Source: Bacillota bacterium
GTDB taxonomy: Bacteria; Bacillota; Dethiobacteria; DTU022
Direction: 5' to 3'
DNA length: 64,000 nucleotides
Assembly (NCBI GenBank): GCA_033549065.1
Contig: JAWSUE010000008.1
Span: 62,001 to 126,000, forward strand
This document shows positions 1 through 64,000 of the stretch, piece by piece; positions within the stretch are counted from its first letter, which is position 1, and each line of letters opens with the position of its first letter. The notes under the pieces are model-generated. The model did not search any database. It saw only the letters and a list, made by a program, of their open reading frames with translations, and was not told where the DNA came from. The position numbers and the translations under genes were made by a program.

Positions 1-2
1 AA

Positions 3-1283
3 AGGCTGGATAAATTACAGAAAGAATTAGCCGAACTGCGTTCCGAAGCAGATGCAATGAAAGCCCAGTGGCAAACTGAAAAACAGTCTATTTCAAGGGT
101 ACGTAACATTAAACGTGAAATTGACGAAATTCGTACCGAAATCGAGAAAGCCGAACGTGAATATGACCTCAACAAGGCAGCTGAACTGAAATACGGCCGG
201 TTAAACGATCTTGAAAGACGCCTTCAATCTGAAGAGGAACATTTGGCCGGAAAGCAAAAACAGAATATGCTGCTCAACGAAGAAGTAACAGAAACAGAAA
301 TTGCCAGAGTAGTTAGCCGCTGGACCGGGGTGCCGGTCAGCCGTCTGCTCGAAGGTGAACGCGAAAAATTAATGCGTCTGGAGGAGATTCTCCACGAAAG
401 GGTTATCGGCCAGGATGAAGCAGTCAGTGCTGTTTCTGATGCAGTGCTCAGGGCAAGAAGCGGCATCAAAGATCCAAACCGACCTGTTGGTAGTTTCATC
501 TTCCTGGGGCCAACCGGTGTTGGGAAAACAGAACTTGCCCGGGCGCTTGCTGAAGCCCTCTTCGACGATGAAAGGAATATGATCCGTCTTGATATGTCGG
601 AATACATGGAAAAACACACTGTTGCCCGCCTTGTGGGTGCTCCTCCCGGCTATGTAGGGTATGAAGAAGGTGGACAGTTAACTGAAGCAGTCAGAAGAAA
701 ACCTTACAGTGTTATTCTTTTTGACGAAATAGAGAAAGCTCACCAGGATGTATTCAACGCCATGCTGCAAATATTGGATGACGGGCGCCTTACAGACGGT
801 AAAGGGCGGACTGTGGATTTTCGCAATACAATTGTAATCATGACTTCCAATATCGGCAGCCAGGAAATTCTCACTTTTCATGAGAAGGGCGGAGAATACG
901 AGCAGATGAAAGAAGCCGTACTTAACCTGCTGCGTCATCATTTCCGACCGGAGTTTCTAAACCGCGTCGATGAAACTATTGTTTTCAGAGCATTAGAAAA
1001 AGAACAGGTCCGCCAGATTGCGATTTTGCTTTTAAATAAACTCGCATTAAGGCTGGCCCAGACTGCAGATCTGACTATTAAATGGGCTGACGAAGTTGTC
1101 ACATACCTGGCTGAACGTGGTTATGATCCTGCCTTCGGTGCAAGACCGCTCAAAAGAGTGATCCAGCAGGAAGTAGAAACCCCTCTGTCGAGAAAAATAA
1201 TTTCCGGCACGGTCACTTCCAATGATGTAATACTGATATCCAAAACTGAAACAGGAATCGAATTCACACAGAACAATATCTAA
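3..1283 (+). CDS. clpB: ClpB disaggregase, C-terminal part (5' end outside window)
   Basis: The frame is open from the first bases, so the gene starts upstream and only about 426 C-terminal residues are present. What is visible is the end of the ClpB coiled-coil middle domain (rich in Glu, Lys and Arg), a linker, then the second AAA+ domain: Walker A GPTGVGKT, Walker B VILFDEIEKAH, sensor-1 region IVIMTSNIGS and the sensor-2 motif GARPLKR near the end. ClpB is a cytosolic hexameric ATPase that pulls proteins out of aggregates with DnaK. The tail after the D2 small domain is short, as usual for ClpB, and there is no ClpP-binding IGF/L loop, which argues against ClpA or ClpX. A perfect 25-bp inverted repeat follows the stop codon. 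Confidence 0.96.
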   Translation, partial: RLDKLQKELAELRSEADAMKAQWQTEKQSISRVRNIKREIDEIRTEIEKAEREYDLNKAAELKYGRLNDLERRLQSEEEHLAGKQKQNMLLNEEVTETEIARVVSRWTGVPVSRLLEGEREKLMRLEEILHERVIGQDEAVSAVSDAVLRARSGIKDPNRPVGSFIFLGPTGVGKTELARALAEALFDDERNMIRLDMSEYMEKHTVARLVGAPPGYVGYEEGGQLTEAVRRKPYSVILFDEIEKAHQDVFNAMLQILDDGRLTDGKGRTVDFRNTIVIMTSNIGSQEILTFHEKGGEYEQMKEAVLNLLRHHFRPEFLNRVDETIVFRALEKEQVRQIAILLLNKLALRLAQTADLTIKWADEVVTYLAERGYDPAFGARPLKRVIQQEVETPLSRKIISGTVTSNDVILISKTETGIEFTQNNI

Positions 1284-1290
1284 CAACGTA

Positions 1291-1397
1291 CAGACAAGGG
1301 GACAGGGACTTGTCTGATGTGTAACCTTTGTAACCTTATTCCATTTCGGAAGTTTTTGAAGTGTAAGGGTACAGACAAGTCCCTGTCCCCTTGTCTG
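1291..1397. repeat. Perfect 25-bp inverted repeat between convergent genes
   Basis: Arms at 1291-1315 and 1373-1397 are exact reverse complements (core GGGGACAGGGACTTGTC) around a 57-bp loop. It lies between the clpB stop and the end of the convergent flavin reductase gene, so it could act as a two-way terminator. It lacks a clear T-run. The GC-rich palindrome in otherwise ordinary DNA resembles a REP or MITE-like mobile palindrome; no second copy is visible in this window. Confidence 0.8.
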
Positions 1398-1401
1398 GGA
1401 G

Positions 1402-1980
1402 TTATGTGCTGGCGATGAAGTCTTTGCCGGCCTGGTAAGCATCCTGAAGTATCTGGGGATCTTTCAGGACTGCTCCTTTTTCATCATAGCCTCTGACAGC
1501 AAGGGTACCGGCCAGCTTGTGGTTGATGTTGTGGAAGTATACTTTAATAATTTCGATAGCATTTTCGCAGTAATCTTTTTTCTTTAGAGCGCCGACGCAG
1601 ATAAAAAATCCTTTTCGGTTCGCCTCTTCGGGAATAAAGGGTTTCTGAAGGGTATATTTGGCATTCCACCAGCACTGGAAACGGTCTATAAACATTTTTA
1701 ACTGGGCGTTTAGAGAACCGAATGTAACAGGGCTGGCAATAACCAGGGCATCAGAGTTGATCAGCTTTGGATATACCTGCTGCATATCATCTTTCAAGAC
1801 ACACTGCCCGTCTTTTGCACAAAGGTCACAGGCCTGGCAGGGTCTGAAATTTAGGTCGTTTATAAAAAGCATTTCAACATGCCATCCGGCATCTTCTGCG
1901 GCACGACTAAATTCCCTGAGAAGCAGATCACTGTTGCCATTGCGCCGCGGGCTCGAACCTATCGCCAGTAATGTTTTCAA
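1402..1980 (-). CDS. Flavodoxin-fold NAD(P)H-dependent FMN reductase / iron-sulfur flavoprotein-like
   Basis: A 192-residue flavodoxin-like fold. The N-terminal phosphate-binding loop GSSPRRNGNSD is the FMN-binding signature of the NADPH-dependent FMN reductase family. A Cys cluster CQACDLCAKDGQC (about residues 48-60) is placed as in the iron-sulfur flavoprotein group, followed by the ASPVTFGSLNAQLK flavin-ring loop. The start is TTG at 1980, with GGAAGTGA seven bases upstream. Likely a cytosolic redox protein moving electrons between NAD(P)H or ferredoxin and a small acceptor. It is a single gene, divergent from the deacetylase and convergent with clpB. The family is clear but the substrate is not. 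Confidence 0.85.
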   Translation of the reverse strand: MKTLLAIGSSPRRNGNSDLLLREFSRAAEDAGWHVEMLFINDLNFRPCQACDLCAKDGQCVLKDDMQQVYPKLINSDALVIASPVTFGSLNAQLKMFIDRFQCWWNAKYTLQKPFIPEEANRKGFFICVGALKKKDYCENAIEIIKVYFHNINHKLAGTLAVRGYDEKGAVLKDPQILQDAYQAGKDFIAST

Positions 1981-2096
1981 TATAATTCACTTCCTTTTCC
2001 AGATTTGGTAAAGAACTATTGTTTTATCTTTTTTAGTAGGGTAACATATAAGCAGTAAAATGGGAATAGCAAGCAATATTACCAAAGGTGGTAGTT

Positions 2097-3032
2097 ATGA
2101 ACACTCAATATTACAGCAGGTCCAGGCAGCCAAAGAAAAAGTCTGTAGCACGATTATTTATTTTAATTCTGTTGATCCTTGCCGTACTGGCCCTATCCGG
2201 TTTCAGCTTTATTCAGTACATGGCAATCAGATCGCTTCAGGGCGATATTGACCGCTTAAAAGATGACCTCTTTCAACTGCAACAGGAAAATGATCTGCTA
2301 TGGGAACAATATGACGAGATTTCTGACGAAAATGAAGAATTACGAAGGGAAAACGAAGAGCTGGTTGAGGAAAACCGTATGCTTCGTTCTTCAACGATTA
2401 TCTATCATGGCAATCGGGATACCAATAAAGTAGCAATTACGATTGATGACGGTAACCGGGCAGAACTGATTAATCAAACACTTGACTATCTGAAGGAATA
2501 TAATGTAAAGGCCACCCTATTCCCCATGGGTTCCTGGGTCGATAATAATCCGGAGGTATGGCGCAGGGCAGTTGATGAAGGACACGAACTGGGTAACCAT
2601 ACCTACAGCCATGCATTTTTAACCACTATCGCTGAAGATCGGATCAGAGAAGAGCTGAACCGCTGGCAGAACTCTGTTGATGAAGCCCTGGGTTATCCTT
2701 ATAAGACTTACTTTTTCCGCCCGCCGGGCATGGATGGTTTTACTTCCACTAACAGCGCCCGGACCAGGCGCTACCAGGAAATCATAGCGGAAAAAGGAAT
2801 GTTCCCTATCCTCTGGGACGTGGAATTGGTTTATGCTCTGAGGAATGAAGTGTCAACCACGCAGCGTATAATTGAACATGTGCTCGCCAATGCAAGTGGC
2901 GGCAGTATTGTCCTGCTCCATTTTACAACCAATGACATAGCTGCACTGCCGGCTATTATCACCGGACTTCGCGACAGAGGCCTGGAACCATGTTCGTTAC
3001 GTGAACTTCTTCTAGCCGAGCCTCTAATTTAA
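2097..3032 (+). CDS. Membrane-anchored polysaccharide deacetylase (NodB domain)
   Basis: ATG at 2097 is chosen because AAAGGTGG sits just upstream; an in-frame GTG nine bases earlier overlaps that site. The 311-residue product has a basic N-terminus, one transmembrane helix (about 17-40), a coiled-coil stretch rich in Glu/Asn/Leu (about 42-95), then a NodB deacetylase domain. Visible motifs: TIDDGN (usually TFDDGP, metal and catalytic Asp), HELGNHTYSH carrying the HxxxH zinc ligands, and FRPPGMDG. Family members remove acetyl groups from peptidoglycan or related glycans outside the cell. The Ile in place of Phe and Asn in place of Pro in motif 1 are mild departures. A surface location with a coiled-coil spacer is inferred. 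Confidence 0.88.
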   Translation: MNTQYYSRSRQPKKKSVARLFILILLILAVLALSGFSFIQYMAIRSLQGDIDRLKDDLFQLQQENDLLWEQYDEISDENEELRRENEELVEENRMLRSSTIIYHGNRDTNKVAITIDDGNRAELINQTLDYLKEYNVKATLFPMGSWVDNNPEVWRRAVDEGHELGNHTYSHAFLTTIAEDRIREELNRWQNSVDEALGYPYKTYFFRPPGMDGFTSTNSARTRRYQEIIAEKGMFPILWDVELVYALRNEVSTTQRIIEHVLANASGGSIVLLHFTTNDIAALPAIITGLRDRGLEPCSLRELLLAEPLI

Positions 3033-3049
3033 AAATCCTTAATGGATTG

Positions 3050-4747
3050 CTATGGTTTCATTTCATATGAACCTCTCAGGGAGAGAACCTGCTCATTCCA
3101 AACTTTATTAAACTGGTCAGTATCCACGGCCGGCTTTTTAAACATCTGCTGCAGATAAGCCATCTGGGTTTCACTGGTACTGGCCTTGCTGTACAGGTTT
3201 AAAGCAAACTTCGAAAAGTCGCGGACCATAAAATCAAAGATCTGATCAACCAAGGCAAGGTCTGTTTGATAGATTTCCGCGTTCTCAAGGATCAACTGTC
3301 CGTAGACAACAAGTGTAAACATCTCTCCCAAAGAGAGCAGAAAATCGGTATCTTTCTGCTGGTTTGCATCAGGCGTAGCCCCGGCCAAAAATTCTTTGAG
3401 CGTGGAAATCTGCTCCTTGAATAAATCTACATTAGGCAGATTAAAACTGTTGTATACCCGGTTATAATCATGGAATCTGATTTGTCCCAAACCACGTGCC
3501 GGACCCTGGTTAAAAAGGAAATCATCATTGCTGGGTTGATCCTGTTTCTCCACCGGTGGGTAATCAAGAGGATTAAAGAAATAATTTGCCATAAACTTTA
3601 CTATCAGGGCGATATTAACATGGACGGTTCCTTCCAATTTGGGTAAGGCCCGGATATCCCGGGCAGCCATCTCGAAATATGTATCCTTTTCGAAACCTTT
3701 AGCTGCAATAACATCCCAGAGCAAATTAATTACCTCTTCTCCCTGGGTAGTAACCTTCATTTTTACTGTGGGGTTGTATAAAAGATAACGCCGGTCTTCA
3801 GCAGAAGCACCACGCATATAGTCCGCCGCCCTGAGGGCAAAGAGCTTCATTGCGGTCAGGCGGGCATAAGCATCGGTAAACATCTGCTTTACATGGGGAA
3901 AGTCGGTTACTTTCATTCCATAAAGGGTACGGTTAGCGGCGTGGTTAATCGCTTCATAAAACGCGTGGGTACAGATGCCGATTGAAGCCCAACCGAGATT
4001 ATACTTGCCCACATTAACCGTATTAAGAGCTGAATCCCAGGCATCCTGTCCTATGGAAAGAATTTCCTCCTTGGTAACCGGATAATCTTTAAGAATGAAG
4101 TCTGCCACATAAGACTGTGAATTAACTATGTTTTTTACCAGTTCGTAGTTCTTGTGACTGTAATTGGCAACAAAGAAAACATAATCGTCGCTTCCTTCCA
4201 TCTTGCCAAAGGTTGAAACCATCTCGGCAATGTTACCATTTCCAATATAATATTTTTCTCCATTTGCCAGGTAAGTCCCGTCAGATTGGGGAGAGAGTCT
4301 CATTTCGGTCGAATATACATCGGCACCGTGATCACGTTCGGATAGTCCAAAGGCGAATACCTGGCCATCTTTAAGCAACCGTGCCGCTCTTTTCTTCTGT
4401 ATCTCATTATTGCTCATCCATATCGGTCCAAGCCCGAGAATCGATACCTGCCAGGTATACCAGTAATGCAGCCCGTAAAAAGCAAGAATTTCATTAAATT
4501 CACAGTTCCGCCAGGTGTCCCAGCGGCAATTCTCTTCACCGTATTGTTGGGGTGTCAACAGTTTATAGAAAATCTCGTTGTCTTTGATAAATGAGAGGAA
4601 GTCTTCATACCAAACGCGGTTACGGTCATCTTCCTTTAACTTCTGCTTGCCCTTTTGTTCAAATAATTCGATTGTCCTGATCATTAAATCGCGGGTATGC
4701 CCATCATGGTATTCCCTACTGTGCCGACCAGGGTTCAGCAGAATCAT
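3050..4747 (-). CDS. Acyl-CoA dehydrogenase family protein
   Basis: A 565-residue flavoprotein of the acyl-CoA dehydrogenase superfamily, longer than the usual 380-400 residues because of a C-terminal extension of about 170 residues. Family features seen: an FAD/substrate region FAFGLSERDHGADVYSTE, a GEKYYIGNG segment and the late LEGTVHVN motif that corresponds to the YEGT region of the family. The start ATG at 4747 has GGAGGAG nearby. It is the last gene of a leftward run TRAP transporter - split-barrel protein - this gene, which suggests oxidation of the CoA ester of a carboxylic acid brought in by the transporter. Substrate unknown. The extended form resembles class members acting on long or bulky acyl-CoAs, but this is not certain. 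Confidence 0.85.
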   Translation of the reverse strand: MILLNPGRHSREYHDGHTRDLMIRTIELFEQKGKQKLKEDDRNRVWYEDFLSFIKDNEIFYKLLTPQQYGEENCRWDTWRNCEFNEILAFYGLHYWYTWQVSILGLGPIWMSNNEIQKKRAARLLKDGQVFAFGLSERDHGADVYSTEMRLSPQSDGTYLANGEKYYIGNGNIAEMVSTFGKMEGSDDYVFFVANYSHKNYELVKNIVNSQSYVADFILKDYPVTKEEILSIGQDAWDSALNTVNVGKYNLGWASIGICTHAFYEAINHAANRTLYGMKVTDFPHVKQMFTDAYARLTAMKLFALRAADYMRGASAEDRRYLLYNPTVKMKVTTQGEEVINLLWDVIAAKGFEKDTYFEMAARDIRALPKLEGTVHVNIALIVKFMANYFFNPLDYPPVEKQDQPSNDDFLFNQGPARGLGQIRFHDYNRVYNSFNLPNVDLFKEQISTLKEFLAGATPDANQQKDTDFLLSLGEMFTLVVYGQLILENAEIYQTDLALVDQIFDFMVRDFSKFALNLYSKASTSETQMAYLQQMFKKPAVDTDQFNKVWNEQVLSLRGSYEMKP

Positions 4748-4827
4748 GGAATCTCCTCCATCCCTGAGGGTTTGAATTTAATCAATAATTCGCTGTCCCA
4801 GCCTTAAAACCCTCTTATCATAACCGT

Positions 4828-5289
4828 TCAGGAGTCTTTTTTACCGGCTATAATTTCCGGTTGGAGACAAAAAACCCTGACCTTTTCTACCTGTCCAGGC
4901 ATTATTTTCCCCACTGCCAATTTCGGGCCGGTATATTTCACTGATAGAATTTCCAGAGCATCAAGCTTATCCTGGTATTCCTTAACTTCCTGCATAACCC
5001 CCTCGACAGTAACACTTCTAAATTTGTAACCGTACTTGCAGGGATTCTTCCCCCTGATCATCTCACCAACTTCACTCACCTGGAAACAGGCTTTTGGATT
5101 GGCTTCCAGATAATTTATCTTTCTTCCTTCAGGCTTACAGTGAAAATAGATTTTCCCCTGATGATAAACAAAATTCATTGGTATTGTATAGGGAACATCC
5201 TCCATGGCCAGGGCCAGGTTGCCAACCGGTGCTTTTGTCAGTATTTCATTGATTTCCGCCTCTGACAGGCAACTTTCCGGTTTTAACAT
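4828..5289 (-). CDS. Pyridoxamine 5'-phosphate oxidase-like split-barrel flavin protein
   Basis: A 153-residue protein of the FMN-binding split-barrel superfamily (NimA/PPOX-like): an N-terminal helix, GNLALAMEDVPYTIPMNFVY strand pair, IYFHCKPEGRKINYL and a FRSVTVEGVMQEV strand. ATG at 5289 is preceded by TGAGGTG, so the GTG 15 bases upstream is not used. Such proteins bind FMN, F420 or haem and reduce small molecules; the exact role cannot be read. It sits 19 bases after dctM and before the acyl-CoA dehydrogenase, in the same orientation, and is probably co-transcribed. Confidence 0.82.
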   Translation of the reverse strand: MLKPESCLSEAEINEILTKAPVGNLALAMEDVPYTIPMNFVYHQGKIYFHCKPEGRKINYLEANPKACFQVSEVGEMIRGKNPCKYGYKFRSVTVEGVMQEVKEYQDKLDALEILSVKYTGPKLAVGKIMPGQVEKVRVFCLQPEIIAGKKDS

Positions 5290-5308
5290 AGCAGTACACC
5301 TCACTTAT

Positions 5309-6616
5309 TTAATGAAGCAGGGATGGTAAAAATGTAGCCAGCTGGGGGAAGCTGATCAACATTGCCAGGCAGACCATTATAGCAAATAAAAATGGCCAGA
5401 TCCCCCTGAAGATTGTCTCCAGTGAAACATTGCCTGCAACTCCCTTGACTATATAAACATTCATTCCCACCGGTGGGGTAATCACCCCCATGGCAACCAC
5501 CATTACTATAATTACTCCAAACCAGATCGGGTCATAACCCAAAACAGTAACGGCAACCGGTAAAAATATAGGAATAGTCAATAATATTAGGGCCAGGGCA
5601 TCTATAAAACACCCTAAAACTAGATAAATCAATAAAATCAGCGCGATTACCGCAAATGCAGGCAGATCAAGGGCTGCCGCCCAATCGGCCATAACAAAAG
5701 GAATGCGACTGATAGCTATAAAACGACCAAAAATGACCGCTGAAGCAACCAGGAGCATGATCATGGCCGTGGTCCGGGTTGTATCTGCCAAAGATTTTAT
5801 GATAATTTTTATAGTCAACCGTTTTTGAACAGCTGTTACCAGCATTACCCCTGCAACGCCAACAGCACCTGCTTCGGTTGGGGTGAACCATCCGGCAAAC
5901 AAGCCTCCCAGTGAAATGGCAAATATAACCAATACTTCGAAGAGCCCACCACCAAGAGACTTAAATCTTTCACCCCAATCTGCCCTGGGACCAGCCGGTC
6001 CAAGATTTGGGTTCCTGCGGGCAATAATGTAGATGACCAGCATGTAGAGAACCATTAGTAGAAAACCGGGAATAATTCCGGCAAGAAATAACTTACCAAC
6101 TGATTGTTCAGCAGCAATCCCGTAAACAATGAAAATAACGCTGGGTGGAATTAATACACCGAGAGCACCTCCTGCGGCAACACTTGCTGTTGAAAGAGAA
6201 TGGTCATACCTGTATTTCTCCATTTCAGGTAGGGCTATAGCTCCAATGGTTGCTGCAGTTGCCGTATTTGATCCGCACACAGCACCGAAAAGGGCACAGG
6301 TAGCCTGGGTAGCAATGGCCAATCCTCCTGGCAAGTGCCCGACAAACTTATAGGCAAGGTTATACAATCTTGCGCCAATCCCGGCATGAAATGCCAAAAA
6401 TCCCATCCAGATAAACATGGGAATTACGCTGAGCGAGTAATTTGAAAAAGTTGAAAATAAACCCCTCGATACCATGGCAAAGGCGGCTGTGGTTGATGTG
6501 AGATAACTAAATCCTGCAAACCCGATTAACGCCATGGCATAAGCTATAGGTATTCTTAAAATAATTAATGTGAAGAATAGGAATATACCGATTAAACCTG
6601 CGGTTACCGGGCTCAT
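5309..6616 (-). CDS. dctM: TRAP transporter large permease (DctM family)
   Basis: A 435-residue, highly hydrophobic protein with about 12 predicted membrane helices and the DctM-type repeats: GAVCGSNTATAATIGAIALP near residues 115-135, and GGALGVLIPPSVIFIVYG. It is the sodium- or proton-coupled translocation subunit of a tripartite ATP-independent periplasmic (TRAP) transporter. Its start overlaps the end of dctQ by four bases (ATGA), indicating translational coupling. Together with dctQ and dctP it forms a complete TRAP system that imports an organic acid. The adjacent acyl-CoA dehydrogenase hints at a carboxylate substrate. Confidence 0.95.
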   Translation of the reverse strand: MSPVTAGLIGIFLFFTLIILRIPIAYAMALIGFAGFSYLTSTTAAFAMVSRGLFSTFSNYSLSVIPMFIWMGFLAFHAGIGARLYNLAYKFVGHLPGGLAIATQATCALFGAVCGSNTATAATIGAIALPEMEKYRYDHSLSTASVAAGGALGVLIPPSVIFIVYGIAAEQSVGKLFLAGIIPGFLLMVLYMLVIYIIARRNPNLGPAGPRADWGERFKSLGGGLFEVLVIFAISLGGLFAGWFTPTEAGAVGVAGVMLVTAVQKRLTIKIIIKSLADTTRTTAMIMLLVASAVIFGRFIAISRIPFVMADWAAALDLPAFAVIALILLIYLVLGCFIDALALILLTIPIFLPVAVTVLGYDPIWFGVIIVMVVAMGVITPPVGMNVYIVKGVAGNVSLETIFRGIWPFLFAIMVCLAMLISFPQLATFLPSLLH

Positions 6617-7101
6617 TTAGTCATTCCCTCCTGACATTCGTCGAGCAGTCTGAACAATGCCGTCAGGGATAGCATCAGAAAACCTACAGCGACAAGATAT
6701 ATAAAGGGGTAATAGATTATCTGAGTGGTAGGCGATACTTCACCGCTGCCGGCCATGGCAAGCCCGTATTGAAATAAGTGATAGGCAGCAAGAGATAAAA
6801 AGAGGGCAACGGGTATGCCGATGAAAAGCTCCACAACCCGCTGTACATTAAAAGGCACCCGCTCCATGATAAAAGTAATGGCAATATGACTGTTTTCGAG
6901 GGCACACCTGGCCAGGGCAAGACCTACTGCTGCAGCGGTAAAAAACCCAACCATCTCGTATGTCCCGAGAATAGAGCGCTGCAGCAGTGTCCTCCCCAAT
7001 ATATTGGCAACTACCAAACCGGCCGTAAAGGCCAGTATCAAACCGGCCAGCAAATCAAGACCCCTGTTAATTCGTCCGAGCAAAATCCTGATAAACTGCA
7101 T
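6613..7101 (-). CDS. dctQ: TRAP transporter small permease (DctQ family)
   Basis: A 162-residue membrane protein with four predicted helices, the size and topology of DctQ. The family signature region around FTAAAVGLALARCALENSHIA is present. DctQ bridges the binding protein and DctM. The gene lies 33 bases after dctP and overlaps dctM by four bases, so the three are one operon. Confidence 0.92.
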   Translation of the reverse strand: MQFIRILLGRINRGLDLLAGLILAFTAGLVVANILGRTLLQRSILGTYEMVGFFTAAAVGLALARCALENSHIAITFIMERVPFNVQRVVELFIGIPVALFLSLAAYHLFQYGLAMAGSGEVSPTTQIIYYPFIYLVAVGFLMLSLTALFRLLDECQEGMTK

Positions 7102-7134
7102 GATATCCTGGTCCTCATATTTCCATGATATTTG

Positions 7135-8235
7135 CTACTGACAACCATCATCGCATTCATGAACCGAGAAAGTTAGAACTGAATAATTTTCCGATAGGTA
7201 TTTAACTGTTTCCAGTATTTCGTCTCCAGGGAAACCCAGCTGATTCAATTTTTCCACAAACCCTTCCTGAATCGGTTCAATCCTGGCTAACCATCGCTCC
7301 ATCTCTTCCTCGCTTAAAATGATCACTTCCTGCCCCGTTTCTTCAATTGCCCAGGTCAGCGCTTTCTCATTTTGGGCATCCCATAACCCAGCAGCAACCT
7401 CCTGATGAAACCGCTCGCTGGTTAACAGAAATATATCCTGAAGATCCGCTGGAAGCGATTCCCATTTATCGAGATTCATCGTTACAAAGAAAAGAGCATT
7501 GTAAAGAAAAGGGGTTCTGGTCAGATAATCTGTGACTTCAGCATGACGCCAACCCTGTAAAACTTCAACCGGAGCCAGGTTGCCTTCAACAAGTCCCCGG
7601 GCCAGTGCTTCATAAGCATCAGGCTGAGGCATTGCTTCCGGTGTGGCACCCAGCAGAGCAAGGGTATCAGCACTCAAGCCTGCTGCCCTTATTTTCATCC
7701 CCTGTAAATCTTCAAGGCTTCGAACCGGTTTTGTTGTAAAGAGATCACCAGGTCCGGTAGCGATTACAAACATTAGCTTGGTATCCTGAACTTCCTGTGG
7801 ATCCAGCTGTTTGATTCCTTCCCAGGCGACCATACTGGCAGCAAATGAGCTGTTGTAGATTATTCCGGGCAGTTCGAATACTTCCAAAACAGGAAAACGT
7901 CCACGTGTATAAAAGAAAGCAGACATTCCTATATCGGCAATACCGGATACAACTCCACTGTAGGTTTCATCAGCTTTTAGAAGAGTTTCACCCGGATAGC
8001 TGGTGATCACAATCCTACCCTCGCTTGCGTCAAATAGCTCTGCAGCCCAGCCCTGAACAAGCTCGGTTTCAGCCGGGTGCCCGGCAGGGAAAAAATGGGC
8101 CAATGTAAACTCAAAAACTTCTGCAGATTCTTCACCCTCTGTTTCTACCTCCTGCTCAGCAGCTTCCTCGTTTCCACAACCAGCCAGCAGCAAGATCAAT
8201 ATGAACAGAGCAATTACCAGTAAATTTTTCTTCAA
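7135..8235 (-). CDS. dctP: TRAP transporter solute-binding lipoprotein (DctP family)
   Basis: The TTG at 8235 is chosen because AAGGAGGAG lies seven bases upstream; an in-frame GTG at 8262 overlaps and precedes that site. The 366-residue product starts with a lipoprotein signal (Lys-Lys, hydrophobic core, lipobox LLAGC), so in a monoderm it would be tethered outside the membrane. The DctP fold is supported by FTLAHFFPAGHPAETELVQG, the SLEDLQGMKIRAAG substrate-site segment with the conserved Arg that usually pairs with a carboxylate, and GLVEGNLAPVEVLQGWR. It delivers an organic acid to DctQM. Two short dyads lie upstream and may control the operon. Confidence 0.93.
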   Translation of the reverse strand: MKKNLLVIALFILILLLAGCGNEEAAEQEVETEGEESAEVFEFTLAHFFPAGHPAETELVQGWAAELFDASEGRIVITSYPGETLLKADETYSGVVSGIADIGMSAFFYTRGRFPVLEVFELPGIIYNSSFAASMVAWEGIKQLDPQEVQDTKLMFVIATGPGDLFTTKPVRSLEDLQGMKIRAAGLSADTLALLGATPEAMPQPDAYEALARGLVEGNLAPVEVLQGWRHAEVTDYLTRTPFLYNALFFVTMNLDKWESLPADLQDIFLLTSERFHQEVAAGLWDAQNEKALTWAIEETGQEVIILSEEEMERWLARIEPIQEGFVEKLNQLGFPGDEILETVKYLSENYSVLTFSVHECDDGCQ

Positions 8236-8287
8236 AGTTTTCTCCTCCTTCAAGTTTATCACGGTCAGCGATCAGGGTAAAAAAATA

Positions 8288-8345
8288 TATACTCCGGCAG
8301 GAGTATAACAGAAAACAAAAATATACCGGCTCACCGGCCGGTATA
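8288..8345 (-). promoter_or_regulatory. Two short dyads upstream of the TRAP operon
   Basis: Dyad 1 at 8288-8307 is TATACTCC-4-GGAGTATA. Dyad 2 at 8322-8345 is TATACCGG-8-CCGGTATA. Both are perfect 8-bp arms beginning with TATAC, 34 bp apart centre to centre, and 53-110 bases upstream of the dctP start. They fit operator sites for a dimeric regulator, or RNA hairpins in the leader. No regulator gene is adjacent, so the controlling protein is unknown. Confidence 0.5.
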
Positions 8346-8433
8346 AATACTCACCAATCCCTGCCGTTCTACCATGCTACAAAAATAGTTATTCGGCAAA
8401 GCTGGAGATAATCCTTCTTATATTTATTTTTTT

Positions 8434-8808
8434 TTAAAAGGTTAATATAGCATCCGCTTCAAGGGCCAGATCGTTTAAAGTTGCAGCGCCGGCTATTTTA
8501 GCTTCTTCAATGAGATCTTCGGCTTTTATTTCACCGCCAAAGAGCTGCATGCTCTGCTGGCAGGCCATGATCTCGATACCCTGTGCTGCTGTCTGCTTTA
8601 TAACCTCCAACAAGTTGGGAAATTCCCCGATTTTAACTTTCTCGGCTTCCCCTTTTACCAGGTTTTTCATCCCCAACCCCAGAAAATATACTGTTGCATC
8701 AAGGCCCATCGCTTTTGCGGTTTGGGCAAGGATCAGGGGCGAATATAACCTTTCGGGAGTATTGGTTCCACTCGTCTGTACATACAATATCTTTTTCTTT
8801 TCAGCCAT
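8434..8808 (-). CDS. DsrE/DsrF-like sulfur-relay protein
   Basis: A 124-residue protein starting at ATG 8808, with AAGGAGG nine bases upstream; the ATG three codons earlier abuts the same site. The fold is that of the DsrE/F-like or peroxiredoxin-like family: ILYVQTSGTNTPERLYSPLI strand-helix, ATVYFLGLGM, then GIEIMACQQSMQLFG with a single conserved Cys that in DsrE/TusD relatives accepts persulfide sulfur. The start codon overlaps the stop region of the TusA-like gene, so the pair is coupled. With iscS, iscU and tusA upstream this is likely the end point or a shuttle of a persulfide relay. Not assignable to dissimilatory sulfite reduction, since no dsrAB is present. Confidence 0.83.
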   Translation of the reverse strand: MAEKKKILYVQTSGTNTPERLYSPLILAQTAKAMGLDATVYFLGLGMKNLVKGEAEKVKIGEFPNLLEVIKQTAAQGIEIMACQQSMQLFGGEIKAEDLIEEAKIAGAATLNDLALEADAILTF

Positions 8809-8809
8809 T

Positions 8810-9163
8810 TTAATCATCCTCCTTATCTTTTCTGATTAGAAAGTGATACTCATCACCTTTTTTGAACATCTGGATAAGAGTATGACCCGCCACTTTTGCC
8901 CAGCGGGGAATATCTTCTGCCGAAGCAGGATCATCTGCAACAAGTTCCATCAGCATATTTTTTTCTAACAAATCAATCTCTTCCTTTGCTCTCATCACCG
9001 GAACCGGGCAGTATAAGCCAACGCAGTCAACCCGCTGGATTTTCAGCTTGCCGTGTGTTCCGCACGTATACTTGTTATCAGTTGGATCAGGACATATCGG
9101 TTCATCACAAAAAGGACATTTACAAGATTGATCTGACTGCAACTGCATCTCTTCTTTATTCAT
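8810..9163 (-). CDS. TusA-family sulfurtransferase with Cys-rich N-terminal extension
   Basis: 117 residues. The C-terminal part is a TusA (SirA/YedF) domain with the hallmark CPVP motif (Cys52) after the DCVGLY strand. TusA domains carry sulfur as a persulfide on that first Cys. Unusually, about 45 extra residues precede it with Cys14, Cys16, Cys19, Cys24 and Cys34 (CKCPFC, then C and YTCGTHG), which looks like a small zinc ribbon or metal site. GGGAGG precedes the ATG at 9163. It lies 39 bases after iscU and overlaps dsrE, in the same operon as the IscS-like gene, so it probably takes sulfur from that enzyme or from inorganic sulfide. Confidence 0.87.
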   Translation of the reverse strand: MNKEEMQLQSDQSCKCPFCDEPICPDPTDNKYTCGTHGKLKIQRVDCVGLYCPVPVMRAKEEIDLLEKNMLMELVADDPASAEDIPRWAKVAGHTLIQMFKKGDEYHFLIRKDKEDD

Positions 9164-9202
9164 CGGTAAACCTCCCTTAGCCGGAGCAGGTTTTAAAGAG
9201 GG

Positions 9203-9598
9203 TCAGGAACCACTCTCGGCTTTAATCTTATTCTTTTCCATATAATCTTCAATCGCTTTATGCAGGGCATCGGCTCCCAGGTTTGAACAGTGCATCTTAT
9301 TGCCGGGAAGCCCTCCCAACTCTTCAGCGACCTGTTTGTTGGTAATTTTGAGTGCTTCTTCAAGGGTTTTACCCTTGGCCATTTCAGATACCATACTTGA
9401 TACTGAAATTGCCGCACCGCAACCAAATGTCAGATATTTAACATCTTCAATACGGCCATCTTTTACCTTAATAGTAAATTTCATCATATCTCCACAAACA
9501 GGATTTCCGACTTCTCCAACCCCGTCAGGGTCAGTTATTTCACCTATGTTTCTTGGATTTGTAAAATGATCCATTACTTTGTCACTGTACTGGGGCAT
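9203..9598 (-). CDS. iscU: IscU/NifU-type Fe-S cluster scaffold
   Basis: 131 residues with all three cluster-ligand cysteines of IscU: Cys35 in NPVCGD (with Asp37), Cys60 in FGCGAAI and Cys104 in MHCSNLG. The LPxxK/HC loop seen as LPGNKMHC is the chaperone-recognition region in IscU proteins (usually LPPVK); here PGN replaces PPV, consistent with systems lacking HscA/HscB, neither of which is nearby. The ATG at 9598 follows AAGGAGG and lies inside the last codons of iscS, a 17-base overlap. It builds [2Fe-2S] or [4Fe-4S] clusters for delivery to apoproteins. Confidence 0.94.
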   Translation of the reverse strand: MPQYSDKVMDHFTNPRNIGEITDPDGVGEVGNPVCGDMMKFTIKVKDGRIEDVKYLTFGCGAAISVSSMVSEMAKGKTLEEALKITNKQVAEELGGLPGNKMHCSNLGADALHKAIEDYMEKNKIKAESGS

Positions 9599-10778
9599 TC
9601 TTTTCAGCCTCCTTTAAATACTGATGATAGAGCGGTGACATATTCCTTAAGAGACCTGCGACCTGACCAAGTTGTTCGGTAATATATGGGATATCGTCAG
9701 CAATATTCTCTTTTCCCAGAGTAAAAAGTAGTGACCCCTGGGCTAGTTCCGGGGGAACACCAATGGCCGAAAGCACGTGAGATGATTTCAAGGCTTGTGA
9801 CGTGCATGACGAACCACTGGATACATGAATCCCGACCATATTCAGCCTCATTAATAGCGCTTCTCCTTCAACAAATTCAACAGAGAGGTTAAGGTTTCGG
9901 GGGACTCTCTGCTCCGGGTGGCCATTTAAGTGCAGGTGTGGAACGTTTGCCAACAGGCTTTCTTTTAGCTTGTCTCTCTGTGCAGCCACTACTTTTGAAT
10001 TTTGCTCAATATTTTCAGAAGCGATCCGCGCAGCTTCACCCATACCGGCAATTAGGGCAACATTCTCTGTTCCTGCCCGCAGCCCTCTCTCCTGAATTCC
10101 TCCCTCAATTAAAGGAGTTAACCTTACCCCGCGTCGAATAAACAATGCGCCGGTTCCCTTGGGACCGTAAAACTGATCTCCAGCCAGAGTCAGCAGGTCA
10201 ACTCCCATTTTTTCAACGGATAACGGAATCCATCCAGCCGCTGCCGTGGCATCTGTATGAAAAGTTATGCCTTTTTCACGGGCGATAGCGGCAATTTTTT
10301 CAACCGGCTGGATCGTACCAATTTCAGGGTTTGCAGTCTGAATCGAAATAAGAATGGTCTCATCCTTAATGGCTTCAGCAAGCTTATCCAGAGATAGGAA
10401 ACCGTGGCGATCCACCGGTATAAGAGTCACCTCGTATCCATTTTTCTGAAGTGTTTTGAGTTGATTAAGGATAGAAAAGTGCTCTATCGTCGAGGATATT
10501 ATATGATTCCCTTTATTCTTTGCCGATGCAGCCAGACCTTTGATGGCCAGGTTGTTAGATTCAGAAGCAGAAGAAGTAAAGATAATATTCTTTGGTTCTG
10601 CTTCCAATAAAATCCCAACTTTTTCACGGGCTTCTTCAAGTGCTTTTCTTGGTCTTTCTCCCAAGCTGTGACCACTGGAAGGATTACCGTAATACTCTTT
10701 AAAGTATGGGAGCATATACTCTAACACTGCTGGTTCCACCGGGGCTGCTGCAGCATAATCGAGATTAATAGTTTTCAT
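9582..10778 (-). CDS. IscS/NifS-like protein lacking the PLP lysine
   Basis: A 398-residue class V aminotransferase-fold protein; ATG at 10778 follows AAAGGAG. Overall it matches IscS/NifS: N-terminal YLDY-like INLDYAAAAP, EH at 99-100, Asn of the NPEIG segment, FHTDAT (Asp176), and the mobile catalytic-Cys loop SSGSSCTS (Cys325). At the site that reads S-x-H-K-x-x-GPKG in normal desulfurases, this protein has AGDQFYGPKG, so the Schiff-base Lys is Gln202 and the preceding His is Asp; the Gln after DAT is also Ala. A normal cysteine desulfurase reaction should therefore be impaired. Lysine-less IscS has been described in Archaeoglobus fulgidus with IscU. It may act as a scaffold or persulfide partner using sulfide; that is inference. 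Confidence 0.88.
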   Translation of the reverse strand: MKTINLDYAAAAPVEPAVLEYMLPYFKEYYGNPSSGHSLGERPRKALEEAREKVGILLEAEPKNIIFTSSASESNNLAIKGLAASAKNKGNHIISSTIEHFSILNQLKTLQKNGYEVTLIPVDRHGFLSLDKLAEAIKDETILISIQTANPEIGTIQPVEKIAAIAREKGITFHTDATAAAGWIPLSVEKMGVDLLTLAGDQFYGPKGTGALFIRRGVRLTPLIEGGIQERGLRAGTENVALIAGMGEAARIASENIEQNSKVVAAQRDKLKESLLANVPHLHLNGHPEQRVPRNLNLSVEFVEGEALLMRLNMVGIHVSSGSSCTSQALKSSHVLSAIGVPPELAQGSLLFTLGKENIADDIPYITEQLGQVAGLLRNMSPLYHQYLKEAEKNAPVQ

Positions 10779-10810
10779 CAGCAAACTCCTTTCTTCTTTT
10801 GCTGCAAGTA

Positions 10811-10839
10811 TTGACAGGTTTTATTTTTAATTATATAAT
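10811..10839 (+). promoter_or_regulatory. Consensus sigma-A promoter for rubrerythrin
   Basis: TTGACA at 10811-10816, a 17-bp spacer and TATAAT at 10834-10839: a perfect match to the vegetative consensus. Transcription would start near 10846 and give a leader of about 130 bases before the rubrerythrin ATG. The -10 falls inside a dyad TATAATT-8-AATTATA (10834-10855) shared with the opposing promoter. Confidence 0.8.
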
Positions 10840-10849
10840 TCCTACTGAA

Positions 10850-10878
10850 ATTATAGGATATAATTCTAAGCCTGTCAA
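10850..10878 (-). promoter_or_regulatory. Consensus sigma-A promoter for the iscS operon, facing the rubrerythrin promoter
   Basis: On the minus strand TTGACA (10878-10873), a 17-bp spacer and TATAAT (10855-10850) give a second perfect consensus promoter reading left toward iscS at 10778. The two promoters face each other, each transcribing across the other's core, and the whole 10811-10878 block is roughly symmetrical (TTGACAGG at one end, CCTGTCAA at the other). RNA polymerase should not be able to occupy both at once, so mutual exclusion or a shared regulator is likely. Confidence 0.75.
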
Positions 10879-10975
10879 CCTTAGATTATGAAAAAAGGGT
10901 ATCGAAGGGAAGATGTTGAAATTATTTTTACCCTTTTGCATAATAATAATAAATAATTTAAGAGGAGAGATGCAA

Positions 10976-11473
10976 ATGAAAACAAAAGATAACTTAATGG
11001 CTGCCTTTGCCGGAGAATCACAAGCCAACCGTAAATACTTGTCTTTTGCCCGTAAGGCTGAAAAGGATGGATTTAAGAATGTGGGACGGATATTTCAGGC
11101 CATAGCTGAAGCTGAAACAGTCCATGCCTTAAAACATTTTGAGATTGCAGGCAAAGTAAACAGCACCCTTGAAAACCTTCAGGCTGCAGCTGAAGGAGAA
11201 CATTATGAGTTTACCAAAATGTACCCTGAATTCATCGAAACTGCTGATAAAGAAGGAGAGACTGACGCGCTAAAAACTTTTGAGTATGCAAATGCCGCGG
11301 AAAAAGTTCATGGCGGAATCTTCAACGATCTAAAAAATCAGGTTGCTAAAGGCGAAGATGTCGAAGATAAGGATGTATATCTCTGCCCTGTATGCGGCTG
11401 GGTTGGTCTCGATCCAGTTCCTGACAAGTGCCCGATCTGCAATACTGCAAAAAAAGCTTTCAAACAGTTTTAA
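10976..11473 (+). CDS. rbr: Rubrerythrin
   Basis: 165 residues; the ATG at 10976 lies eight bases after AGAGGAG. The N-terminal four-helix bundle has the ferritin-like di-iron ligands (FAGESQANRKY, AEAETVHALKHF, ETADKEGE, EKVHGGIF) and the C-terminal rubredoxin-like domain has CPVCGW and CPICNTA for an FeS4 site. Rubrerythrin reduces hydrogen peroxide in the cytosol of anaerobes using electrons from rubredoxin, whose gene follows 50 bases downstream. Divergent from the iscS operon through an overlapping promoter region. Confidence 0.97.
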   Translation: MKTKDNLMAAFAGESQANRKYLSFARKAEKDGFKNVGRIFQAIAEAETVHALKHFEIAGKVNSTLENLQAAAEGEHYEFTKMYPEFIETADKEGETDALKTFEYANAAEKVHGGIFNDLKNQVAKGEDVEDKDVYLCPVCGWVGLDPVPDKCPICNTAKKAFKQF

Positions 11474-11525
11474 TTAATTGGAAAAAGTTAGAAACATTCA
11501 GCTCTTACCTGGAGGGTTGCTGACA

Positions 11526-11696
11526 ATGCAAAGTTATATGTGCGAGCTCTGCGATTACACTTATGAACCTGATACAGGAGACCCCGAGCACGGAATAGCT
11601 CCCGGAACAGCTTTTGAAGATCTCCCCGATGACTGGACATGCCCGGTGTGCGGCGCTGATAAAGACGAATTTCAGGCTGTACCGGAAACAGCCTGA
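11526..11696 (+). CDS. Rubredoxin
   Basis: A 56-residue protein starting at ATG 11526 after GGAGG. The two CxxC pairs MCELCDYTY and [13 protein letters not shown] form the FeS4 centre, and the aromatic core residues (Tyr, Trp) are in place. It is the electron donor to rubrerythrin upstream and possibly to the flavo-diiron protein near 55 kb. A strong terminator follows at once. Confidence 0.96.
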
Positions 11697-11722
11697 AAAA
11701 CCAACTGAAAACCATTACTTAG

Positions 11723-11752
11723 AAAATGCCCTTTCTCAAGGGCATTTTTTTT
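11723..11752 (+). terminator. Rho-independent terminator after rubredoxin
   Basis: AAAATGCCCTT, a TCTC loop, AAGGGCATTTT and a run of eight T: a textbook intrinsic terminator for the rubrerythrin-rubredoxin transcript. Confidence 0.93.
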
Positions 11753-11759
11753 CTCAAAT

Positions 11760-12035
11760 TTATTCAAGTTCATTTGCTACCAGTTCACCAAAAATCCATA
11801 ACCCTGCCCATTTAATTTCGTAATTTTTGTTAACCATATCATTACGGACATAGAAAGTTATTCCTTCCACATCTCGTTTTTCATAATCATCCAATGTTTC
11901 AGGTGTGCCTGCTTTCACGGCAGGAGTTGAGACTCCACCGCCTCAGCCACCGAGGGTTGCAATGTAAAGAATATAAGGACTATCAGCTTTCTTCATTCTG
12001 CTTAGAGCTGCAGGTAGAATTTTTATATTACCCAT
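11760..12035 (-). CDS. HesB/IscA-like selenoprotein (in-frame UGA at codon 31)
   Basis: Read through one in-frame TGA (11943-11945), this is a 91-residue gene. It begins with ATG at 12035, seven bases after a perfect AAGGAGG, and ends with TAA. The product runs MGNIKILPAALSRM, YILYIATLGG-U-GGGVSTPAV, then KRDVEGITFYVRNDMV, which follows the IscA/HesB pattern (Cys-Gly-Gly loop followed by a VDGI.F.VD strand) with Sec at the usual Cys site. A hairpin CCTGC-7-GCAGG begins 18 bases after the UGA, its loop begins 23 bases after it, and the second loop base is G, which fits bacterial SECIS rules. HesB-like selenoproteins are known in anaerobic bacteria. A metal or Fe-S trafficking role beside iscSU is inferred. 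The alternative is a pseudogene with one nonsense mutation. Confidence 0.78.
11908..11924 (-). promoter_or_regulatory. Candidate SECIS hairpin of the HesB-like gene
   Basis: On the coding strand a 5-bp stem CCTGC/GCAGG encloses the loop CGTGAAA. The loop begins 23 bases after the UGA codon and has G in its second position. A second weaker hairpin (GGAG-TCTCAA-CTCC) lies between the UGA and this stem and would compete with it. Confidence 0.6.
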
Positions 12036-12105
12036 TTTAACGCCTCCTTATGTCGGTATATCGAATATTCATAAACCTATTGTAATATTACTTTTTTTTA
12101 TTATA

Positions 12106-13149
12106 TCACAGCAATCCACCATACTCCGCCATAAAAATACCAGACTCTTTTTTATTAATCTTTTCAATCCTGTACAGGGTTAACTCCTTCTCCTGGCCGG
12201 TCACTACTTTAAATCCATAGTAATTATTAACGTACTTCATTTTTCTACCCTCTTTTTCTGCTTTATCAATAAATTTATTGTGTTCAGCTAACCTTTTATC
12301 AATCAGGTTATTGTGCTGCCATCCCTCTTCGATCACGCGGTTAGCAACAAGGGGGAAATACTGTTCGTCGATCTCGTACCCAATACTGTTTCTGGCCGCC
12401 AGCATAGCCGCCATGAGAGTGCTTCCGGTTCCCATAAATGGATCAAGAACAGTATCGCCATATACTGAAAACATACAAATCAAACGGTAAGGAATTTGTA
12501 GGGGGAAAGCTGCACTGCGCCTGATTGTTCTTTCCCCCTTGCGTTCCTGCCTTGTTCCTTTTATATCCCAGAGATCAGAGTACCAAGCATTCCTCTCTTC
12601 CCAGAAAATAGCGCTTTTTCTCCTATTCAATTTCTCTTCTGCCGAGACAAACCTGCGTTTTTCCCCTTTCCGAAAAATAAGGATATGTTCGTGTTCCAGT
12701 GTTATATATGCACCAGATGGCAAAACTCCGGATCCCATAAACTTGGTAGGGGCATTGGTTTGTTTCCTCCAGATCACAGAGGGCAGGGTAGTAAATCCAA
12801 CAGAAGAGAAAAAGTTAATTATACGGGCGTGATTAGAGTAAATTTTAAATGTTCCATTCAAACTACGAACAGCATCGCCGATATTGATACAGACAATCCC
12901 ACCTTCAACGGTTACCCTGAATAATTCTTTCCAGATCGGTTCAAGCAGAAGATGCATATGATTAAAAGCTTCATCACCATTACCACGATCAATCATAGGC
13001 CTGATGGAGGAATCTTTTTCACAAAATAGATTATCCCACATTTCGATCATCGGGTAAGGTGGCGAAGTCACAACAAGATCAACGCTCTTGTCATCAAGTT
13101 CAGTCATCGTCTCGGCATCTTTATTAAAAATACGGTGTACTGTTTGCAC
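12106..13149 (-). CDS. Beta-class DNA methyltransferase (N4-cytosine/N6-adenine type), orphan
   Basis: 347 residues; GTG start at 13149 with GAGGTG upstream. Catalytic motif IV (TSPPYPMIEMW, residues about 29-39) comes before the SAM-binding motif I (DPFMGTGST, about 235-243), the order of beta-class amino-methyltransferases. TSPPY is the form common in N4-cytosine enzymes, though N6-adenine cannot be excluded. No restriction endonuclease or specificity gene is adjacent, so it is either an orphan regulator-type methylase or the remnant of a restriction-modification system. The HesB-like gene follows 70 bases downstream on the same strand. Confidence 0.88.
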   Translation of the reverse strand: MQTVHRIFNKDAETMTELDDKSVDLVVTSPPYPMIEMWDNLFCEKDSSIRPMIDRGNGDEAFNHMHLLLEPIWKELFRVTVEGGIVCINIGDAVRSLNGTFKIYSNHARIINFFSSVGFTTLPSVIWRKQTNAPTKFMGSGVLPSGAYITLEHEHILIFRKGEKRRFVSAEEKLNRRKSAIFWEERNAWYSDLWDIKGTRQERKGERTIRRSAAFPLQIPYRLICMFSVYGDTVLDPFMGTGSTLMAAMLAARNSIGYEIDEQYFPLVANRVIEEGWQHNNLIDKRLAEHNKFIDKAEKEGRKMKYVNNYYGFKVVTGQEKELTLYRIEKINKKESGIFMAEYGGLL

Positions 13150-13323
13150 TGTTCACCTCAATAAATATTTGTTACGAGTTGATCATATTTCATCTGTGAT
13201 TATATCTTACCGGCAAATGCTGAACAATAAAAGATTGACTGCCTGCTAACTTATAAAAAGAAGTGCAGGAAGTTTGGCTCTGCTGTAGAAAATAGCAGAA
13301 AAACATGCACAGGGAGCTTGATG

Positions 13324-14466
13324 ATGAAAGTAGTAATCGCGCCTGACAAATTTAAAAGCAGTATGACAGCCAGGGATGCTGCAACTCAAATTTCAAAAGG
13401 TATAGAAGAGATACTGCCGGAAGCGGAACTTGCTATCTCGCCTTTGTCAGATGGCGGTGAAGGCCTTATGGACTGTCTGGCTGAAATATTTCAGATTAAT
13501 AGAAGAACAGAAGTGGTTACAGGGCCAGGAGGAAACCCGATTAATGCTGCATGGGCAATCTCCGGAGATGGTAAGACAGCAATCATTGAGATGGCAGCAG
13601 CTTCAGGTTTGCACCTGCTCCAACCCGAGGAGAGAAATCCCAAAACAACAACAACTTTCGGAACCGGAGAACTGATTAAAGCAGTGCTCGACGAAGGTTG
13701 TGAAATTCTAATCCTCGGTATTGGCGGAAGCGCAACCAATGATGGCGGTGCGGGTATGGCCCAGGCTCTTGGAGTTAAATTTTTCGACAGCAACGACCAT
13801 CTACTCGGTTTTGGTGGTCAGGAATTAATAAAATTAACCAGAATAGATACATCTGAACTGGATAACCGGCTCGGGAATATCAGGATCAAGGTTGCCTGTG
13901 ATGTTCAAAATCCCCTGACAGGGCCGGAAGGCGCTTCATTAATTTACAGCCGGCAGAAGGGTGCTTCAGACAGTGATATCGAAACCCTTGAAAGTGCTTT
14001 AAAGCATTATGCTGAGATTCTCAATAAAGATCTGGGCATTGATGTAACTGACATCCCGGGTGCAGGGGCTGCCGGTGGTTTAGGCGCTGGAATGACTGCA
14101 TTTCTAAATGCTGAACTGCTACCGGGGATAGAACTGGTTCTGGACCTGATAAACTTTGATAACCTGATCAAGAACAGCACACTGGTCATAACCGGGGAAG
14201 GGAAAATAGACAGACAATCCCTGTTTGGAAAAACAACGATAGGCGTAACCAAAAGAGCAAATCGGTACAATATTCCAGTCATTGCGCTTGCCGGAAGTAT
14301 CGAAGGTGACCTGGATAAGCTTCACGATGAAGGAATTTGCGCCTGTTTTGCCATTGCTAACGGTCCGATGGACCTTGAAGAATCGATCAACAGGGGACCG
14401 GAACTGCTCTATTCAAAAACAAAAGAACTTTTTCGATTCTTGAATATTAACCTGAAAAGAAAATAA
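13324..14466 (+). CDS. Glycerate kinase (GlxK/GarK family)
   Basis: About 381 residues; two consecutive ATG codons (13321, 13324) follow AGGGAG, and 13324 matches the family N-terminus MKVVIAPDKFKSSM. Other family blocks are SPLSDGGEG, LGIGGSATNDGGAGMAQALG and GAGAAGGLGAG, and ITGEGKIDRQSLFGKTTIGV near the C-terminus. The enzyme phosphorylates D-glycerate with ATP, probably giving 2-phosphoglycerate, in glyoxylate/serine or sugar-acid breakdown. It stands alone, with a hairpin over its stop codon. Confidence 0.94.
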   Translation: MKVVIAPDKFKSSMTARDAATQISKGIEEILPEAELAISPLSDGGEGLMDCLAEIFQINRRTEVVTGPGGNPINAAWAISGDGKTAIIEMAAASGLHLLQPEERNPKTTTTFGTGELIKAVLDEGCEILILGIGGSATNDGGAGMAQALGVKFFDSNDHLLGFGGQELIKLTRIDTSELDNRLGNIRIKVACDVQNPLTGPEGASLIYSRQKGASDSDIETLESALKHYAEILNKDLGIDVTDIPGAGAAGGLGAGMTAFLNAELLPGIELVLDLINFDNLIKNSTLVITGEGKIDRQSLFGKTTIGVTKRANRYNIPVIALAGSIEGDLDKLHDEGICACFAIANGPMDLEESINRGPELLYSKTKELFRFLNINLKRK

Positions 14467-14492
14467 CCCGCAGAAATTTTCCACGGGTTATT
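14462..14492. terminator. Hairpin between convergent glycerate kinase and lipoprotein genes
   Basis: AATAACCCG and CGGGTTATT pair around a 13-base loop and overlap the glycerate kinase stop codon. A short T-run follows. It may serve both converging genes. Confidence 0.65.
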
Positions 14493-14506
14493 TGGCAAAT
14501 ACTTAA

Positions 14507-15103
14507 TTAATTAATCGTAAAGGTCCTTTCGGCGTCAATAACAACCTCATAAACTTCCAGGACTCTTTCTCCGTCAAGATCAATCGCCAGAAAATCATAT
14601 ATTCCCGGATCAACAAAGAATATTCGCCTTCCTGTCTCAGCCGGAATAAAATATTTATCACCAAGCCAGTCTTCGCCCCAATCATCACTATCACTGGGGG
14701 AAAGATAAAAAAGCGCTATATCTGTGTCAGTATTATTTTCTACTAAAACCGGTATTATGCCATCTCCACCAACCTGAACACGAATATCGTCACTGATATC
14801 CCAAACACCTTCTATGACATATAACTCGTATGTTAGCAGGGAAAGATCATAAGTTCCATCAGGCATAACGAAAGTGTATGATTCTCCGGGTTCGATAAGC
14901 TCATCATTGAGCATATCTACTCCCCACTCATCAAGGCCTGAACCAAAAAAAACGGCAAAAGAAATAATAATCTCTTCTGTCTCATTAATAACTTCAATCG
15001 AAATCGTATCATTGACAGCAGGGGCCGGTTCACTGTTTCCACAGCCTGCTGCCACTAGCAGGAAGGAAACGCAGATTATTACCAGCAATATTTTTTTGAT
15101 CAT
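14507..15103 (-). CDS. Lipoprotein of unknown function
   Basis: ATG at 15103 follows GGAGG and gives 198 residues; the frame is open further upstream but without a site. The N-terminus is a lipoprotein signal peptide: MIKKILLV, a hydrophobic core and lipobox VAAGC followed by GNSEP. The mature part is acidic, rich in Asp and aromatic residues, and has two similar halves: 'FAVFFGSGLDEWGVDMLN' and 'ALFYLSPSDSDDWGEDWL' each precede a '(E)PGE/PAETG...F..PDGTYD / DPGIYD' segment. This internal duplication suggests two beta-sandwich repeats on the cell surface. I do not recognise the family. Confidence 0.8.
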   Translation of the reverse strand: MIKKILLVIICVSFLLVAAGCGNSEPAPAVNDTISIEVINETEEIIISFAVFFGSGLDEWGVDMLNDELIEPGESYTFVMPDGTYDLSLLTYELYVIEGVWDISDDIRVQVGGDGIIPVLVENNTDTDIALFYLSPSDSDDWGEDWLGDKYFIPAETGRRIFFVDPGIYDFLAIDLDGERVLEVYEVVIDAERTFTIN

Positions 15104-15149
15104 AACCAACCTCCATTTTGCGAAGTCCATTAACCGAATAATAAAATAA

Positions 15150-15165
15150 GCCTGCAACTGCAGGC
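15150..15165 (-). promoter_or_regulatory. Leader hairpin upstream of the lipoprotein gene
   Basis: GCCTGC-AACT-GCAGGC lies about 47 bases upstream of the lipoprotein start, in its probable mRNA leader. It has no T-run and does not look like a terminator; a role as operator or mRNA stabiliser is possible. The wider 15104-15363 gap otherwise holds only AT-rich DNA and the promoter region of the divergent MATE gene. Confidence 0.35.
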
Positions 15166-15363
15166 CATCGTCAATACAACTACAGGGCCTCGTTATCAAA
15201 TAATTTACATTTTCTTGCAGGTTCACTCTAGCCTGCCTTAGTAATTCTATCATAATGGATTATTTATTCAAGCCAAAATGATTCAGGATAAATATTATAC
15301 TCCTTTTTTCCCCGGCCGAGGGGTATAATGGGAAACAGGTGTTAATTAACTACTGGAGTAGGT

Positions 15364-16740
15364 ATGCATAAATTGAAAGAACAGAGCGAAAGATTAGGAA
15401 AAGATCCTATACCCCGGCTGCTGGCCGATCTGGCCATTCCGGCAATTGTTGGTATGCTTGTAATGGCCACGCATAGTGTAATCGACACGATCTATATCGC
15501 CCGTGGAGTTGGAACAGTTGGTGTTGCCGCGGTAGCTATAGCATTCCCACTTCATATGTTCTTCATGGCTTTAAGCGGTGCTATCGGTATAGGAGGCGCT
15601 TCAGTTATTTCAAGAGCCCTGGGAGCAGGCAACCTGCAGAAAGCCAACGAGGCATTCGGTAATATAAACAGCCTGGTAATCACCGTTAGTGTAGTTGGCG
15701 CTCTGCTCGGTTTAAGTTTTCTAACCCCAATGCTAATTTTATTTGGTTCGAGTGCTACAATCCTGCCATACGCCAGGGATTACCTGGGGATAATCCTCTA
15801 TGGAACGATATTTTTTGCATACAGCTTTGCCGTCAACAACATTGTCCGGGCTGAAGGTAATGCCCGCATGGCTATGACAACAATGATCATGTCCTCTATC
15901 CTTAACGCAATCTTTACACCAATATTTATGTTTGTTTTAGATATGGGAATTCAAGGCGCAGCCTATGGTACCGTTTTAGCCCAGGGGTTAACCGCACTTT
16001 ACCTCTTCCTCTATTTTCAAACCGGTAAAAGTTCTCTTTCAGTACGCATACACTACCTGGCTCCCCAACCAAAGTTGATCGGCGAAATCCTTTCCATAGG
16101 CGCATCTGCTTTTGTTCGACAGGGCTCAGGCAGTATTATGCTAATTGTTGCCAATAACATGCTGATCCTTTACGGCGGTGATATAGCAATCGCTGTCCTC
16201 GGTATCATTCACAGGGTAATCATGTTCACGTTAATGCCTATTCTGGGTGTAGTGCAAGGCATGTTACCCCTGGTGGGATTCAATTACGGGGCAAAAAATA
16301 AACTTCGTGTAAATGAAACAATTGTTCTGGCTATGAAGGTTGCCACTGCGATTGCCCTTTTTGCCTTTATACTGGTCATGTCAATTCCGGGGCCGCTGAT
16401 CAAGATCTTTACCGACGATCCGGAAGCGATTGAAATGGGTCGCAGCGCATTAAGAATCATTTTCGCACTTTCCCTGACTGTCGGAGTGCAGATGATTACC
16501 GGTGGAGTGTTCCAGGCATTAGGAAAAGCCAGGTCAGCTTTTATTGTTTCCATGACCAGGCAGATTATTTTCCTGATCCCTCTTCTGTTATTACTGCCTT
16601 TTCTCTTTGATTTACGGGGCATCTGGCTGGCATTTCCGCTGGCGGATCTTTTATCGTTTATACTTGTTATCTGGTTGATCAGGCAGCACAAAAATTACTT
16701 CTTCCCGGATAAACAAAATCTGGCGGCTTCTTCAGAGTGA
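15364..16740 (+). CDS. MATE-family efflux transporter
   Basis: 458 residues with 12 predicted membrane helices in two related halves, as in NorM/DinF-type exporters. Visible family features are IPAIVGMLVMATHSVIDTIYIARGVG in the first helix pair, AIGIGGASVISRALGAGN, and LPLVGFNYGAKN in the second half. It exports cationic drugs or metabolites in exchange for sodium or protons. ATG at 15364 follows TGGAG. The next gene, the nuclease, begins 34 bases downstream and may be co-transcribed. Substrate unknown. Confidence 0.93.
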   Translation: MHKLKEQSERLGKDPIPRLLADLAIPAIVGMLVMATHSVIDTIYIARGVGTVGVAAVAIAFPLHMFFMALSGAIGIGGASVISRALGAGNLQKANEAFGNINSLVITVSVVGALLGLSFLTPMLILFGSSATILPYARDYLGIILYGTIFFAYSFAVNNIVRAEGNARMAMTTMIMSSILNAIFTPIFMFVLDMGIQGAAYGTVLAQGLTALYLFLYFQTGKSSLSVRIHYLAPQPKLIGEILSIGASAFVRQGSGSIMLIVANNMLILYGGDIAIAVLGIIHRVIMFTLMPILGVVQGMLPLVGFNYGAKNKLRVNETIVLAMKVATAIALFAFILVMSIPGPLIKIFTDDPEAIEMGRSALRIIFALSLTVGVQMITGGVFQALGKARSAFIVSMTRQIIFLIPLLLLLPFLFDLRGIWLAFPLADLLSFILVIWLIRQHKNYFFPDKQNLAASSE

Positions 16741-16774
16741 AGGAGTATTTCATATCAGATAGAATTTGTTATTT

Positions 16775-17368
16775 ATGAAGCAAACCAACCGCTTTTTCTT
16801 ACAACTTTTTTTATTTTTCATCTTTCTTCTTATCATCTTAGTCCTCAGCAGTTGTTTTAATTTTAAAGAAGCAGCCCCTGATGGAGTTGAACTTGTAAAA
16901 GTCCGAATCACCATGGTGATTGATGGAGACACGGTCTATGCCCGCTTTCCCAACGGCTCAGAAGAAAAAGTGCGCTTCATAGGAGTTGATGCTCCGGAAA
17001 TCAATCACCCGCAGAAAGGCATGGAGATATTCGGCCCTGAATCTACTGAATACACCCGAAAAAAAATAGAAGGGGAACAACTCTGGCTTGAGTTTGATGC
17101 TGCCGAGAGAGATCAGTATGGCAGGCTTTTGGCTTATTTATGGATAGAGATTCCCGAAAATATTGACGATCGGGAAATCAGAGAAAAGATGTTTAATGCC
17201 CAACTCTTAATTGACGGATATGCCGTGCAGGTTATCTTCCCCCCGAATGTTAAGTATGTAGACTATTTTACAATCTATAATAATGAAGCACGGGATGGGC
17301 AGCGTGGATTGTGGAATATAAAAGATCCTCAAGGAATCCCCAGTTACCCAGCGCCAGTTGTGCCATAA
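16775..17368 (+). CDS. Staphylococcal nuclease-like secreted lipoprotein
   Basis: About 197 residues from ATG 16775; a TTG nine bases upstream is also in frame, and neither has a good ribosome site, so translation may depend on the upstream gene. The N-terminus is a long hydrophobic signal ending in LSSC, a plausible lipobox. The SNase domain shows VIDGDTV, RFIGVDAPEIN (catalytic Arg and Glu region), AERDQYGRLLAYLW (second catalytic Arg) and GQRGLWN. It is probably a calcium-dependent endonuclease on the outer face of the membrane, used for DNA degradation or nutrient recovery. Confidence 0.9.
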   Translation: MKQTNRFFLQLFLFFIFLLIILVLSSCFNFKEAAPDGVELVKVRITMVIDGDTVYARFPNGSEEKVRFIGVDAPEINHPQKGMEIFGPESTEYTRKKIEGEQLWLEFDAAERDQYGRLLAYLWIEIPENIDDREIREKMFNAQLLIDGYAVQVIFPPNVKYVDYFTIYNNEARDGQRGLWNIKDPQGIPSYPAPVVP

Positions 17369-17454
17369 GTACTACAATGATACAATTTATTTTACGGGAA
17401 TAATAGATTACTTTTTTTGTTCAATAATTTAATTAAATGATCGGAGAGATTTGA

Positions 17455-17706
17455 ATGGGCATATTAACCTGGTTAATTGTTGGAGTGATTGCTGGATGGC
17501 TGGCCGGACGGGTAATGAAAGGTAAAGGCTTCGGTTTGGTTGGCAATATTGTAATAGGTGTGATTGGAGCTTTGGTCGGTGGTTGGCTGGCAGGAGCAGT
17601 TTTCAATATTCATAATGCCGTAAGCGGATTCAACCTGACAACAATAATTGTTGCTTTCCTGGGTGCCGTTCTCGTTCTTTACATTGCAAAACTGGCAAAA
17701 ATATAG
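17455..17706 (+). CDS. GlsB/YeaQ/YmgE-family small membrane protein
   Basis: 83 residues, three Gly-rich transmembrane helices. The family pattern is clear: GVIAGWLAGRVMKGKGFGLVGN followed by GVIGALVGGWLAG. ATG at 17455 has GGAGAG upstream. These proteins (also called transglycosylase-associated proteins) are stress-induced in many bacteria, and their biochemical role is unsettled. The rRNA methyltransferase begins 18 bases downstream. Confidence 0.9.
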   Translation: MGILTWLIVGVIAGWLAGRVMKGKGFGLVGNIVIGVIGALVGGWLAGAVFNIHNAVSGFNLTTIIVAFLGAVLVLYIAKLAKI

Positions 17707-17724
17707 GGTTGCCTTCAAAAATTT

Positions 17725-19086
17725 ATGAAAGAGAATAAACCTGAATTACCCTGTAAAACAGGGGATAAATATAACTTACTTATAACCGATCTTAACCACC
17801 GGGGCGAAGGTGTAGGAAAGATTGATGGTTACACTATTTTTACAGATGGAGCCCTCCCCGGTGAAAAAGTCGAAGTTAAGATTAACGCAGCTCATAAAAA
17901 TTATGCATCGGCATCTCTGATAAATGTACTGGATGAATCACCTGACCGTATCCAACCGGAGTGCCCTTATTTTGGAAACTGTGGTGGATGTCAGATCCAG
18001 CATCTGTCATACCCAAAACAGCTGGATTGGAAACGTTCCAGGGTATCTGAAACACTGAAAAGAATTTCCGGTATAAACGCTGAGGTTAAACCGGTTTTGG
18101 GCATGAATGATCCCTGGCATTACAGGAATAAAGCCCAGGTTCACTTCCAGATCATAAATGGCCGGATAGCTGCCGGTTTTTTTGAAAAAGAGAGCCATAA
18201 TGTGATCGATATCAGTGAATGCCCGGTTCAGCATCCTCAGAATTCGACTTTAATTAATATATTACGGGAAGCTTTAACATTTTACCTGAAGGATAATTGT
18301 TCTATCAAGATCGGACAAATACCATTATCCGGAGCTATCCTACGCTCTTCCTTTACTGACGTTCAAAACCTGGTCATCTTTAACTCCCCATCCGAAAAGC
18401 ATACAAAAGCATATGCTGAACTGGCAGAACTGGTCAATAAAATATCAGATAAAAAGGCAAAAGGGATTCTGGTCCGTCAACAAACCGGCAGTAGCTTTAA
18501 TAAACCGGTTATACTTTCCGGCCTTGACTATATCGAGGAGACAATAGCCCCTTTCAGATATAAAATATCTGCCTCCTCATTTTTCCAGGTAAATTCCCGA
18601 CAGGCTGCAGTTCTATACAAAGTTGCCGCAGAGCTTGCAGATAAATCAAATACAGCATACGATCTCTACTGCGGGACAGGTAATTTCACCTTGCATTTAA
18701 GTCTCACAGCCAAAAAAGTTATTGGTGTTGATTCAAATCCGTCCGCAATTGCAGATGCAATTGAAAATGCGGCGTTTAACGGGGTGAAGAATGCTGATTT
18801 TGTATGTGCCAGGGTTGAAGAGATCAATAACTTAATCAATATTGACGACCGGCCTGTCACTGTTTTTTTGAACCCCCCAAGAGGAGGGTGCTCGAATGTA
18901 CTGCTGGAAAGAGTAGGAAAGACCAGTCCTGATCAAGTTGTTTACATTTCATGTAATCCGGCCACGTTGGCCCGGGATCTGAAGCAGATGGTCACAAAGG
19001 GTTACACAATAAATCAAGTCCAACCAATTGATATGTTCCCCCATACAAGCCATGTGGAGACGGTAGTATTGATAACAAGGGTTTAG
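17725..19086 (+). CDS. rlmD: 23S rRNA (uracil-5-)-methyltransferase, RlmD/RumA family
   Basis: 453 residues. The order is an N-terminal TRAM RNA-binding domain (about 10-68), Fe-S cysteines Cys80, Cys86 and Cys89 in CPYFGNCGGC plus Cys in ISECPVQ, the SAM-binding motif DLYCGTGNFT, and the catalytic loop YISCNPATLARDL whose Cys attacks uracil C6. It ends with the conserved tail VQPIDMFPHTSHVETVVLI. The usual DPPR motif reads NPPR here, a mild departure. Whether the target is U1939, U747 or a tRNA cannot be told from sequence. Two partial copies of a related tail occur in the island downstream (20.6 and 25.6 kb). Confidence 0.92.
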   Translation: MKENKPELPCKTGDKYNLLITDLNHRGEGVGKIDGYTIFTDGALPGEKVEVKINAAHKNYASASLINVLDESPDRIQPECPYFGNCGGCQIQHLSYPKQLDWKRSRVSETLKRISGINAEVKPVLGMNDPWHYRNKAQVHFQIINGRIAAGFFEKESHNVIDISECPVQHPQNSTLINILREALTFYLKDNCSIKIGQIPLSGAILRSSFTDVQNLVIFNSPSEKHTKAYAELAELVNKISDKKAKGILVRQQTGSSFNKPVILSGLDYIEETIAPFRYKISASSFFQVNSRQAAVLYKVAAELADKSNTAYDLYCGTGNFTLHLSLTAKKVIGVDSNPSAIADAIENAAFNGVKNADFVCARVEEINNLINIDDRPVTVFLNPPRGGCSNVLLERVGKTSPDQVVYISCNPATLARDLKQMVTKGYTINQVQPIDMFPHTSHVETVVLITRV

Positions 19087-19378
19087 AAGTAGAGGTGCTG
19101 GAAAGGCTATACATATGTGGATTTGGAGTTTTTGTTGTAAGAAAATCGGAGGACGGAAACTATGGTTTTCGGTTCACGGGAATACGTCCACTAAATGAGA
19201 TTTGATAGTTGAGTGGCCAGGTTAGATGTGTACTCTAGTGTCAGAACAGATTAGATGTTCAGAGGTTCATGACAGAGCAGATTGGATGTTTTTTAATTTT
19301 CCGAGGTTGACAGAGTAGGTTTGATGTTTAGATATAGTACCAGTAACATAACGAGTAAATTTAAGGGGACACATACTG
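19087..19378. other. Spacer with a tiny ORF fragment and degenerate repeats
   Basis: A 36-codon frame (GTG 19095 to TGA 19203-19205) encodes a plausible but unrecognised peptide containing FVVRKSEDGNYGFRF, probably a gene remnant. After it, four imperfect copies of a unit like GACAGAGCAGATTGGATGTTT occur near 19211-19234, 19240-19263, 19271-19294 and 19309-19330, with irregular spacing of about 29-38 bases. This marks the start of the AT-rich accessory island. Confidence 0.45.
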
Positions 19379-20014
19379 ATGAGTAAATATGACTTTAAAG
19401 CATGTAATCCAATGAAAGTCAGTACAGTTGTTTTAATTACATATGCTGCAATAATTGGATTTGTACATGGAGTCGGAGAAATACTTCAAGCAGGAAGTAA
19501 ATCAAATTCAAATTTGATTTATGCGTTAGATGTGGCTGACCCTGATAAAGTTTGGCATGCAGGTTTGCCGGCATTCTCCGTAATACCTGATTATTTAATT
19601 TCAGGAATCATAACCGTTTTGATTAGTATTGCTATAGTAATTTTTGCGAATTTGTTGATTGAGAGTAATTGTTTTAAATTTCTCCCACTCATATTTATTC
19701 TCTTATTTCTTTTTGGTGGTGGTTTTGTTCCTCCATTTATTGGCATTATAACAAGTAGTTATTATGTAATCAAAAAAAAATCAAGTATGAATAAGCAACC
19801 ATCGTTTTTAAGAAAGCTAATTGCAAAATTATGGATTTACTTGATATCAGCTCTTATATTGTGGCTTCCTTCAAGCTGGATAATTGGATGGATTTTCCCT
19901 GCGTTTATGCTTCAAATAAGTTCTGTAACATTTATTATGCTTGATATTATCCTGCCAATTTTAATATTAGTAGCTGCAAATTCACAGTTTACTATTGCTA
20001 CAAATAAAATATAG
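19379..20014 (+). CDS. Unrecognised multi-pass membrane protein
   Basis: 211 residues, AT-rich codons, five or six predicted transmembrane helices (near 15-35, 65-90, 100-125, 145-165, 175-205). An acidic/polar loop between helices 1 and 2 contains DVADPDKVWHAGLP. ATG at 19379 has AAGGGG eleven bases upstream, a weak placement. No family recognised. The base composition differs from the rlmD gene upstream, and the flanks are gene fragments, so it is probably acquired cargo. Confidence 0.6.
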   Translation: MSKYDFKACNPMKVSTVVLITYAAIIGFVHGVGEILQAGSKSNSNLIYALDVADPDKVWHAGLPAFSVIPDYLISGIITVLISIAIVIFANLLIESNCFKFLPLIFILLFLFGGGFVPPFIGIITSSYYVIKKKSSMNKQPSFLRKLIAKLWIYLISALILWLPSSWIIGWIFPAFMLQISSVTFIMLDIILPILILVAANSQFTIATNKI

Positions 20015-20149
20015 GTACAGAGTGGTTTTACATGTGGAAGAAAATAAGGTGATATAAAACCAAAAGTGACAGGAATTTTTGCTTTTCCCAATGATCCTAA
20101 AGGTTTAAGTAAAGAGAACGGTGTATTTTTAATGAATGACGGTATGTAA

Positions 20150-20500
20150 ATTAATGATGGCCAGTTTAAAGATGCACTTGAATTTATATTTGATTTTGTT
20201 CGATATGGAAACAAGTACTATGATTCGACGGAGCCATGGAAGACTAGAGTTGCAAATAAAGATAAGTGCGACAACACACCTAATAATTGTGTTCAGATTA
20301 TTGCTAACCTAACTGTTCTATTGCAGCCCTTTTTACCGTTTTCTTCACAAAGAATATCTAATTGGCTCAACTTGAATAATGAGTGGAAACCTCAACATGT
20401 TCAAGAAGGGTTTAAGATTTCAGATATACCCATACTGTTTGAAAGGCTTGATAAAAAAATATTGAAGAAGAAAGGGGAAAATTACGAATACAATAGTTGA
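20150..20500 (+). pseudogene. Methionyl-tRNA synthetase C-terminal fragment
   Basis: About 116 codons read as the anticodon-binding domain of MetRS: FDFVRYGNKYYDSTEPWK (the conserved NKY-x-x-EPWK block), then NCVQIIANLTVLLQPFLPFSS and KISDIPILFERLD. The frame is closed upstream by TAA at 20147-20149, and the catalytic HIGH and KMSKS parts are absent. Just upstream another short stretch (TGIFAFPNDPKGLSKENGV) is open but unrecognised. It is a truncated duplicate or acquired metG remnant, not a working synthetase. Confidence 0.8.
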
Positions 20501-20554
20501 AATATGTTGATATGTTCCCCATGCCTCGGTTTCTCGAAAATCAGTTAAAAATCG

Positions 20555-20663
20555 GTTGATATGTTTCCGTAAACGTCGGGTGCAAAAATCGCCCTCTGAC
20601 ATCAATGCCATCAACTCGAGCCATGTTGAGTGCGTAGTATTGATGTCAAGAGCTGAAAAATGA
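20555..20663 (+). pseudogene. RlmD-like C-terminal tail fragment, copy 1
   Basis: The segment has GTTGATATGTTTCCG (VDMFP), an in-frame stop, then in another frame SDINAINSSHVECVVLMSRAEK and TGA at 20661-20663. This is the conserved C-terminus of RlmD/TrmA-type methyltransferases (VDMFP..SHVE..VLMS) without the rest of the enzyme. A further VDMFP-coding copy lies at 20506-20520. It is not a copy of the local rlmD tail, which reads SHVETVVLI, but of a paralogue closer to the copy at 25.6 kb. Confidence 0.7.
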
Positions 20664-20974
20664 TGGACGAAGAAACCCAGTAGTAAAGGGCATTCCAGCA
20701 TTTGCTGCTTAATGCTATAAAAAAAGCTGGCAGCAGATTAAGTGGGAAGCCTTTTTTTTGTTTTATGTGGGAACAGGTCAACGGCATTAATTGAGGGAGG
20801 GTTGAGTTGACGGATTAGATAACGGCTATTTTCCCATAGGTTGTGGAGACAAGATAGATGTAATTTACAAATTCATAATACTCTCCAAAAAATATAATCT
20901 GCTTATAAAGGACAAAGCTGTAACCGGTCAATACTTTTGGATGAAAAATGGCCATTAAAAATGGATGTTTTTTG

Positions 20975-21145
20975 CTACAATATGGTATTTCTATGCTTGA
21001 CTCTGTAGCTATCACCACTCATGTTAAAAATTTCGCTGTTATGAATCAAGCGATCTAAAATTGCGGTAGTAATGGCCGTATCGCCTAAGAACTCGGCCCA
21101 TTCCTCAAAACCCTTGTTCGAAGTAATGATGAAGATATTATTCTT
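20975..21145 (-). pseudogene. IstB (IS21-family helper ATPase) C-terminal fragment
   Basis: About 57 codons encode [37 protein letters not shown] and DSYRVK, the highly conserved end of IstB. The Walker motifs and the IstA gene are missing; the homology stops abruptly at about 21145, where a tetR fragment on the other strand begins. The AT-rich DNA at 20930-20975 beyond the stop resembles the end of such an element. It is a dead IS21 remnant. Confidence 0.8.
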
Positions 21146-21340
21146 AAATTAAGGAATGTATTTGAAGACTGTATAAGCAAAGGAATCATACCGGATCATA
21201 ATGTTGATCAGACACTTTTTCACTATTATTTTGTTATACAGGGAATTATTTCAAATAGCATATATTATGAAAAAGGGGACATACATTTTACAAGAGCAAT
21301 TGATTTAACCTGGGAGAGTTTCTGGAATGGGTTAAGTTGA
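21146..21340 (+). pseudogene. TetR-family regulator C-terminal fragment
   Basis: 65 codons ending in TGA at 21338-21340 encode RNVFEDCISKGIIPDHNVD, YFVIQGIISNSIYYEKGD and TWESFWNGLS, the ligand-domain tail of a TetR/AcrR repressor. The DNA-binding half is absent, having been cut at the junction with the istB fragment. The IS1380 element begins 18 bases after the stop. Confidence 0.6.
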
Positions 21341-21358
21341 AGAATAATTTATAATTAT

Positions 21359-23020
21359 CCTGAATTATTCATGAGACTATGATCAACCCGAAAATCGGCA
21401 AATAACAGATTTTTACGGGTGTTGTTTTCAGAATTGATTAAGTCTAGTCAAAAAATGGACAGATTTATCCCGTAAATGTCAGTTTTACGATTTTGAGTTG
21501 TCAAGGATCATTGATTTTACTACTCAAGCTGTGGAAGGTGTCTTATGTTTTCGAGAACTTTATAAAATTCATCTTTATAAGGGCAACTGCTGCACAGCTT
21601 GAAAAAGATATATCTTGATGCTCTAACGATTTTAGAAGCAATCTTAAGCAATCTTAAGCAGTTTTAGGCGAATGGTGTCGATCTGCATTTTATTCATATT
21701 TTTCGGTAGTACAAGTCGCCTAAAGTAGTTAAATAAATTGTATGCCAACGCATGGAGTTGAAGGCGATTTGCATTAATCACCTTGCTACTGCTGGGTGTA
21801 GAAGCAAAATCAAAGCCACTTTTGCCTTCTTTGATGAAATTCTCCATGGTGCCACGATTGCGGTAATATCGGATGATTTCTTCAGGATTTAGCTTCATAT
21901 TAGTGACAATGAACGAATATTGATTCGTAAGCTGGTTATAAGGCTTTTCAACTTTTACTATAACACGTCTTGGATAGTCCCATTTGGCTGCTTTATACTC
22001 GAACTCGTCATAACGCACCACGTAATCAATCATATTGTCTTTGGTTGCTTTGGCAATCTCATCATCAAGATGCTTTACATGTGAATAGAGTACACTGTTA
22101 GCCTTTAAGCGAATGGCATAAGCTACACCATTGGTTTCGCATTGTTTGAATAAATCTGGTGTGGCAAACCCACTATCACCTCGCAAGAATAGTTCGATTG
22201 CAGGATATTTTTCTGCAAATTCATCAAGCAGTGGTTGCATGAAATCGACAACGCCATTTGAACTGTATGTGGTGCCGTCGCGAAGTTCTACTTTCAGTAG
22301 ATCACCACTAAGATCGTCATAGCATAGCAGAGGATGATATCCATGGGCACTATAATGATAATTGAAGCCTTCTCCCTCTTGCTTGCCATATGTACTTAGC
22401 AATGTGGAATCTAGATCTAAAAGCACCTGTTTGGGTTGCTGAATTCTGTAAGCAGATGCTCTCATGGACTTTGTGATTTCATCGTACTGATGGAGAGTTG
22501 CTTCATCCATACGGTTCCAAAATCTTGACAGAGTCGGCTGTGATGCAAGCGTTTTCTTTTCAAGAATGCTTCTGAATACAGGTTCATGAGTCAGTTCATC
22601 AGCATCGTCATCATTAAAGTAGCCAGCGATGATTTGATAAACGAGCTGACAAAGGTTTTGATGATCTTTATGAATTCGTCTAATGTTACCATCTGTTTTG
22701 AAATGGCTGACATGCTTATGAAAACCAAATTTGTGGGCAAATTCTTTTATAAGAAGCATTCCTGAATCGGAGGACAAATCGCCACCGTTGAAATTAATTT
22801 TGAATCTACTATTGCATTCCAATTGAAGTGCATTTAAACTGGACATGAAGAGAGTTTCTCCTTTGTTTTGTCTTGGTTTTGTCACTTAGATTTTAACAAA
22901 GAAGGAGCTCTTTTTCTATTGTTTTGACTTCACTTAATAAGTGAGTAGGAAAAAACAATAAAAACGTTGTAATTATGCGGCACGAAGCAGCGTCGTATAA
23001 AATTTTATGAATAATTCAGG
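21359..23020 (-). mobile_element. IS1380-family insertion sequence (degenerate)
   Basis: The 14-bp terminal inverted repeats CCTGAATTATTCAT lie at 21359-21372 and, inverted, at 23007-23020, giving an element of 1,662 bp with one transposase gene on the minus strand. Flanking bases are TTAT on the left and TTAA on the right, so a clean target duplication is not evident. The transposase carries a frameshift (see separate entry), so the copy is probably not self-mobile. Confidence 0.88.
21520..22846 (-). pseudogene. IS1380 transposase broken by a 10-bp tandem duplication
   Basis: ATG at 22846 follows AAAGGAG. The DDE transposase is typical of IS1380: FNGGDLSSDSGMLLIKEF at the N-terminus, LLDLDSTLLSTYGKQEG with the first Asp, FLRGDSGFATPDLF with the second, and YRNRGTMENFIKEGKSGFDF with the Glu. 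At 21641-21660 the 10-mer ATCTTAAGCA is duplicated in tandem, shifting the frame and giving a TAA at 21644. Removing one copy restores the frame to ASKIVRASRYIFFKLCSSCP, then HLPQLE and a stop at 21520-21522, the usual family C-terminus. About 40 C-terminal residues are lost. Confidence 0.9.
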
Positions 23021-23068
23021 TTAAATTCTGTTAATATAGTAAGCATGTAACTTGAAATTCTATCGTAA

Positions 23069-23281
23069 TTTACTGAACTATATTCCATAATAACAACTCC
23101 TCGTATACTATATTTTAAAGCAACCACCGCAGTGGCTGTAAAAACACTCGACCGATACGGAACCGGCTTGTTTGAGGACGATTCGGCGCGCTCCTACATA
23201 AAGCGCGACGTAGCGGCCAACACACAACCATTAGTTAAAAGGGTCGAGGCGAACGAACAACCGGTTTTCCTTGACTTTTGA
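23069..23281 (+). pseudogene. Unrecognised ORF tail, locally GC-rich
   Basis: A 70-codon open frame without a start codon ends at TGA 23279-23281. From about 23125 its composition is much richer in GC than its AT-rich neighbours, and it encodes KTLDRYGTGLFEDDSARSYI, then VAANTQPLVKRVEANEQPVF. It looks like the C-terminus of a real protein brought from another genome. I do not recognise the family. Its last codons overlap the -35 element of the downstream tetR promoter. Confidence 0.45.
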
Positions 23282-23299
23282 GACGACTGGTCATATTAT
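23271..23299 (+). promoter_or_regulatory. Promoter of the tetR-peroxiredoxin module, likely leaderless
   Basis: TTGACT (23271-23276), 17 bp, TATTAT (23294-23299). The expected start point, six or seven bases after the -10, coincides with the tetR ATG at 23306, and no ribosome site is present, so the mRNA may be leaderless. The spacer contains GAC-5-GTC (23282-23292), a possible repressor site. Confidence 0.6.
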
Positions 23300-23305
23300 A
23301 TTTTT

Positions 23306-23905
23306 ATGGATAATAAATATTTAAAGAAAAATGAAATACTCAAAAAAACAATTGGTATCATGCATCAAAAAGGCTTTAATGGTACCGGCGTCCAAGAAGT
23401 TGTACAAGCAGCAGGAATACCCAAGGGGTCTTTCTATAATTACTTTGATAGTAAGGAAGACTATGCTATTCAGGCACTACAGTTTTTTTTCAGTGGAATT
23501 AAAGAAAATTCATTGAAAATTTTAAAGGATGGTGGAATTGAACCTGCTGAACGAATTAAAACCTTTTACGCTAATAACATCAAAGCTTTTGAAAACAACA
23601 ACTTTAAATTCGGATGTCTTATTGGTAATTTAACCGAAGAAATGGGGGATATAAGTAACAACATTGCAAAAAACACCGAAGACATTCATCAAGAAATCGC
23701 AGATGCAATCTGCTTGTGTTTAGATGAAATTTCTAATAAAGATGACAAAGTTGCTTCAATTAATAATATGATGTTGGCGAATTTCATTGTCAATAGTTGG
23801 CAAGGGGCAATGCTGAGAATGAAGTCAAGTAAGAATAGTGAACCACTCAAAGCTTTTTATTCAGTAATATCAGAGTTGCTAAGTAATCAAAAGGAGGAAA
23901 AATAA
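23306..23905 (+). CDS. TetR/AcrR-family transcriptional regulator
   Basis: 199 residues. The N-terminal helix-turn-helix is clear: ILKKTIGIMHQKGFNGTGVQ, then EVVQAAGIPKGSFYNYFDSKEDY, the TetR signature. The C-terminal half (from about residue 70) is the ligand and dimer domain, containing FGCLIGNLTEEM and a Cys pair ICLCLDE that might sense redox state. The first of two peroxiredoxin-like genes begins two bases after its stop, so the regulator most likely controls this oxidant-defence operon and itself. Confidence 0.92.
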   Translation: MDNKYLKKNEILKKTIGIMHQKGFNGTGVQEVVQAAGIPKGSFYNYFDSKEDYAIQALQFFFSGIKENSLKILKDGGIEPAERIKTFYANNIKAFENNNFKFGCLIGNLTEEMGDISNNIAKNTEDIHQEIADAICLCLDEISNKDDKVASINNMMLANFIVNSWQGAMLRMKSSKNSEPLKAFYSVISELLSNQKEEK

Positions 23906-23907
23906 GA

Positions 23908-24570
23908 ATGGGATTAATGCAACAAATAGATTACCTAAAGGTAAAGTCTTCAGCAAGAATGCCAGAGGAAATTAAAAATATTATGGAGGAAGCTACTGAA
24001 AAGCTTCTTAATCAAGAAATAGAAAAAAATGCACTTAAGACCGGTGACCAGCTTCCGGAATTCAAATTAAAAAATGCCATAGGTGATACAATCAATATTT
24101 ATGAGCTTCTCTCCAAAGGCCCGCTTATTATAATTTTCTATAGAGGTGCTTGGTGCCCATACTGTAATTTAGAGTTGCGTGCATATCAGGAGCTACTCCC
24201 TCGGATTAGAGAAGTCGGCGCCGATCTCGTTGCAATTTCACCGGAAACCCCTGATCTATCATTATCCTTAAGCGAAAAACTGTCGATTGACTTTGAAGTC
24301 CTTAGCGATATCAACAATAAGGTGGCGCGTCAACTCGGACTTGTATTCAAATTGGATGATAAGCTGATATCACTTTATAAAAACATGGGTATTGATTTAG
24401 CAGAATCTCAAGGCAATGCAGATGGCGAGTTACCCGTTCCAGCAACCTATGTGGTTGGTTCAGATGGGGAAATTCTCTTGGCATATGTTAATTCCGACTA
24501 TACAAAAAGACTTGAGCCTGAAGATGCTTTGGCAGCCATAACAAATAATAAGGTTAGCGGAGGTTTATAA
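23908..24570 (+). CDS. AhpC/TSA-family peroxiredoxin-like protein
   Basis: 220 residues; ATG at 23908 has AAGGAGG upstream. A thioredoxin fold with IIIFYRGAWCPYCNLELRAYQEL carries a CxxC in the peroxidatic position, as in the peroxiredoxin-like-2 group rather than the classic TxxC of AhpC. An N-terminal helical extension of about 45 residues precedes it. The VPATYVVGSDGEILLAYVN segment closes the fold. It probably reduces peroxides or protein thiols in the cytosol. It forms an operon with the TetR gene. Confidence 0.88.
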   Translation: MGLMQQIDYLKVKSSARMPEEIKNIMEEATEKLLNQEIEKNALKTGDQLPEFKLKNAIGDTINIYELLSKGPLIIIFYRGAWCPYCNLELRAYQELLPRIREVGADLVAISPETPDLSLSLSEKLSIDFEVLSDINNKVARQLGLVFKLDDKLISLYKNMGIDLAESQGNADGELPVPATYVVGSDGEILLAYVNSDYTKRLEPEDALAAITNNKVSGGL

Positions 24571-24738
24571 AAGTATGAGACTGCGACAAGTTTCAGAAAT
24601 TGCTTTAAAACTAAAAAATATATTGCATGCATAGAAATCAAATAAAGTTAAGTCTTATTATGGATATGAGAATTGTTAAGTTAGTGCAACCATGCGAAAC
24701 TTAGTAAGTAAGTCAGGAAAAAAGGAAGGTATAATGCT

Positions 24739-25272
24739 ATGAGGTTGGGTGAAGGTCAAAAAGCAATAGATTTTAAAGCCAAAGATATTTTTGACGATGA
24801 AATAACTCTGGAAAATTACAAAGGCAAAAAATTATTGCTGTCTTTTTATAGATATGCATCTTGCCCGTTATGCAATTTGAGGGTAAACGAATTAATTCAA
24901 CATGCGTCGTTTTTTGAAGAAAAAGGATTGGAAATGCTTGCCGTGTTTCAGTCTCCAAGGGACAGTATTCTTGAATACGTGGGGAAACAAAACGCTCCAT
25001 TCCCGATTATTGCAGATCCAGATAGAGTTTTGTACAAATTATACGGAGTTGAAACCTCGGTTATAGGTACACTCAAAGCGCTTTTAAGGCCGGGAAGGTT
25101 TACGGATGCAATGTCTAAGGGTTTTGTGCCCGGTAAGTCAGATGGGGACAAAACCCGAATCCCTGCTGATTTTATAATTGATACTGATTTAAATATCGTC
25201 AGAGCGTACTACGGGAAAGATATTGGCGATCATATGCCAATAGGCATGATAATGGAATTTCTGAATGCTTAA
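24739..25272 (+). CDS. Peroxiredoxin-like (AhpC/TSA superfamily) protein
   Basis: 177 residues; ATG at 24739 follows AAGGAAGG. The redox centre is YRYASCPLCNLRVNEL (CxxC), followed by FPIIADPDRVLYKLYGVE and IPADFIIDTDLNIVRAYYGKD. It is a second, distinct thioredoxin-fold peroxidase relative 168 bases after the first; the gap holds no ORF or clear terminator, so co-transcription with the TetR gene is possible. Its substrate is not deducible. Confidence 0.87.
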   Translation: MRLGEGQKAIDFKAKDIFDDEITLENYKGKKLLLSFYRYASCPLCNLRVNELIQHASFFEEKGLEMLAVFQSPRDSILEYVGKQNAPFPIIADPDRVLYKLYGVETSVIGTLKALLRPGRFTDAMSKGFVPGKSDGDKTRIPADFIIDTDLNIVRAYYGKDIGDHMPIGMIMEFLNA

Positions 25273-25343
25273 TGCATTATTTATTTAGACGGATCAAAAA
25301 TTGCATAAAATAAATGCATAACAACAAAAAGAAGGAATTTATA

Positions 25344-25501
25344 ATGAAAAAAACTTTTATTGATGTACGAAAACAGTAAAAGAAGTAAATGACATAAGTG
25401 GAGCAATGAAAAATTCTAATTGCAAAGAAAAAAATCCGTTTGGAGTTTGTTGCCATAAGATTATTCAGGAAGCTATTGATAAAGGCATAACTATGAAATG
25501 A
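25344..25501 (+). pseudogene. Short frameshifted ORF, cysteine-containing
   Basis: ATG at 25344 with GAAGGAA upstream encodes MKKTFIDVRK and then meets a stop. One frame over, the reading continues from 25373 as TVKEVNDISGAMKNSNCKEK, then NPFGVCCHKIIQEAIDKGIT, to TGA at 25499-25501. The joined peptide would be about 53 residues with a CKEKNPFGVCC motif. This is probably a small gene killed by a frameshift. No family recognised. Confidence 0.45.
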
Positions 25502-25544
25502 TTCAAGTGGACATATTCCCGTCTACCCTTAGTGCAAAAATACG

Positions 25545-25637
25545 GTGGATATGTTTCCGAGAACCGACAGTTCGAAAGACATCAATGCTGCCCTCTCGAG
25601 CCATGTTGAGTGTGTGGTGTTAATGTCAGGAAAATAG
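25545..25637 (+). pseudogene. RlmD-like C-terminal tail fragment, copy 2
   Basis: An intact 30-codon frame, VDMFPRTDSSKDINAALSSH then VECVVLMSGK and TAG, is the conserved end of an RlmD/TrmA-type rRNA methyltransferase without the rest of the gene. A second VDIFP-coding stretch lies just upstream at about 25506-25520. The arrangement mirrors the fragment at 20.5-20.66 kb, so the 20.7-25.5 kb stretch is bracketed by related methyltransferase tails. Confidence 0.72.
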
Positions 25638-25687
25638 GATCCGAAAAGCCTAATAAATACTGACTTAACTCAGAAGGAGAGTGTATT

Positions 25688-25960
25688 CTGAGCACAGATA
25701 GTACAGACAAACACAAGAAAGCAGACAAAAAGACCGATGACGAGGTTACTGTACTTGCAAAAATAGAGGCAATGAAAGAGCCTTATCTTTCCACCGGTAA
25801 ACGACTCCACAAGATTATCATGAAAACTGCACCAGAATTCAGACCCAGGGTCTGGTGCGGGATGCCCGGGCACGCTAAGTCTAAAAGCAAACCAACCCTG
25901 ATATTCTTCAGTGGAGATAATCGCTACATGACATTCATCAGTAAAAGGGAAAGATCTTAA
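25688..25960 (+). CDS. DUF1801/YdhG-like small protein, start codon unclear
   Basis: About 90 residues to TAA at 25958-25960. The core TGKRLHKIIMKTAPEFRPRV, then WCGMPGHAK and TLIFFSGDNRYMTF, fits the DUF1801 (YdhG/iron-chaperone-like) pattern of (Y/W)xGMP.YA followed by a strand with DK/DN. AAGGAGAG at 25674-25681 is well placed, but the codon it serves is CTG (25688) rather than ATG; the first in-frame ATG is at 25772. Either it uses a rare start or the start has been lost. The N-terminus is Lys/Asp-rich and the C-terminus is shorter than is usual for the family. Confidence 0.55.
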   Translation: MSTDSTDKHKKADKKTDDEVTVLAKIEAMKEPYLSTGKRLHKIIMKTAPEFRPRVWCGMPGHAKSKSKPTLIFFSGDNRYMTFISKRERS

Positions 25961-26121
25961 GGGCTGTTGATTATATTCTCCATTTTTATAGAAGCAGGAG
26001 TATTCGTTTTTAGATAGAAGTAATCGAATACAAAATGACCCCATCGAAATCGTCACATAACAGAAAATAGTAATGGTTATTGCTATGTCATTTCCATTTT
26101 GTTTCTAATGGGGTGAAGATT

Positions 26122-27750
26122 ATGAAAGATATTACAGACAAAAACTTAAGAAACTTGCTAGTCTATAATAATTCCCTGTTTAACTGTTTCAATGATGCCG
26201 TTGTGTTTTATGATCAGCGGGGAGAGATAAACGGCTGCAATAATAAATTTTATGAGTTATTAGATATCCCGTGCGACTTAATAAAAAATAATAATATTTT
26301 CGGCATGCTGAAACTGGCTGAGGAAGAGATAGAATTTGTCAGCTCAGGGCTGGAAGGTAAAATCGCAGAGAAAGATATTGTCATTACCTCTGACTCGGGA
26401 ACAACTTTAAGAATCATGGCCAAAACAGGCCCGCTTAGCAGTCCGGAGAATAAAATAATCGGAGGCTATCTTGTTTTAATCGATCCGGGCAGGCAAAAAG
26501 AAGAATTACTGCTGCTTAAAGAGAGGGAAGACAGGTTACTGCAGCTTGTCAACAAAGCCCGCCTCGGAGTGGTGTCTTTTAACCAGGATCATAAAGTAAT
26601 TGAATGCAATCAGCGCTTTGTGGAAATGATGGGCTATTCGATTGACGAAATGATGGAATTATACACCTGGGATATAGATGCGTTTAACACAGAGGAAGAC
26701 ATAAGAAAAAACTTCAGCGACCTTTCGAAAGCCAATGTAACCATTGAGACTAAACACCTTCGCAAAGATGGCTCAACATACGATGTGGAAGTTCACATTT
26801 CAGGGACAAAAGTAAAAGGTAGCCAGGGAGAATACAACGCTTCAATCTGCATCTGCCAGGATATCAGTGAGCGAAAACGCATGGAGCGGGAACTGCAGCT
26901 CAGCGAACTGAAACTAAGAAACTTTGTTGAAAATGCCTCAGATATTATCTGCACTTTGACAATCGACGGCAAAGTCAGCTACATTTCACCCAACGTAAAA
27001 AAAGTAATGGGATATGACTCGGACGAAATTGAAAACCAAATTATTACCACATTATTCCAGGCTGAGGAAATACCCCTTTTTAAGAAACACTTACAATCTA
27101 CGATTAATAAAAGCAAGCACAATTTCGGCGACTTTCAAATCAGGCACAAGGATAACAGCATCCACTGGTATGGAATAAACTTTTCTTCCTCGGTTGATCA
27201 CGATGTTCAGCCGATAGTGATCTGCAATATTCGTAATATTGACGGGAAAAAGGAAGCTGAAGAATCACTCAGATTCTTAAGCCTCCACGATCAGCTAACG
27301 GGAGTTTACAACAGAACTTTTTTTGAAAAGGAAATGAAAAAACAGATCGAAGCAGGGGATTATCCGCTAACCCTTTTAAGTTGTGATTTAGACGGCCTGA
27401 AAATCATAAACGACGAGCAGGGGCATGCTGCGGGTGATGAGCTGCTGAAGGATTGCACCAGAGTACTTCAAAGCTCGCTGCGCAACTCCGATTTTTTGGC
27501 AAGGATTGGCGGCGATGAATTTGCGATCATTCTTCCGGCAACCGATGAGAAAGCCGCTCAAAAAATACTTGATAGAATCAATAATAGTATAGACCGGCAT
27601 AACCTTGAAAAACAGAATAAAATCAGTATTTCGATCGGAACAGCAACCATCCATGACAAATCTCTGAAACTATCTGACGCTCTGATCATCGCTGATAAAA
27701 ACATGTACTGTGTAAAAAATAAAAAGCGATACACAGATCCCGAAGCTTAA
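26122..27750 (+). CDS. PAS-PAS-PAS-GGDEF diguanylate cyclase
   Basis: 542 residues from ATG 26122, which follows GGGGTGA. Three PAS-like sensor domains (about 8-120, 140-255, 265-375) precede a GGDEF domain (about 380-540). The catalytic loop is intact (ARIGGDEFAIILP), as is DLDGLKIINDEQGH, and an RNSD inhibitory I-site lies five residues before GGDEF, so it should make c-di-GMP under product feedback. There is no membrane segment, so it is cytosolic. PAS ligands are unknown. It stands alone just outside the accessory island. Confidence 0.93.
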   Translation: MKDITDKNLRNLLVYNNSLFNCFNDAVVFYDQRGEINGCNNKFYELLDIPCDLIKNNNIFGMLKLAEEEIEFVSSGLEGKIAEKDIVITSDSGTTLRIMAKTGPLSSPENKIIGGYLVLIDPGRQKEELLLLKEREDRLLQLVNKARLGVVSFNQDHKVIECNQRFVEMMGYSIDEMMELYTWDIDAFNTEEDIRKNFSDLSKANVTIETKHLRKDGSTYDVEVHISGTKVKGSQGEYNASICICQDISERKRMERELQLSELKLRNFVENASDIICTLTIDGKVSYISPNVKKVMGYDSDEIENQIITTLFQAEEIPLFKKHLQSTINKSKHNFGDFQIRHKDNSIHWYGINFSSSVDHDVQPIVICNIRNIDGKKEAEESLRFLSLHDQLTGVYNRTFFEKEMKKQIEAGDYPLTLLSCDLDGLKIINDEQGHAAGDELLKDCTRVLQSSLRNSDFLARIGGDEFAIILPATDEKAAQKILDRINNSIDRHNLEKQNKISISIGTATIHDKSLKLSDALIIADKNMYCVKNKKRYTDPEA

Positions 27751-27841
27751 CAAACCATCTTTTTAATATTCCCCTCACAGTTAAATATGATATGATAGCA
27801 GATATTGTAATTGATCAATTCAACCTGCAGGATGTGATCTT

Positions 27842-29014
27842 TTGGACAGTGAAAATATTCATCGCTTAGTTATTGGTGATCGTGAAATAACCCTGATCGG
27901 AACCGCTCATGTATCTAAAATGAGTGTTGCTGAAGTTAAGGATGTCATAGAAACTGAAAAACCTGATACTGTCTGTATCGAACTGTGTCAATCCCGATAC
28001 CATTCCATAATGGAAGCAGACAGGTGGAAAAACACAGACATTGTCAAGATCATCAGGGAAGGGAAAGCACTTCTACTGCTGGCCAACCTTGTTGTTTCCT
28101 CTTATCAGCGCAGACTGGCGAAAAAATTCGGTATTCAACCCGGGCAGGAAATGGTACAGGGGATTAAATCGGCAGAACAGGTTGGGGCAGAATTATGCCT
28201 TGCTGATCGGGACATTCAGGTTACCATGCTACGCTTATGGAGGAATATCAGTTTTTGGGGCAAGCTTAAACTGTTATTCCAACTTTTAATGAGTGTTTTC
28301 GTCAGTGAAGACTTAACCGAGGAAGATATGGAAAAGATGAAGAGTCAGGATATGCTTACTGCTGCTCTGGACGAACTTTCAAGGTCTTTCCCACAGTTAA
28401 AATCAATCATCATTGATGAACGTGATAAATACCTGGCTGAAAAAATCAAAACTGCTCCCGGAAATAAAATCGTTGCTGTTCTTGGCGCGGGTCATATCCC
28501 GGGGATTAAAAAGGAGATTCACCACGATCAGAATTTAGATGAGCTTACAAAAGTTTTGCCTGCTTCAAAAACGACAAAAATGTTCGCCTGGAGCATTCCC
28601 CTGATCATCATTCTCATTATCGCCCTTACTTTTTCAGTCGACAGGTCAACCGGTATCGATCAGATTGTGAGCTGGGTTCTCTGGAACGGTTCCCTCGGAG
28701 TTCTGGGCGCAATTATAGCCATGGCCCACCCCCTGGCTATTCTGACCGCTTTCCTGGCAGCTCCAATCAGCTCACTAAGCCCTATGCTGGCGGCTGGATG
28801 GTTCGCGGGTCTGACCGAGGCAATAGTGCGAAAACCGAGCGTGGATGACTTTGAAAACCTGGCAGAAGATATTCACACCGTAAAGGGATTCTGGCGTAAT
28901 AAAATCACTCACATCCTGCTGGTTGTGATTTTTACCAATTTAGGAAGCACAATCGGCACCATAATAGGCGGTGCCGACGTTATAGGAAAATTCATTAATA
29001 CTTTTTTTAATTAG
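27842..29014 (+). CDS. TraB/PrgY-family protein with C-terminal membrane domain
   Basis: 390 residues starting at TTG 27842, with AGGATGTG upstream. The N-terminal TraB/GumN-like domain (1-235) has the motifs ITLIGTAHVSKMS, DTVCIELCQSRYH and VVAVLGAGHIPGI. The C-terminal part has about four membrane helices, including a Gly/Ala-rich SPMLAAGWFAGLTEA loop. In enterococci PrgY/TraB lowers peptide-pheromone activity, and the domain is suggested to be a metalloprotease. In anaerobes the role is unknown. Convergent with the YibE/F gene. Confidence 0.9.
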   Translation: MDSENIHRLVIGDREITLIGTAHVSKMSVAEVKDVIETEKPDTVCIELCQSRYHSIMEADRWKNTDIVKIIREGKALLLLANLVVSSYQRRLAKKFGIQPGQEMVQGIKSAEQVGAELCLADRDIQVTMLRLWRNISFWGKLKLLFQLLMSVFVSEDLTEEDMEKMKSQDMLTAALDELSRSFPQLKSIIIDERDKYLAEKIKTAPGNKIVAVLGAGHIPGIKKEIHHDQNLDELTKVLPASKTTKMFAWSIPLIIILIIALTFSVDRSTGIDQIVSWVLWNGSLGVLGAIIAMAHPLAILTAFLAAPISSLSPMLAAGWFAGLTEAIVRKPSVDDFENLAEDIHTVKGFWRNKITHILLVVIFTNLGSTIGTIIGGADVIGKFINTFFN

Positions 29015-29032
29015 GGATTAAATTAACAGCTA

Positions 29033-30166
29033 TTAGCCTCTCTTACCGGCTAAAAGATACCCGGCAAGAACTGCCGTAACCGGCACAGCGACAACCAACC
29101 CTATACTACCGGCTATTCCCCTGACGAACTCTGTTGCGATCATATCCATATTTATCACCTTCAACCAATCAAGACGATTACCCATAACCAGTAAAAGCAT
29201 CGGAATAGCTGATCCCACATAAGCCAGGATCAAGGTATTTGCCATGGTTCCCATCACATCACGCCCGACATTAAAAGCTCCCCTGAAAAGTTCCCTGAAA
29301 TGAATATCGGGACATACCTGCCTAATCTCGGCTGCTGCAGATGCTACCGACATCCCGATATCAGTTATCGCCCCCAGAGAACCGATGATAATTCCGGCAA
29401 AAAGCAGTCCTCTGAAATCTATAGTATGATCCAGGAAATAGAGCATTTGGGCTTCATGTGTACCAAATCCGGTTAAACGAGCCATACTGCCTGCCCAGTA
29501 AGCCATCATGCCGGCTACGATAACTCCGGCTATGGTACCCAGGATTGCCACTATTGATTTCATATTTATCCCCCCGATTACAAGCAGGGTAAAAGTAATT
29601 GCTGCTGTAGCAGTTAATACTGCGAGCAGGATCGGGCTTATTCCTTTTAAAAGAAGTGGCAGCAGGAAAGTAAAGATCATAAATATAGTAACGGCAAGAG
29701 TAATAATTGTTTTAAGCCCTTTCATTCTGCCCACGACTAAAAGAACGATCAGGAATATGGCAACAAGATAATAAACACCCCGATCCCGGACCATGTCCTG
29801 CACGTAAGCCTGTTCAAAGGAACCTTCTTCGCCAATGGTTACAACAATAACTTCCTGCCCTTTATCAAGGAGAAAATCATAGACCGGATCCCCGGCAAAA
29901 AAATTATTTATAATAGTAAGCACTTCACCTTTATAGGGTCCGCTGGTTAACTCAACAATCAGTTCCTGTTCAATCATTGTGAAATATTCGTGCCGTTTTT
30001 CTTCGGTTTCGTTTACCTCAAGGACCCGGCCACGATAATAGTATTCCTCGTAACTATCCTGAATTGGGTAATCTTCGACATTTTGAGCTGAAACCGGAAG
30101 AGCGGTAAAAAATGTTGAAGCCAGAAAAATTACCGTAATAAAAAAAAGAAAACCTCTGTTATACAT
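29033..30166 (-). CDS. YibE/F-family membrane protein
   Basis: 377 residues. A signal peptide is followed by a periplasmic/extracellular beta-rich region (about 30-140: YRGRVLEVNETEE, ELTSGPYKGEVLTI) and then seven or so transmembrane helices with the YibE/F signatures RMKGLKTIITLAVT, IGSLGAITDIGMSVASA and LFRGAFNVGRDVMGTMANTLILAY. ATG at 30166 follows GGAGG. The family is widespread in Firmicutes, and its function is not established. It is monocistronic as far as seen. Confidence 0.92.
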   Translation of the reverse strand: MYNRGFLFFITVIFLASTFFTALPVSAQNVEDYPIQDSYEEYYYRGRVLEVNETEEKRHEYFTMIEQELIVELTSGPYKGEVLTIINNFFAGDPVYDFLLDKGQEVIVVTIGEEGSFEQAYVQDMVRDRGVYYLVAIFLIVLLVVGRMKGLKTIITLAVTIFMIFTFLLPLLLKGISPILLAVLTATAAITFTLLVIGGINMKSIVAILGTIAGVIVAGMMAYWAGSMARLTGFGTHEAQMLYFLDHTIDFRGLLFAGIIIGSLGAITDIGMSVASAAAEIRQVCPDIHFRELFRGAFNVGRDVMGTMANTLILAYVGSAIPMLLLVMGNRLDWLKVINMDMIATEFVRGIAGSIGLVVAVPVTAVLAGYLLAGKRG

Positions 30167-30224
30167 GGGAGAACCTCCTATGGCTTAACCACTACATGCA
30201 AGTTTTCCCAGCCTGACCTATGGG

Positions 30225-30974
30225 TCAGCGTCCGATAAAAAGCTGGGTGTAGTAATGGCTGCCGTCACTTTTTACATGGATCCCAATCCCCACAGCGGTA
30301 TAACCGCTGTTTAATATATTAGCCCGGTGCCCCGGAGAACCCATCAGAGAATTATGGGCAGCGCTTACACTACCGTTGGAGTTCATTGCCAGATTTTCAC
30401 CGGCAGTCCGGTAGTTAATGCCAAATCGCTTTAAGAGGCCTTCGAGGGTGCCATATGTGGGAGAACTATGGCTGAAATAATTATTGTCAACCATATCCTT
30501 GCTTTTTGCACGTGCCGCGCTGGTCAGCTGGCTGTTTAACTGGAGTGCAGGCAGTCCTGCAGTTTTTCTTGCATCATTAATGTAATCCAGCATCTGTTTT
30601 TCTTTTTGGCTTAAAGATACTGAACTGCCCGAGGAAGATGACGAGCTGACGCTTTCTGTTTTATTCGACGAGCCAGTAGCTGAACCTGTGCTTTTATCAA
30701 CATTTCCGGTTCCTGCTTCAACTTCAGGAATAGGTGACGGCTCCTGTTCCGGTCTGTTTTTTTCAGGCGCAGTAAAATCATTCCCTCCGGCTGGTTTGTA
30801 AACCAGGGAATAAAAATCAACACTTGGGGCTTCATTTTCCTTTGCCAGGGTGCCCCCTTCGACAGTATACGGTGCCGGATCGGGATAATTGACTGTTACA
30901 TAGAAGAGGAAGATGGGCATCAACAAGCTGAGAAAAACAAATATAGAAAGATATATATACTTTCGAATACTCAT
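30225..30974 (-). CDS. CAP-domain (SCP/PR1) secreted protein, YkwD-like
   Basis: About 249 residues from ATG 30974; an upstream ATG at 30992 overlaps the end of the CBS gene (ATGGTAG) and is a possible coupled start. An N-terminal signal anchor (about 8-28) is followed by a Pro/Glu/Ser-rich linker with a poly-Ser stretch, then a CAP domain: LDYINDARKTAGLPALQLN, YFSHSSPTYGT, GENLAMNSNGS and MGSPGHRANILNSGYTAVGI. The His and Glu of the CAP cavity are present. It is exported and probably wall-associated. Bacterial CAP proteins of this kind are linked to sporulation and stress in Firmicutes, but the activity is unknown. Confidence 0.9.
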   Translation of the reverse strand: MSIRKYIYLSIFVFLSLLMPIFLFYVTVNYPDPAPYTVEGGTLAKENEAPSVDFYSLVYKPAGGNDFTAPEKNRPEQEPSPIPEVEAGTGNVDKSTGSATGSSNKTESVSSSSSSGSSVSLSQKEKQMLDYINDARKTAGLPALQLNSQLTSAARAKSKDMVDNNYFSHSSPTYGTLEGLLKRFGINYRTAGENLAMNSNGSVSAAHNSLMGSPGHRANILNSGYTAVGIGIHVKSDGSHYYTQLFIGR

Positions 30975-30985
30975 ATGCCTAATAC

Positions 30986-31720
30986 CTACCATTTATTTTC
31001 GAGTTCGCGGTGAACCGCGGGTAAATCACGGTTGGTGATGATCCCGAGCAATTTCTCATCCAACCGGCCGTGTTGGGTTATCAGAACGGCTTCTAATTTT
31101 TTGCCATCCTGCTGCCACTTGTAGAATAACTCCGGGATTTCAAAAAGTGATTTGTTCACCGATACAGTTATATAATTATTTTCATGCCCCACGACACGGA
31201 TGACATCTTGCAGGGTAGTTTTATTAATATTAAAGGTACCATCTGCCAGGCTTTTCCCCATCCATTTTACAATCATATTTGAAGTAACCATGCCTGCAAG
31301 TTTCCCATCGTCAAGCACCGGAGCCTGGGTATATGAAAAATTACTTAACTCCCGTATCGCCCGCGAAACTGGATCACTGACTTTTAGAGTAAGCACTTCT
31401 TTAAGGAAATCAGGAGCCACCCCGGGTGGTTCAAGGAGCAGGTGAGCTATTCTTTCAATCTGGGCAACTGCCTGATCATTTGGTTCAGCTATAATTTCAC
31501 CACCTGCCCGGTCATGGACAATTGCATTGCGAAGTTCTCCAAATTCGCGCAGATCAAACTTGAAACGTTCAATTATCGGGTTGATCCGGGCACTTTTATC
31601 AATCAATTCAAAAAAACGGCGGTGGTCTTTCAGGTCAAGGATTCTTTCCATTTCATGTTCAATAGCTGAATAAGCATTAAGAAAACGTTCAGAATTGCTG
31701 AGTTTGCCTTGTTCATCCAC
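30986..31720 (-). CDS. CBS-pair protein with N-terminal helical domain
   Basis: 244 residues; GTG start at 31720 with GGGAGG eleven bases upstream. The N-terminal half (1-90) is all-helical, with ELRNAIVHDRAGGEIIAEP, a pattern like DUF4145/HEPN-type domains (R-x4-H). The C-terminal half is a CBS pair (VLTLKVSDPVSRAIRELSNF, APVLDDGKLAGMVTSNMI, GIITNRDLP), which usually binds adenosine nucleotides. It overlaps the CAP gene, so the two are likely co-expressed. Function unknown; the R-x4-H motif (RNAIVH) could make it HEPN-like. Confidence 0.82.
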   Translation of the reverse strand: MDEQGKLSNSERFLNAYSAIEHEMERILDLKDHRRFFELIDKSARINPIIERFKFDLREFGELRNAIVHDRAGGEIIAEPNDQAVAQIERIAHLLLEPPGVAPDFLKEVLTLKVSDPVSRAIRELSNFSYTQAPVLDDGKLAGMVTSNMIVKWMGKSLADGTFNINKTTLQDVIRVVGHENNYITVSVNKSLFEIPELFYKWQQDGKKLEAVLITQHGRLDEKLLGIITNRDLPAVHRELENKW

Positions 31721-31806
31721 GATAAGTGCTGACCTCCCACAGAAAATGATGGTAACATAATTATACTTCAGTTAGTATATACTATTATCCCCGGCAAATA
31801 AACCGT

Positions 31807-33276
31807 TCAGGATCTGCTAAGCATTAAATAATAAAAATTGACCAGCCGGTTTAATTTTTCAACAGAGATCCGCTCATCAACTCCATGAATACTGTGTAAT
31901 TCCGACTCATCCATTTCAATCGGTGAAAACCGGAGAACGTTATTGCTGATTTTGCAAAAATGCCTGGCATCTGAAGCTGCAAGCATTATATACGGAGTAA
32001 CTATCGCACCCCTGAAACAGTCATTGATTGCTCTTGCTAATTTACGGTAAGCTTCAGACGATGTACTTGATGAAGGGGAGGCATTGTGTCCTTCGATCAG
32101 AGTAACCTTAAGAGTAAGCGGCTCCTTCGCCGATCTGGCTTTTCTCGAAGCCTTTAATGCAGACTTTTCAATATGAATCAGGGCATCTTCTTTTGTATCC
32201 ATTGCTGCCAGCCTCAGGTTTGCTACAGCACTCGCCTTTACGGGTATTACATTACTTGCCTTGCTTCCCTCTGCCATTGTAAACACTATTGTGCTGCGGC
32301 ACAATGCGTTTAATTCGGGGTTAACCATGGGTAGCATTTTGAGCAGTAAAGGCTTAAATAACCATAGGTTGGCAAAGATTACCTTGTAAGCAACTGGCAT
32401 ATGTCTTCCCAATGTATCGAACATTTCTCTGACTTCAACGGGAATGTTTGCCTTAAAAGGATTTTTTTCAACATTGATGATAATCCTACTCAGTGTATTC
32501 AATGGATTATGCCTGCCTGGTGTTGATGCATGCCCCCCGGAACCTTCAACCGATACCTGAACATCCGCTATCCCTTTTTCCGACAGGCCGACTACCGCGA
32601 TCGGGTTTTTTATCCCGGGGAAAACACCATGAACAACAGCTCCTCCCTCATCAAGAACCATATCCAGCTTTATTCCCCTTGACTGGAGAATCTCCGAGAT
32701 TGCTTCTGCTCCTCTACCTGACATTTCTTCATCATGACCGAAGGCAAAATAGATATCCTGTTCCGGCTGAAAATTCTCAGCAAGCAGTATCTCTGCTGCT
32801 TCAAGAATTCCGCAGAGCGTGCTTTTGGTATCAAGGGTACCACGTCCGTAAATTATTCCATTTTCAATTATCCCTTCAAAAGGTGGTTTTCGCCATTTGT
32901 CACCATCGGCAGGGACAACATCATAATGCGCCATAAAGAGAACCGGTTTATCATTCACTTTGCCGGGCCAGCGATAAAGAAGAGAATGTTCGTTTACTTT
33001 CTCATGATCTAGATTTCCATGAACCAGTGGATAAAAGTTTTTAAGCAGGTTTTGAAATTTTTCAAACTGGTCATATCCACCTCCTTTAACGTCAGGAGAA
33101 ACTGTTTGGCAGCGGATCATCTCAACGAGGTGTGAGGACGCCTCCTGCTTGAACCCACTGAAATAAGATTCGGGCAAAGAACAATATTGAGGTGATGAGG
33201 GTTTGAAGCGGACAGCCCTGGTTACAATAATAAGTAAAAATAAAAAGATCAATCCTAAAATAACTGCCGTTGTCAT
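31807..33276 (-). CDS. M20-family metallopeptidase (carboxypeptidase S-like)
   Basis: 489 residues from ATG 33276, chosen because AAAGGGG is eight bases upstream; longer in-frame starts exist. An N-terminal membrane anchor precedes the peptidase. Dizinc ligands are visible in FMAHYDVVPADGDKW, GRGTLDTKSTL, FGHDEEMSGRG and, near the end, SIHGVDERI. A lid domain lies between (VSVEGSGGHASTPGRHNPLN). This resembles yeast carboxypeptidase S and mammalian PM20D1 types, so it may cleave dipeptides or N-acyl amino acids at the membrane surface. Confidence 0.92.
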   Translation of the reverse strand: MTTAVILGLIFLFLLIIVTRAVRFKPSSPQYCSLPESYFSGFKQEASSHLVEMIRCQTVSPDVKGGGYDQFEKFQNLLKNFYPLVHGNLDHEKVNEHSLLYRWPGKVNDKPVLFMAHYDVVPADGDKWRKPPFEGIIENGIIYGRGTLDTKSTLCGILEAAEILLAENFQPEQDIYFAFGHDEEMSGRGAEAISEILQSRGIKLDMVLDEGGAVVHGVFPGIKNPIAVVGLSEKGIADVQVSVEGSGGHASTPGRHNPLNTLSRIIINVEKNPFKANIPVEVREMFDTLGRHMPVAYKVIFANLWLFKPLLLKMLPMVNPELNALCRSTIVFTMAEGSKASNVIPVKASAVANLRLAAMDTKEDALIHIEKSALKASRKARSAKEPLTLKVTLIEGHNASPSSSTSSEAYRKLARAINDCFRGAIVTPYIMLAASDARHFCKISNNVLRFSPIEMDESELHSIHGVDERISVEKLNRLVNFYYLMLSRS

Positions 33277-33369
33277 CTGGTTTGCCCCTTTATTTTGCAT
33301 TTTATAGACAAGTAAACCTGATAATAATTTTGACAAATAGACCTTCTTTCCCTCTATCGTGCTTAAAGG

Positions 33370-33400
33370 TTGACAGCCATAATTGATCTTATGTTATAGT
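33370..33400 (+). promoter_or_regulatory. Possible promoter of the HIT gene
   Basis: TTGACA at 33370-33375 and TATAGT at 33395-33400, with a 19-bp spacer that is slightly long. It lies about 55 bases upstream of the HIT start codon. Confidence 0.4.
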
Positions 33401-33457
33401 AATGGACAGATTGGAAATATCATGGTCACAATAACCGCTGAAGGAGAGATAATATTA

Positions 33458-33856
33458 ATGGATGATTGCCCTTTCTGTGATACAGCCAACTTAACAATAA
33501 TTGCTGAAAATGAACTGGCCATTGCGTTCTATGATGGGACCCCGATAAGTAATGGCCATTCACTTGTTATACCAAGACGGCATGTGAGCACTTATTTTGA
33601 TGCATCTGCTGAAGAACATGAAGCTATACATCAGCTGATCTGCAGCCTGAAAAAATATCTGGATAAAAAATATAACCCCGACGGTTATAATATCGGGGCT
33701 AATGTAGGTCATTATGCCGGTCAAACTGTTTTCCATTTTCATATTCATGTTATCCCACGCTACCGGGGGGATGTCAAAGATCCCAAAGGGGGGGTTAGAA
33801 AAGTTATTCCCAACCGCAAGTCCCGTCCAAAGAGCAGGAAAAAGCCCCTTCATTAG
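33458..33856 (+). CDS. HIT-family hydrolase/transferase
   Basis: About 132 residues from ATG 33458, which follows AAGGAG eleven bases upstream; an in-frame ATG at 33422 would add 12 residues. The fold signatures are DDCPFCDT (zinc-binding Cys pair), [24 protein letters not shown] and the catalytic HIT motif [14 protein letters not shown]. It probably hydrolyses a nucleotide phosphoramidate or dinucleoside polyphosphate in the cytosol. Its last 53 bases overlap the end of the convergent DUF255 gene. Confidence 0.93.
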
Positions 33857-35687
33857 ATGACACTGTATACTCAAGAACTGATAAAAGATAAGCATGCCCA
33901 GTAGGATACTTTTCAAGTTTTTCCCGGTGCATGTTGAGGATATGCAAAGTCTTTTCTACAAACCCCTCATCAGGTAAAGCCCGTCCGAGAGTTATCATGT
34001 TCATCGCAGCCATCGATAATCCTGAAGGTATTGGACCATCGTAAGTTTCTGCAATAACCGGTAGTTCATCATCTCTACCGGATATGCTGAAAAGCATTCT
34101 CCCGTCTTTAAGTTCAAAAAGGTCCAGCATAATTCTGAGGAGATTACGTGCCTCTTCAAGATATTCATCCTTTAATGATGCGCGGTAGAGTTCAATCAAT
34201 CCTTTTATTAAAAAGGAATAATCTTCAAGAAAACCGGCAATATCTGCTGCACCACCGCGATATCGTCTTAGAAGCATTCCCTCTTCATTCTTCAGATTAA
34301 CTAAAATAAAATCTGCAGCCTTCATTGCTGCCTGGAGATAATTTTCATCTCCCAGGATACTTGCTCCACGGGAAAGGGCGGCAATCATCAAACCATTCCA
34401 AGCGGTAATTATTTTGTCATCAAGAAAAGGATGGACTCGTTTATTCCGTGCTGCCAGTAATACCGTCCTGGCTTCTGCAATAATTTTCCGAAGTTTCTCT
34501 TCTGATAAACCCTTTTCTGCAGCAAAGTCAGGATCATCTACCTTTCTTGATAATACATTGACCTTGCCCTCAAAATTCCCCTGAGCAGTCACTCCAAAAT
34601 ATTCTGCAACCAGGTTTCCAATATCCAGCCCGAGCAGTTTCAAAAGCTCTGACAGTTCCCAAACATAAAAAGTCCCTTCCTTCCCTTCGCTGTCCGCGTC
34701 TTCTGCAGAATAAAAAGCTCCCTCCGGGGAGGTAAGGTTGGTCTGTACGTATTTAAAAATCTTTCGGGCAAATTCCGCCATTTCGGGATCACCGGATGCT
34801 TTATAAGCATCGAGTGCGGCCAGGGATGTTGTCGCTTGATCATAGAGCATTTTTTCAAAATGAGGTACCAACCACTTGTGGTCAACAGAATAACGGTGTA
34901 TACCATACCCAAGCTGATCAAAAATCCCACCGCGATGCATCGCTCGTAAGGAGTTTACGGCCATGTCAAGTGCTTCTTGTTTTTTGACCCTTTTATAGTA
35001 GCTGATTAAAAACGACAGTTGGTGGGGTGAAGGAAACTTTGGAGCACCACCGAACCCCCCGTATTGATGATCGTAAACATCCGCGAATTGTCTGTACGCT
35101 TTATTCAGGATTTCCTGAAATAGATTGAGATCTATACGGCTGTAATCTTTTTCGCTTATTCCTTCTCCGTGGTTCTTTAGGAGAGCTGTAAGTTCATTTG
35201 CAGCTTCCTCTACCCTGACCCTCTCCTCTTCCCAGGCATTATGAATTCTTGGTAAAAGTTCCATCAGACCGTGAATGCCAAAAGCCGAACTTTTAGGAAA
35301 ATAAGTTCCTGCAAAAAAAGGCTTTTTATCCGGTGTCAGAAAAACATTAAGAGGCCAGCCTCCCTGACCGGTAAGAGCCTGGCAGGCAGTCATATAAATC
35401 TGGTCGAGATCGGGCCGTTCTTCCCGATCTACTTTTATTGGAACAAAATATTTATTAAGCAAATCGGCAATTTCGGGATCTTCAAATGATTCTTTCTCCA
35501 TGACATGACACCAGTGGCATGTGGAATATCCGATACTGAGAAAAACCGGTTTATTTTCTTTTCGTGCTTTATCAAAAGCATCATTGCCCCAGGGATACCA
35601 TTCTACCGGGTTGTAAGCATGCTGAAGCAGATAGGGTGATTTTTCATTGATCAAACGATTTGCCTGTTTACTTTTTTCAGAATCCAC
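33804..35687 (-). CDS. DUF255 thioredoxin-fold/glycosidase-like protein (YyaL/Spata20 family)
   Basis: 627 residues; GTG start at 35687 with GAGGAG ten bases upstream. The N-terminal thioredoxin-like domain (1-170) shows [18 protein letters not shown] and the redox motif STCHWCHVM, then [15 protein letters not shown] and [12 protein letters not shown], all hallmarks of the family. The remainder is an alpha/alpha six-barrel of the GlcNAc-epimerase type ([26 protein letters not shown]). The C-terminus ends slightly short and overlaps the HIT gene. The family is conserved from bacteria to man, but no reaction is established. Confidence 0.92.
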
Positions 35688-35850
35688 TTGAGATCAACTC
35701 CTCAGGCTTATTATTTATAGTATTTCTATAGATTAAGTATATTATATCACAAATACTTATCATTATTAAAAATTAGGCTTTAAACAAAAGGAATCAACCA
35801 ATCGGTCCCGAATTAAAATAAATACCAAATTACTGCCCCGGGAGAGAAAA

Positions 35851-38040
35851 TTGTATCGATTACTCCGTAATATCTATTTACTGGCTCTCATTACCGTCAT
35901 TATCTTTGTTATAGGCTGGTATTATCAGCATTACAGTACAAACCGTGTGATGCTTGATAGCACAAGGCAGATTGCCGAATTATCAGTTCAAACTATTCAT
36001 GATGATGTTGGTAGCTGGATTAAGAAAAATGCCAGAACTATCGAAGCTGCTGCTGATTATATTTCTATGGATCGTTGGAACGACAATGATATACTGGGCT
36101 ATCTCACAATTTTACTTGAAAAAAATGACGATTTCTCTTCAATCTACTTCGGAACAACCGACAACCGGATGATCAATGCCAGCGGATGGCAGATGCCACC
36201 TGGATTTGAACTGAGATCCCGCCCCTGGTACAGCAAGGCAGTCGATCAGAAAAATACTATTATTACCGAGGCATTTGTAAATGCCAGTAATGATAAGTTG
36301 ATAATTACAATCGCCTGCCCTGTTTTCAACAGCAATGGTTCTTTAATTGGTGTCGTCGGTGGTGATATAGATATAAAGCAGATAATCGCCCTGATCAATC
36401 TACATGAATCTACAAATGGAGGTTACTCCTTTCTTGTAGATGGAAAAGGGAATATCCTGGCCCACCCGGACTTTGATTATGCTCCGGACACTGGCCTGGT
36501 AACTTTGCAGACTAGATATGGAAATCTTGAAAACAGTATTCCTGAAAATGGTATGGATTCGATGACTCTCGATGAAAGCAAAGGTTTTCTTGCCTATCTC
36601 CCTATAGCAGATACCAACTGGCATCTTGCCACGTTTATCCCCGAAAGCAACCTCAATGCAGTTACTGCAAAAATGAGATTGGAATTTATGTTTGCCGGGG
36701 CTGCTACGATACTTGTTTTTATCCTCTTTCTTCTTTATCACCACTTTTACGTTCACAAGCCATTATTAATTTTCGAAAAAAATATTAAAAATATTGATAT
36801 TGAAAAAGATCTCTCTTACCGGCTTCCCCTGGATAAATACAATGAATTTACTGCACTGGGCAAAACTATTAACCATCTTTTAGGGAAGGCACAGGTTTAC
36901 TTTGAATCACTTCAGGAGAAAGAACAATCTCTAAGTAACGCAAATAGCAGATTGGATTTGATCGGAAAACAGCTTACAACTATCGAGGAGGCACTTGATT
37001 ACAGTGAGGAAAAACTTTATTACCTGAGTTATCATGATCAACTTTCCGGACTGTACAACCGGTCTTTCTTTGAAGCGAAGCTACACCAACTGAGTGAAAA
37101 ACCGGATTATCCAACTTCTATAATTACCATTGATATTGATGGACTGAAGCTTATTAACGACACAATCGGTCACAGTGCCGGCGATCGTCTTTTAAAAACA
37201 TGCGCCAAACTGATCAGTGAATCACTAGACGGCGCGGGAATACTTGCAAGGGTTGGTGGTGATGAATTTTCCGCTATACTCCCCCTTACCGGGAAATACG
37301 AAGCAGAAAGCATCGCCAGGCAGATCCGTTACCAGGTTTACCTCTATAACCAAAATCATTCACACCTTCCACTTAGCATTTCTATCGGTGTGGCAACTGC
37401 CAAGGACGGCAGTGAAAGCTTGAAAAAACTTTATAAGCAGGCCGATGACCTCATGTTCAGGGACAAATTATACAGGAGTACAAGTGCGCGTAACGGAATA
37501 GTCAGGAGTTTAATGGCCGCGCTTGCTGAACGGGATTATTTTACCGAGGATCATGCAAAAAGGCTTGAACAACTTTGCCTTAAAATGGGAGAAAAAATTG
37601 GGTTGACTTCAAACCAACTGACTGATCTTGCCCTGCTGGCAAAAGTCCACGACCTGGGAAAAGTGGGTATACCGGATCAAATATTATTTAAACCGGGTCC
37701 GTTAAATGATGAAGAGTGGCAGGTAATGAAGCAGCATCCGGAAAAAGGGTATCGAATTGCATCCACATCTTCTGATTTAACCGAAGTTGCTGACCTTATT
37801 TTAAAACATCATGAACATTGGGACGGCGGAGGTTATCCGATGGGGCTGAAAGAAGAAGAAATACCAATCGAATGCCGGATTCTTGCCATTGTAGATGCTT
37901 ATGACACAATGACCAATACCCGTCCGTATAAAGATGCGGTTAGCCACAATGAAGCTTTAACAGAGCTTGAGATGTGTTCAGGTAAACAGTTTGATCCCAA
38001 CCTGGTAGAGATATTTAAGTTGGTTGTTAAAGATAATTAA
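35851..38040 (+). CDS. dCache-GGDEF-HD-GYP dual c-di-GMP protein
   Basis: 729 residues; TTG start at 35851 with GGGAG upstream. Order: TM helix (about 8-28), extracellular double-Cache sensor (about 35-275, with FELRSRPWYSKAV typical of dCache), second TM (about 280-305), HAMP-like linker (about 307-360), GGDEF domain (about 395-545; motif ARVGGDEFSAILP intact) and HD-GYP phosphodiesterase domain (about 550-729; KVHDLGKVGIPD, HHEHWDGGGYP). The I-site position before GGDEF reads DGAG, so product inhibition seems absent. It may both make and break c-di-GMP in response to an external small molecule. Confidence 0.95.
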   Translation: MYRLLRNIYLLALITVIIFVIGWYYQHYSTNRVMLDSTRQIAELSVQTIHDDVGSWIKKNARTIEAAADYISMDRWNDNDILGYLTILLEKNDDFSSIYFGTTDNRMINASGWQMPPGFELRSRPWYSKAVDQKNTIITEAFVNASNDKLIITIACPVFNSNGSLIGVVGGDIDIKQIIALINLHESTNGGYSFLVDGKGNILAHPDFDYAPDTGLVTLQTRYGNLENSIPENGMDSMTLDESKGFLAYLPIADTNWHLATFIPESNLNAVTAKMRLEFMFAGAATILVFILFLLYHHFYVHKPLLIFEKNIKNIDIEKDLSYRLPLDKYNEFTALGKTINHLLGKAQVYFESLQEKEQSLSNANSRLDLIGKQLTTIEEALDYSEEKLYYLSYHDQLSGLYNRSFFEAKLHQLSEKPDYPTSIITIDIDGLKLINDTIGHSAGDRLLKTCAKLISESLDGAGILARVGGDEFSAILPLTGKYEAESIARQIRYQVYLYNQNHSHLPLSISIGVATAKDGSESLKKLYKQADDLMFRDKLYRSTSARNGIVRSLMAALAERDYFTEDHAKRLEQLCLKMGEKIGLTSNQLTDLALLAKVHDLGKVGIPDQILFKPGPLNDEEWQVMKQHPEKGYRIASTSSDLTEVADLILKHHEHWDGGGYPMGLKEEEIPIECRILAIVDAYDTMTNTRPYKDAVSHNEALTELEMCSGKQFDPNLVEIFKLVVKDN

Positions 38041-38048
38041 AGTTAATC

Positions 38049-38185
38049 TTAAATAACCGAAAGCAACAGAATTCCTGCAGTTGTGCCAAAGACCGCTCCG
38101 GACAGGCCATTGCAATACCTTCCGGAATATTATAAAGCGCTATTGTAAGAGCAAGAGTGAAACCAAGGGCTGGTGATGATACGCT
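38049..38185 (-). pseudogene. ZIP-family metal transporter remnant
   Basis: On the minus strand one frame reads SSPALGFTLALTIALYNIPE then GIAMA, matching the signature helix of ZIP/ZupT zinc transporters (H/Y-NIPEG). It then shifts frame to GLSGAVFGTTAGILLLSVI and a stop at 38049-38051. Only this C-terminal piece remains. The rest of 38186-38514 holds a hairpin and the response-regulator promoter region. Confidence 0.65.
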
Positions 38186-38380
38186 GCCTGACTATCAACA
38201 CAAAAACTTCATAGAACTTTAACATTAATTCCACAAAACTGCCAAAACTGAATTTTATACTGATAGTAGAAACCTGAGACGTTAGTGAAAACGGAAAATT
38301 TGGTCGAGGAACGCGCAACTTTAGATTGGAAAAAGCAGCTGCAACTTTAACCTCAAAAAATGTTTGCGCGGATCGGCCTG

Positions 38381-38408
38381 AAATCCAGCGGATAATTCCA
38401 CTGGATTT
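38381..38408 (+). terminator. Hairpin with T-rich tail
   Basis: AAATCCAG-c-GGA-TAAT-TCC-a-CTGGATTT, an 8-bp stem plus an inner 3-bp stem across one mismatch, followed by CTTTTATCC. It could end transcription from upstream before the two-component operon. Confidence 0.5.
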
Positions 38409-38444
38409 CTTTTATCCTTACAATCTCTCTTAAACCAAACTATT

Positions 38445-38480
38445 ATGTTATTGGTTTTATAACCATGTTATTTGGTAAAA
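38445..38480 (+). promoter_or_regulatory. Direct repeat upstream of the response regulator
   Basis: ATGTTATTGGTTTTA (38445-38459) and ATGTTATTTGGTAAAA (38465-38480) are near-identical direct repeats offset by 20 bp, 35-70 bases before the response-regulator start. OmpR/PhoB-type proteins bind direct repeats on one helix face, so this is a candidate autoregulatory site. Confidence 0.4.
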
Positions 38481-38514
38481 TATAAAAAGTATTATAAGAT
38501 AGGGAGATTACCTG

Positions 38515-39189
38515 ATGAAAGTTATTTGGGTTGTTGACGATGAAGAAAATATTCGCAACTTAATCAAACGCTACCTTGAAAAAGAAAGTTACATTGTTCG
38601 TACTTTTTCTTCCGCCGAGGAACTGAATAATGCCCTGCTTAACAGTGTACCCGATATGTTTATTCTTGATATAATGCTTCCTGACAGCGATGGCTTGAAC
38701 TTGTGCCGGATGATTCGAGAGGAATACAACCTGCCAGTGATCTTTGTTTCTGCCCGTGGAGAAGAATTCGATCGTGTTTTAGGCCTTGAAATAGGCGGTG
38801 ATGATTACCTGGCCAAACCTTTCAGCCCGAGAGAACTCGTAGCCCGGGTTAAGAATATATTTAGAAGAATTATTCCCCAGGAGGATACTGAAGCCACGCT
38901 GGAAATAAAAAATATGATAATCAATCCCGGGCAGCGAAAAGTTACAATCGGGGGTATTGACACGGCTTTAACTAGTAAAGAATTTGATCTGCTTATGCTT
39001 ATGGCCCGATCTCCAAATTACTCTTTCAGCAGAAAAGCATTGCTCGAAAATATATGGGGTTATGACTATGAAGGTGATGAAAGAGCAGTTGATGATACCA
39101 TAAAACGGATCAGAAAAAAAATAAGGGAAAAAGGAGCCCAGCCAGAGCTTACAACGGTATGGGGTTACGGGTATAGGCTTGATGTTTAG
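38515..39189 (+). CDS. OmpR/PhoB-family response regulator
   Basis: 224 residues; ATG 38515 follows AGGGAG. Receiver domain (1-118): DDEE acidic pair, phospho-acceptor in MFILDIMLPDSDG, Thr/Ser switch in FVSARGEEFDRV and Lys in YLAKPFSPREL. The winged-helix output domain (about 130-224) has LTSKEFDLLMLMARSPNYSF and VDDTIKRIRKKI, then WGYGYRL. It overlaps the sensor kinase gene, its likely partner. Target genes cannot be inferred beyond possible autoregulation. Confidence 0.95.
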   Translation: MKVIWVVDDEENIRNLIKRYLEKESYIVRTFSSAEELNNALLNSVPDMFILDIMLPDSDGLNLCRMIREEYNLPVIFVSARGEEFDRVLGLEIGGDDYLAKPFSPRELVARVKNIFRRIIPQEDTEATLEIKNMIINPGQRKVTIGGIDTALTSKEFDLLMLMARSPNYSFSRKALLENIWGYDYEGDERAVDDTIKRIRKKIREKGAQPELTTVWGYGYRLDV

Positions 39190-40519
39190 GAGAATTTTTA
39201 TCGGCTACCTGGCAGTACTGCTCATTTCCTTTGCCGTGCTTACTCTGGCATTCAGTTTAACGGTCCGTCAATACCTGATCAATGATACAGTTGAAAGCCT
39301 ATACCGGGTTGCCTCCGCACTCTCTGCAGCAGATCGTTCCGGCATGCATGAAAGCGGCTACATGAGGGGTGTATACTTTACCCTGGCAAACCGGATAGCA
39401 TATGCCGATTACCTGGTAATTCTGGAAAGTGGAGAAATTCTGGAAAGCAGCAATATAGAAACCTATCCTTCAGGAACAATCATTGAAAACGATTCCTTCT
39501 ACCAGTTGGCCTTTATCAAAGAACCCCGGGAAAGTATGGTAGAAAGAGATCTGGTTGCCGTAGCTTTCCCCGTGATTGTATCGGGGGAAGCTTCTCAGGC
39601 TGCACTAATTTTATATTCCAGGCTTGATCTTCTCACCCAATTAAACCAGAGTTTACTGGGCATACTGGCTCTCGCCCTTGGAGCCGGTATCATTGTTTCA
39701 CTGGTGGCAGGAGTTTTCGTAACCAGGGTTGTTGTAGATCCATTACAGAAGTTTAAAAAAAGGGTTTCTGAATTAGCCAGGCGGAATTTTGATGGGAAGC
39801 TTGATATATCAACAGGTGATGAGCTTGAGGAACTGGCTCACGCTTTCAACGAAATGACGGACCAGCTTGTTGAATATGATCATGCCCAGAAAGATTTCTT
39901 CCAAAAGGCCTCACATGAATTAAAAACACCATTGATGTCTGTACAGGGATACGCAGAAGCTATCCGGGACGGAATAATACCGCCAACTGAAGCACAGCAG
40001 GGTTTAGATATAATTATCAAGGAAGCCCGGCGTATGAAAGCGCTGGTTGATCAGTTTATCTATCTTTCTAAGATGGAATCGATTAAAGAAGACTACCATT
40101 TCAAAGAAATCCTGCCCGAGGATATTGCCCGTGAAGCAGTTCATGCCCTGCACAGCCTGGCTTTGGATAAAGGGATATCTGTTAAGGTTGCCTGTATTAA
40201 CTGTAATCGGTTTATTAAAGGTGACCCCGAGAAAATATATCGACTTTTTCTGAACATAATAGGCAATGCGCTGCAGTATGCAGAAAGTGAAATTTTAATT
40301 ACGATTGATGGCGGCAAAGTCACTATAGAAGACGATGGGCCCGGATTCGGCCAGGGAGCAATAGACAACGCTTTTAAACCTTTCTACAGCGGCGACAACG
40401 GTGGAAGCGGTTTGGGGCTGGCTATTTCCCGGGCAATAATAGAGAAACACAGGGGTTCAATTAAAATCGGCAGTGGAGCCACTGGTGGGGCATTGATTAC
40501 AATTATTTTTCAGGATTGA
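39182..40519 (+). CDS. Membrane sensor histidine kinase
   Basis: 445 residues from ATG 39182, which overlaps the response-regulator stop by eight bases (ATGTTTAG). Two transmembrane helices (about 5-27 and 155-180) flank an extracellular domain of about 125 residues of no recognised family. HAMP domain (about 180-232), HisKA with the phospho-His in FFQKASHELKTPLMSVQGY, and HATPase with IGNALQY (N box), IEDDGPGFG (G1) and GGSGLGLAISRAI (G2). All catalytic motifs are intact. It signals to the upstream regulator. Confidence 0.95.
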   Translation: MFRRIFIGYLAVLLISFAVLTLAFSLTVRQYLINDTVESLYRVASALSAADRSGMHESGYMRGVYFTLANRIAYADYLVILESGEILESSNIETYPSGTIIENDSFYQLAFIKEPRESMVERDLVAVAFPVIVSGEASQAALILYSRLDLLTQLNQSLLGILALALGAGIIVSLVAGVFVTRVVVDPLQKFKKRVSELARRNFDGKLDISTGDELEELAHAFNEMTDQLVEYDHAQKDFFQKASHELKTPLMSVQGYAEAIRDGIIPPTEAQQGLDIIIKEARRMKALVDQFIYLSKMESIKEDYHFKEILPEDIAREAVHALHSLALDKGISVKVACINCNRFIKGDPEKIYRLFLNIIGNALQYAESEILITIDGGKVTIEDDGPGFGQGAIDNAFKPFYSGDNGGSGLGLAISRAIIEKHRGSIKIGSGATGGALITIIFQD

Positions 40520-40645
40520 TCCGATTCAACGTTACGGATTATCAGTTTTTTTTCAAGCTTTGAAAGATCAATTTTTTCAGACATATAAGCAGCAGCTCCT
40601 GGGCATAAATATTCAGAAAATATAATTAAATAATGTGTCCCGAAA

Positions 40646-41479
40646 TTATTTTTCTTTTGGTCCGGCAGGGTAAACGGGCCCCGGGTTGTATTCAACACTT
40701 GGTCTGGCGGTACGGGGTTGGGGGAACATGCTCATCAGGCTGTAAATTTCCGGAGGCACATCGGTATTAACATTAAGACCCATGGAAGCAATTTGGGCTA
40801 CGTCAATTGGGTAATCATGAGTCCATGTTCCCTGGGTTAGGAGTTCTGCAGTCTTATCGGCCTGTCCTTCATCCATATGCTTCTTAAGCAGGTTTCTAAC
40901 AGTTATCTTAACCTGCTTGAGAGCCTTTGCCGCAACATCGGCGAGGATAACCGTTTGATCATCAATATCTTTAACCGGTTTGGTCTCCATCACCTTTACC
41001 AGTGATGCTGCCGGGTACTGCCCCAGTTGGGGATCAAGAGGTCCGAGTACGGCATTTTCATCCATGACCAGTTCATCTGCTGCCATGGCAATCAGAGTAC
41101 CCCCTGACATGGCATAATGGGGAACAAACACGGTAACTTTACCAGGGTGACGAAGTAAAGCTTCAGCAATTTGCTCTGAAGCCAGAACAAGCCCTCCGGG
41201 AGTATGTAGAATCAGATCAATTGGTACATTTTTGTCCGTAAGCCGGATTGCCGTTAAGACCTGTTCCGAGTCTTCAATATTAATATATCTGGTCAGGGGT
41301 ATCCCCAGCAGGCTCAGTGCCTCCTGGCGGTGGATCAGCGTTATCACTCTACTGCCCCGCCTCCGTTCAAGTTCGATCATTTTACGTGTTCTTGCTGACC
41401 GCAACAGCTGCTGCTGCAGGTAAGGTGTAAGCATTGAAATTATCAAAAAGAGCCAGAATACCTGAGAAAAAACTTCCAT
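40646..41479 (-). CDS. Membrane ClpP-fold serine protease (SDH/SppA-like)
   Basis: 277 residues; ATG 41479 follows GAGGAGG. An N-terminal membrane helix (about 5-23) is followed by a ClpP/crotonase-fold domain: VITLIHRQEALSLLGIPLTR, IDLILHTPGGLVLASEQI, the nucleophile Ser in HYAMSGGTLIAMAADELVMD and GPLDPQLGQYP. This matches the serine dehydrogenase proteinase/SppA-like family. A general base Lys is likely among the helices that follow. A Pro-rich C-terminus closes it. It lies 18 bases after the rhomboid gene on the same strand, suggesting a membrane-protein quality-control pair. Confidence 0.88.
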   Translation of the reverse strand: MEVFSQVFWLFLIISMLTPYLQQQLLRSARTRKMIELERRRGSRVITLIHRQEALSLLGIPLTRYINIEDSEQVLTAIRLTDKNVPIDLILHTPGGLVLASEQIAEALLRHPGKVTVFVPHYAMSGGTLIAMAADELVMDENAVLGPLDPQLGQYPAASLVKVMETKPVKDIDDQTVILADVAAKALKQVKITVRNLLKKHMDEGQADKTAELLTQGTWTHDYPIDVAQIASMGLNVNTDVPPEIYSLMSMFPQPRTARPSVEYNPGPVYPAGPKEK

Positions 41480-41497
41480 TGTATAACCTCCTCGCAG

Positions 41498-42175
41498 TTA
41501 ACAGTAATCACGCCAGCATTCCCAAAATGGATCAGCACGGTAATTACGCTTGGGACGGATAATCAGGATTAATATCAGGCCGAGCACAAAACCGCCAATA
41601 TGCGCCCACCAGGCAACACCGGGCACTTCAAAGAAAGCATAGACAACCTGAAGGATAGCCCAATAGCCTAAATAAATTGGTGCAGGTAGCCAAAAAGAAA
41701 AGAATATGAAAGGGGGGATGAACGTAAGAACCCTGGCCCGGGGAAATAGAACAAGATATGCCCCAAGTACTCCCGATACCGCACCGGATGCCCCTACCAT
41801 CGGTATATCACTGTTGGGAAGTGAAAACCCCTGCAGAAGTGCAGCGGCGATTCCAGCTAAAAAATAGAGCAACATGAAACGGCTGAATCCCAACCGTCCT
41901 TCCACGGCAGGCCCAAAAACCCAGATAAACCACATGTTTCCGATCAAGTGTATAAAAGAGCCATGGACAAATATGCTGGTTATAATGGTATAAAATTCCC
42001 CTACAGGATTAAGAAAAAAATCCTGAGGAATAAATCCGTAAGTTTCAAAGATATTCGGTAACTCTTCAAACCCAAAGGAAAGCTGAAAAAAATAGGCCAG
42101 GCTGGTTATGATTAAAAGCCCGAAGGTAGCAATTTTTGCTCCGTGATAAGTAATTGTATCGCGTATCGGAAACAT
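41498..42175 (-). CDS. Rhomboid-family intramembrane serine protease
   Basis: 225 residues from ATG 42175 (MFPIRDTITYHG, the family N-terminus); a longer GTG frame exists, and neither has a clean ribosome site. Six or seven membrane helices carry the rhomboid motifs HGSFIHLIGNMWFIWVFGP, the catalytic Ser in MVGASGAVSGVLGAYL and the catalytic His in WWAHIGGFVLG. It cleaves within the membrane, and its substrates are unknown. It precedes the ClpP-fold membrane protease gene in the same orientation. Confidence 0.93.
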   Translation of the reverse strand: MFPIRDTITYHGAKIATFGLLIITSLAYFFQLSFGFEELPNIFETYGFIPQDFFLNPVGEFYTIITSIFVHGSFIHLIGNMWFIWVFGPAVEGRLGFSRFMLLYFLAGIAAALLQGFSLPNSDIPMVGASGAVSGVLGAYLVLFPRARVLTFIPPFIFFSFWLPAPIYLGYWAILQVVYAFFEVPGVAWWAHIGGFVLGLILILIIRPKRNYRADPFWECWRDYC

Positions 42176-42333
42176 TGGAGGGAGGTAAACCGCCTTTCGC
42201 CTGAAATCCCTGCATCGAGTATTTCCATTATAACACACTCATGTAAAAGCTTGATTCATCTTAAAATTTGAAGATATTGAACGAAGAGGTATAAAGATAT
42301 TTCACTAAAAATTTTAACTAGCGGCATATGCAT

Positions 42334-42380
42334 AAATAAGTAAACGATCCGTGGACAGGCTTTGGATCGTTTACTTATTT
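42334..42380. terminator. 17-bp perfect inverted repeat after fdhA
   Basis: AAATAAGTAAACGATCC (42334-42350) and its exact complement (42364-42380) flank a 13-base loop. It sits between the fdhA stop and the divergently placed rhomboid promoter region, so it should end the formate dehydrogenase transcript. The AT-rich outer ends make it work in either direction. Confidence 0.75.
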
Positions 42381-42405
42381 TGTAGTTGTCTTCTTTACTA
42401 ATTAT

Positions 42406-45078
42406 TTAGGCTTTATCTATACGGATAGCGCAAACTTTTGTTTCGGGAGTTTTTGCTACCGGATCGAGTGCTGAACTGGTCAGCAGGTTAGTCGGGCATT
42501 CAGCAAAATGGAAACTGAGAGAAGCAACACCAGGTTGACTCCTTTTGGAGAGTTTAGCCCGGACTTTTATTGCTCCGCGTCGCGATTTAACTTCGACCAT
42601 ATCATCATCTTCAATACCCATTCTCAATGCATCATCGGGATTGATCAGGATATGCTCACCGCCGCTCAGTTCATCCAGCCCTTCTGAGTAGCGGGTCATG
42701 GTGCTGTGGAACTGGTAAAGGCTGCGCTCGGTGGTAAGAATTAGAGGGAAATCAGTGCAGCATAATTCGGCGGATTCCCTGTACGACAGTGGAACCAGTT
42801 TGCCTTTACCAGAAGGAGTGGCAAACTTTTCAGTGTGCAGTATAGGCGTTCCCGGATCATCGACCGTAGGACAGGGCCACTGAATTCCGAATTCATCGAT
42901 CCGATCGTAATTTAAACCGGCATAACTGGGTGTCAGAGAGGCCATTTCATTGAAGATTTCTTCAGCGCTGTGATAGGCAAAACCCTCATAACCCATTTCA
43001 TTTGCTATAGCGCTTACAATCCACCAATCGGGCTTCGCTTCACCGACGGGATCTATCACCCTGCGGACACGCTGTACCCGTCGTTCCGTATTGACAAAAC
43101 AGCCGTTTTTTTCTGCAAAAGATGCAGCAGGCAAAACAACATCTGCCACTTCTGCTGTTTCGTTGAGGAAGATGTCCTGGACAACAAAGAATTCCAGTTT
43201 CTCCATTGCTTCCTGGGCATGCGCCGCATTGGCTTCGGTTAGAACCGGATTTTCACCGACCAGGTAAATCGCTTTTATCTTACCTTCATAAGCTGCATCA
43301 AAAATTTCAGTATGCGTTAACCCGGGTTTACCGCTTAAAGAAACGCCCCAGGCATCTTCGAATTTCTTACGTGCTTCGTCGTTTTCAACTTTCTGATATC
43401 CGGTAAAAACATTTGGCAGTGAACCCATATCACAGGCTCCCTGGACATTATTCTGACCACGAAGAGGATTAACTCCTGCAGAAACCTGACCCAGGTTGCC
43501 GGTTATCAGTGCGAGGTTGCTGACCGCCAGAACGTTATCTGTCCCATGAGAATGCTGGGTAATACCCATGCAGTAGAGAATTGAAGCCGGACTGTTGTTA
43601 GCATACATCCGCGCCGCTTCAACAATCTTATCGAAGGGTAACCCGGTGGTTTCACTAACAAACTCAGGGGTAAATGCTTCAAGTGATTCCTTGAATTGCT
43701 CAAAATTTTCACATCGTTCGGCAATATAATCTTCATCATGCAGGCCTTCTTCGATTATAACCCTGGCCATGCCCATCAGAAGAGCCACATCAGTGCCGGG
43801 TTTAAGAGGCAGGTGCAGATCGGCGAAACGAACCAGGGCAACTTCCTGGGGATTGGCTACAATTAATTTTGCCCCATTGCGAACTGCCTTTTTAACCTGG
43901 TACCCGATGATCGGATGAGCATCGGTTGTACTGGTCCCAACGGCAAGGATACAGGATGAATCACCGATTTCACTGATTGAGTTGGTCATCGCTCCGCTGC
44001 CCAGTGAAGTGGCCAGACCGGCCACTGTCGGGGCGTGTCAGAGACGTGCGCAGTGATCAATATTATTGGTTTGCATCGCTGCTCGGGTAAATTTTTGCAT
44101 TACATAATTATCTTCGATGGTACATTTGGCCGATGCAATCATAGCAAACTGATCGCCTTTATAGCTACCCAGTTTTTCGGCAATTAGCGAGAGAGCTTCT
44201 TCCCAGCTTGCTTCGACCAGTTCACCATTTTTGCGAATTAGCGGTGTCTTCAAACGATCAGGATGATTGATAAAACCGAGACCAAATCGACCCTTCACAC
44301 AGAGACTGCCGTTACTGGCAGGGCTATCCGGAACCGCACGGGAACTGACTATTTTACCACCACGGGCACCTACAATGATCCCACATCCGCATCCGCAGAA
44401 TGGACAGATAGTTTCGACTTCATAAGTCGGTTCCGCTTCATCTCTTGGTACTAGAGCTCCAACCGGACAGCGGGCTACACACTCTCCACAGGTAACACAG
44501 GTGGAATCAATTATCGGCTTGTCACCCAGTACAGCGATTTTTGTCTTGATTCCGCGGTAGGCAAAATCGATACAGTGATCGCCCTGTATTTCATCACAGG
44601 TCCTGACACAGATACCGCAAAGCACGCACTTATTCATATCCCTTAAATAGAAAGGATTTGAATCATCAATAGGTTGATCCAGCACAGGCTTGCGCATTGC
44701 CTTTATACGCTCTTCATCAAGACCGATATAACGGGTCAGTTCCTGCAGCTGGCATTGACTGTTTTTAGCACAGCTCTGGCAATTATAATCGTGGTTCAGC
44801 ACGAGCAGCTCCAGGTTAACCCGACGGGTTTGATCGAGATCTTCACTTGCTGAAGTGACCACCATACCCTCTTCGACCGGAGTCATACAGGAAACCGTAG
44901 GCCGACGGCCCTCTATCTCAACCAGGCAAACCCGGCAAATTCCTACAGAGGTTAAATCTGGGTGATCACAGAGATGAGGGATATATATCCCATTCTCCAG
45001 CGCTGCCCTTAAAATCGATGTTCCCGGTTCTGCTTTTATTTCAACACCATCTATAGTCAGGGTAATCAACTCAGTCAT
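42406..45078 (-). CDS. fdhA: Formate dehydrogenase alpha subunit, selenocysteine-containing, NAD-linked type
   Basis: One gene of 890 residues interrupted by an in-frame TGA at 44038-44040, decoded as Sec347 in NIDHCARL-U-HAPTVAGLA, the active-site site of molybdenum/tungsten formate dehydrogenases. A perfect hairpin follows. The N-terminal 220 residues are NuoG-like: [2Fe-2S] cysteines (LCDHPDLTSVGICRVC), a His-Cys3 cluster (HDYNCQSCAKNSQC) and two [4Fe-4S] motifs (CVLCGICVRTC, CVTCGECVARC). Then come the CPFCGCGCG cluster and the bis-MGD cofactor domains to the end. It oxidises formate to CO2, or the reverse, and passes electrons to the NuoEF-like subunits. The start overlaps the nuoF-like stop (ATGA). 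Confidence 0.97.
44008..44026 (-). promoter_or_regulatory. SECIS element of fdhA
   Basis: On the coding strand AGTGGCC-GGTCT-GGCCACT forms a perfect 7-bp stem with a five-base loop starting with GG. The loop lies 18 bases after the UGA, within the spacing used by bacterial SelB. The loop GGTCT resembles that of the E. coli fdhF element. Confidence 0.9.
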
Positions 45079-46913
45079 TTGCCACCCTCCTCAAGAACTG
45101 CAACTTTTTCTTGTAATCCTTCAGAACTGACCTGCACCGCTGCAACTTTTTTCGGACATACATCGAAGCATGCCCCACACTTGGTGCAGAGTTCCTGGTC
45201 TATTTCATGCGGTTGTTTCTTCTCTCCGCTGATTGCTTCAACGGGGCAGGCTTTGGCACAGCGCTGGCAACCGATACATTTATCAGGATCAATCGAGTAC
45301 TTTAAGAGTGCTTTACAGACCAGAGCCGGGCATCTTTTCTCGATTACATGAGCTTCATACTCATCTCGGAAGTAACGAAGGGTTGTCAGAACAGGGTTCG
45401 GAGCAGTCTGTCCGAGACCGCACATAGAGCCTTTTTTTACGGCCCAGGCCAGATCTTCGAGCAGTTTGATATCCTCGATACGACCCCGTCCTTCAGTGAT
45501 ATCTTCCAGAATATAAAACATCTGGGTGGTCCCCAGTCGGCAGGGGATACACTGACCGCATGATTCTTTACGTGTAAAGTTGAGGAAGTATCTGGCCATG
45601 TCAACCATGCAGGTATCTTCATCAACTACAACCAAGCCGCCGGAACCCATCATCGCTCCCGCAGCAGTCAAGGAGTCGAAATCGATAGGCAGATCGAGGT
45701 GTTCTTCAGGGATACATCCACCTGAAGGTCCTCCAATCTGAGCTGCTTTAAATTTTTTGCCATAGCGAATCCCACCGCCAATATCAAAAACAACTTCACG
45801 GATCGTTACACCCATGGGAACCTCAACCAAACCGGTGTTGTTGACTTTCCCTGTCAGGGCGAATACTTTGGTTCCCTTACTGCCTTCAGTGCCCACGGAG
45901 GCGAATTTTTCTGCTCCCCGACGAAGGATCAACGGCACATTGGCCAAAGTTTCAACATTGTTTATACAGGTTGGTTTACTCCACAACCCCTCAACTGCCG
46001 GAAATGGCGGGCGGTGACGGGGCACACCCCTGTTTCCTTCAATGGAAGCCAGCAGAGCAGTCTCTTCACCACAGACAAATGCTCCGGCTCCCTCTTTTAT
46101 CTTTATTTTAAAGTTGAATCCGAATCCCATTATGTTTTCACCAAGCATCCCGTACTTTTCTGCCTGTCCTATAGCTGTACGTAATCGTTTAATAGCCAGG
46201 GGATATTCTGAGCGAACATATATATAGCCCTCATCTGCACCGATAGCTTTTCCCGCTATCATCATTCCCTCGAGCACAGCATGGGGGTCGCCCTCCAGAA
46301 TACTGCGATCCATAAATGCCCCGGGGTCTCCCTCATCAGCATTACAAACTATATATTTTTTTGTCCCCTTGCTGCTAAGGGCAAACTGCCATTTCATACC
46401 TGTCGGGAACCCTGCACCTCCACGACCGCGCAATCCGGAACTCTTCACTTCGTTTACGACATCCATCGGTTCCATCTGGAGAGCTTTCTTCAGTCCCAGG
46501 TAGCCACCTCGGATTATGTATTCATCAATATTTTCGGGGTCAATTACACCGCAGTTCCTTAATGCCAGCCGCTGCTGTTTATGGTAAAACATAATTTGAT
46601 CGTGGGATATAACGGTTTCTTCCGAAACAGGGTCTTTATAGAGCAGACGTTCGACCATATTCCCCTTAACAAGGTATTCTTCAACAATCTCAGCAACATC
46701 TTCCTTTTGAACGCCGCAGTAGAATACGTCTTCCGGATATACTATAAATATCGGACCTTTTTCGCAGAATCCATGACAACCTGACATGATAATCCTTACC
46801 TGTTCTGTCATCCCATGTTTGGCCAGTTCATCTATCAGGGCATTTTTTACCTCTAAGGCTCCTGATGATATACAGCCCGTTCCGGCACAAATCAGAATAT
46901 GTCTTTCATACAC
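45075..46913 (-). CDS. NuoF-like flavoprotein subunit of formate dehydrogenase
   Basis: About 612 residues; GTG at 46913 (VYERHILICAGTGC) is preferred since the GTG four codons earlier lies against the AAAGGAG site. Order: thioredoxin-like [2Fe-2S] domain (1-110; CAGTGC, CHGFC), FMN/NADH-binding NuoF domain (about 130-440; GLRGRGGAGFPTGMKW, CNADEGDPGAFMDR, EETALLASIEGNRG), a [4Fe-4S] site (ESCGQCIPCRLGT) and a C-terminal two-cluster ferredoxin (CIGCQRCAKACP, CTKCGACFDVCP). It exchanges electrons with NAD(P). The same layout occurs in electron-bifurcating HydB and NfnB-like subunits, so ferredoxin-linked bifurcation is possible. Confidence 0.93.
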   Translation of the reverse strand: MYERHILICAGTGCISSGALEVKNALIDELAKHGMTEQVRIIMSGCHGFCEKGPIFIVYPEDVFYCGVQKEDVAEIVEEYLVKGNMVERLLYKDPVSEETVISHDQIMFYHKQQRLALRNCGVIDPENIDEYIIRGGYLGLKKALQMEPMDVVNEVKSSGLRGRGGAGFPTGMKWQFALSSKGTKKYIVCNADEGDPGAFMDRSILEGDPHAVLEGMMIAGKAIGADEGYIYVRSEYPLAIKRLRTAIGQAEKYGMLGENIMGFGFNFKIKIKEGAGAFVCGEETALLASIEGNRGVPRHRPPFPAVEGLWSKPTCINNVETLANVPLILRRGAEKFASVGTEGSKGTKVFALTGKVNNTGLVEVPMGVTIREVVFDIGGGIRYGKKFKAAQIGGPSGGCIPEEHLDLPIDFDSLTAAGAMMGSGGLVVVDEDTCMVDMARYFLNFTRKESCGQCIPCRLGTTQMFYILEDITEGRGRIEDIKLLEDLAWAVKKGSMCGLGQTAPNPVLTTLRYFRDEYEAHVIEKRCPALVCKALLKYSIDPDKCIGCQRCAKACPVEAISGEKKQPHEIDQELCTKCGACFDVCPKKVAAVQVSSEGLQEKVAVLEEGGK

Positions 46914-46950
46914 TTTGGCTTTCACTCCTTTCTGTCAGCCTTGATAAATA

Positions 46951-47130
46951 TTATTGTTCCCGGAATAAGGGGCTGTGCGAATACCTTTTAACTATAGCCT
47001 TTCGTGCCTCTTTGCAGGATTCACTTTCATGACACAGGGGGCCCTGAAGGCAGCATTCGATAAAAACATCACATGGTTTTTCTTTACTATTAAAACACTC
47101 ACTGCAACAGGGATCGATGAAATGATCCAT
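46951..47130 (-). CDS. Cysteine-rich mini-protein in the formate dehydrogenase operon
   Basis: A 59-residue ORF whose ATG (47130-47128) directly abuts the TAG of the nuoE-like gene, with GGGGGAAG just upstream, and which ends 37 bases before the nuoF-like start. It has eight Cys: Cys8, 9, 12, 20, 26, 27, 33 and 39, in DPCCSECF, KPCDVFIECCLQGPLC and ESCKEA, then a basic tail (KEARKAIVKRYSH). The Cys number fits one or two metal or Fe-S sites. Tight coupling to nuoE and nuoF suggests a subunit or assembly factor of the complex. I do not recognise a named family. Confidence 0.78.
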   Translation of the reverse strand: MDHFIDPCCSECFNSKEKPCDVFIECCLQGPLCHESESCKEARKAIVKRYSHSPLFREQ

Positions 47131-47604
47131 CTACGCTTCCCCCCCTTCGGGTTCAGTCCCATATTCTGTAATTATTTTTTTTGTCTTATCGGGATCAAGT
47201 TTACCAAAAGTTTTCGAATCGATAGTCATAACAGGTGCAAGGCCACATGCACCGATGCATGCTACTTCTTCATAGGTGTATTTCTTATCATCAGTGGTTT
47301 CGCCAACGCCCACCTGCAGGATATCCTTAACCTTATCAGCGACCTTCATGGCACCGCGGACGTGGCATGCTGTGCCACAGCACAACCTGATAATATGCTT
47401 TCCTCTGGGTTGGAGGTGAAATCTGGCATAAAAAGTGGCTACTCCAAATACCTTGCTTTCCGGCACCTTCACAAAATTGGCAACTTCCCTCATTGCCTCT
47501 TCAGGCAGATAGCCTATTTTCTCCTGTACATCCTGAAGGACAGGAATCAATTCATTCCTCTCCCCCTTATAGGTATCAAAGACTGATTTAAGCTGTTCTT
47601 CCAC
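47131..47604 (-). CDS. NuoE-like [2Fe-2S] subunit of formate dehydrogenase
   Basis: 157 residues; GTG start at 47604 with AAGGGGTG upstream. An N-terminal helical part (NELIPVLQDVQEKIGYLPEEA) precedes a thioredoxin-like [2Fe-2S] domain with the four ligand cysteines in RLCCGTACHVRGA and ACIGACGLAPVM. It is the 24-kDa-type subunit that pairs with NuoF and is the first gene of the operon nuoE-like, mini-protein, nuoF-like, fdhA. The gap upstream (47605-47919) holds only promoter regions. Confidence 0.95.
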   Translation of the reverse strand: MEEQLKSVFDTYKGERNELIPVLQDVQEKIGYLPEEAMREVANFVKVPESKVFGVATFYARFHLQPRGKHIIRLCCGTACHVRGAMKVADKVKDILQVGVGETTDDKKYTYEEVACIGACGLAPVMTIDSKTFGKLDPDKTKKIITEYGTEPEGGEA

Positions 47605-47839
47605 AAAATCACACCCCTTGTATCTATGTTATGTCTGACGAAATTAAGAACTTTACCATTTTATTAGAAATAAACAGACCTGTTTACATTCTATTAAAGC
47701 ATCTACAAATCCTGCCAGAAATCCCTAAAATACGCCTGGAGGAAATAGACGCAATAGACAGTAAAAACTGAAAACATTGAAATAAAAATAAACTAGAAGA
47801 ATATTTTTTAATCTAATCAATAATGGTTCTTAATTGTAA

Positions 47840-47868
47840 TTGTTAAATATATCTTGCCATAATATAAT
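47840..47868 (+). promoter_or_regulatory. Promoter of the ferritin gene
   Basis: TTGTTA (47840-47845), 17 bp, TATAAT (47863-47868), about 50 bases upstream of the ferritin ATG. The region is very AT-rich, and an iron or peroxide regulator site could be present but is not distinct. Confidence 0.65.
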
Positions 47869-47919
47869 ATAAAAAAGAATCACAGAATGTAATTGACCAA
47901 AATCGAGGAGGGCAAAATA

Positions 47920-48426
47920 ATGTTACCAAACATGTTGCTGGATAAAATGAATGAACAGATCACTCACGAGTTTTTTTCCGCACATTATTATCTGGCAATG
48001 GCTGCCTTTTTTAAAAAAGAAGACTTGGATGGTTTCGCCAACTTCTTTATCGTACAGGCAGAAGAAGAGCGTTTTCACGCAATGAAATTTTTTGAATTTA
48101 TCAATGACCAGGGAAATGAAGTCTTAATTACCGGATTCAAAGACCCAAAACGTGATTTCAAAAGTACAGAAGAGATATTTGCCCTGGCCCTGGAGCATGA
48201 AAAGCTTGTAAGCGGGTTAATCAATGATTTAATGCACCTGGCCCAGGAAGAAAAGCATTATCCAAGTATAAGCTTTTTGCAGTGGTTTATTGATGAGCAG
48301 GTTGAAGAAGAGGCATCAATGAACAGACTTCTTAACCTGGTCAAGCGAGTTGGGGAGCAGGGCCATGGCATATTAATGCTTGATAAAGAACTCGCCGGCC
48401 GCACTTTTAACCCGGCGGCTGAATAA
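47920..48426 (+). CDS. ftn: Bacterial-type ferritin
   Basis: 168 residues from ATG 47920, which follows GAGGAGGG. The four-helix bundle carries the ferroxidase ligands: Glu in NEQITHEFFSAHYYLA, EEERFHAMKFFEF, and the ALEHEKLVSGLINDL and LQWFIDEQVEEEASM helices. It stores iron as a ferrihydrite core in a 24-mer shell in the cytosol and limits Fenton chemistry. Monocistronic, with a hairpin after the stop. Confidence 0.96.
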   Translation: MLPNMLLDKMNEQITHEFFSAHYYLAMAAFFKKEDLDGFANFFIVQAEEERFHAMKFFEFINDQGNEVLITGFKDPKRDFKSTEEIFALALEHEKLVSGLINDLMHLAQEEKHYPSISFLQWFIDEQVEEEASMNRLLNLVKRVGEQGHGILMLDKELAGRTFNPAAE

Positions 48427-48432
48427 ATATAA

Positions 48433-48472
48433 GTTACTATTCAACCAGAAGGATGGCATACCTGGTAGTAAC
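48433..48472. terminator. Hairpin between ferritin and the hydroxylase operon
   Basis: GTTACTA and TAGTAAC pair, with an inner CCAG/CTGG stem, between two convergent transcripts. There is no strong T-run; a two-way terminator role is likely but not certain. Confidence 0.5.
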
Positions 48473-48488
48473 CTCTAATTTAATATTA

Positions 48489-48980
48489 TCAGGAATCGCT
48501 ACCTCTCCTCTCCTTTATAATTGCTTTGGCTCGTTCCACCGATCTGCCTATCCCTTCATACCCGGTGCAACGGCAGAGGTTGCTCTCAAGCCATTCCCTG
48601 GTTGTGTTGCTGTCCGCATCAGGATGATTTTCCAATAATGCATGAGCATTGATCAAAAACCCGGAGGTACAGTAACCGCATTGAAAACCACCCTGTTCCA
48701 GGAAAGCGTTCTGGATCGCGCTATCTTTCAGGCCTTCAACCGTTGTGATCTTTTTACCGATTGCTTCAACCGCCAGGATCAGGCATGATTTCACCGGTAT
48801 TTCATCAAGCAAAACTGTACATGCACCACAGTCACCGTTCTCACATCCCGGTTTTGCCCCGGTTAAGCCAACTTTCTCCCGCAGGACTCGCAGTAATGTA
48901 TCAGCGGGGCGGACTGTTAAACTGTATAATTCGTTGTTAATATCGAGTTCAATGACAGCAATCTTTCTATACTGTATCAT
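48489..48980 (-). CDS. Molybdenum hydroxylase [2Fe-2S] subunit (CoxS/XdhC type)
   Basis: 163 residues with both [2Fe-2S] clusters of the xanthine dehydrogenase family: the plant-ferredoxin type CENGDCGACTVLLD...KSC (about 45-66) and the helical type CGYCTSGF ... CRCTGYEGI. It carries electrons from the molybdenum centre to FAD. The ATG shares a base with the stop codon of the FAD-subunit gene (TAATG), so it is coupled. Last gene of a three-subunit operon. Confidence 0.94.
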   Translation of the reverse strand: MIQYRKIAVIELDINNELYSLTVRPADTLLRVLREKVGLTGAKPGCENGDCGACTVLLDEIPVKSCLILAVEAIGKKITTVEGLKDSAIQNAFLEQGGFQCGYCTSGFLINAHALLENHPDADSNTTREWLESNLCRCTGYEGIGRSVERAKAIIKERRGSDS

Positions 48981-49816
48981 TATTCCGCCACCTCCATTCT
49001 CTCAATCATCTCAGTCAGGTCAGACTGCCAAAGAGCTTCACGATAAACCGATGAACCGAGATGGTCATCGCGCACTGGACCGGGTAATTTCTTGATCGAA
49101 TCTGAAACACGATCTTTTACAGCTATGGAAGAATCATTGATCGCTTTCTCCAGCTCCGCGTTTCTAAATGGGAAGGAACATAAGCCACTGACTGCTATTT
49201 TAACTTGCCCGTCATTTTTAAGGCTGCAGATGTGATAAAGCGGGTAGTCAACAGGTCCGTGTTTTTCCCGGCGCTTGCGCCAGCCAAACCTATTTAATTT
49301 ATTTTTGCTTACAATTAACTGCAGCAAGATATCTCCTTCTTCGAGATGCAGGCGTTTATCAAATAGATCTCGGAGTAGTTTTTTGTGCCGGCCATCTTTG
49401 CCTTGCAGTAATATTTCTGCATCGGCCAGGAGAAAAGGCAGTACGGCTTCCCGGTAAGGCAGACGTCCACAGATATTTCCTCCAAGGGTAAGCCGATTTC
49501 GGACTGTGCGATCGGCTATACACTTAACCACTTCGGAAATAATAGCAGAGCTGCCTTTTTCTGCGACTGAACTTAAACTCAGCGCTGCTCCGTATACCAG
49601 GTCATCACCATCTAAATCCAGCGGCAATGCATCCTTGATATTTTTGATATCAATCAAAGCATCCGGGGTAATTCTCTGGCTCCGGCAAAAGGAAATTATT
49701 TCTGTACCACCGGCATAATAGAGAGGTTTCCGACCTTCCTCTTTAAGTGAAAAGAAGATCTCTACAGCCTGATCAGCCTTTTCCGGAGCATAATAATCGA
49801 GATCAAAGGGTATCAT
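48980..49816 (-). CDS. Molybdenum hydroxylase FAD subunit (CoxM type)
   Basis: 278 residues from ATG 49816, which overlaps the large-subunit stop by four bases (ATGA) and has GGAGG upstream. The FAD motifs are YYAGGTEIISFCRSQR (usually AGGTDL) and TLGGNICGRLPYREAVLPFLL. The C-terminal CO-dehydrogenase flavoprotein domain follows. The final electron acceptor, NAD or another carrier, is not evident. Confidence 0.93.
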   Translation of the reverse strand: MIPFDLDYYAPEKADQAVEIFFSLKEEGRKPLYYAGGTEIISFCRSQRITPDALIDIKNIKDALPLDLDGDDLVYGAALSLSSVAEKGSSAIISEVVKCIADRTVRNRLTLGGNICGRLPYREAVLPFLLADAEILLQGKDGRHKKLLRDLFDKRLHLEEGDILLQLIVSKNKLNRFGWRKRREKHGPVDYPLYHICSLKNDGQVKIAVSGLCSFPFRNAELEKAINDSSIAVKDRVSDSIKKLPGPVRDDHLGSSVYREALWQSDLTEMIERMEVAE

Positions 49817-52143
49817 TTTCTTTCCTCCTTCCCTGCTTCCCATATGCTTTCAGGTGTGAGAGGCATTTTCTTTAACTGCCGCCCCACAGCACGTGACAGG
49901 GCTCCGGAAAGAGCGCCTGGCATGCCCAGCACACCCTGTTCTCCCAACCCCCTGGCACCATAGGGTCCATCCCGTTGGGGGGTTTCCACAAACTCGACCA
50001 TGTACTGCGGTTCCTCACCAAAACGAAGCAGCTTATAACTTCGTAAATCATCGTTTAGAACCCGTCCCTGGTTGTTAAGGATAAAACCTTCCCATCCGGC
50101 ATAGCCGAGGCCCATAGACATCCCGCCAACGATCTGACTGTGAGCCAGGAAGGGATTAATAACCTTTCCCACATCCATCGAACAAGCCGCTTTCAAAACA
50201 CGGTAGGTCCCATCAGCAGGATCAAGTTCAACCTCGACTCCCTGGACACCCATGGTCCATTCAAGGGCCGGTCTCCCTTTTCCGGTTTCAGGATCAATAG
50301 CAGTGATCCTCCGGGAAATGTAGCGGCCCACACCAATAACCTGGCCCTCTATGGATTGCCCCTCGGGGTACATGTAACCGAGGGCAACATCTTTTACAGG
50401 TACACCTATCTCAGGTTCATCGGCCAGAAACACCCTTCCTCCCCCGACCTGTAGATCTTCAGGAGGACAGCGCAGTACGATAGATGCCGTCCTGCGCAAT
50501 TGATTAATGGCATCATCTGCCGCTTCCAGGAGCGCCCTTCCTATCATAAATAGACTCCGGCTGGCTGCTGTTGCCCAATCATGGGGAGCAGTACGGGTAT
50601 TGACTTCATCAACAATATGAATCTGATCGGGGTGCAGCAAGAATTTTTCTGCCAGTATCTGGGCCAGTGCAGTTTTAATACCCTGGCCGATCTCGATTAC
50701 CCCGCAGTGAATATTTACAGAGCCATCTTCATTAAAGGTTAGTATTGCACCTCCGTCAGCATTAGTCGGCATAGCCGGAGCTTTCCAGAAACAGCTAACT
50801 CCCTTGGCCCTGATTTTCCCATCAGGCAGTTCTTCTCTTGTTCCGGCATCCCATCTGAGCATCGCTGAGATATTTTCAAGACACTTCTCCAGATTGCCGG
50901 TACTGGAATCCATCTCGCTTTGAGTCGGCGTTGTATCCCCGGCTTTTATTGCATTGATCATCCGGAATTTCAGGGCATCGATGCCGGCCTTTTCTGCAAG
51001 CAGGTCGATCGCTCTTTCCATGGCAAAAGCAAGTTCAATATGGCCAAAACCTCTGAATGCCGTGGCAAAGGGATGGTTGGTGTAAACACAGAGTGAATCG
51101 CACCAGACATTAGGTATATTATATGGCCCTGTACAGGCAATCGCTGCAGCTCTGCTGATATTTACAGCATAATCGGCGTAAGCTCCGCTATCAAAGTAAA
51201 AATTAAGCCTGGCTGCCTGAAGCTTGCCTTCTTTTTTGCATCCTAATTTTATTGTTGCTTCCAACCCGGTCCTTCCCGGTGATGATAAGAGGTCCTCTTC
51301 CCTGCTGTTCATGAGCATAACCGGACGGCCATCCACTGCTTTTGAAAGGAGGTACGCCAAACCCTCCAGTTGAATTCCCGCTTTACCGCCAAAACCTCCA
51401 CCCAGAGGGGAAGCAATAACCGTTATCTTACCCACATCGAGCCCGAATGCTGTAGCAAGCAGGTTACGGACCACGAAGGGCGCCTGGGTTGTGGAATGTA
51501 TGATCACCTGTCCGTCTGCTTTTATTTCAGCGCTTGAAGCTCTCGTTTCCAATGCAACGTGATCTCCCGGAGGAAAACTGAATGATTCTTCAACGATCAC
51601 TTCACATTTGGCAAAACCTTCTTCCACGTTCCCTTTTCTTATCTTCGTCCTGTTGGCCACGTTACTTCCCGGTTCAGGGAAAATGGCCGGGATGTGGCTG
51701 TATGTATCCATCTCTTCATGCAGAAGAGGCGCCTTTTCCTCAAGTGCTTCGGAAGGAGAGCGAACAACTTGCAGGGGTTCATACTCAACTTTTATCAGGG
51801 TCAATGCGGCTTTCGCATTAAGTTCACTGTCAGCCACAACGGCAGCGACCGGTTCGCCATAGTGACGCACCCTTTTTCGGGCCAGGGGTGGCTTGTCTCC
51901 AAGGTATATGCCAATGTTACCGGGAACATCATCACCTGCAATAACCGCTTTAACTCCCGGTGCGGCTTTGGCTCCGGCAATATCAATCTTCCTGATCAAA
52001 GCGTGTGCATGGGGACTGGTCTTAACAGCAGCATGAAGCATTGCGGGAGACTGTTTATCTCCGAGGTAAAGAAGCCGGCCATTGACTTTATCATCACCAT
52101 CTTTACGCTTCATGGAAATGCCGATAAATTTTTCTTCGCTCAC
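49813..52143 (-). CDS. Molybdenum hydroxylase large subunit (xanthine dehydrogenase/aldehyde oxidoreductase family)
   Basis: 776 residues from GTG 52143, which has GGAGGAG nine bases upstream; longer in-frame starts lack a site. Molybdopterin-binding motifs: SPLGGGFGGKAG, TAFRGFGHIELAFAMERAID, EIGQGIKTALAQI and the C-terminal GARGLGEQGVLG with the catalytic Glu. The loop AFRGFG differs from the AYRCSFR loop of aerobic CO dehydrogenase, so it is a xanthine-, purine- or aldehyde-type hydroxylase. It forms a complete L-M-S operon. No cofactor-maturation gene is next to it. Confidence 0.94.
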   Translation of the reverse strand: MSEEKFIGISMKRKDGDDKVNGRLLYLGDKQSPAMLHAAVKTSPHAHALIRKIDIAGAKAAPGVKAVIAGDDVPGNIGIYLGDKPPLARKRVRHYGEPVAAVVADSELNAKAALTLIKVEYEPLQVVRSPSEALEEKAPLLHEEMDTYSHIPAIFPEPGSNVANRTKIRKGNVEEGFAKCEVIVEESFSFPPGDHVALETRASSAEIKADGQVIIHSTTQAPFVVRNLLATAFGLDVGKITVIASPLGGGFGGKAGIQLEGLAYLLSKAVDGRPVMLMNSREEDLLSSPGRTGLEATIKLGCKKEGKLQAARLNFYFDSGAYADYAVNISRAAAIACTGPYNIPNVWCDSLCVYTNHPFATAFRGFGHIELAFAMERAIDLLAEKAGIDALKFRMINAIKAGDTTPTQSEMDSSTGNLEKCLENISAMLRWDAGTREELPDGKIRAKGVSCFWKAPAMPTNADGGAILTFNEDGSVNIHCGVIEIGQGIKTALAQILAEKFLLHPDQIHIVDEVNTRTAPHDWATAASRSLFMIGRALLEAADDAINQLRRTASIVLRCPPEDLQVGGGRVFLADEPEIGVPVKDVALGYMYPEGQSIEGQVIGVGRYISRRITAIDPETGKGRPALEWTMGVQGVEVELDPADGTYRVLKAACSMDVGKVINPFLAHSQIVGGMSMGLGYAGWEGFILNNQGRVLNDDLRSYKLLRFGEEPQYMVEFVETPQRDGPYGARGLGEQGVLGMPGALSGALSRAVGRQLKKMPLTPESIWEAGKEERK

Positions 52144-52264
52144 GCTATCACGCTCCTCCAGTTGTGATGTGATTTGTAATTCTATTTTTCTAAATGCTTC
52201 GACAAAGTGCCTTTTGATCCTTCCACCCGCACAGAGTTGCTTCAACAACAACAGCTGTTTTATA

Positions 52265-52636
52265 ATAAACAGTATAGCATTGCAGATAACAGGGGGAGCC
52301 TACCTGCTCTATAATAAATATGCGAACTGGCGTATCCCGGCCAGTGTTATAGCAGCAGTAATTGTCTGCTTATTTACCGGTCAAAATATTCTCTTCCACC
52401 TTTTTTCAGGAAGCTTGATTCTCGGTACCTTTTTTATGGCGACAGATCCGATTAATTCGCCAAAAACAGACTCCGGCCGATACATATTCGGAGCCGGAGT
52501 TGGGATCATTATCATGGCTATGCGTTTATGGGGCTGGCTTCCGGAAGGAACGACATTTGCAATCATCGGGATGAATTTAGTCGTCCCCCTGATAAACCGC
52601 TACACAAAAATAAATAGAAAACCTTCTGCAGTCTAG
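52265..52636 (+). pseudogene. RnfD C-terminal fragment
   Basis: About 120 codons encode the end of RnfD/NqrB: IALQITGGAYLLYNKYANWR, then LFSGSLILGTFFMATDPINSP and LPEGTTFAIIGMNLVVPLINR. The family's first half, including the flavin-attachment Thr region, is missing, and no rnfC, G, E, A or B genes are adjacent. The open frame continues upstream into antisense of the hydroxylase gene without homology and without a ribosome site. It looks like debris of a lost or moved rnf operon. Confidence 0.75.
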
Positions 52637-53259
52637 CTTATTATTTCATAGCCTTTCTTCTCCAGTTCAGTCGTTAGCTCCAAGGATTGATCTGTCTTTA
52701 ACCTCATCGTAATCACAACCCGGCCATCTCTTGTATGGCCAATGACCAGGCTGTATATGTTTATATTCAGAGAACCGATCAGCGATGTAATTTTGCCGAG
52801 TTCACCTGTCTGATCATCAACAGCTACAGCCACCCTTACTCCCGGGCAATCAAATCCCAGAATATCAATGAAGGCTTTAAAAATATCACTTTCTGTAATT
52901 AATCCTACAAGTTTACCGTTTTTCTCAACAACCAGGGTGCCAATTTTATTTTCACGCATGGTTACTGCTGCCTCTTCTATCGCCGCATCCGGGTTGATTG
53001 TGATCACATCCCTGGTCATTACATCCCTGATCTTAATTTTTGGGAAAAGATAATTGATCTCATGGATAGAGAGACTTGTTGCCGGAGACGGCGAAGCCTT
53101 TAAAAGATCCTGGTTGGTTACCAGGCCGACAATCTTGCCCTTTGACAAAACCGGTAAGCGCCTGATTGCATGTTCTTTTAATTTTTCCAATGCGTCACCA
53201 ACAGACTCATCGGGACTGATGGTAATTGGATCGACTGACATATAATCACGGACAAACAT
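52633..53259 (-). CDS. CBS-pair plus ACT domain protein (AcuB-like)
   Basis: 208 residues; ATG 53259 follows AAGGAGG. Two CBS motifs (MSVDPITISPDESVGDALEK, LPVLSKGKIVGLVTNQDLL; then MTRDVITINPDAAIEEAAV, GKLVGLITESDIFKAF) are followed by an ACT domain (about 135-208; VRVAVAVDDQTGELGKITSLI). CBS pairs bind adenine nucleotides, and ACT domains bind amino acids. This arrangement matches AcuB of bacilli, whose precise role is unclear. Its tail overlaps the rnfD fragment by four bases. Confidence 0.92.
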   Translation of the reverse strand: MFVRDYMSVDPITISPDESVGDALEKLKEHAIRRLPVLSKGKIVGLVTNQDLLKASPSPATSLSIHEINYLFPKIKIRDVMTRDVITINPDAAIEEAAVTMRENKIGTLVVEKNGKLVGLITESDIFKAFIDILGFDCPGVRVAVAVDDQTGELGKITSLIGSLNINIYSLVIGHTRDGRVVITMRLKTDQSLELTTELEKKGYEIIS

Positions 53260-53395
53260 TCTGACATACCTCCTTACTCACTATATCCGGATTTTGAAGA
53301 ACGATTTATATAACTTTCCTGATTATAATTATATCTACCTTATGCTATTCATGCTATATCTTTGATAATCAAATATACAGCCGCCAAAGAATTAT

Positions 53396-54196
53396 TTAAT
53401 TTGTTGGTATAAAAATATCCAATTCTTCCAGAAACAAGATTAGATCTCCCGAATTCACTGCTAAACCCTGAATTGTTGAGGGGTCACTGCTTCGGACAGT
53501 GGCAAAGACAATTCCCACTACCCGGCCTTGCATATCCATTACCGGGCTTCCACTGCTGCCCGGATAGATCATTGCTTCAAGAATCAGTTGGGGATAATGA
53601 TAGCCCGCTGATTGTCTAAAGCCAATGAGCGTCCCTTTATTCGCAATCCGGGCAAACTGCAGTGGATTGCCGATGACCAGTACTTCATCTCCTTCCGCTA
53701 CTTTTTCGGACGTCAATGAGAGGGTTGGCAAGTTTTCGGAATCAAGTTTAATTATTGCCAGATCCACATCCGGGGCAAGATACCATTCTCCGACAACAAA
53801 GGTGCCCTGATTGGGAAATGAAACCCTTACTGTAGTTGCCTCCTCAAGCAAGTGGCGGTTGGTCACTATTAATCCATCGGTCATTATATTAAAACCACTC
53901 CCTCGAATGCGTCCACCCTGTGAACCGGCACGTGAGTCCACGTAAATCTGGACAACCGCATCTTTTGAACCTCTGACCAGAGGGTCATCTTGCAGTGCCC
54001 ATGATTCTCTAAGAAAACTAAACGCCGGACCGGAAAAAACTGAAAGCCATCGTCCGGTTACAGTAAATAGAAATAACAGGGCTAATACGAAAGCTACCAG
54101 ACCAAGGAAGAACTGCCGTTTTCTCTGCCTTTCCCTAAGATAGTGAAAATCTTCAGGATGAGTATCTCTGCGATTAAGCTCTTCGAATATTTCCAA
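53396..54196 (-). CDS. Membrane-anchored trypsin-like serine protease (HtrA-like, no PDZ)
   Basis: 266 residues; TTG start at 54196 with GGAGGTGA nine bases upstream. A cytosolic N-terminus (1-28), one membrane helix (about 29-50) and an S1C protease domain with the triad His (IVTNRHLLEEA), Asp (PDVDLAIIKLD) and Ser (YPGSSGSPVMD). No PDZ domain follows, unlike HtrA/DegP. It probably cleaves or senses proteins on the outer face of the membrane. Confidence 0.92.
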   Translation of the reverse strand: MEIFEELNRRDTHPEDFHYLRERQRKRQFFLGLVAFVLALLFLFTVTGRWLSVFSGPAFSFLRESWALQDDPLVRGSKDAVVQIYVDSRAGSQGGRIRGSGFNIMTDGLIVTNRHLLEEATTVRVSFPNQGTFVVGEWYLAPDVDLAIIKLDSENLPTLSLTSEKVAEGDEVLVIGNPLQFARIANKGTLIGFRQSAGYHYPQLILEAMIYPGSSGSPVMDMQGRVVGIVFATVRSSDPSTIQGLAVNSGDLILFLEELDIFIPTN

Positions 54197-54385
54197 CTTG
54201 GCACATCACCTCCAGTCTTATCTAATAAATTTCAGCAATTATCTGTTTTTTCCTTCCCGTCTACTAACAACAATGTATTTTCCTTTAGACGCTGTGATTG
54301 CCCCTTATATACTGGACCGCTATAAGCTATAATATAAATTACAGATCCAGGTAAGTTAAGAATTGCCGGTTATAAAAAGATTAAT

Positions 54386-54637
54386 ATGGGCGGTAGAGAT
54401 AGCATGAGGGAATTGAGTAGTCGAGAGCAAAAAGAACTAAAAAAGAAGATCCACCGGGCTCTCTTTGAGGCCAGAAACGCGGTGCATTTGGGCGACCTGG
54501 AAACGGCCAGGTCGATCATCCGGCAGGTCATGGCCGAAGCAGCTCCGGCTTTATACCAGGCGAACCAAACCGGAGGAGAGAACTGGGTTTTGGAAGCTCT
54601 CAAACCTCTTGATGACTTACTTCTTCCCGATGAATAA
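54386..54637 (+). CDS. Small helical hypothetical protein
   Basis: 83 residues from ATG 54386; ATG at 54404 is an equally weak alternative start. It is charged and almost wholly helical, with a first helix rich in Glu and Lys (SSREQKELKKKIHRALFEAR) and a second AVHLGDLETARSIIRQVMAE. No family, signal peptide or membrane helix recognised. The 190 bases upstream are the divergent promoter region with the protease gene, with nothing else visible. Confidence 0.6.
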   Translation: MGGRDSMRELSSREQKELKKKIHRALFEARNAVHLGDLETARSIIRQVMAEAAPALYQANQTGGENWVLEALKPLDDLLLPDE

Positions 54638-54750
54638 AAATCTGTTCATTAAGAATCTGTTGTTAAGAATCAGTGGGTATGCTAAAATATATATAACCGA
54701 TATGGTTATATATATTTAATACTATGGAGAGTTATACTGGAGGTAATAAA

Positions 54751-55077
54751 ATGAATCTAGAAAACCTGATGGCCAAGACACTTGATATGAAAACACTCAC
54801 AGATTACCAGGAAGGTGCTGTAGTCAGCAAGGAAATTTTAAAGCAGCAAAAAGGAACCGTTACTGTTTTTGCTTTTGACCAGGGACAGGGATTAAGCGAA
54901 CACACTGCTCCTTTTGATGCCCTGGTTTGCATTCTGGATGGCCGGGCAGAAATAATGATTGATGGTGAAACCTATGATGTCGGTGAAGGAGAAATGATCA
55001 TAATGCCGGCTCATAAACCTCATGCCCTTAAAGCCAAAGAGCGGTTTAAAATGATGCTGGTTATGATTCGCACCTAA
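54751..55077 (+). CDS. Single-domain cupin protein
   Basis: 108 residues from ATG 54751, which follows TGGAGG. A classic small cupin barrel: FDQGQGLSEHTAPFDALVCILDG (motif 1 with a His) and DVGEGEMIIMPAHKPHALKA (motif 2 with its His). It binds a metal and may be an enzyme or a sensor; the partner is unknown. It lies 25 bases upstream of the flavo-diiron gene, probably in the same transcript, which hints at a link to oxygen or NO stress. Confidence 0.9.
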   Translation: MNLENLMAKTLDMKTLTDYQEGAVVSKEILKQQKGTVTVFAFDQGQGLSEHTAPFDALVCILDGRAEIMIDGETYDVGEGEMIIMPAHKPHALKAKERFKMMLVMIRT

Positions 55078-55102
55078 TCATATTATGGGGAGGTTCAGTT
55101 AA

Positions 55103-56299
55103 ATGGCATTCAAAATCAATAACAGCGTTTCCTGGGTGGGCAAGATTGACTGGGAATTACGCAAATTCCACGGTGAAGAGTTGACCACTCACCGAGGCAG
55201 TTCATACAACTCTTACCTGGTCAGGGGAGGAGAAAAAACGGCTCTGATCGACACGGTCTGGCAGCCCTTCGCAAAGGAATTTATTCACCGGCTGAAAAAA
55301 GAAATAAACCTGAAAGATATCGATTATATTATAGCTAACCACGCTGAAATAGATCACAGCGGAGCTCTGCCTGAACTACTTAAAGAAATCCCTGGCACTC
55401 CGGTTTACTGCTCCGAGGCAGGGGTAAAATCGTTAAAAGGCCACTACCATGAGGACTGGAACTTTAAACCTGTAAAAACAGGCGACAAACTTGACCTTGG
55501 CGGTAAAGAGCTAATTTTTGTTGAAGCAAAGATGCTGCACTGGCCTGACAGCATGTTCTGCTACCTGACAGGAGATAATATCCTCTTTCCGAATGATGCT
55601 TTCGGTCAGCATTATGCATCTGAAATGATGTACAATGATCTGGTGGATCAAACCGAACTGTATGAAGAGGCAATCAAGTATTATGCCAATATCCTTACTC
55701 CATTCAGCAAGCTCGTTACGGCAAAAATCAAGGAAGTTGTTGCGTTCAATCTTCCTGTCGAAATGATATGTCCCAGCCACGGGGTAATCTGGCGCGAAGA
55801 CCCGCTCCAGATTATCAATAAATATATGGAGTGGGCAGACAGCTACCAGGAAAATCAGGTCACGGTTATATATGACACAATGTGGGACGGAACGAGAAGA
55901 GCAGCCGAGGCGATCGTTTCCGGAATAAAAGAAGCTAATCATACAATAACAATCAAGCAGTACAATGCTGCGCGAACAGACAAAAATGATCTGGTAACCG
56001 AAATATTTAAATCAAAAGCAATTATTATCGGATCACCGACTATAAATAAAGGTATACTCCATTCAATAGCATCATTAATGGAGATGGTGAAGGGTCTTAA
56101 ATTTCAGGAGAAGAAGGGCGCCGCATTCGGCTGCTATGGATGGAGCGGCGAATCTGTCCAGTTGATCAATCAACTTCTTGAAGACGCCGGCTTCGAATTG
56201 ATCAGCCGAGAAGGAATCAAAACATTATGGAATCCCGATCCGGAAGCAATTGAAAAGGCCATCAATTTCGGGAAGGAAATCGGCTCAAACCTTGATTAA
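55103..56299 (+). CDS. Flavo-diiron protein (FprA-type O2/NO reductase)
   Basis: 398 residues. The N-terminal metallo-beta-lactamase-fold di-iron domain (1-250) has the H-x-E-x-D-H signature at 80-85 (ANHAEIDHSGAL) plus further ligands in AKMLHWPDSM and PNDAFGQH, and a final His in CPSHGVIWR. The C-terminal flavodoxin domain (about 255-398) has YDTMWDGTRRAAEAI and FGCYGWSGESV. It reduces O2 to water, or NO to N2O, with electrons from rubredoxin, for which a gene is present at 11.5 kb. Likely co-transcribed with the cupin. Confidence 0.96.
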   Translation: MAFKINNSVSWVGKIDWELRKFHGEELTTHRGSSYNSYLVRGGEKTALIDTVWQPFAKEFIHRLKKEINLKDIDYIIANHAEIDHSGALPELLKEIPGTPVYCSEAGVKSLKGHYHEDWNFKPVKTGDKLDLGGKELIFVEAKMLHWPDSMFCYLTGDNILFPNDAFGQHYASEMMYNDLVDQTELYEEAIKYYANILTPFSKLVTAKIKEVVAFNLPVEMICPSHGVIWREDPLQIINKYMEWADSYQENQVTVIYDTMWDGTRRAAEAIVSGIKEANHTITIKQYNAARTDKNDLVTEIFKSKAIIIGSPTINKGILHSIASLMEMVKGLKFQEKKGAAFGCYGWSGESVQLINQLLEDAGFELISREGIKTLWNPDPEAIEKAINFGKEIGSNLD

Positions 56300-56322
56300 A
56301 AAAAGAATCTGATGAAACTCTT

Positions 56323-56400
56323 TGGGAACCATTTGCAATAAGTTACTAAACAGTACTCAGAGTACTTTTTAAACTTAATCTCAGATGGTTCCTTTTATTT
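56323..56400. terminator. Nested hairpin between flavo-diiron and tetR genes
   Basis: GGAACCAT near 56324 pairs with ATGGTTCC near 56385, followed on the plus strand by TTTTATTTTTTT. Inside the loop AGTACTC-A-GAGTACT (56352-56366) with TTTTT forms a second hairpin. This is a likely terminator for the flavo-diiron transcript, and possibly two-way for the converging tetR gene. Confidence 0.7.
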
Positions 56401-56997
56401 TTTTATACCGTTCCAGTAAATTTCAAAAAGGCCGGATACCTGGCTATCTAAAATTTCTACATTCTCCAGGACAATCATGCCACCGATAACGACAAAGTTA
56501 AGAGAAAGAAAAAGTCGGGCAGCCATCTCTACATCAACATTTCCGCGAACTTCATCTCGTGCAATACCTGTCTGAATTAACAGCATCATACCTTCAAGAA
56601 GTTCCCGTCTTTTCTCCAGCATCCATGATTGGAGTTCCTCAAAATTTAGCGGTTTTTCGTTAAAAAGAAGGTGTAGTCTCTGCCTGTTTTCTTTTAGCAA
56701 CTCTCGATGAGTCATGACTATGTCGGACATAACTTCTTTGACAGGTATAGAATTTGCCCGGGGTTTTCTGAATATCTGGAGATATGATTCAGCGCAGTAT
56801 GAAAAACATTCCTTGAATAGCTGTTCCTTGCTGGGAAAGTATTCATAAACGGTCCCTTTGCCAACACCGGCCCGCTCTGCCACTTCATTTATTGTTACCT
56901 GGTAGTAATCCTTATCCAGAAACATATCGATAGCAGCAAATAATATCTGTTCCCTCTTACTGCCGACTTCTTTTTTCCTGCTTTCAACTAAGGCCAT
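56395..56997 (-). CDS. TetR/AcrR-family repressor of the RND pump
   Basis: 200 residues from ATG 56997, eight bases after AAAGGAG; an upstream ATG at 57015 overlaps that site. The DNA-binding domain is REQILFAAIDMFLDKDYYQ, then TINEVAERAGVGKGTVYEYFPSKE. The C-terminal ligand domain is unremarkable. It lies 45 bases after the RND gene on the same strand, and a perfect CCGACCGGTCGG palindrome just downstream of the RND promoter -10 is its probable operator, giving self-controlled, ligand-induced expression. Confidence 0.93.
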   Translation of the reverse strand: MALVESRKKEVGSKREQILFAAIDMFLDKDYYQVTINEVAERAGVGKGTVYEYFPSKEQLFKECFSYCAESYLQIFRKPRANSIPVKEVMSDIVMTHRELLKENRQRLHLLFNEKPLNFEELQSWMLEKRRELLEGMMLLIQTGIARDEVRGNVDVEMAARLFLSLNFVVIGGMIVLENVEILDSQVSGLFEIYWNGIKK

Positions 56998-57041
56998 AGG
57001 ATTTACTCCTTTCATTATTCTTAAAAATATACTGCAGCATC

Positions 57042-60000
57042 TTAAAAAATTGCAAACAGGTAGAAGATCAGCGCAGCCATAATAACGACCAGAAGCATCC
57101 TCATTACAATTTTAGAATTTGATCTGTGCGTTTTTAAGCTTCGGGCAGCGGGCTTTTCTTCCATAATGAAACCAACTGATAAATTATCTGAACCGGCTGC
57201 AGCAAGTGATGAACTCTGTTCCCTGGTTAAGAGCAGATAGATTGATGGAATGGCCAGCAAAAGTAGTAGTGTGCCGGTTATCTGACCACCGATAATAGTA
57301 ATCGCCATCGGGGCCTGCAGCTGGCTTCCCTCTCCGATTCCGAGAGCAAGAGGAAGCAATCCCAATACAGTTGTTGCCGTAGTCATCAGGATAGGCCGAA
57401 GCCTGGCGGAAGCGCCTTCAATAATAGCTTCCTTCAGCCTGAGACCGTGTATTCTCCGCTGCTGATTGATAAAGTCAACCATGATAATACCGTCATTAAC
57501 CAGAATGCCTGACAAGACTACTATCCCAATCAGGGCTGGAACACTGATACTGTTACCGGTTATAATCAACCCGAGAATAGCCCCTGCATAAGCCAGGGGA
57601 AGACTGCATATAATGATAAAGGGATGCAGGAGTGATTCAAACTGGGCAGCCATAACCAGGTAAACCAGAAGGGCTGCAATAACAAGAACCAGTCTCAACT
57701 CTGAGAGAACATCACCCATCAGGGTTGAACTACCCGCCGTTTTAATTTCATAACCAGGTGGCAGTTCAATAGAGCGGGCAATTTCGAGGGCCTTATCGGT
57801 AGCTGAACCGAGATCCATCCCGCTGTAACGGATCTGAATCTGCCCTACTACCTGCTGATCCTCTCTCGGAATGCTCTGGGGGCCGTAGGCTTCATATAAA
57901 TCAGCCACTTCGTCCAGGTGCAGGTATTCACCACCCGGCGAATAAAAACCGATCCGGCCGAGATCTTCGATGGTGTTGAAATCAGCTTTCCTGTACCCCA
58001 GTACAATATTTAACAAACCGGCATCTGTCTCAATCCGGCTAACCGGTATACCTTCCAGCGCCTGGCGTACTGCAGTGGCTACCTGGATCAGTGTAACACC
58101 CTTTTGCATTGCCTGGCCTTGATCGAGGCGGATATGTATTTCCGGGCGGCTTTCTTCCATTGATGACTCGACATCGGTGAACTGTCGATAGGCTGCCAAT
58201 AATTCAACTGCCTCCTCTGTCAGCATAACAACCTGTTCCAGATCCGGTCCGCTGACGACAAGGTCCAGCCTGGTTTCCAAACCTGCTGCATCCAACAATG
58301 ACTCACGGTTAAATGATATCTCCGCCTCCGCAGGGATTCTTTCAACCTCCAGTCTAATCTCTTCAATTACCCTTTCAATCTCTCCGGTATATTCAGGTTT
58401 AATTTCCACTCTCAGGCGAGCCTGGTTGGAAGTTCCGGTCTCAGCTGTTACTCCCATAAACCTGGCTGCTCCAACACTGGTTGAGTAATTATCTACTTCA
58501 TCCTTCCCAGCCAGTATTTTCTCCAATTCCGCAACGAAATCATCCGTCAGATCCATGGTAGCCCCCGGCTGAAGGTTTACATTAACAGAAAAAGATGATT
58601 CCTCCGGTGAGGGAAAGAGTTCAGTGCCCAAAGTAGTATAACCGAAAACACCGATACCGACAAACACCAGGGCCAGGATCAGAACCCACCAGGGGTGTTT
58701 CACTGCAAGTTTCAACATATTCCTGTAACCGGGCAGGCGATGTGGCTTTTCGGAAATCTCTTCCTGCAAGTTTTTCAAGCGAAGTGATCTTGAAGCAAGC
58801 ATGGGTATAACAGTCAGGGCAACCAGGAGTGAGGCTAATATGGCACAGGAAACTGTGAGGGCAAACTCCCAGAAAAGCTGACCGGCCAATCCGCTTAAAA
58901 ATACAACGGGGAAAAAGACACTTATTGTTGTGAGGGTTGAAGCAGTCACAGCACCGGCCACTTCACGAGCACCGTTAACTGCTGCATCAGCAGGAGCTTC
59001 GCCCATCTGATAATGCCGGTAAATATTTTCACTGACCACAATAGCATTATCAACAAGCATTCCGGCTGCAAGGGCCAGTCCACCCAGGGTCATCAGGTTA
59101 ATGGTAATATCTGCAAAATAGAGAAGACTGAAGGTAGCAATAATTGCTGTTGGGATACTTAAACCGATAAACATCGTTGTCCGCCAATTTTTAAGAAAGA
59201 GGATCAGCACCAAAATGGCCAGAATCGCTCCTCCGATCAGTGACCTGGCCAAATCAACCAGGGCTCTTTCGATCTCTTCGGCTTGATCGAAGATCGTATT
59301 GAATGTTACCGATGATGCACCACCTGCAATGCTCTCTTCTGAAAGCTTCTCGAGAGCAGCTCTGACCTGACGGGCTACGATTACCGTATTGGCATCCCCT
59401 TCTTTCTGAATAGCCAGGCTGATACTGGGCTGCCCGTTATAACGGGTAATTGTTGTCGGGTTATAGGTATCCTGCTCAATAACTGCCAGCATTCCAAGAT
59501 AAACCGGATCGATGGGGAATTCTCCATCCAATTCAAAAGAACCAAAAGATGAACCTCCGGGAACCATAGAACTGAGGATCATCGTTGTAGCAAGATCGGT
59601 AAGGCCGTCTTCGATAACTGCCGTCGCACTCCCTACACCCCTGGTTATTTCACTTTGTACTCCCGATAACCAGGAATTATAGTCGGGAATCGAAATGATC
59701 GGCTCCCTTCTTAAGTTTTCCCAATTTTCCTGAAAAGCAAGAAGTACCTGGTTTGGATTAGCCCGTACTATGAGTGGGTTGTTGTTTTGAAACGCAGTTA
59801 GCTCTGCCTGTGTGATTCCATAACTGTTCAGGCTGGTTTGATCCAGGGGTACAATAATGTAGCCGCTGTCCCATACAGCCTGCTCGAGAACCCATACATC
59901 ATCAAGGTGAACCTCCTCCGCACCGGTTAATACTTTGTCCCGGTTTATAAGGGTTCTTCCCAAAGATGTTAGTGTAAAGACCATTCTCTGGTTTACCGGG

Positions 60001-61013
60001 TCATAAGTTATTCCCGGGGTTCTTGTAATAAACCTTAAACTGTTTTCAATCTCCTCAGCACTTCGGGATCTCCATTCTTCCTGCAGGGGTATGGAAAGCC
60101 TGCTGTTAGCCAGAGTAATCTTATCAATATCAAAGATGTCATCCCAGTAAATATCAATGGTGGGAACCTCGGTCAGGCTGCCCGTATTTGCAAACAGGTT
60201 GCCCTGACCCGAAAACATCTGGTTCAGGTTAATATCAACTTCCTGTCCTATCATTTCTTCCAGCTTTTCATTATCAACTTTAAAACCAACAATCAGGTCA
60301 GAGAGCATATCGCTCTCGGTAAAGCGTCCAAGAAAACGAATCCTTACATGGCGGTCTTCCATATCAATAATTCCTGCGGGTAAATCAAGGAGGCTGGCTC
60401 GCAAAATATTGGCAATCTGTTCGAACGAAACCTGATATTCAGCCATTGTTTCCGGAGATGTCCTTACAAAAAGATCCTGTTTTACTCCACCCTGAACCTG
60501 CACGCTGGCAACACCACGGACCGACTCAAGTTTTGGCGAGGCCGTTTCCTGTAACCATTCTGTAAGATGAACAGGATCATCCAGACCACTGGCCGATAAG
60601 CGCATTATGGGCATCAATGTGGGGTTAAATTCAAGTAGTATGGGCCGCTGAACACCGTCAGGGAAGGAAATCAGGTCCATTCGGATACCGACATCATCCC
60701 TGATTCTTTTTACATCTGCACCCCAGTCAAAACTCAAGATTACCAGTGACATGTTTTCCTGGGAATATGAAGTTAATCCGGTTAAACCGCTAACAGCAGA
60801 TACCCCGTCTTCAATCGGTTTAGTTACGAGTTCCAATGTCTCCTGTGGTGAACTTCCGGGGAAAACTGTGATCACAGCAAGTACCGGAGCCTGGATATCC
60901 GGTAATAGATCGAGTGGGCTCTGGTAAAGACTGACCAGACCGATAATCAGGATTAAAACCAATATTGTACCTGTGGCTACAGGCCTTTTTACTGCCAGTT
61001 CGGGCAGGTTCAT
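57042..61013 (-). CDS. RND-family efflux pump with an extra periplasmic segment
   Basis: 1,323 residues, against about 1,030 for AcrB-type pumps. Typical parts: LAVKRPVATGTILVLILI helix 1, PIEDGVSAVSGLTGLTSYSQ, the TM4 region with LALAAGMLVDNAIVVSENI (proton-relay Asp), GRxxR-like loops, and the second half with LPLAYAGAILGLIITG and GIVVLSGILVNDGIIMVDFI. A stretch of about 260 residues (about 245-505), absent from ordinary pumps, sits in the first extracytoplasmic loop. There are no adaptor or outer-membrane channel genes, as in monoderm RND systems. It is probably a drug, lipid or metabolite exporter. Strong ribosome site GGAGG before ATG 61013. Confidence 0.93.
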   Translation of the reverse strand: MNLPELAVKRPVATGTILVLILIIGLVSLYQSPLDLLPDIQAPVLAVITVFPGSSPQETLELVTKPIEDGVSAVSGLTGLTSYSQENMSLVILSFDWGADVKRIRDDVGIRMDLISFPDGVQRPILLEFNPTLMPIMRLSASGLDDPVHLTEWLQETASPKLESVRGVASVQVQGGVKQDLFVRTSPETMAEYQVSFEQIANILRASLLDLPAGIIDMEDRHVRIRFLGRFTESDMLSDLIVGFKVDNEKLEEMIGQEVDINLNQMFSGQGNLFANTGSLTEVPTIDIYWDDIFDIDKITLANSRLSIPLQEEWRSRSAEEIENSLRFITRTPGITYDPVNQRMVFTLTSLGRTLINRDKVLTGAEEVHLDDVWVLEQAVWDSGYIIVPLDQTSLNSYGITQAELTAFQNNNPLIVRANPNQVLLAFQENWENLRREPIISIPDYNSWLSGVQSEITRGVGSATAVIEDGLTDLATTMILSSMVPGGSSFGSFELDGEFPIDPVYLGMLAVIEQDTYNPTTITRYNGQPSISLAIQKEGDANTVIVARQVRAALEKLSEESIAGGASSVTFNTIFDQAEEIERALVDLARSLIGGAILAILVLILFLKNWRTTMFIGLSIPTAIIATFSLLYFADITINLMTLGGLALAAGMLVDNAIVVSENIYRHYQMGEAPADAAVNGAREVAGAVTASTLTTISVFFPVVFLSGLAGQLFWEFALTVSCAILASLLVALTVIPMLASRSLRLKNLQEEISEKPHRLPGYRNMLKLAVKHPWWVLILALVFVGIGVFGYTTLGTELFPSPEESSFSVNVNLQPGATMDLTDDFVAELEKILAGKDEVDNYSTSVGAARFMGVTAETGTSNQARLRVEIKPEYTGEIERVIEEIRLEVERIPAEAEISFNRESLLDAAGLETRLDLVVSGPDLEQVVMLTEEAVELLAAYRQFTDVESSMEESRPEIHIRLDQGQAMQKGVTLIQVATAVRQALEGIPVSRIETDAGLLNIVLGYRKADFNTIEDLGRIGFYSPGGEYLHLDEVADLYEAYGPQSIPREDQQVVGQIQIRYSGMDLGSATDKALEIARSIELPPGYEIKTAGSSTLMGDVLSELRLVLVIAALLVYLVMAAQFESLLHPFIIICSLPLAYAGAILGLIITGNSISVPALIGIVVLSGILVNDGIIMVDFINQQRRIHGLRLKEAIIEGASARLRPILMTTATTVLGLLPLALGIGEGSQLQAPMAITIIGGQITGTLLLLLAIPSIYLLLTREQSSSLAAAGSDNLSVGFIMEEKPAARSLKTHRSNSKIVMRMLLVVIMAALIFYLFAIF

Positions 61014-61039
61014 AGAAAATCCTCCGAATAATAAACAAC

Positions 61040-61055
61040 GTGATATTTATATCAC
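61040..61055 (-). promoter_or_regulatory. Dyad in the RND leader
   Basis: GTGATAT-TT-ATATCAC is a perfect 7-2-7 palindrome 27-42 bases upstream of the RND start codon. It could be a second operator or a leader element. Confidence 0.45.
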
Positions 61056-61080
61056 TTGATTTAGTTAAACCATCTGACAT

Positions 61081-61120
61081 TCCGTCCGACCGGTCGGTCG
61101 GGCCGAAACCCATTATACCA
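61081..61120 (-). promoter_or_regulatory. RND promoter (extended -10) and TetR-type operator
   Basis: On the minus strand TGG-TATAAT (61120-61112) is an extended -10, with no strong -35. Starting about 15 bases downstream, CCGACCGGTCGG (61086-61097) is a perfect 12-bp palindrome within GTCCGACCGGTCGGTC, typical of TetR-family operators. Repressor bound there would sit over the start of transcription. Confidence 0.72.
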
Positions 61121-61157
61121 TATAATTAAAAACAAAGACCATTTGAACTAAACATTT

Positions 61158-62567
61158 TTATTTTAGATATGAAGCATGTTCAGTCAGTAGTTTCCAGGCA
61201 AGGCGAACATGCCTTTCTTCAGTCGTCCTCTGACCAATGGCCAAGCGGATAGTATACCGCCCCTTTAAAGATGTATGGGTCAAATAAACACTTCCGGATG
61301 AATTCACCTTTTCCATCAATTCCGCATTCAACCGGGCCAGTTCCTCTTCATCAGCGCCTTCCCTAACATAGCGGAAGCAAACAAGACTGAAATTCACCGG
61401 TGCCATAAGTTCGAATCGAAAGTCTTCTTCAACCCATTTTTTAAAGAGGTCTGCCAGACGAAGATGTTCACGGACCATATTCTGCAGTCCTTCCATGCCA
61501 TAGGATCGAATTACAAACCATAATTTCAACGCCCTGAAACGCCTGCCAAGTTGAATACCCCAGTCCCGATAATTCTTAACCACTGCATCCTGGCCGGTTT
61601 TCAGGTATTCCGGATGAATTTCAAAAGTTCTGATCAATGCCTCTTCATCCCTGACAAAGTAAGCCGAGCAGTCAAAATTGGTAAGCATCCATTTATGTGG
61701 ATTAAAAACATAAGAGTCAATCATTTCGGCACCTTTAAGCATAGAACGTTTTTCGGGAAGTAATGCTGCGGTGCCGCCAAAAGCTGCATCAACATGAAAC
61801 CAGAGTTTATAACGTCGGCAGATTTCTCCGATTGGCTCTAAAGGATCAATAGCTGTTGATGATGTTGTTCCAAGTGTAGCCACAACACAGGCCGGAACCA
61901 ATCCCCGGGAAAGATCCAGCTTGATCGCCTTTTCAAGTTCTTCAGGAATTAAAGCAAATTGATCATCTGTGGGAATTTTACGCAGGTTTTCTATCCCGTA
62001 GCCGGCAATTTTTACCGCCTTGTCTATGCTGGAATGAGCTTCCTCAGAACTGTAAACAGTCAGGTGCTCTCTGAACCCTGAACGGTTAATCTTGTAGCCG
62101 GTGATCTTTTCACGGGCTGTCAACAAAGCGCATAGTGTGGCAGTAGAAGCAGTATCCTGAATGACACCTGACATTCCTTCCGGCAAACCAAGCATCTGTC
62201 TCAGCCATTCCATCACAACCTCTTCCAACTCTGCCGCGGCAGGAGAAGTCTGCCAGATCATGCACTGTGAACCGAGGCCGGCAGTTAAAAGTTCGGCGAG
62301 AACCGAAGCGGGGCTGTTATTGGCAGGGAAATAAGCGAACCAGCCGGGATGCTGCCAGTGGGTAATCCCCGGCATTATTATTTCCCTGAAATCAGAAAAG
62401 ATTTCTTCCATCTGCTCTTCTTTTGTCGGTGGATTAACCGGCAGTCCGGATTTAATATCTCCCGGTTTGACAGAAGAACGGACAGGGTATTTTTCAACAT
62501 TTTCGAAGTAATCAGCCAGCCAGTCAATAAACTCATGCCCGTAACGGCGAAACATTTCTATCTCCAT
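61158..62567 (-). CDS. PLP-dependent aromatic amino acid decarboxylase (group II)
   Basis: 469 residues; ATG 62567 follows GGAGG. It matches the aromatic-L-amino-acid decarboxylase/tyrosine decarboxylase family: PGITHWQHPGWFAYFPANNSPAS at the N-terminus, VIQDTASTATLCALLTARE, the cofactor His and Asp (SSEEAHSSIDKA, WFHVDAAFGG) and the PLP Lys in FNPHKWMLTNFDCSA. It should release CO2 from Trp, Tyr, Phe or Dopa to give an amine. Which substrate is used cannot be told. Its neighbour on the same strand, 180 bases upstream, is an amidohydrolase. Confidence 0.92.
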   Translation of the reverse strand: MEIEMFRRYGHEFIDWLADYFENVEKYPVRSSVKPGDIKSGLPVNPPTKEEQMEEIFSDFREIIMPGITHWQHPGWFAYFPANNSPASVLAELLTAGLGSQCMIWQTSPAAAELEEVVMEWLRQMLGLPEGMSGVIQDTASTATLCALLTAREKITGYKINRSGFREHLTVYSSEEAHSSIDKAVKIAGYGIENLRKIPTDDQFALIPEELEKAIKLDLSRGLVPACVVATLGTTSSTAIDPLEPIGEICRRYKLWFHVDAAFGGTAALLPEKRSMLKGAEMIDSYVFNPHKWMLTNFDCSAYFVRDEEALIRTFEIHPEYLKTGQDAVVKNYRDWGIQLGRRFRALKLWFVIRSYGMEGLQNMVREHLRLADLFKKWVEEDFRFELMAPVNFSLVCFRYVREGADEEELARLNAELMEKVNSSGSVYLTHTSLKGRYTIRLAIGQRTTEERHVRLAWKLLTEHASYLK

Positions 62568-62747
62568 TTTCCATCCTCCATCTGAAGCTGTTTTTCAAAT
62601 ATATAAGTTTGAAAACTAAAGTGAGCATTCCGTTTCATAGCCTTTTATTGCAGGTCTCTTAAAAAGTAGGCCTTTTAGATATAAATTTAGTTGATTTATA
62701 GAGTATACAATATTGCCTTAATAACCGCTACAGTCTAGCCGAAATAA

Positions 62748-64000
62748 TTATGATTCCGAAATAAAAACAGTATCCCCTTTGAATACAGTACGGATAACAC
62801 GAGCCTGCCCGAAATCCAGGGGGTCGAGATCGAACAGGTTTTGGTCAAGTATTACCAGATCAGCCCATTTCCCCACCTCTATGGTTCCAGTCTGATCATC
62901 GGTGAAAAGCATGTAAGCTCCATTAACCGTCAAACTTTTTATCATCGCCGGAAGTGTTGCCCTTTCCTTCATGTTGAGCAGGTAGGGGGGATCATCAGCA
63001 GTGCCGATCCTTTCCAGGCCGTATCTTTCTTCGTCAGTTAAATTTCGAGTAATTCCTGCCCTCAGAGCTCTCAATGGATCGGGTACAGCCGTGACAGGAT
63101 GGTCAGATGAAGAGGCAACAATAACTCCTGCATTAAAAAATGACTGCAAGGGGTATTCAGTCTCAGCCCTATGCCCCAGAAAGTAATTATCAACATTATG
63201 CCACCAGCCAGGTTCCTTGCAGTGCCAGTACGGCTGAACCGAAGCTATAACATTTAATTTTTTGAACCTTGGGATATCTGAAGGATCAATAAGCTGCAGA
63301 TGTGTAATTGAATTTCGGTTTCTCCGTATCTTTTCAGTTGGCCCTGCACTTTCCAGCGCATCTAAAACGAGACGGGTTGAAGCGTCGCCAATTGAATGAA
63401 CATGGACCTGGATCCCGGCATCAAGAGCAAGTTTAAAAGCATCTGCCAGTTTTTTTCTATCCCATAAAAATTCCCCGCGATAGCCTGGCTTTTTACCTGC
63501 GCCTGCCTCATAGGGTTCGGATAAAAAAGCAGTAGCTCCTTCTATTACCCCGTCGGTAAAAAATTTGGCTGTAGTAACCCTGTGCAGATCAAGGCTGTAT
63601 CTATCCTTCAATTTAGAAAGATTATCAAATTGCGTTTCAAGATCTTTGTCAGGATCAATAGTTACCGATGAACGCACATGAAGCTTTAACCAGCCTTCCT
63701 TTTCCATAACATGAAATGAATCCAGAGGGGGCTCTGCACTGATCGAAACCGAATGTATACCGGTATACCCAAAGCTGTGCAGGTACTGCTGGAAGTGAAC
63801 CAGCGCTCTTTCGATCTGCTCCGTAGTAAATTGTTGCTCCGGAATCATTTGCATAGCTGATTCTTTGAGCGTCCCCCAGAGCTTCCCGGATATAGGATCT
63901 CTTTCGATTATCCCGCCGGGAGGATCAGGAGTTTGTTCGTTAATACCAAACAACTCAAATGCCTTGCTGTTCAGCCATGCCAGGTGACAGTCTGATGAAA
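62748..64000 (-). CDS. YtcJ-like amidohydrolase (5' end outside window)
   Basis: The frame is open to the window edge (HLAWLNSKAFELFGIN), so the N-terminus with the first HxH metal motif is missing; about 417 residues are present. The rest matches YtcJ/DUF1446-type metal-dependent amidohydrolases: a KFFTDGVIEGATAFL strand, metal His residues in VHVHSIGDAS and ITHLQLIDPSD, the Asp in VASSSDHPVTAVP and the C-terminal GTIEVGKWADLVILDQNLF. The substrate class (amide or N-formyl compounds) is unknown. Confidence 0.92.
   Translation of the reverse strand, partial: SSDCHLAWLNSKAFELFGINEQTPDPPGGIIERDPISGKLWGTLKESAMQMIPEQQFTTEQIERALVHFQQYLHSFGYTGIHSVSISAEPPLDSFHVMEKEGWLKLHVRSSVTIDPDKDLETQFDNLSKLKDRYSLDLHRVTTAKFFTDGVIEGATAFLSEPYEAGAGKKPGYRGEFLWDRKKLADAFKLALDAGIQVHVHSIGDASTRLVLDALESAGPTEKIRRNRNSITHLQLIDPSDIPRFKKLNVIASVQPYWHCKEPGWWHNVDNYFLGHRAETEYPLQSFFNAGVIVASSSDHPVTAVPDPLRALRAGITRNLTDEERYGLERIGTADDPPYLLNMKERATLPAMIKSLTVNGAYMLFTDDQTGTIEVGKWADLVILDQNLFDLDPLDFGQARVIRTVFKGDTVFISES

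Follow-up and report, generated by a model that had tools for sequence, protein, structure and literature searches.

Two selenoprotein families are of direct relevance to the gene described here. A 2026 review (PMC13188914, Table 1) lists NF041239, predicted in Moorella thermoacetica, with the motif CxxU and one selenocysteine (Sec). Apart from it, the review lists the 'HesB-like' family TIGR01911, with the motif UxGP. NF041239 is thus a known but uncharacterised selenoprotein family, and the gene reported below is a new member of it. A third described system bears on the genes nearby. In the IscS protein of Archaeoglobus fulgidus the lysine that would hold PLP is replaced by Asp; the protein has no desulfurase activity and contributes a Cys that ligates the IscU cluster (PMC7585200).

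Results and Discussion

A gene with an in-frame UGA

The gene occupies positions 11760 to 12035 on the minus strand of the 64-kb stretch of DNA analysed here (the window). It lies between the stop codon of a rubredoxin gene (11696) and that of a DNA methylase gene (12106), an interval in which the only ORF of at least 60 codons is the tail of one that overlaps the rubredoxin gene. The frame opens with ATG, encodes 91 residues and ends at TAA (11762-11760), and its sole internal TGA is codon 31 (11945-11943). A Shine-Dalgarno sequence, AGGAGG (12043-12048), is separated from the ATG by 7 nt. With Sec written as U, the translation is MGNIKILPAALSRMKKADSPYILYIATLGGUGGGVSTPAVKAGTPETLDDYEKRDVEGITFYVRNDMVNKNYEIKWAGLWIFGELVANELE. 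The protein contains no Cys and no His, and a single selenol is its sole soft ligand. On the plus strand, the same interval has stops throughout.

A hairpin seen by eye 3' of the gene, AAAATGCCCTT-GAGA-AAGGGCATTTT (11723-11748, minus strand), is a probable terminator shared with the opposed rubredoxin gene, and a scan for such signals gave no flag there. A promoter scan found none, and an Rfam scan of the 64-kb window returned no match. An earlier note on this DNA had described a frame of 92 codons, stop included, with a Shine-Dalgarno sequence and one internal TGA, in a gap without ORFs longer than 60 codons. Apart from the ORF tail just mentioned, this description holds, on the minus strand, and every detail of the note's observation that we tested proved accurate. 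Such a gene is invisible to plain ORF calling, which leaves a gap in its place.

Evidence for decoding as selenocysteine

The genome has adjacent selA, selB and selD genes on contig C14 and encodes a tRNA-Sec with the anticodon TCA (UCA in the RNA); its selD (L150, G000:C14:30023-30955) itself carries an in-frame TGA. Homologues of the protein were found in 29 of 60 genomes searched, its own included, and nearly all matches cross exactly one TGA, at the same place. These whole-genome searches replaced a single-sequence scan of genome contigs, which had returned only two relatives. Among 35 aligned homologues the Sec/Cys column does not vary, nor do A10, V40, G43 and P45. For 13 sequence pairs, dN/dS after the UGA is 0.06-0.26 in 12, with one distant pair at 0.55, and before the UGA it is 0.03-0.25 where computable; these values indicate purifying selection on the homologues both before and after the UGA.

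Across the phylum, 78 of 398 genomes (a count made by hand) have a TGA-bearing NF041239 match, and a selA match is present in 75 of these 78 versus 197 of the 320 others (p = 7e-11). Three genomes (G223, G231 and G297) have the TGA-bearing match and no selA match; G223 and G297 are drafts that are 90-92% complete, and the incompleteness of these two, or decayed genes, are possible explanations. Elsewhere in the window, an in-frame TGA (44040-44038) interrupts fdhA (42406-45078, minus strand), in the context NNIDHCARL-U-HAPTVAGL.

The earlier note had argued for a selenoprotein from coding quality that persists past the UGA and from Sec use by fdhA, and had looked to the Sec machinery of the genome and to homologues extending across the UGA for support. 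The dN/dS values and the TGA in fdhA agree with the first two points; the machinery is present in full, and the homologues have Cys or Sec in the column of residue 31.

A conserved SECIS hairpin

The bacterial SECIS hairpin (11908-11924, minus strand) consists of a 5-bp stem (CCUGC/GCAGG) and a 7-nt loop (CGUGAAA), and overlaps the codons of the motif PAVxAG. As had been noticed beforehand, the loop starts 23 nt past the UGA and has G in its second position. A common register, consisting of the UGA, 18 nt, a 5-bp stem, a 7-nt loop starting with CGUG and the closing strand, is found in 66 of 68 single-Sec homologues tested. Successive stem positions are paired in 66, 65, 66, 64 and 62 of the 66 homologues with the CGUG loop. 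In 40 distinct sequences, 97.5% of the stem cells are paired and 12 cells are changed on both sides (shuffled mean 2.1). The stem covariation score is 0.242 versus 0.128 for shuffled alignments and is reached by none of 500 shuffles; the shuffles ignore the kinship of the sequences, and we place more weight on a slide control and a codon test. Shifting the stem partners abolishes pairing, and the Val codon of the loop is GTG in 66 of 66 cases versus 112 of 476 at other Val codons of the same genes. In some members PAV..AG is replaced by PTV..VG, where a G-C pair becomes A-U: both amino acids are exchanged at once while pairing is preserved. Loop and stem are absent in 22 of 23 homologues without Sec.

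The exception, L110 (G435:C13:31701-31967), has Cys at the Sec position, yet retains the CGTG loop and all five stem pairs. This hairpin may be the relic of a SECIS that outlasted a change from Sec to Cys; the match also contains a TAA.

Folding energy distinguishes the window hairpin poorly. The 39-nt segment has -7.5 kcal/mol (z -0.58), where the bSECIS model has a threshold of MFE <= -7.5 kcal/mol, and the hairpin alone has about -6 kcal/mol. A free fold of the whole 54 nt favours another structure. Among the 66 homologues the hairpin is part of the free-energy minimum in 60 when 27 nt are folded and in 28 when all 51 nt from the UGA are folded, and comparison with synonymous-codon nulls gave no consistent signal. 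The covariation and codon tests supersede the tests against these nulls. It is conservation, not energy, that lifts the hairpin above chance. The earlier proposal of a SECIS element was right in its conclusion, through the conservation in 66 of 68 homologues and the covariation; as an argument from one sequence it is weak by the energy tests.

Because the same bases form the covarying hairpin, the PAVxAG motif of the family is, as the alignments indicate, at least partly an RNA signal. Its dual role warns against taking such motifs for active-site residues.

Predicted fold

Profile-profile comparison with HesB-type selenoproteins gave 97.3%, with Sec31 aligned to the HesB Sec/Cys. The score was about 60, whereas 100 column shuffles reached 21 at most and the reversed profile scored 17. 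A direct search of PF01521 (Pfam) with the window protein sequence gave no match, weak matches to it were obtained for 13 of 35 homologues, and a sequence search of the PDB with the family profile found nothing significant. The AlphaFold2 model of the window protein has a pLDDT of 87 and a pTM of 0.72. In a structure search with this model, the top ten PDB matches were all SufA, IscA, HesB-type, DsrR or YneR proteins with a probability of 1.00, and no other listed entry exceeded 0.20. The best TM-score was 0.69, which makes this a match of fold and not a close one. The model and profiles together make it very probable that the protein has an IscA/SufA/HesB-type fold with Sec at the first ligand Cys of IscA, the place to which the earlier note had assigned the UGA and which profile alignment and structure matches agree on.

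NF041239, a known family without a function, thereby gains a probable IscA/HesB fold, which suggests concrete assays. In a limited literature search we found neither this fold assignment nor the dual protein and RNA role of PAVxAG, and a search of the literature on SelB and SECIS elements yielded nothing of use.

Family assignment and alternative readings of the UGA

The window protein scores 45.3 bits against the NF041239 'CC/Se motif family (seleno)protein' model (cut-off 40) over residues 4-87 of 91, and all 35 aligned homologues match this model. Codon 31 falls at the motif position, which is Cys or Sec in 35 of 35 sequences. The Cys of CxxU is missing from the window protein, which has L-G-G-U, and also from most of the aligned members that match NF041239; CxxU is therefore not defining for the family, and it describes the representative in PMC13188914 and lies outside the model cut-off.

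Two other accounts of the gene were weighed and rejected. If the TGA were a true stop and the frame a pseudogene or a product of chance, it would be natural that no product has been seen so far and that standard gene calling leaves a gap at the locus, but the same TGA recurs in many genera, purifying selection continues past it, and a covarying SECIS accompanies a complete Sec machinery; we give this account next to no credence. The same evidence, with UGAs aligned across genera, strongly supports the earlier selenoprotein reading, and we are highly confident that this is a functional NF041239 selenoprotein gene whose UGA is decoded as Sec, a judgement from sequence that concerns identity and decoding, not function. 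Membership of the established TIGR01911 family would account for the alignment of Sec with the HesB Sec/Cys and for the common fold, but a search with the TIGR01911 model (cut-off 66.35 bits) that admitted E values up to 1 did not return the window protein, the UxGP motif is absent (U-G-G-G instead) and there is no C-terminal Cys pair. In addition, another gene of that type, L133, is present in the same genome, though it too is below the cut-off. Such membership is very improbable. The name 'HesB-like' in the earlier note thus suits the fold and the alignment of Sec with the first IscA/HesB Cys; as a family name it fails, since NF041239 is matched above its cut-off, TIGR01911 is not matched and the C-terminal Cys ligands are lacking.

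L133 (G000:C12:52151-52375), the other IscA/HesB-type gene of this genome that has an in-frame TGA, is nearer to the HesB group: it contains UGGP and ends with the Cys-rich motif CGDCSC towards the C terminus. Several family paralogues in relatives (L114 in two copies, L115, L116, L048 and L049) start with a hydrophobic segment that terminates in LSGC or LTGC. These are apparent lipoproteins, and would be selenoproteins of the same fold on the surface or periplasm side.

A subfamily with tandem UGA codons

The most surprising by-product of the analysis is a group of ten loci (L080 and L082-L090) with two consecutive in-frame TGA codons (Sec-Sec), typically in the context RGUUNAFYAPSG. Some members exceed the NF041239 cut-off, and the AlphaFold2 model for the subfamily resembles IscA only weakly. 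The loci have their own covarying 7-bp hairpin after the second TGA, in which 100% of the cells pair and both strands of the stem show changes. In four genomes (L158, L159, L161 and L162) the gene lies between those for an aldehyde:ferredoxin oxidoreductase and a [FeFe]-hydrogenase-like protein. The UU motif is absent from the selenoprotein table of PMC13188914, and a literature search for tandem UGA in bacteria yielded nothing useful.

Genomic neighbourhood

The selenoprotein gene is preceded, 70 bp off, by a DNA methylase gene (N6_N4_Mtase; 12106-13149, minus strand), a neighbour that varies among relatives. It is followed by two convergent plus-strand genes that form a separate unit, for rubredoxin (11478-11696) and rubrerythrin (10913-11473). 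Beyond this pair, on the strand of the selenoprotein gene, lie an iscS-type gene (9582-10784), iscU (9203-9598, identified by sequence), tusA (8810-9163) and dsrE (8434-8817). We rejected a shared operon of the selenoprotein gene and iscS, since the opposed genes lie between them. In three genomes (L166-L168; G004, G020 and G023) rubrerythrin and iscS-iscU-tusA come after the selenoprotein gene; in a fourth (L169; G007) rubrerythrin and iscS do. These four genomes represent three further genera of the same GTDB family as the window, and their upstream neighbour varies (methylase, DUF2817). The earlier statement that the gene sits beside iscS-iscU-tusA-dsrE is therefore true of position, and recurs in four other genomes of the GTDB family; the two are separate transcription units.

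The window IscS lacks the PLP lysine, as had also been stated: it reads GDQFYGPKG, with Gln at the Lys position, and keeps the GSSC Cys loop. All five IscS proteins (window and L166-L169) share this trait, with DQF[YG]GPKG versus HKxxGPKG (DQF for HKI), whereas the other desulfurase-like genes of the window's genome retain the lysine (AHKI, AHKF). In these five genomes the selenoprotein and rubrerythrin genes are always near the Lys-less iscS.

Possible function

Translation would start at 12035. SelB with Sec-tRNA (anticodon UCA) would bind the CGUG-loop hairpin behind the UGA, for which the machinery and the hairpin provide sequence evidence; Sec would be inserted at residue 31, and the ribosome would continue to the TAA. 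The product would be a protein of predicted IscA/SufA/HesB-type fold with Sec at the first ligand position and no other Cys or His. Its selenol, perhaps with that of a second protomer, could act as a reducible group that carries iron, an Fe-S unit or persulfide sulfur for the neighbouring Lys-less IscS-IscU-TusA-DsrE set. We offer this, tentatively, as the likeliest role, and would sooner doubt it than assume it. If true, it would place selenium chemistry in the service of Fe-S assembly.

The selenium-based Fe-S or metal carrier that the earlier note envisaged is plausible in that it is consistent with the recurring synteny. However, a single protomer, with its one selenol, is unable to hold an Fe-S cluster by itself, the iscS-side neighbours belong to a separate transcription unit, and the lipoprotein paralogues in relatives suggest that some members have roles other than cytosolic Fe-S assembly. 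The same protein could instead be a redox selenol, or one that scavenges peroxides or electrophiles, tied to rubredoxin and rubrerythrin. These are its nearest recurring neighbours, a redox role is presumed for many selenoproteins, and CxxU is listed for the family (PMC13188914), although a Cys three positions ahead of Sec is missing from the window protein and from most of its close relatives, the window protein lacks any resolving Cys, and the fold is IscA-like and not thioredoxin-like. Such a role agrees with the rubrerythrin context about as well as the carrier role does, and is likewise possible but somewhat doubtful. There is, moreover, about an even chance that the gene order reflects common ancestry of a chromosome segment and does not tie the gene functionally to rubrerythrin or the isc genes: the syntenic genomes found are all within one GTDB family, the selenoprotein gene is a separate, opposed unit and other relatives have other neighbours, but in four genera the downstream order persists despite a changing upstream neighbour (methylase, DUF2817). 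Returning to the carrier, its most specific form is unlikely. In that form, selenium would assist Fe-S assembly in anaerobic Firmicutes: the IscA-fold protein, free of Cys and with a single Sec, would be dedicated to carrying Fe, Fe-S or persulfide on its selenolate, in the service of a cluster whose IscS, no longer capable of desulfurase chemistry, donates only a Cys ligand.

Comparison with known systems

The window protein resembles the NF041239 family in its score above the cut-off, its length, its Sec position and its fold; at the position of the CxxU Cys it has Leu, and most of its GTDB family has Arg. With the TIGR01911 selenoproteins it shares the remote homology noted above and a Sec that takes the place of the first Cys in the IscA/HesB fold, and it differs from them in the missing model match, UxGP motif and C-terminal Cys pair. 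The predicted fold is also that of IscA, SufA and ErpA (PF01521). IscA has three ligand Cys residues, one central and two in a CxC near the C terminus, whereas the window protein keeps the central position alone, as Sec. DsrR reportedly lacks the Cys ligands of IscA, so that ligand-poor relatives of IscA exist, and neither DsrR nor YneR is known to contain Sec. Both of these IscA-type proteins (PDB 2k4z, 9a4q) were among the best structure matches of the model. Finally, the window IscS is like that of A. fulgidus in missing the PLP lysine, but it has Gln where the latter has Asp, and its cluster adds tusA and dsrE and lies near a selenoprotein gene.
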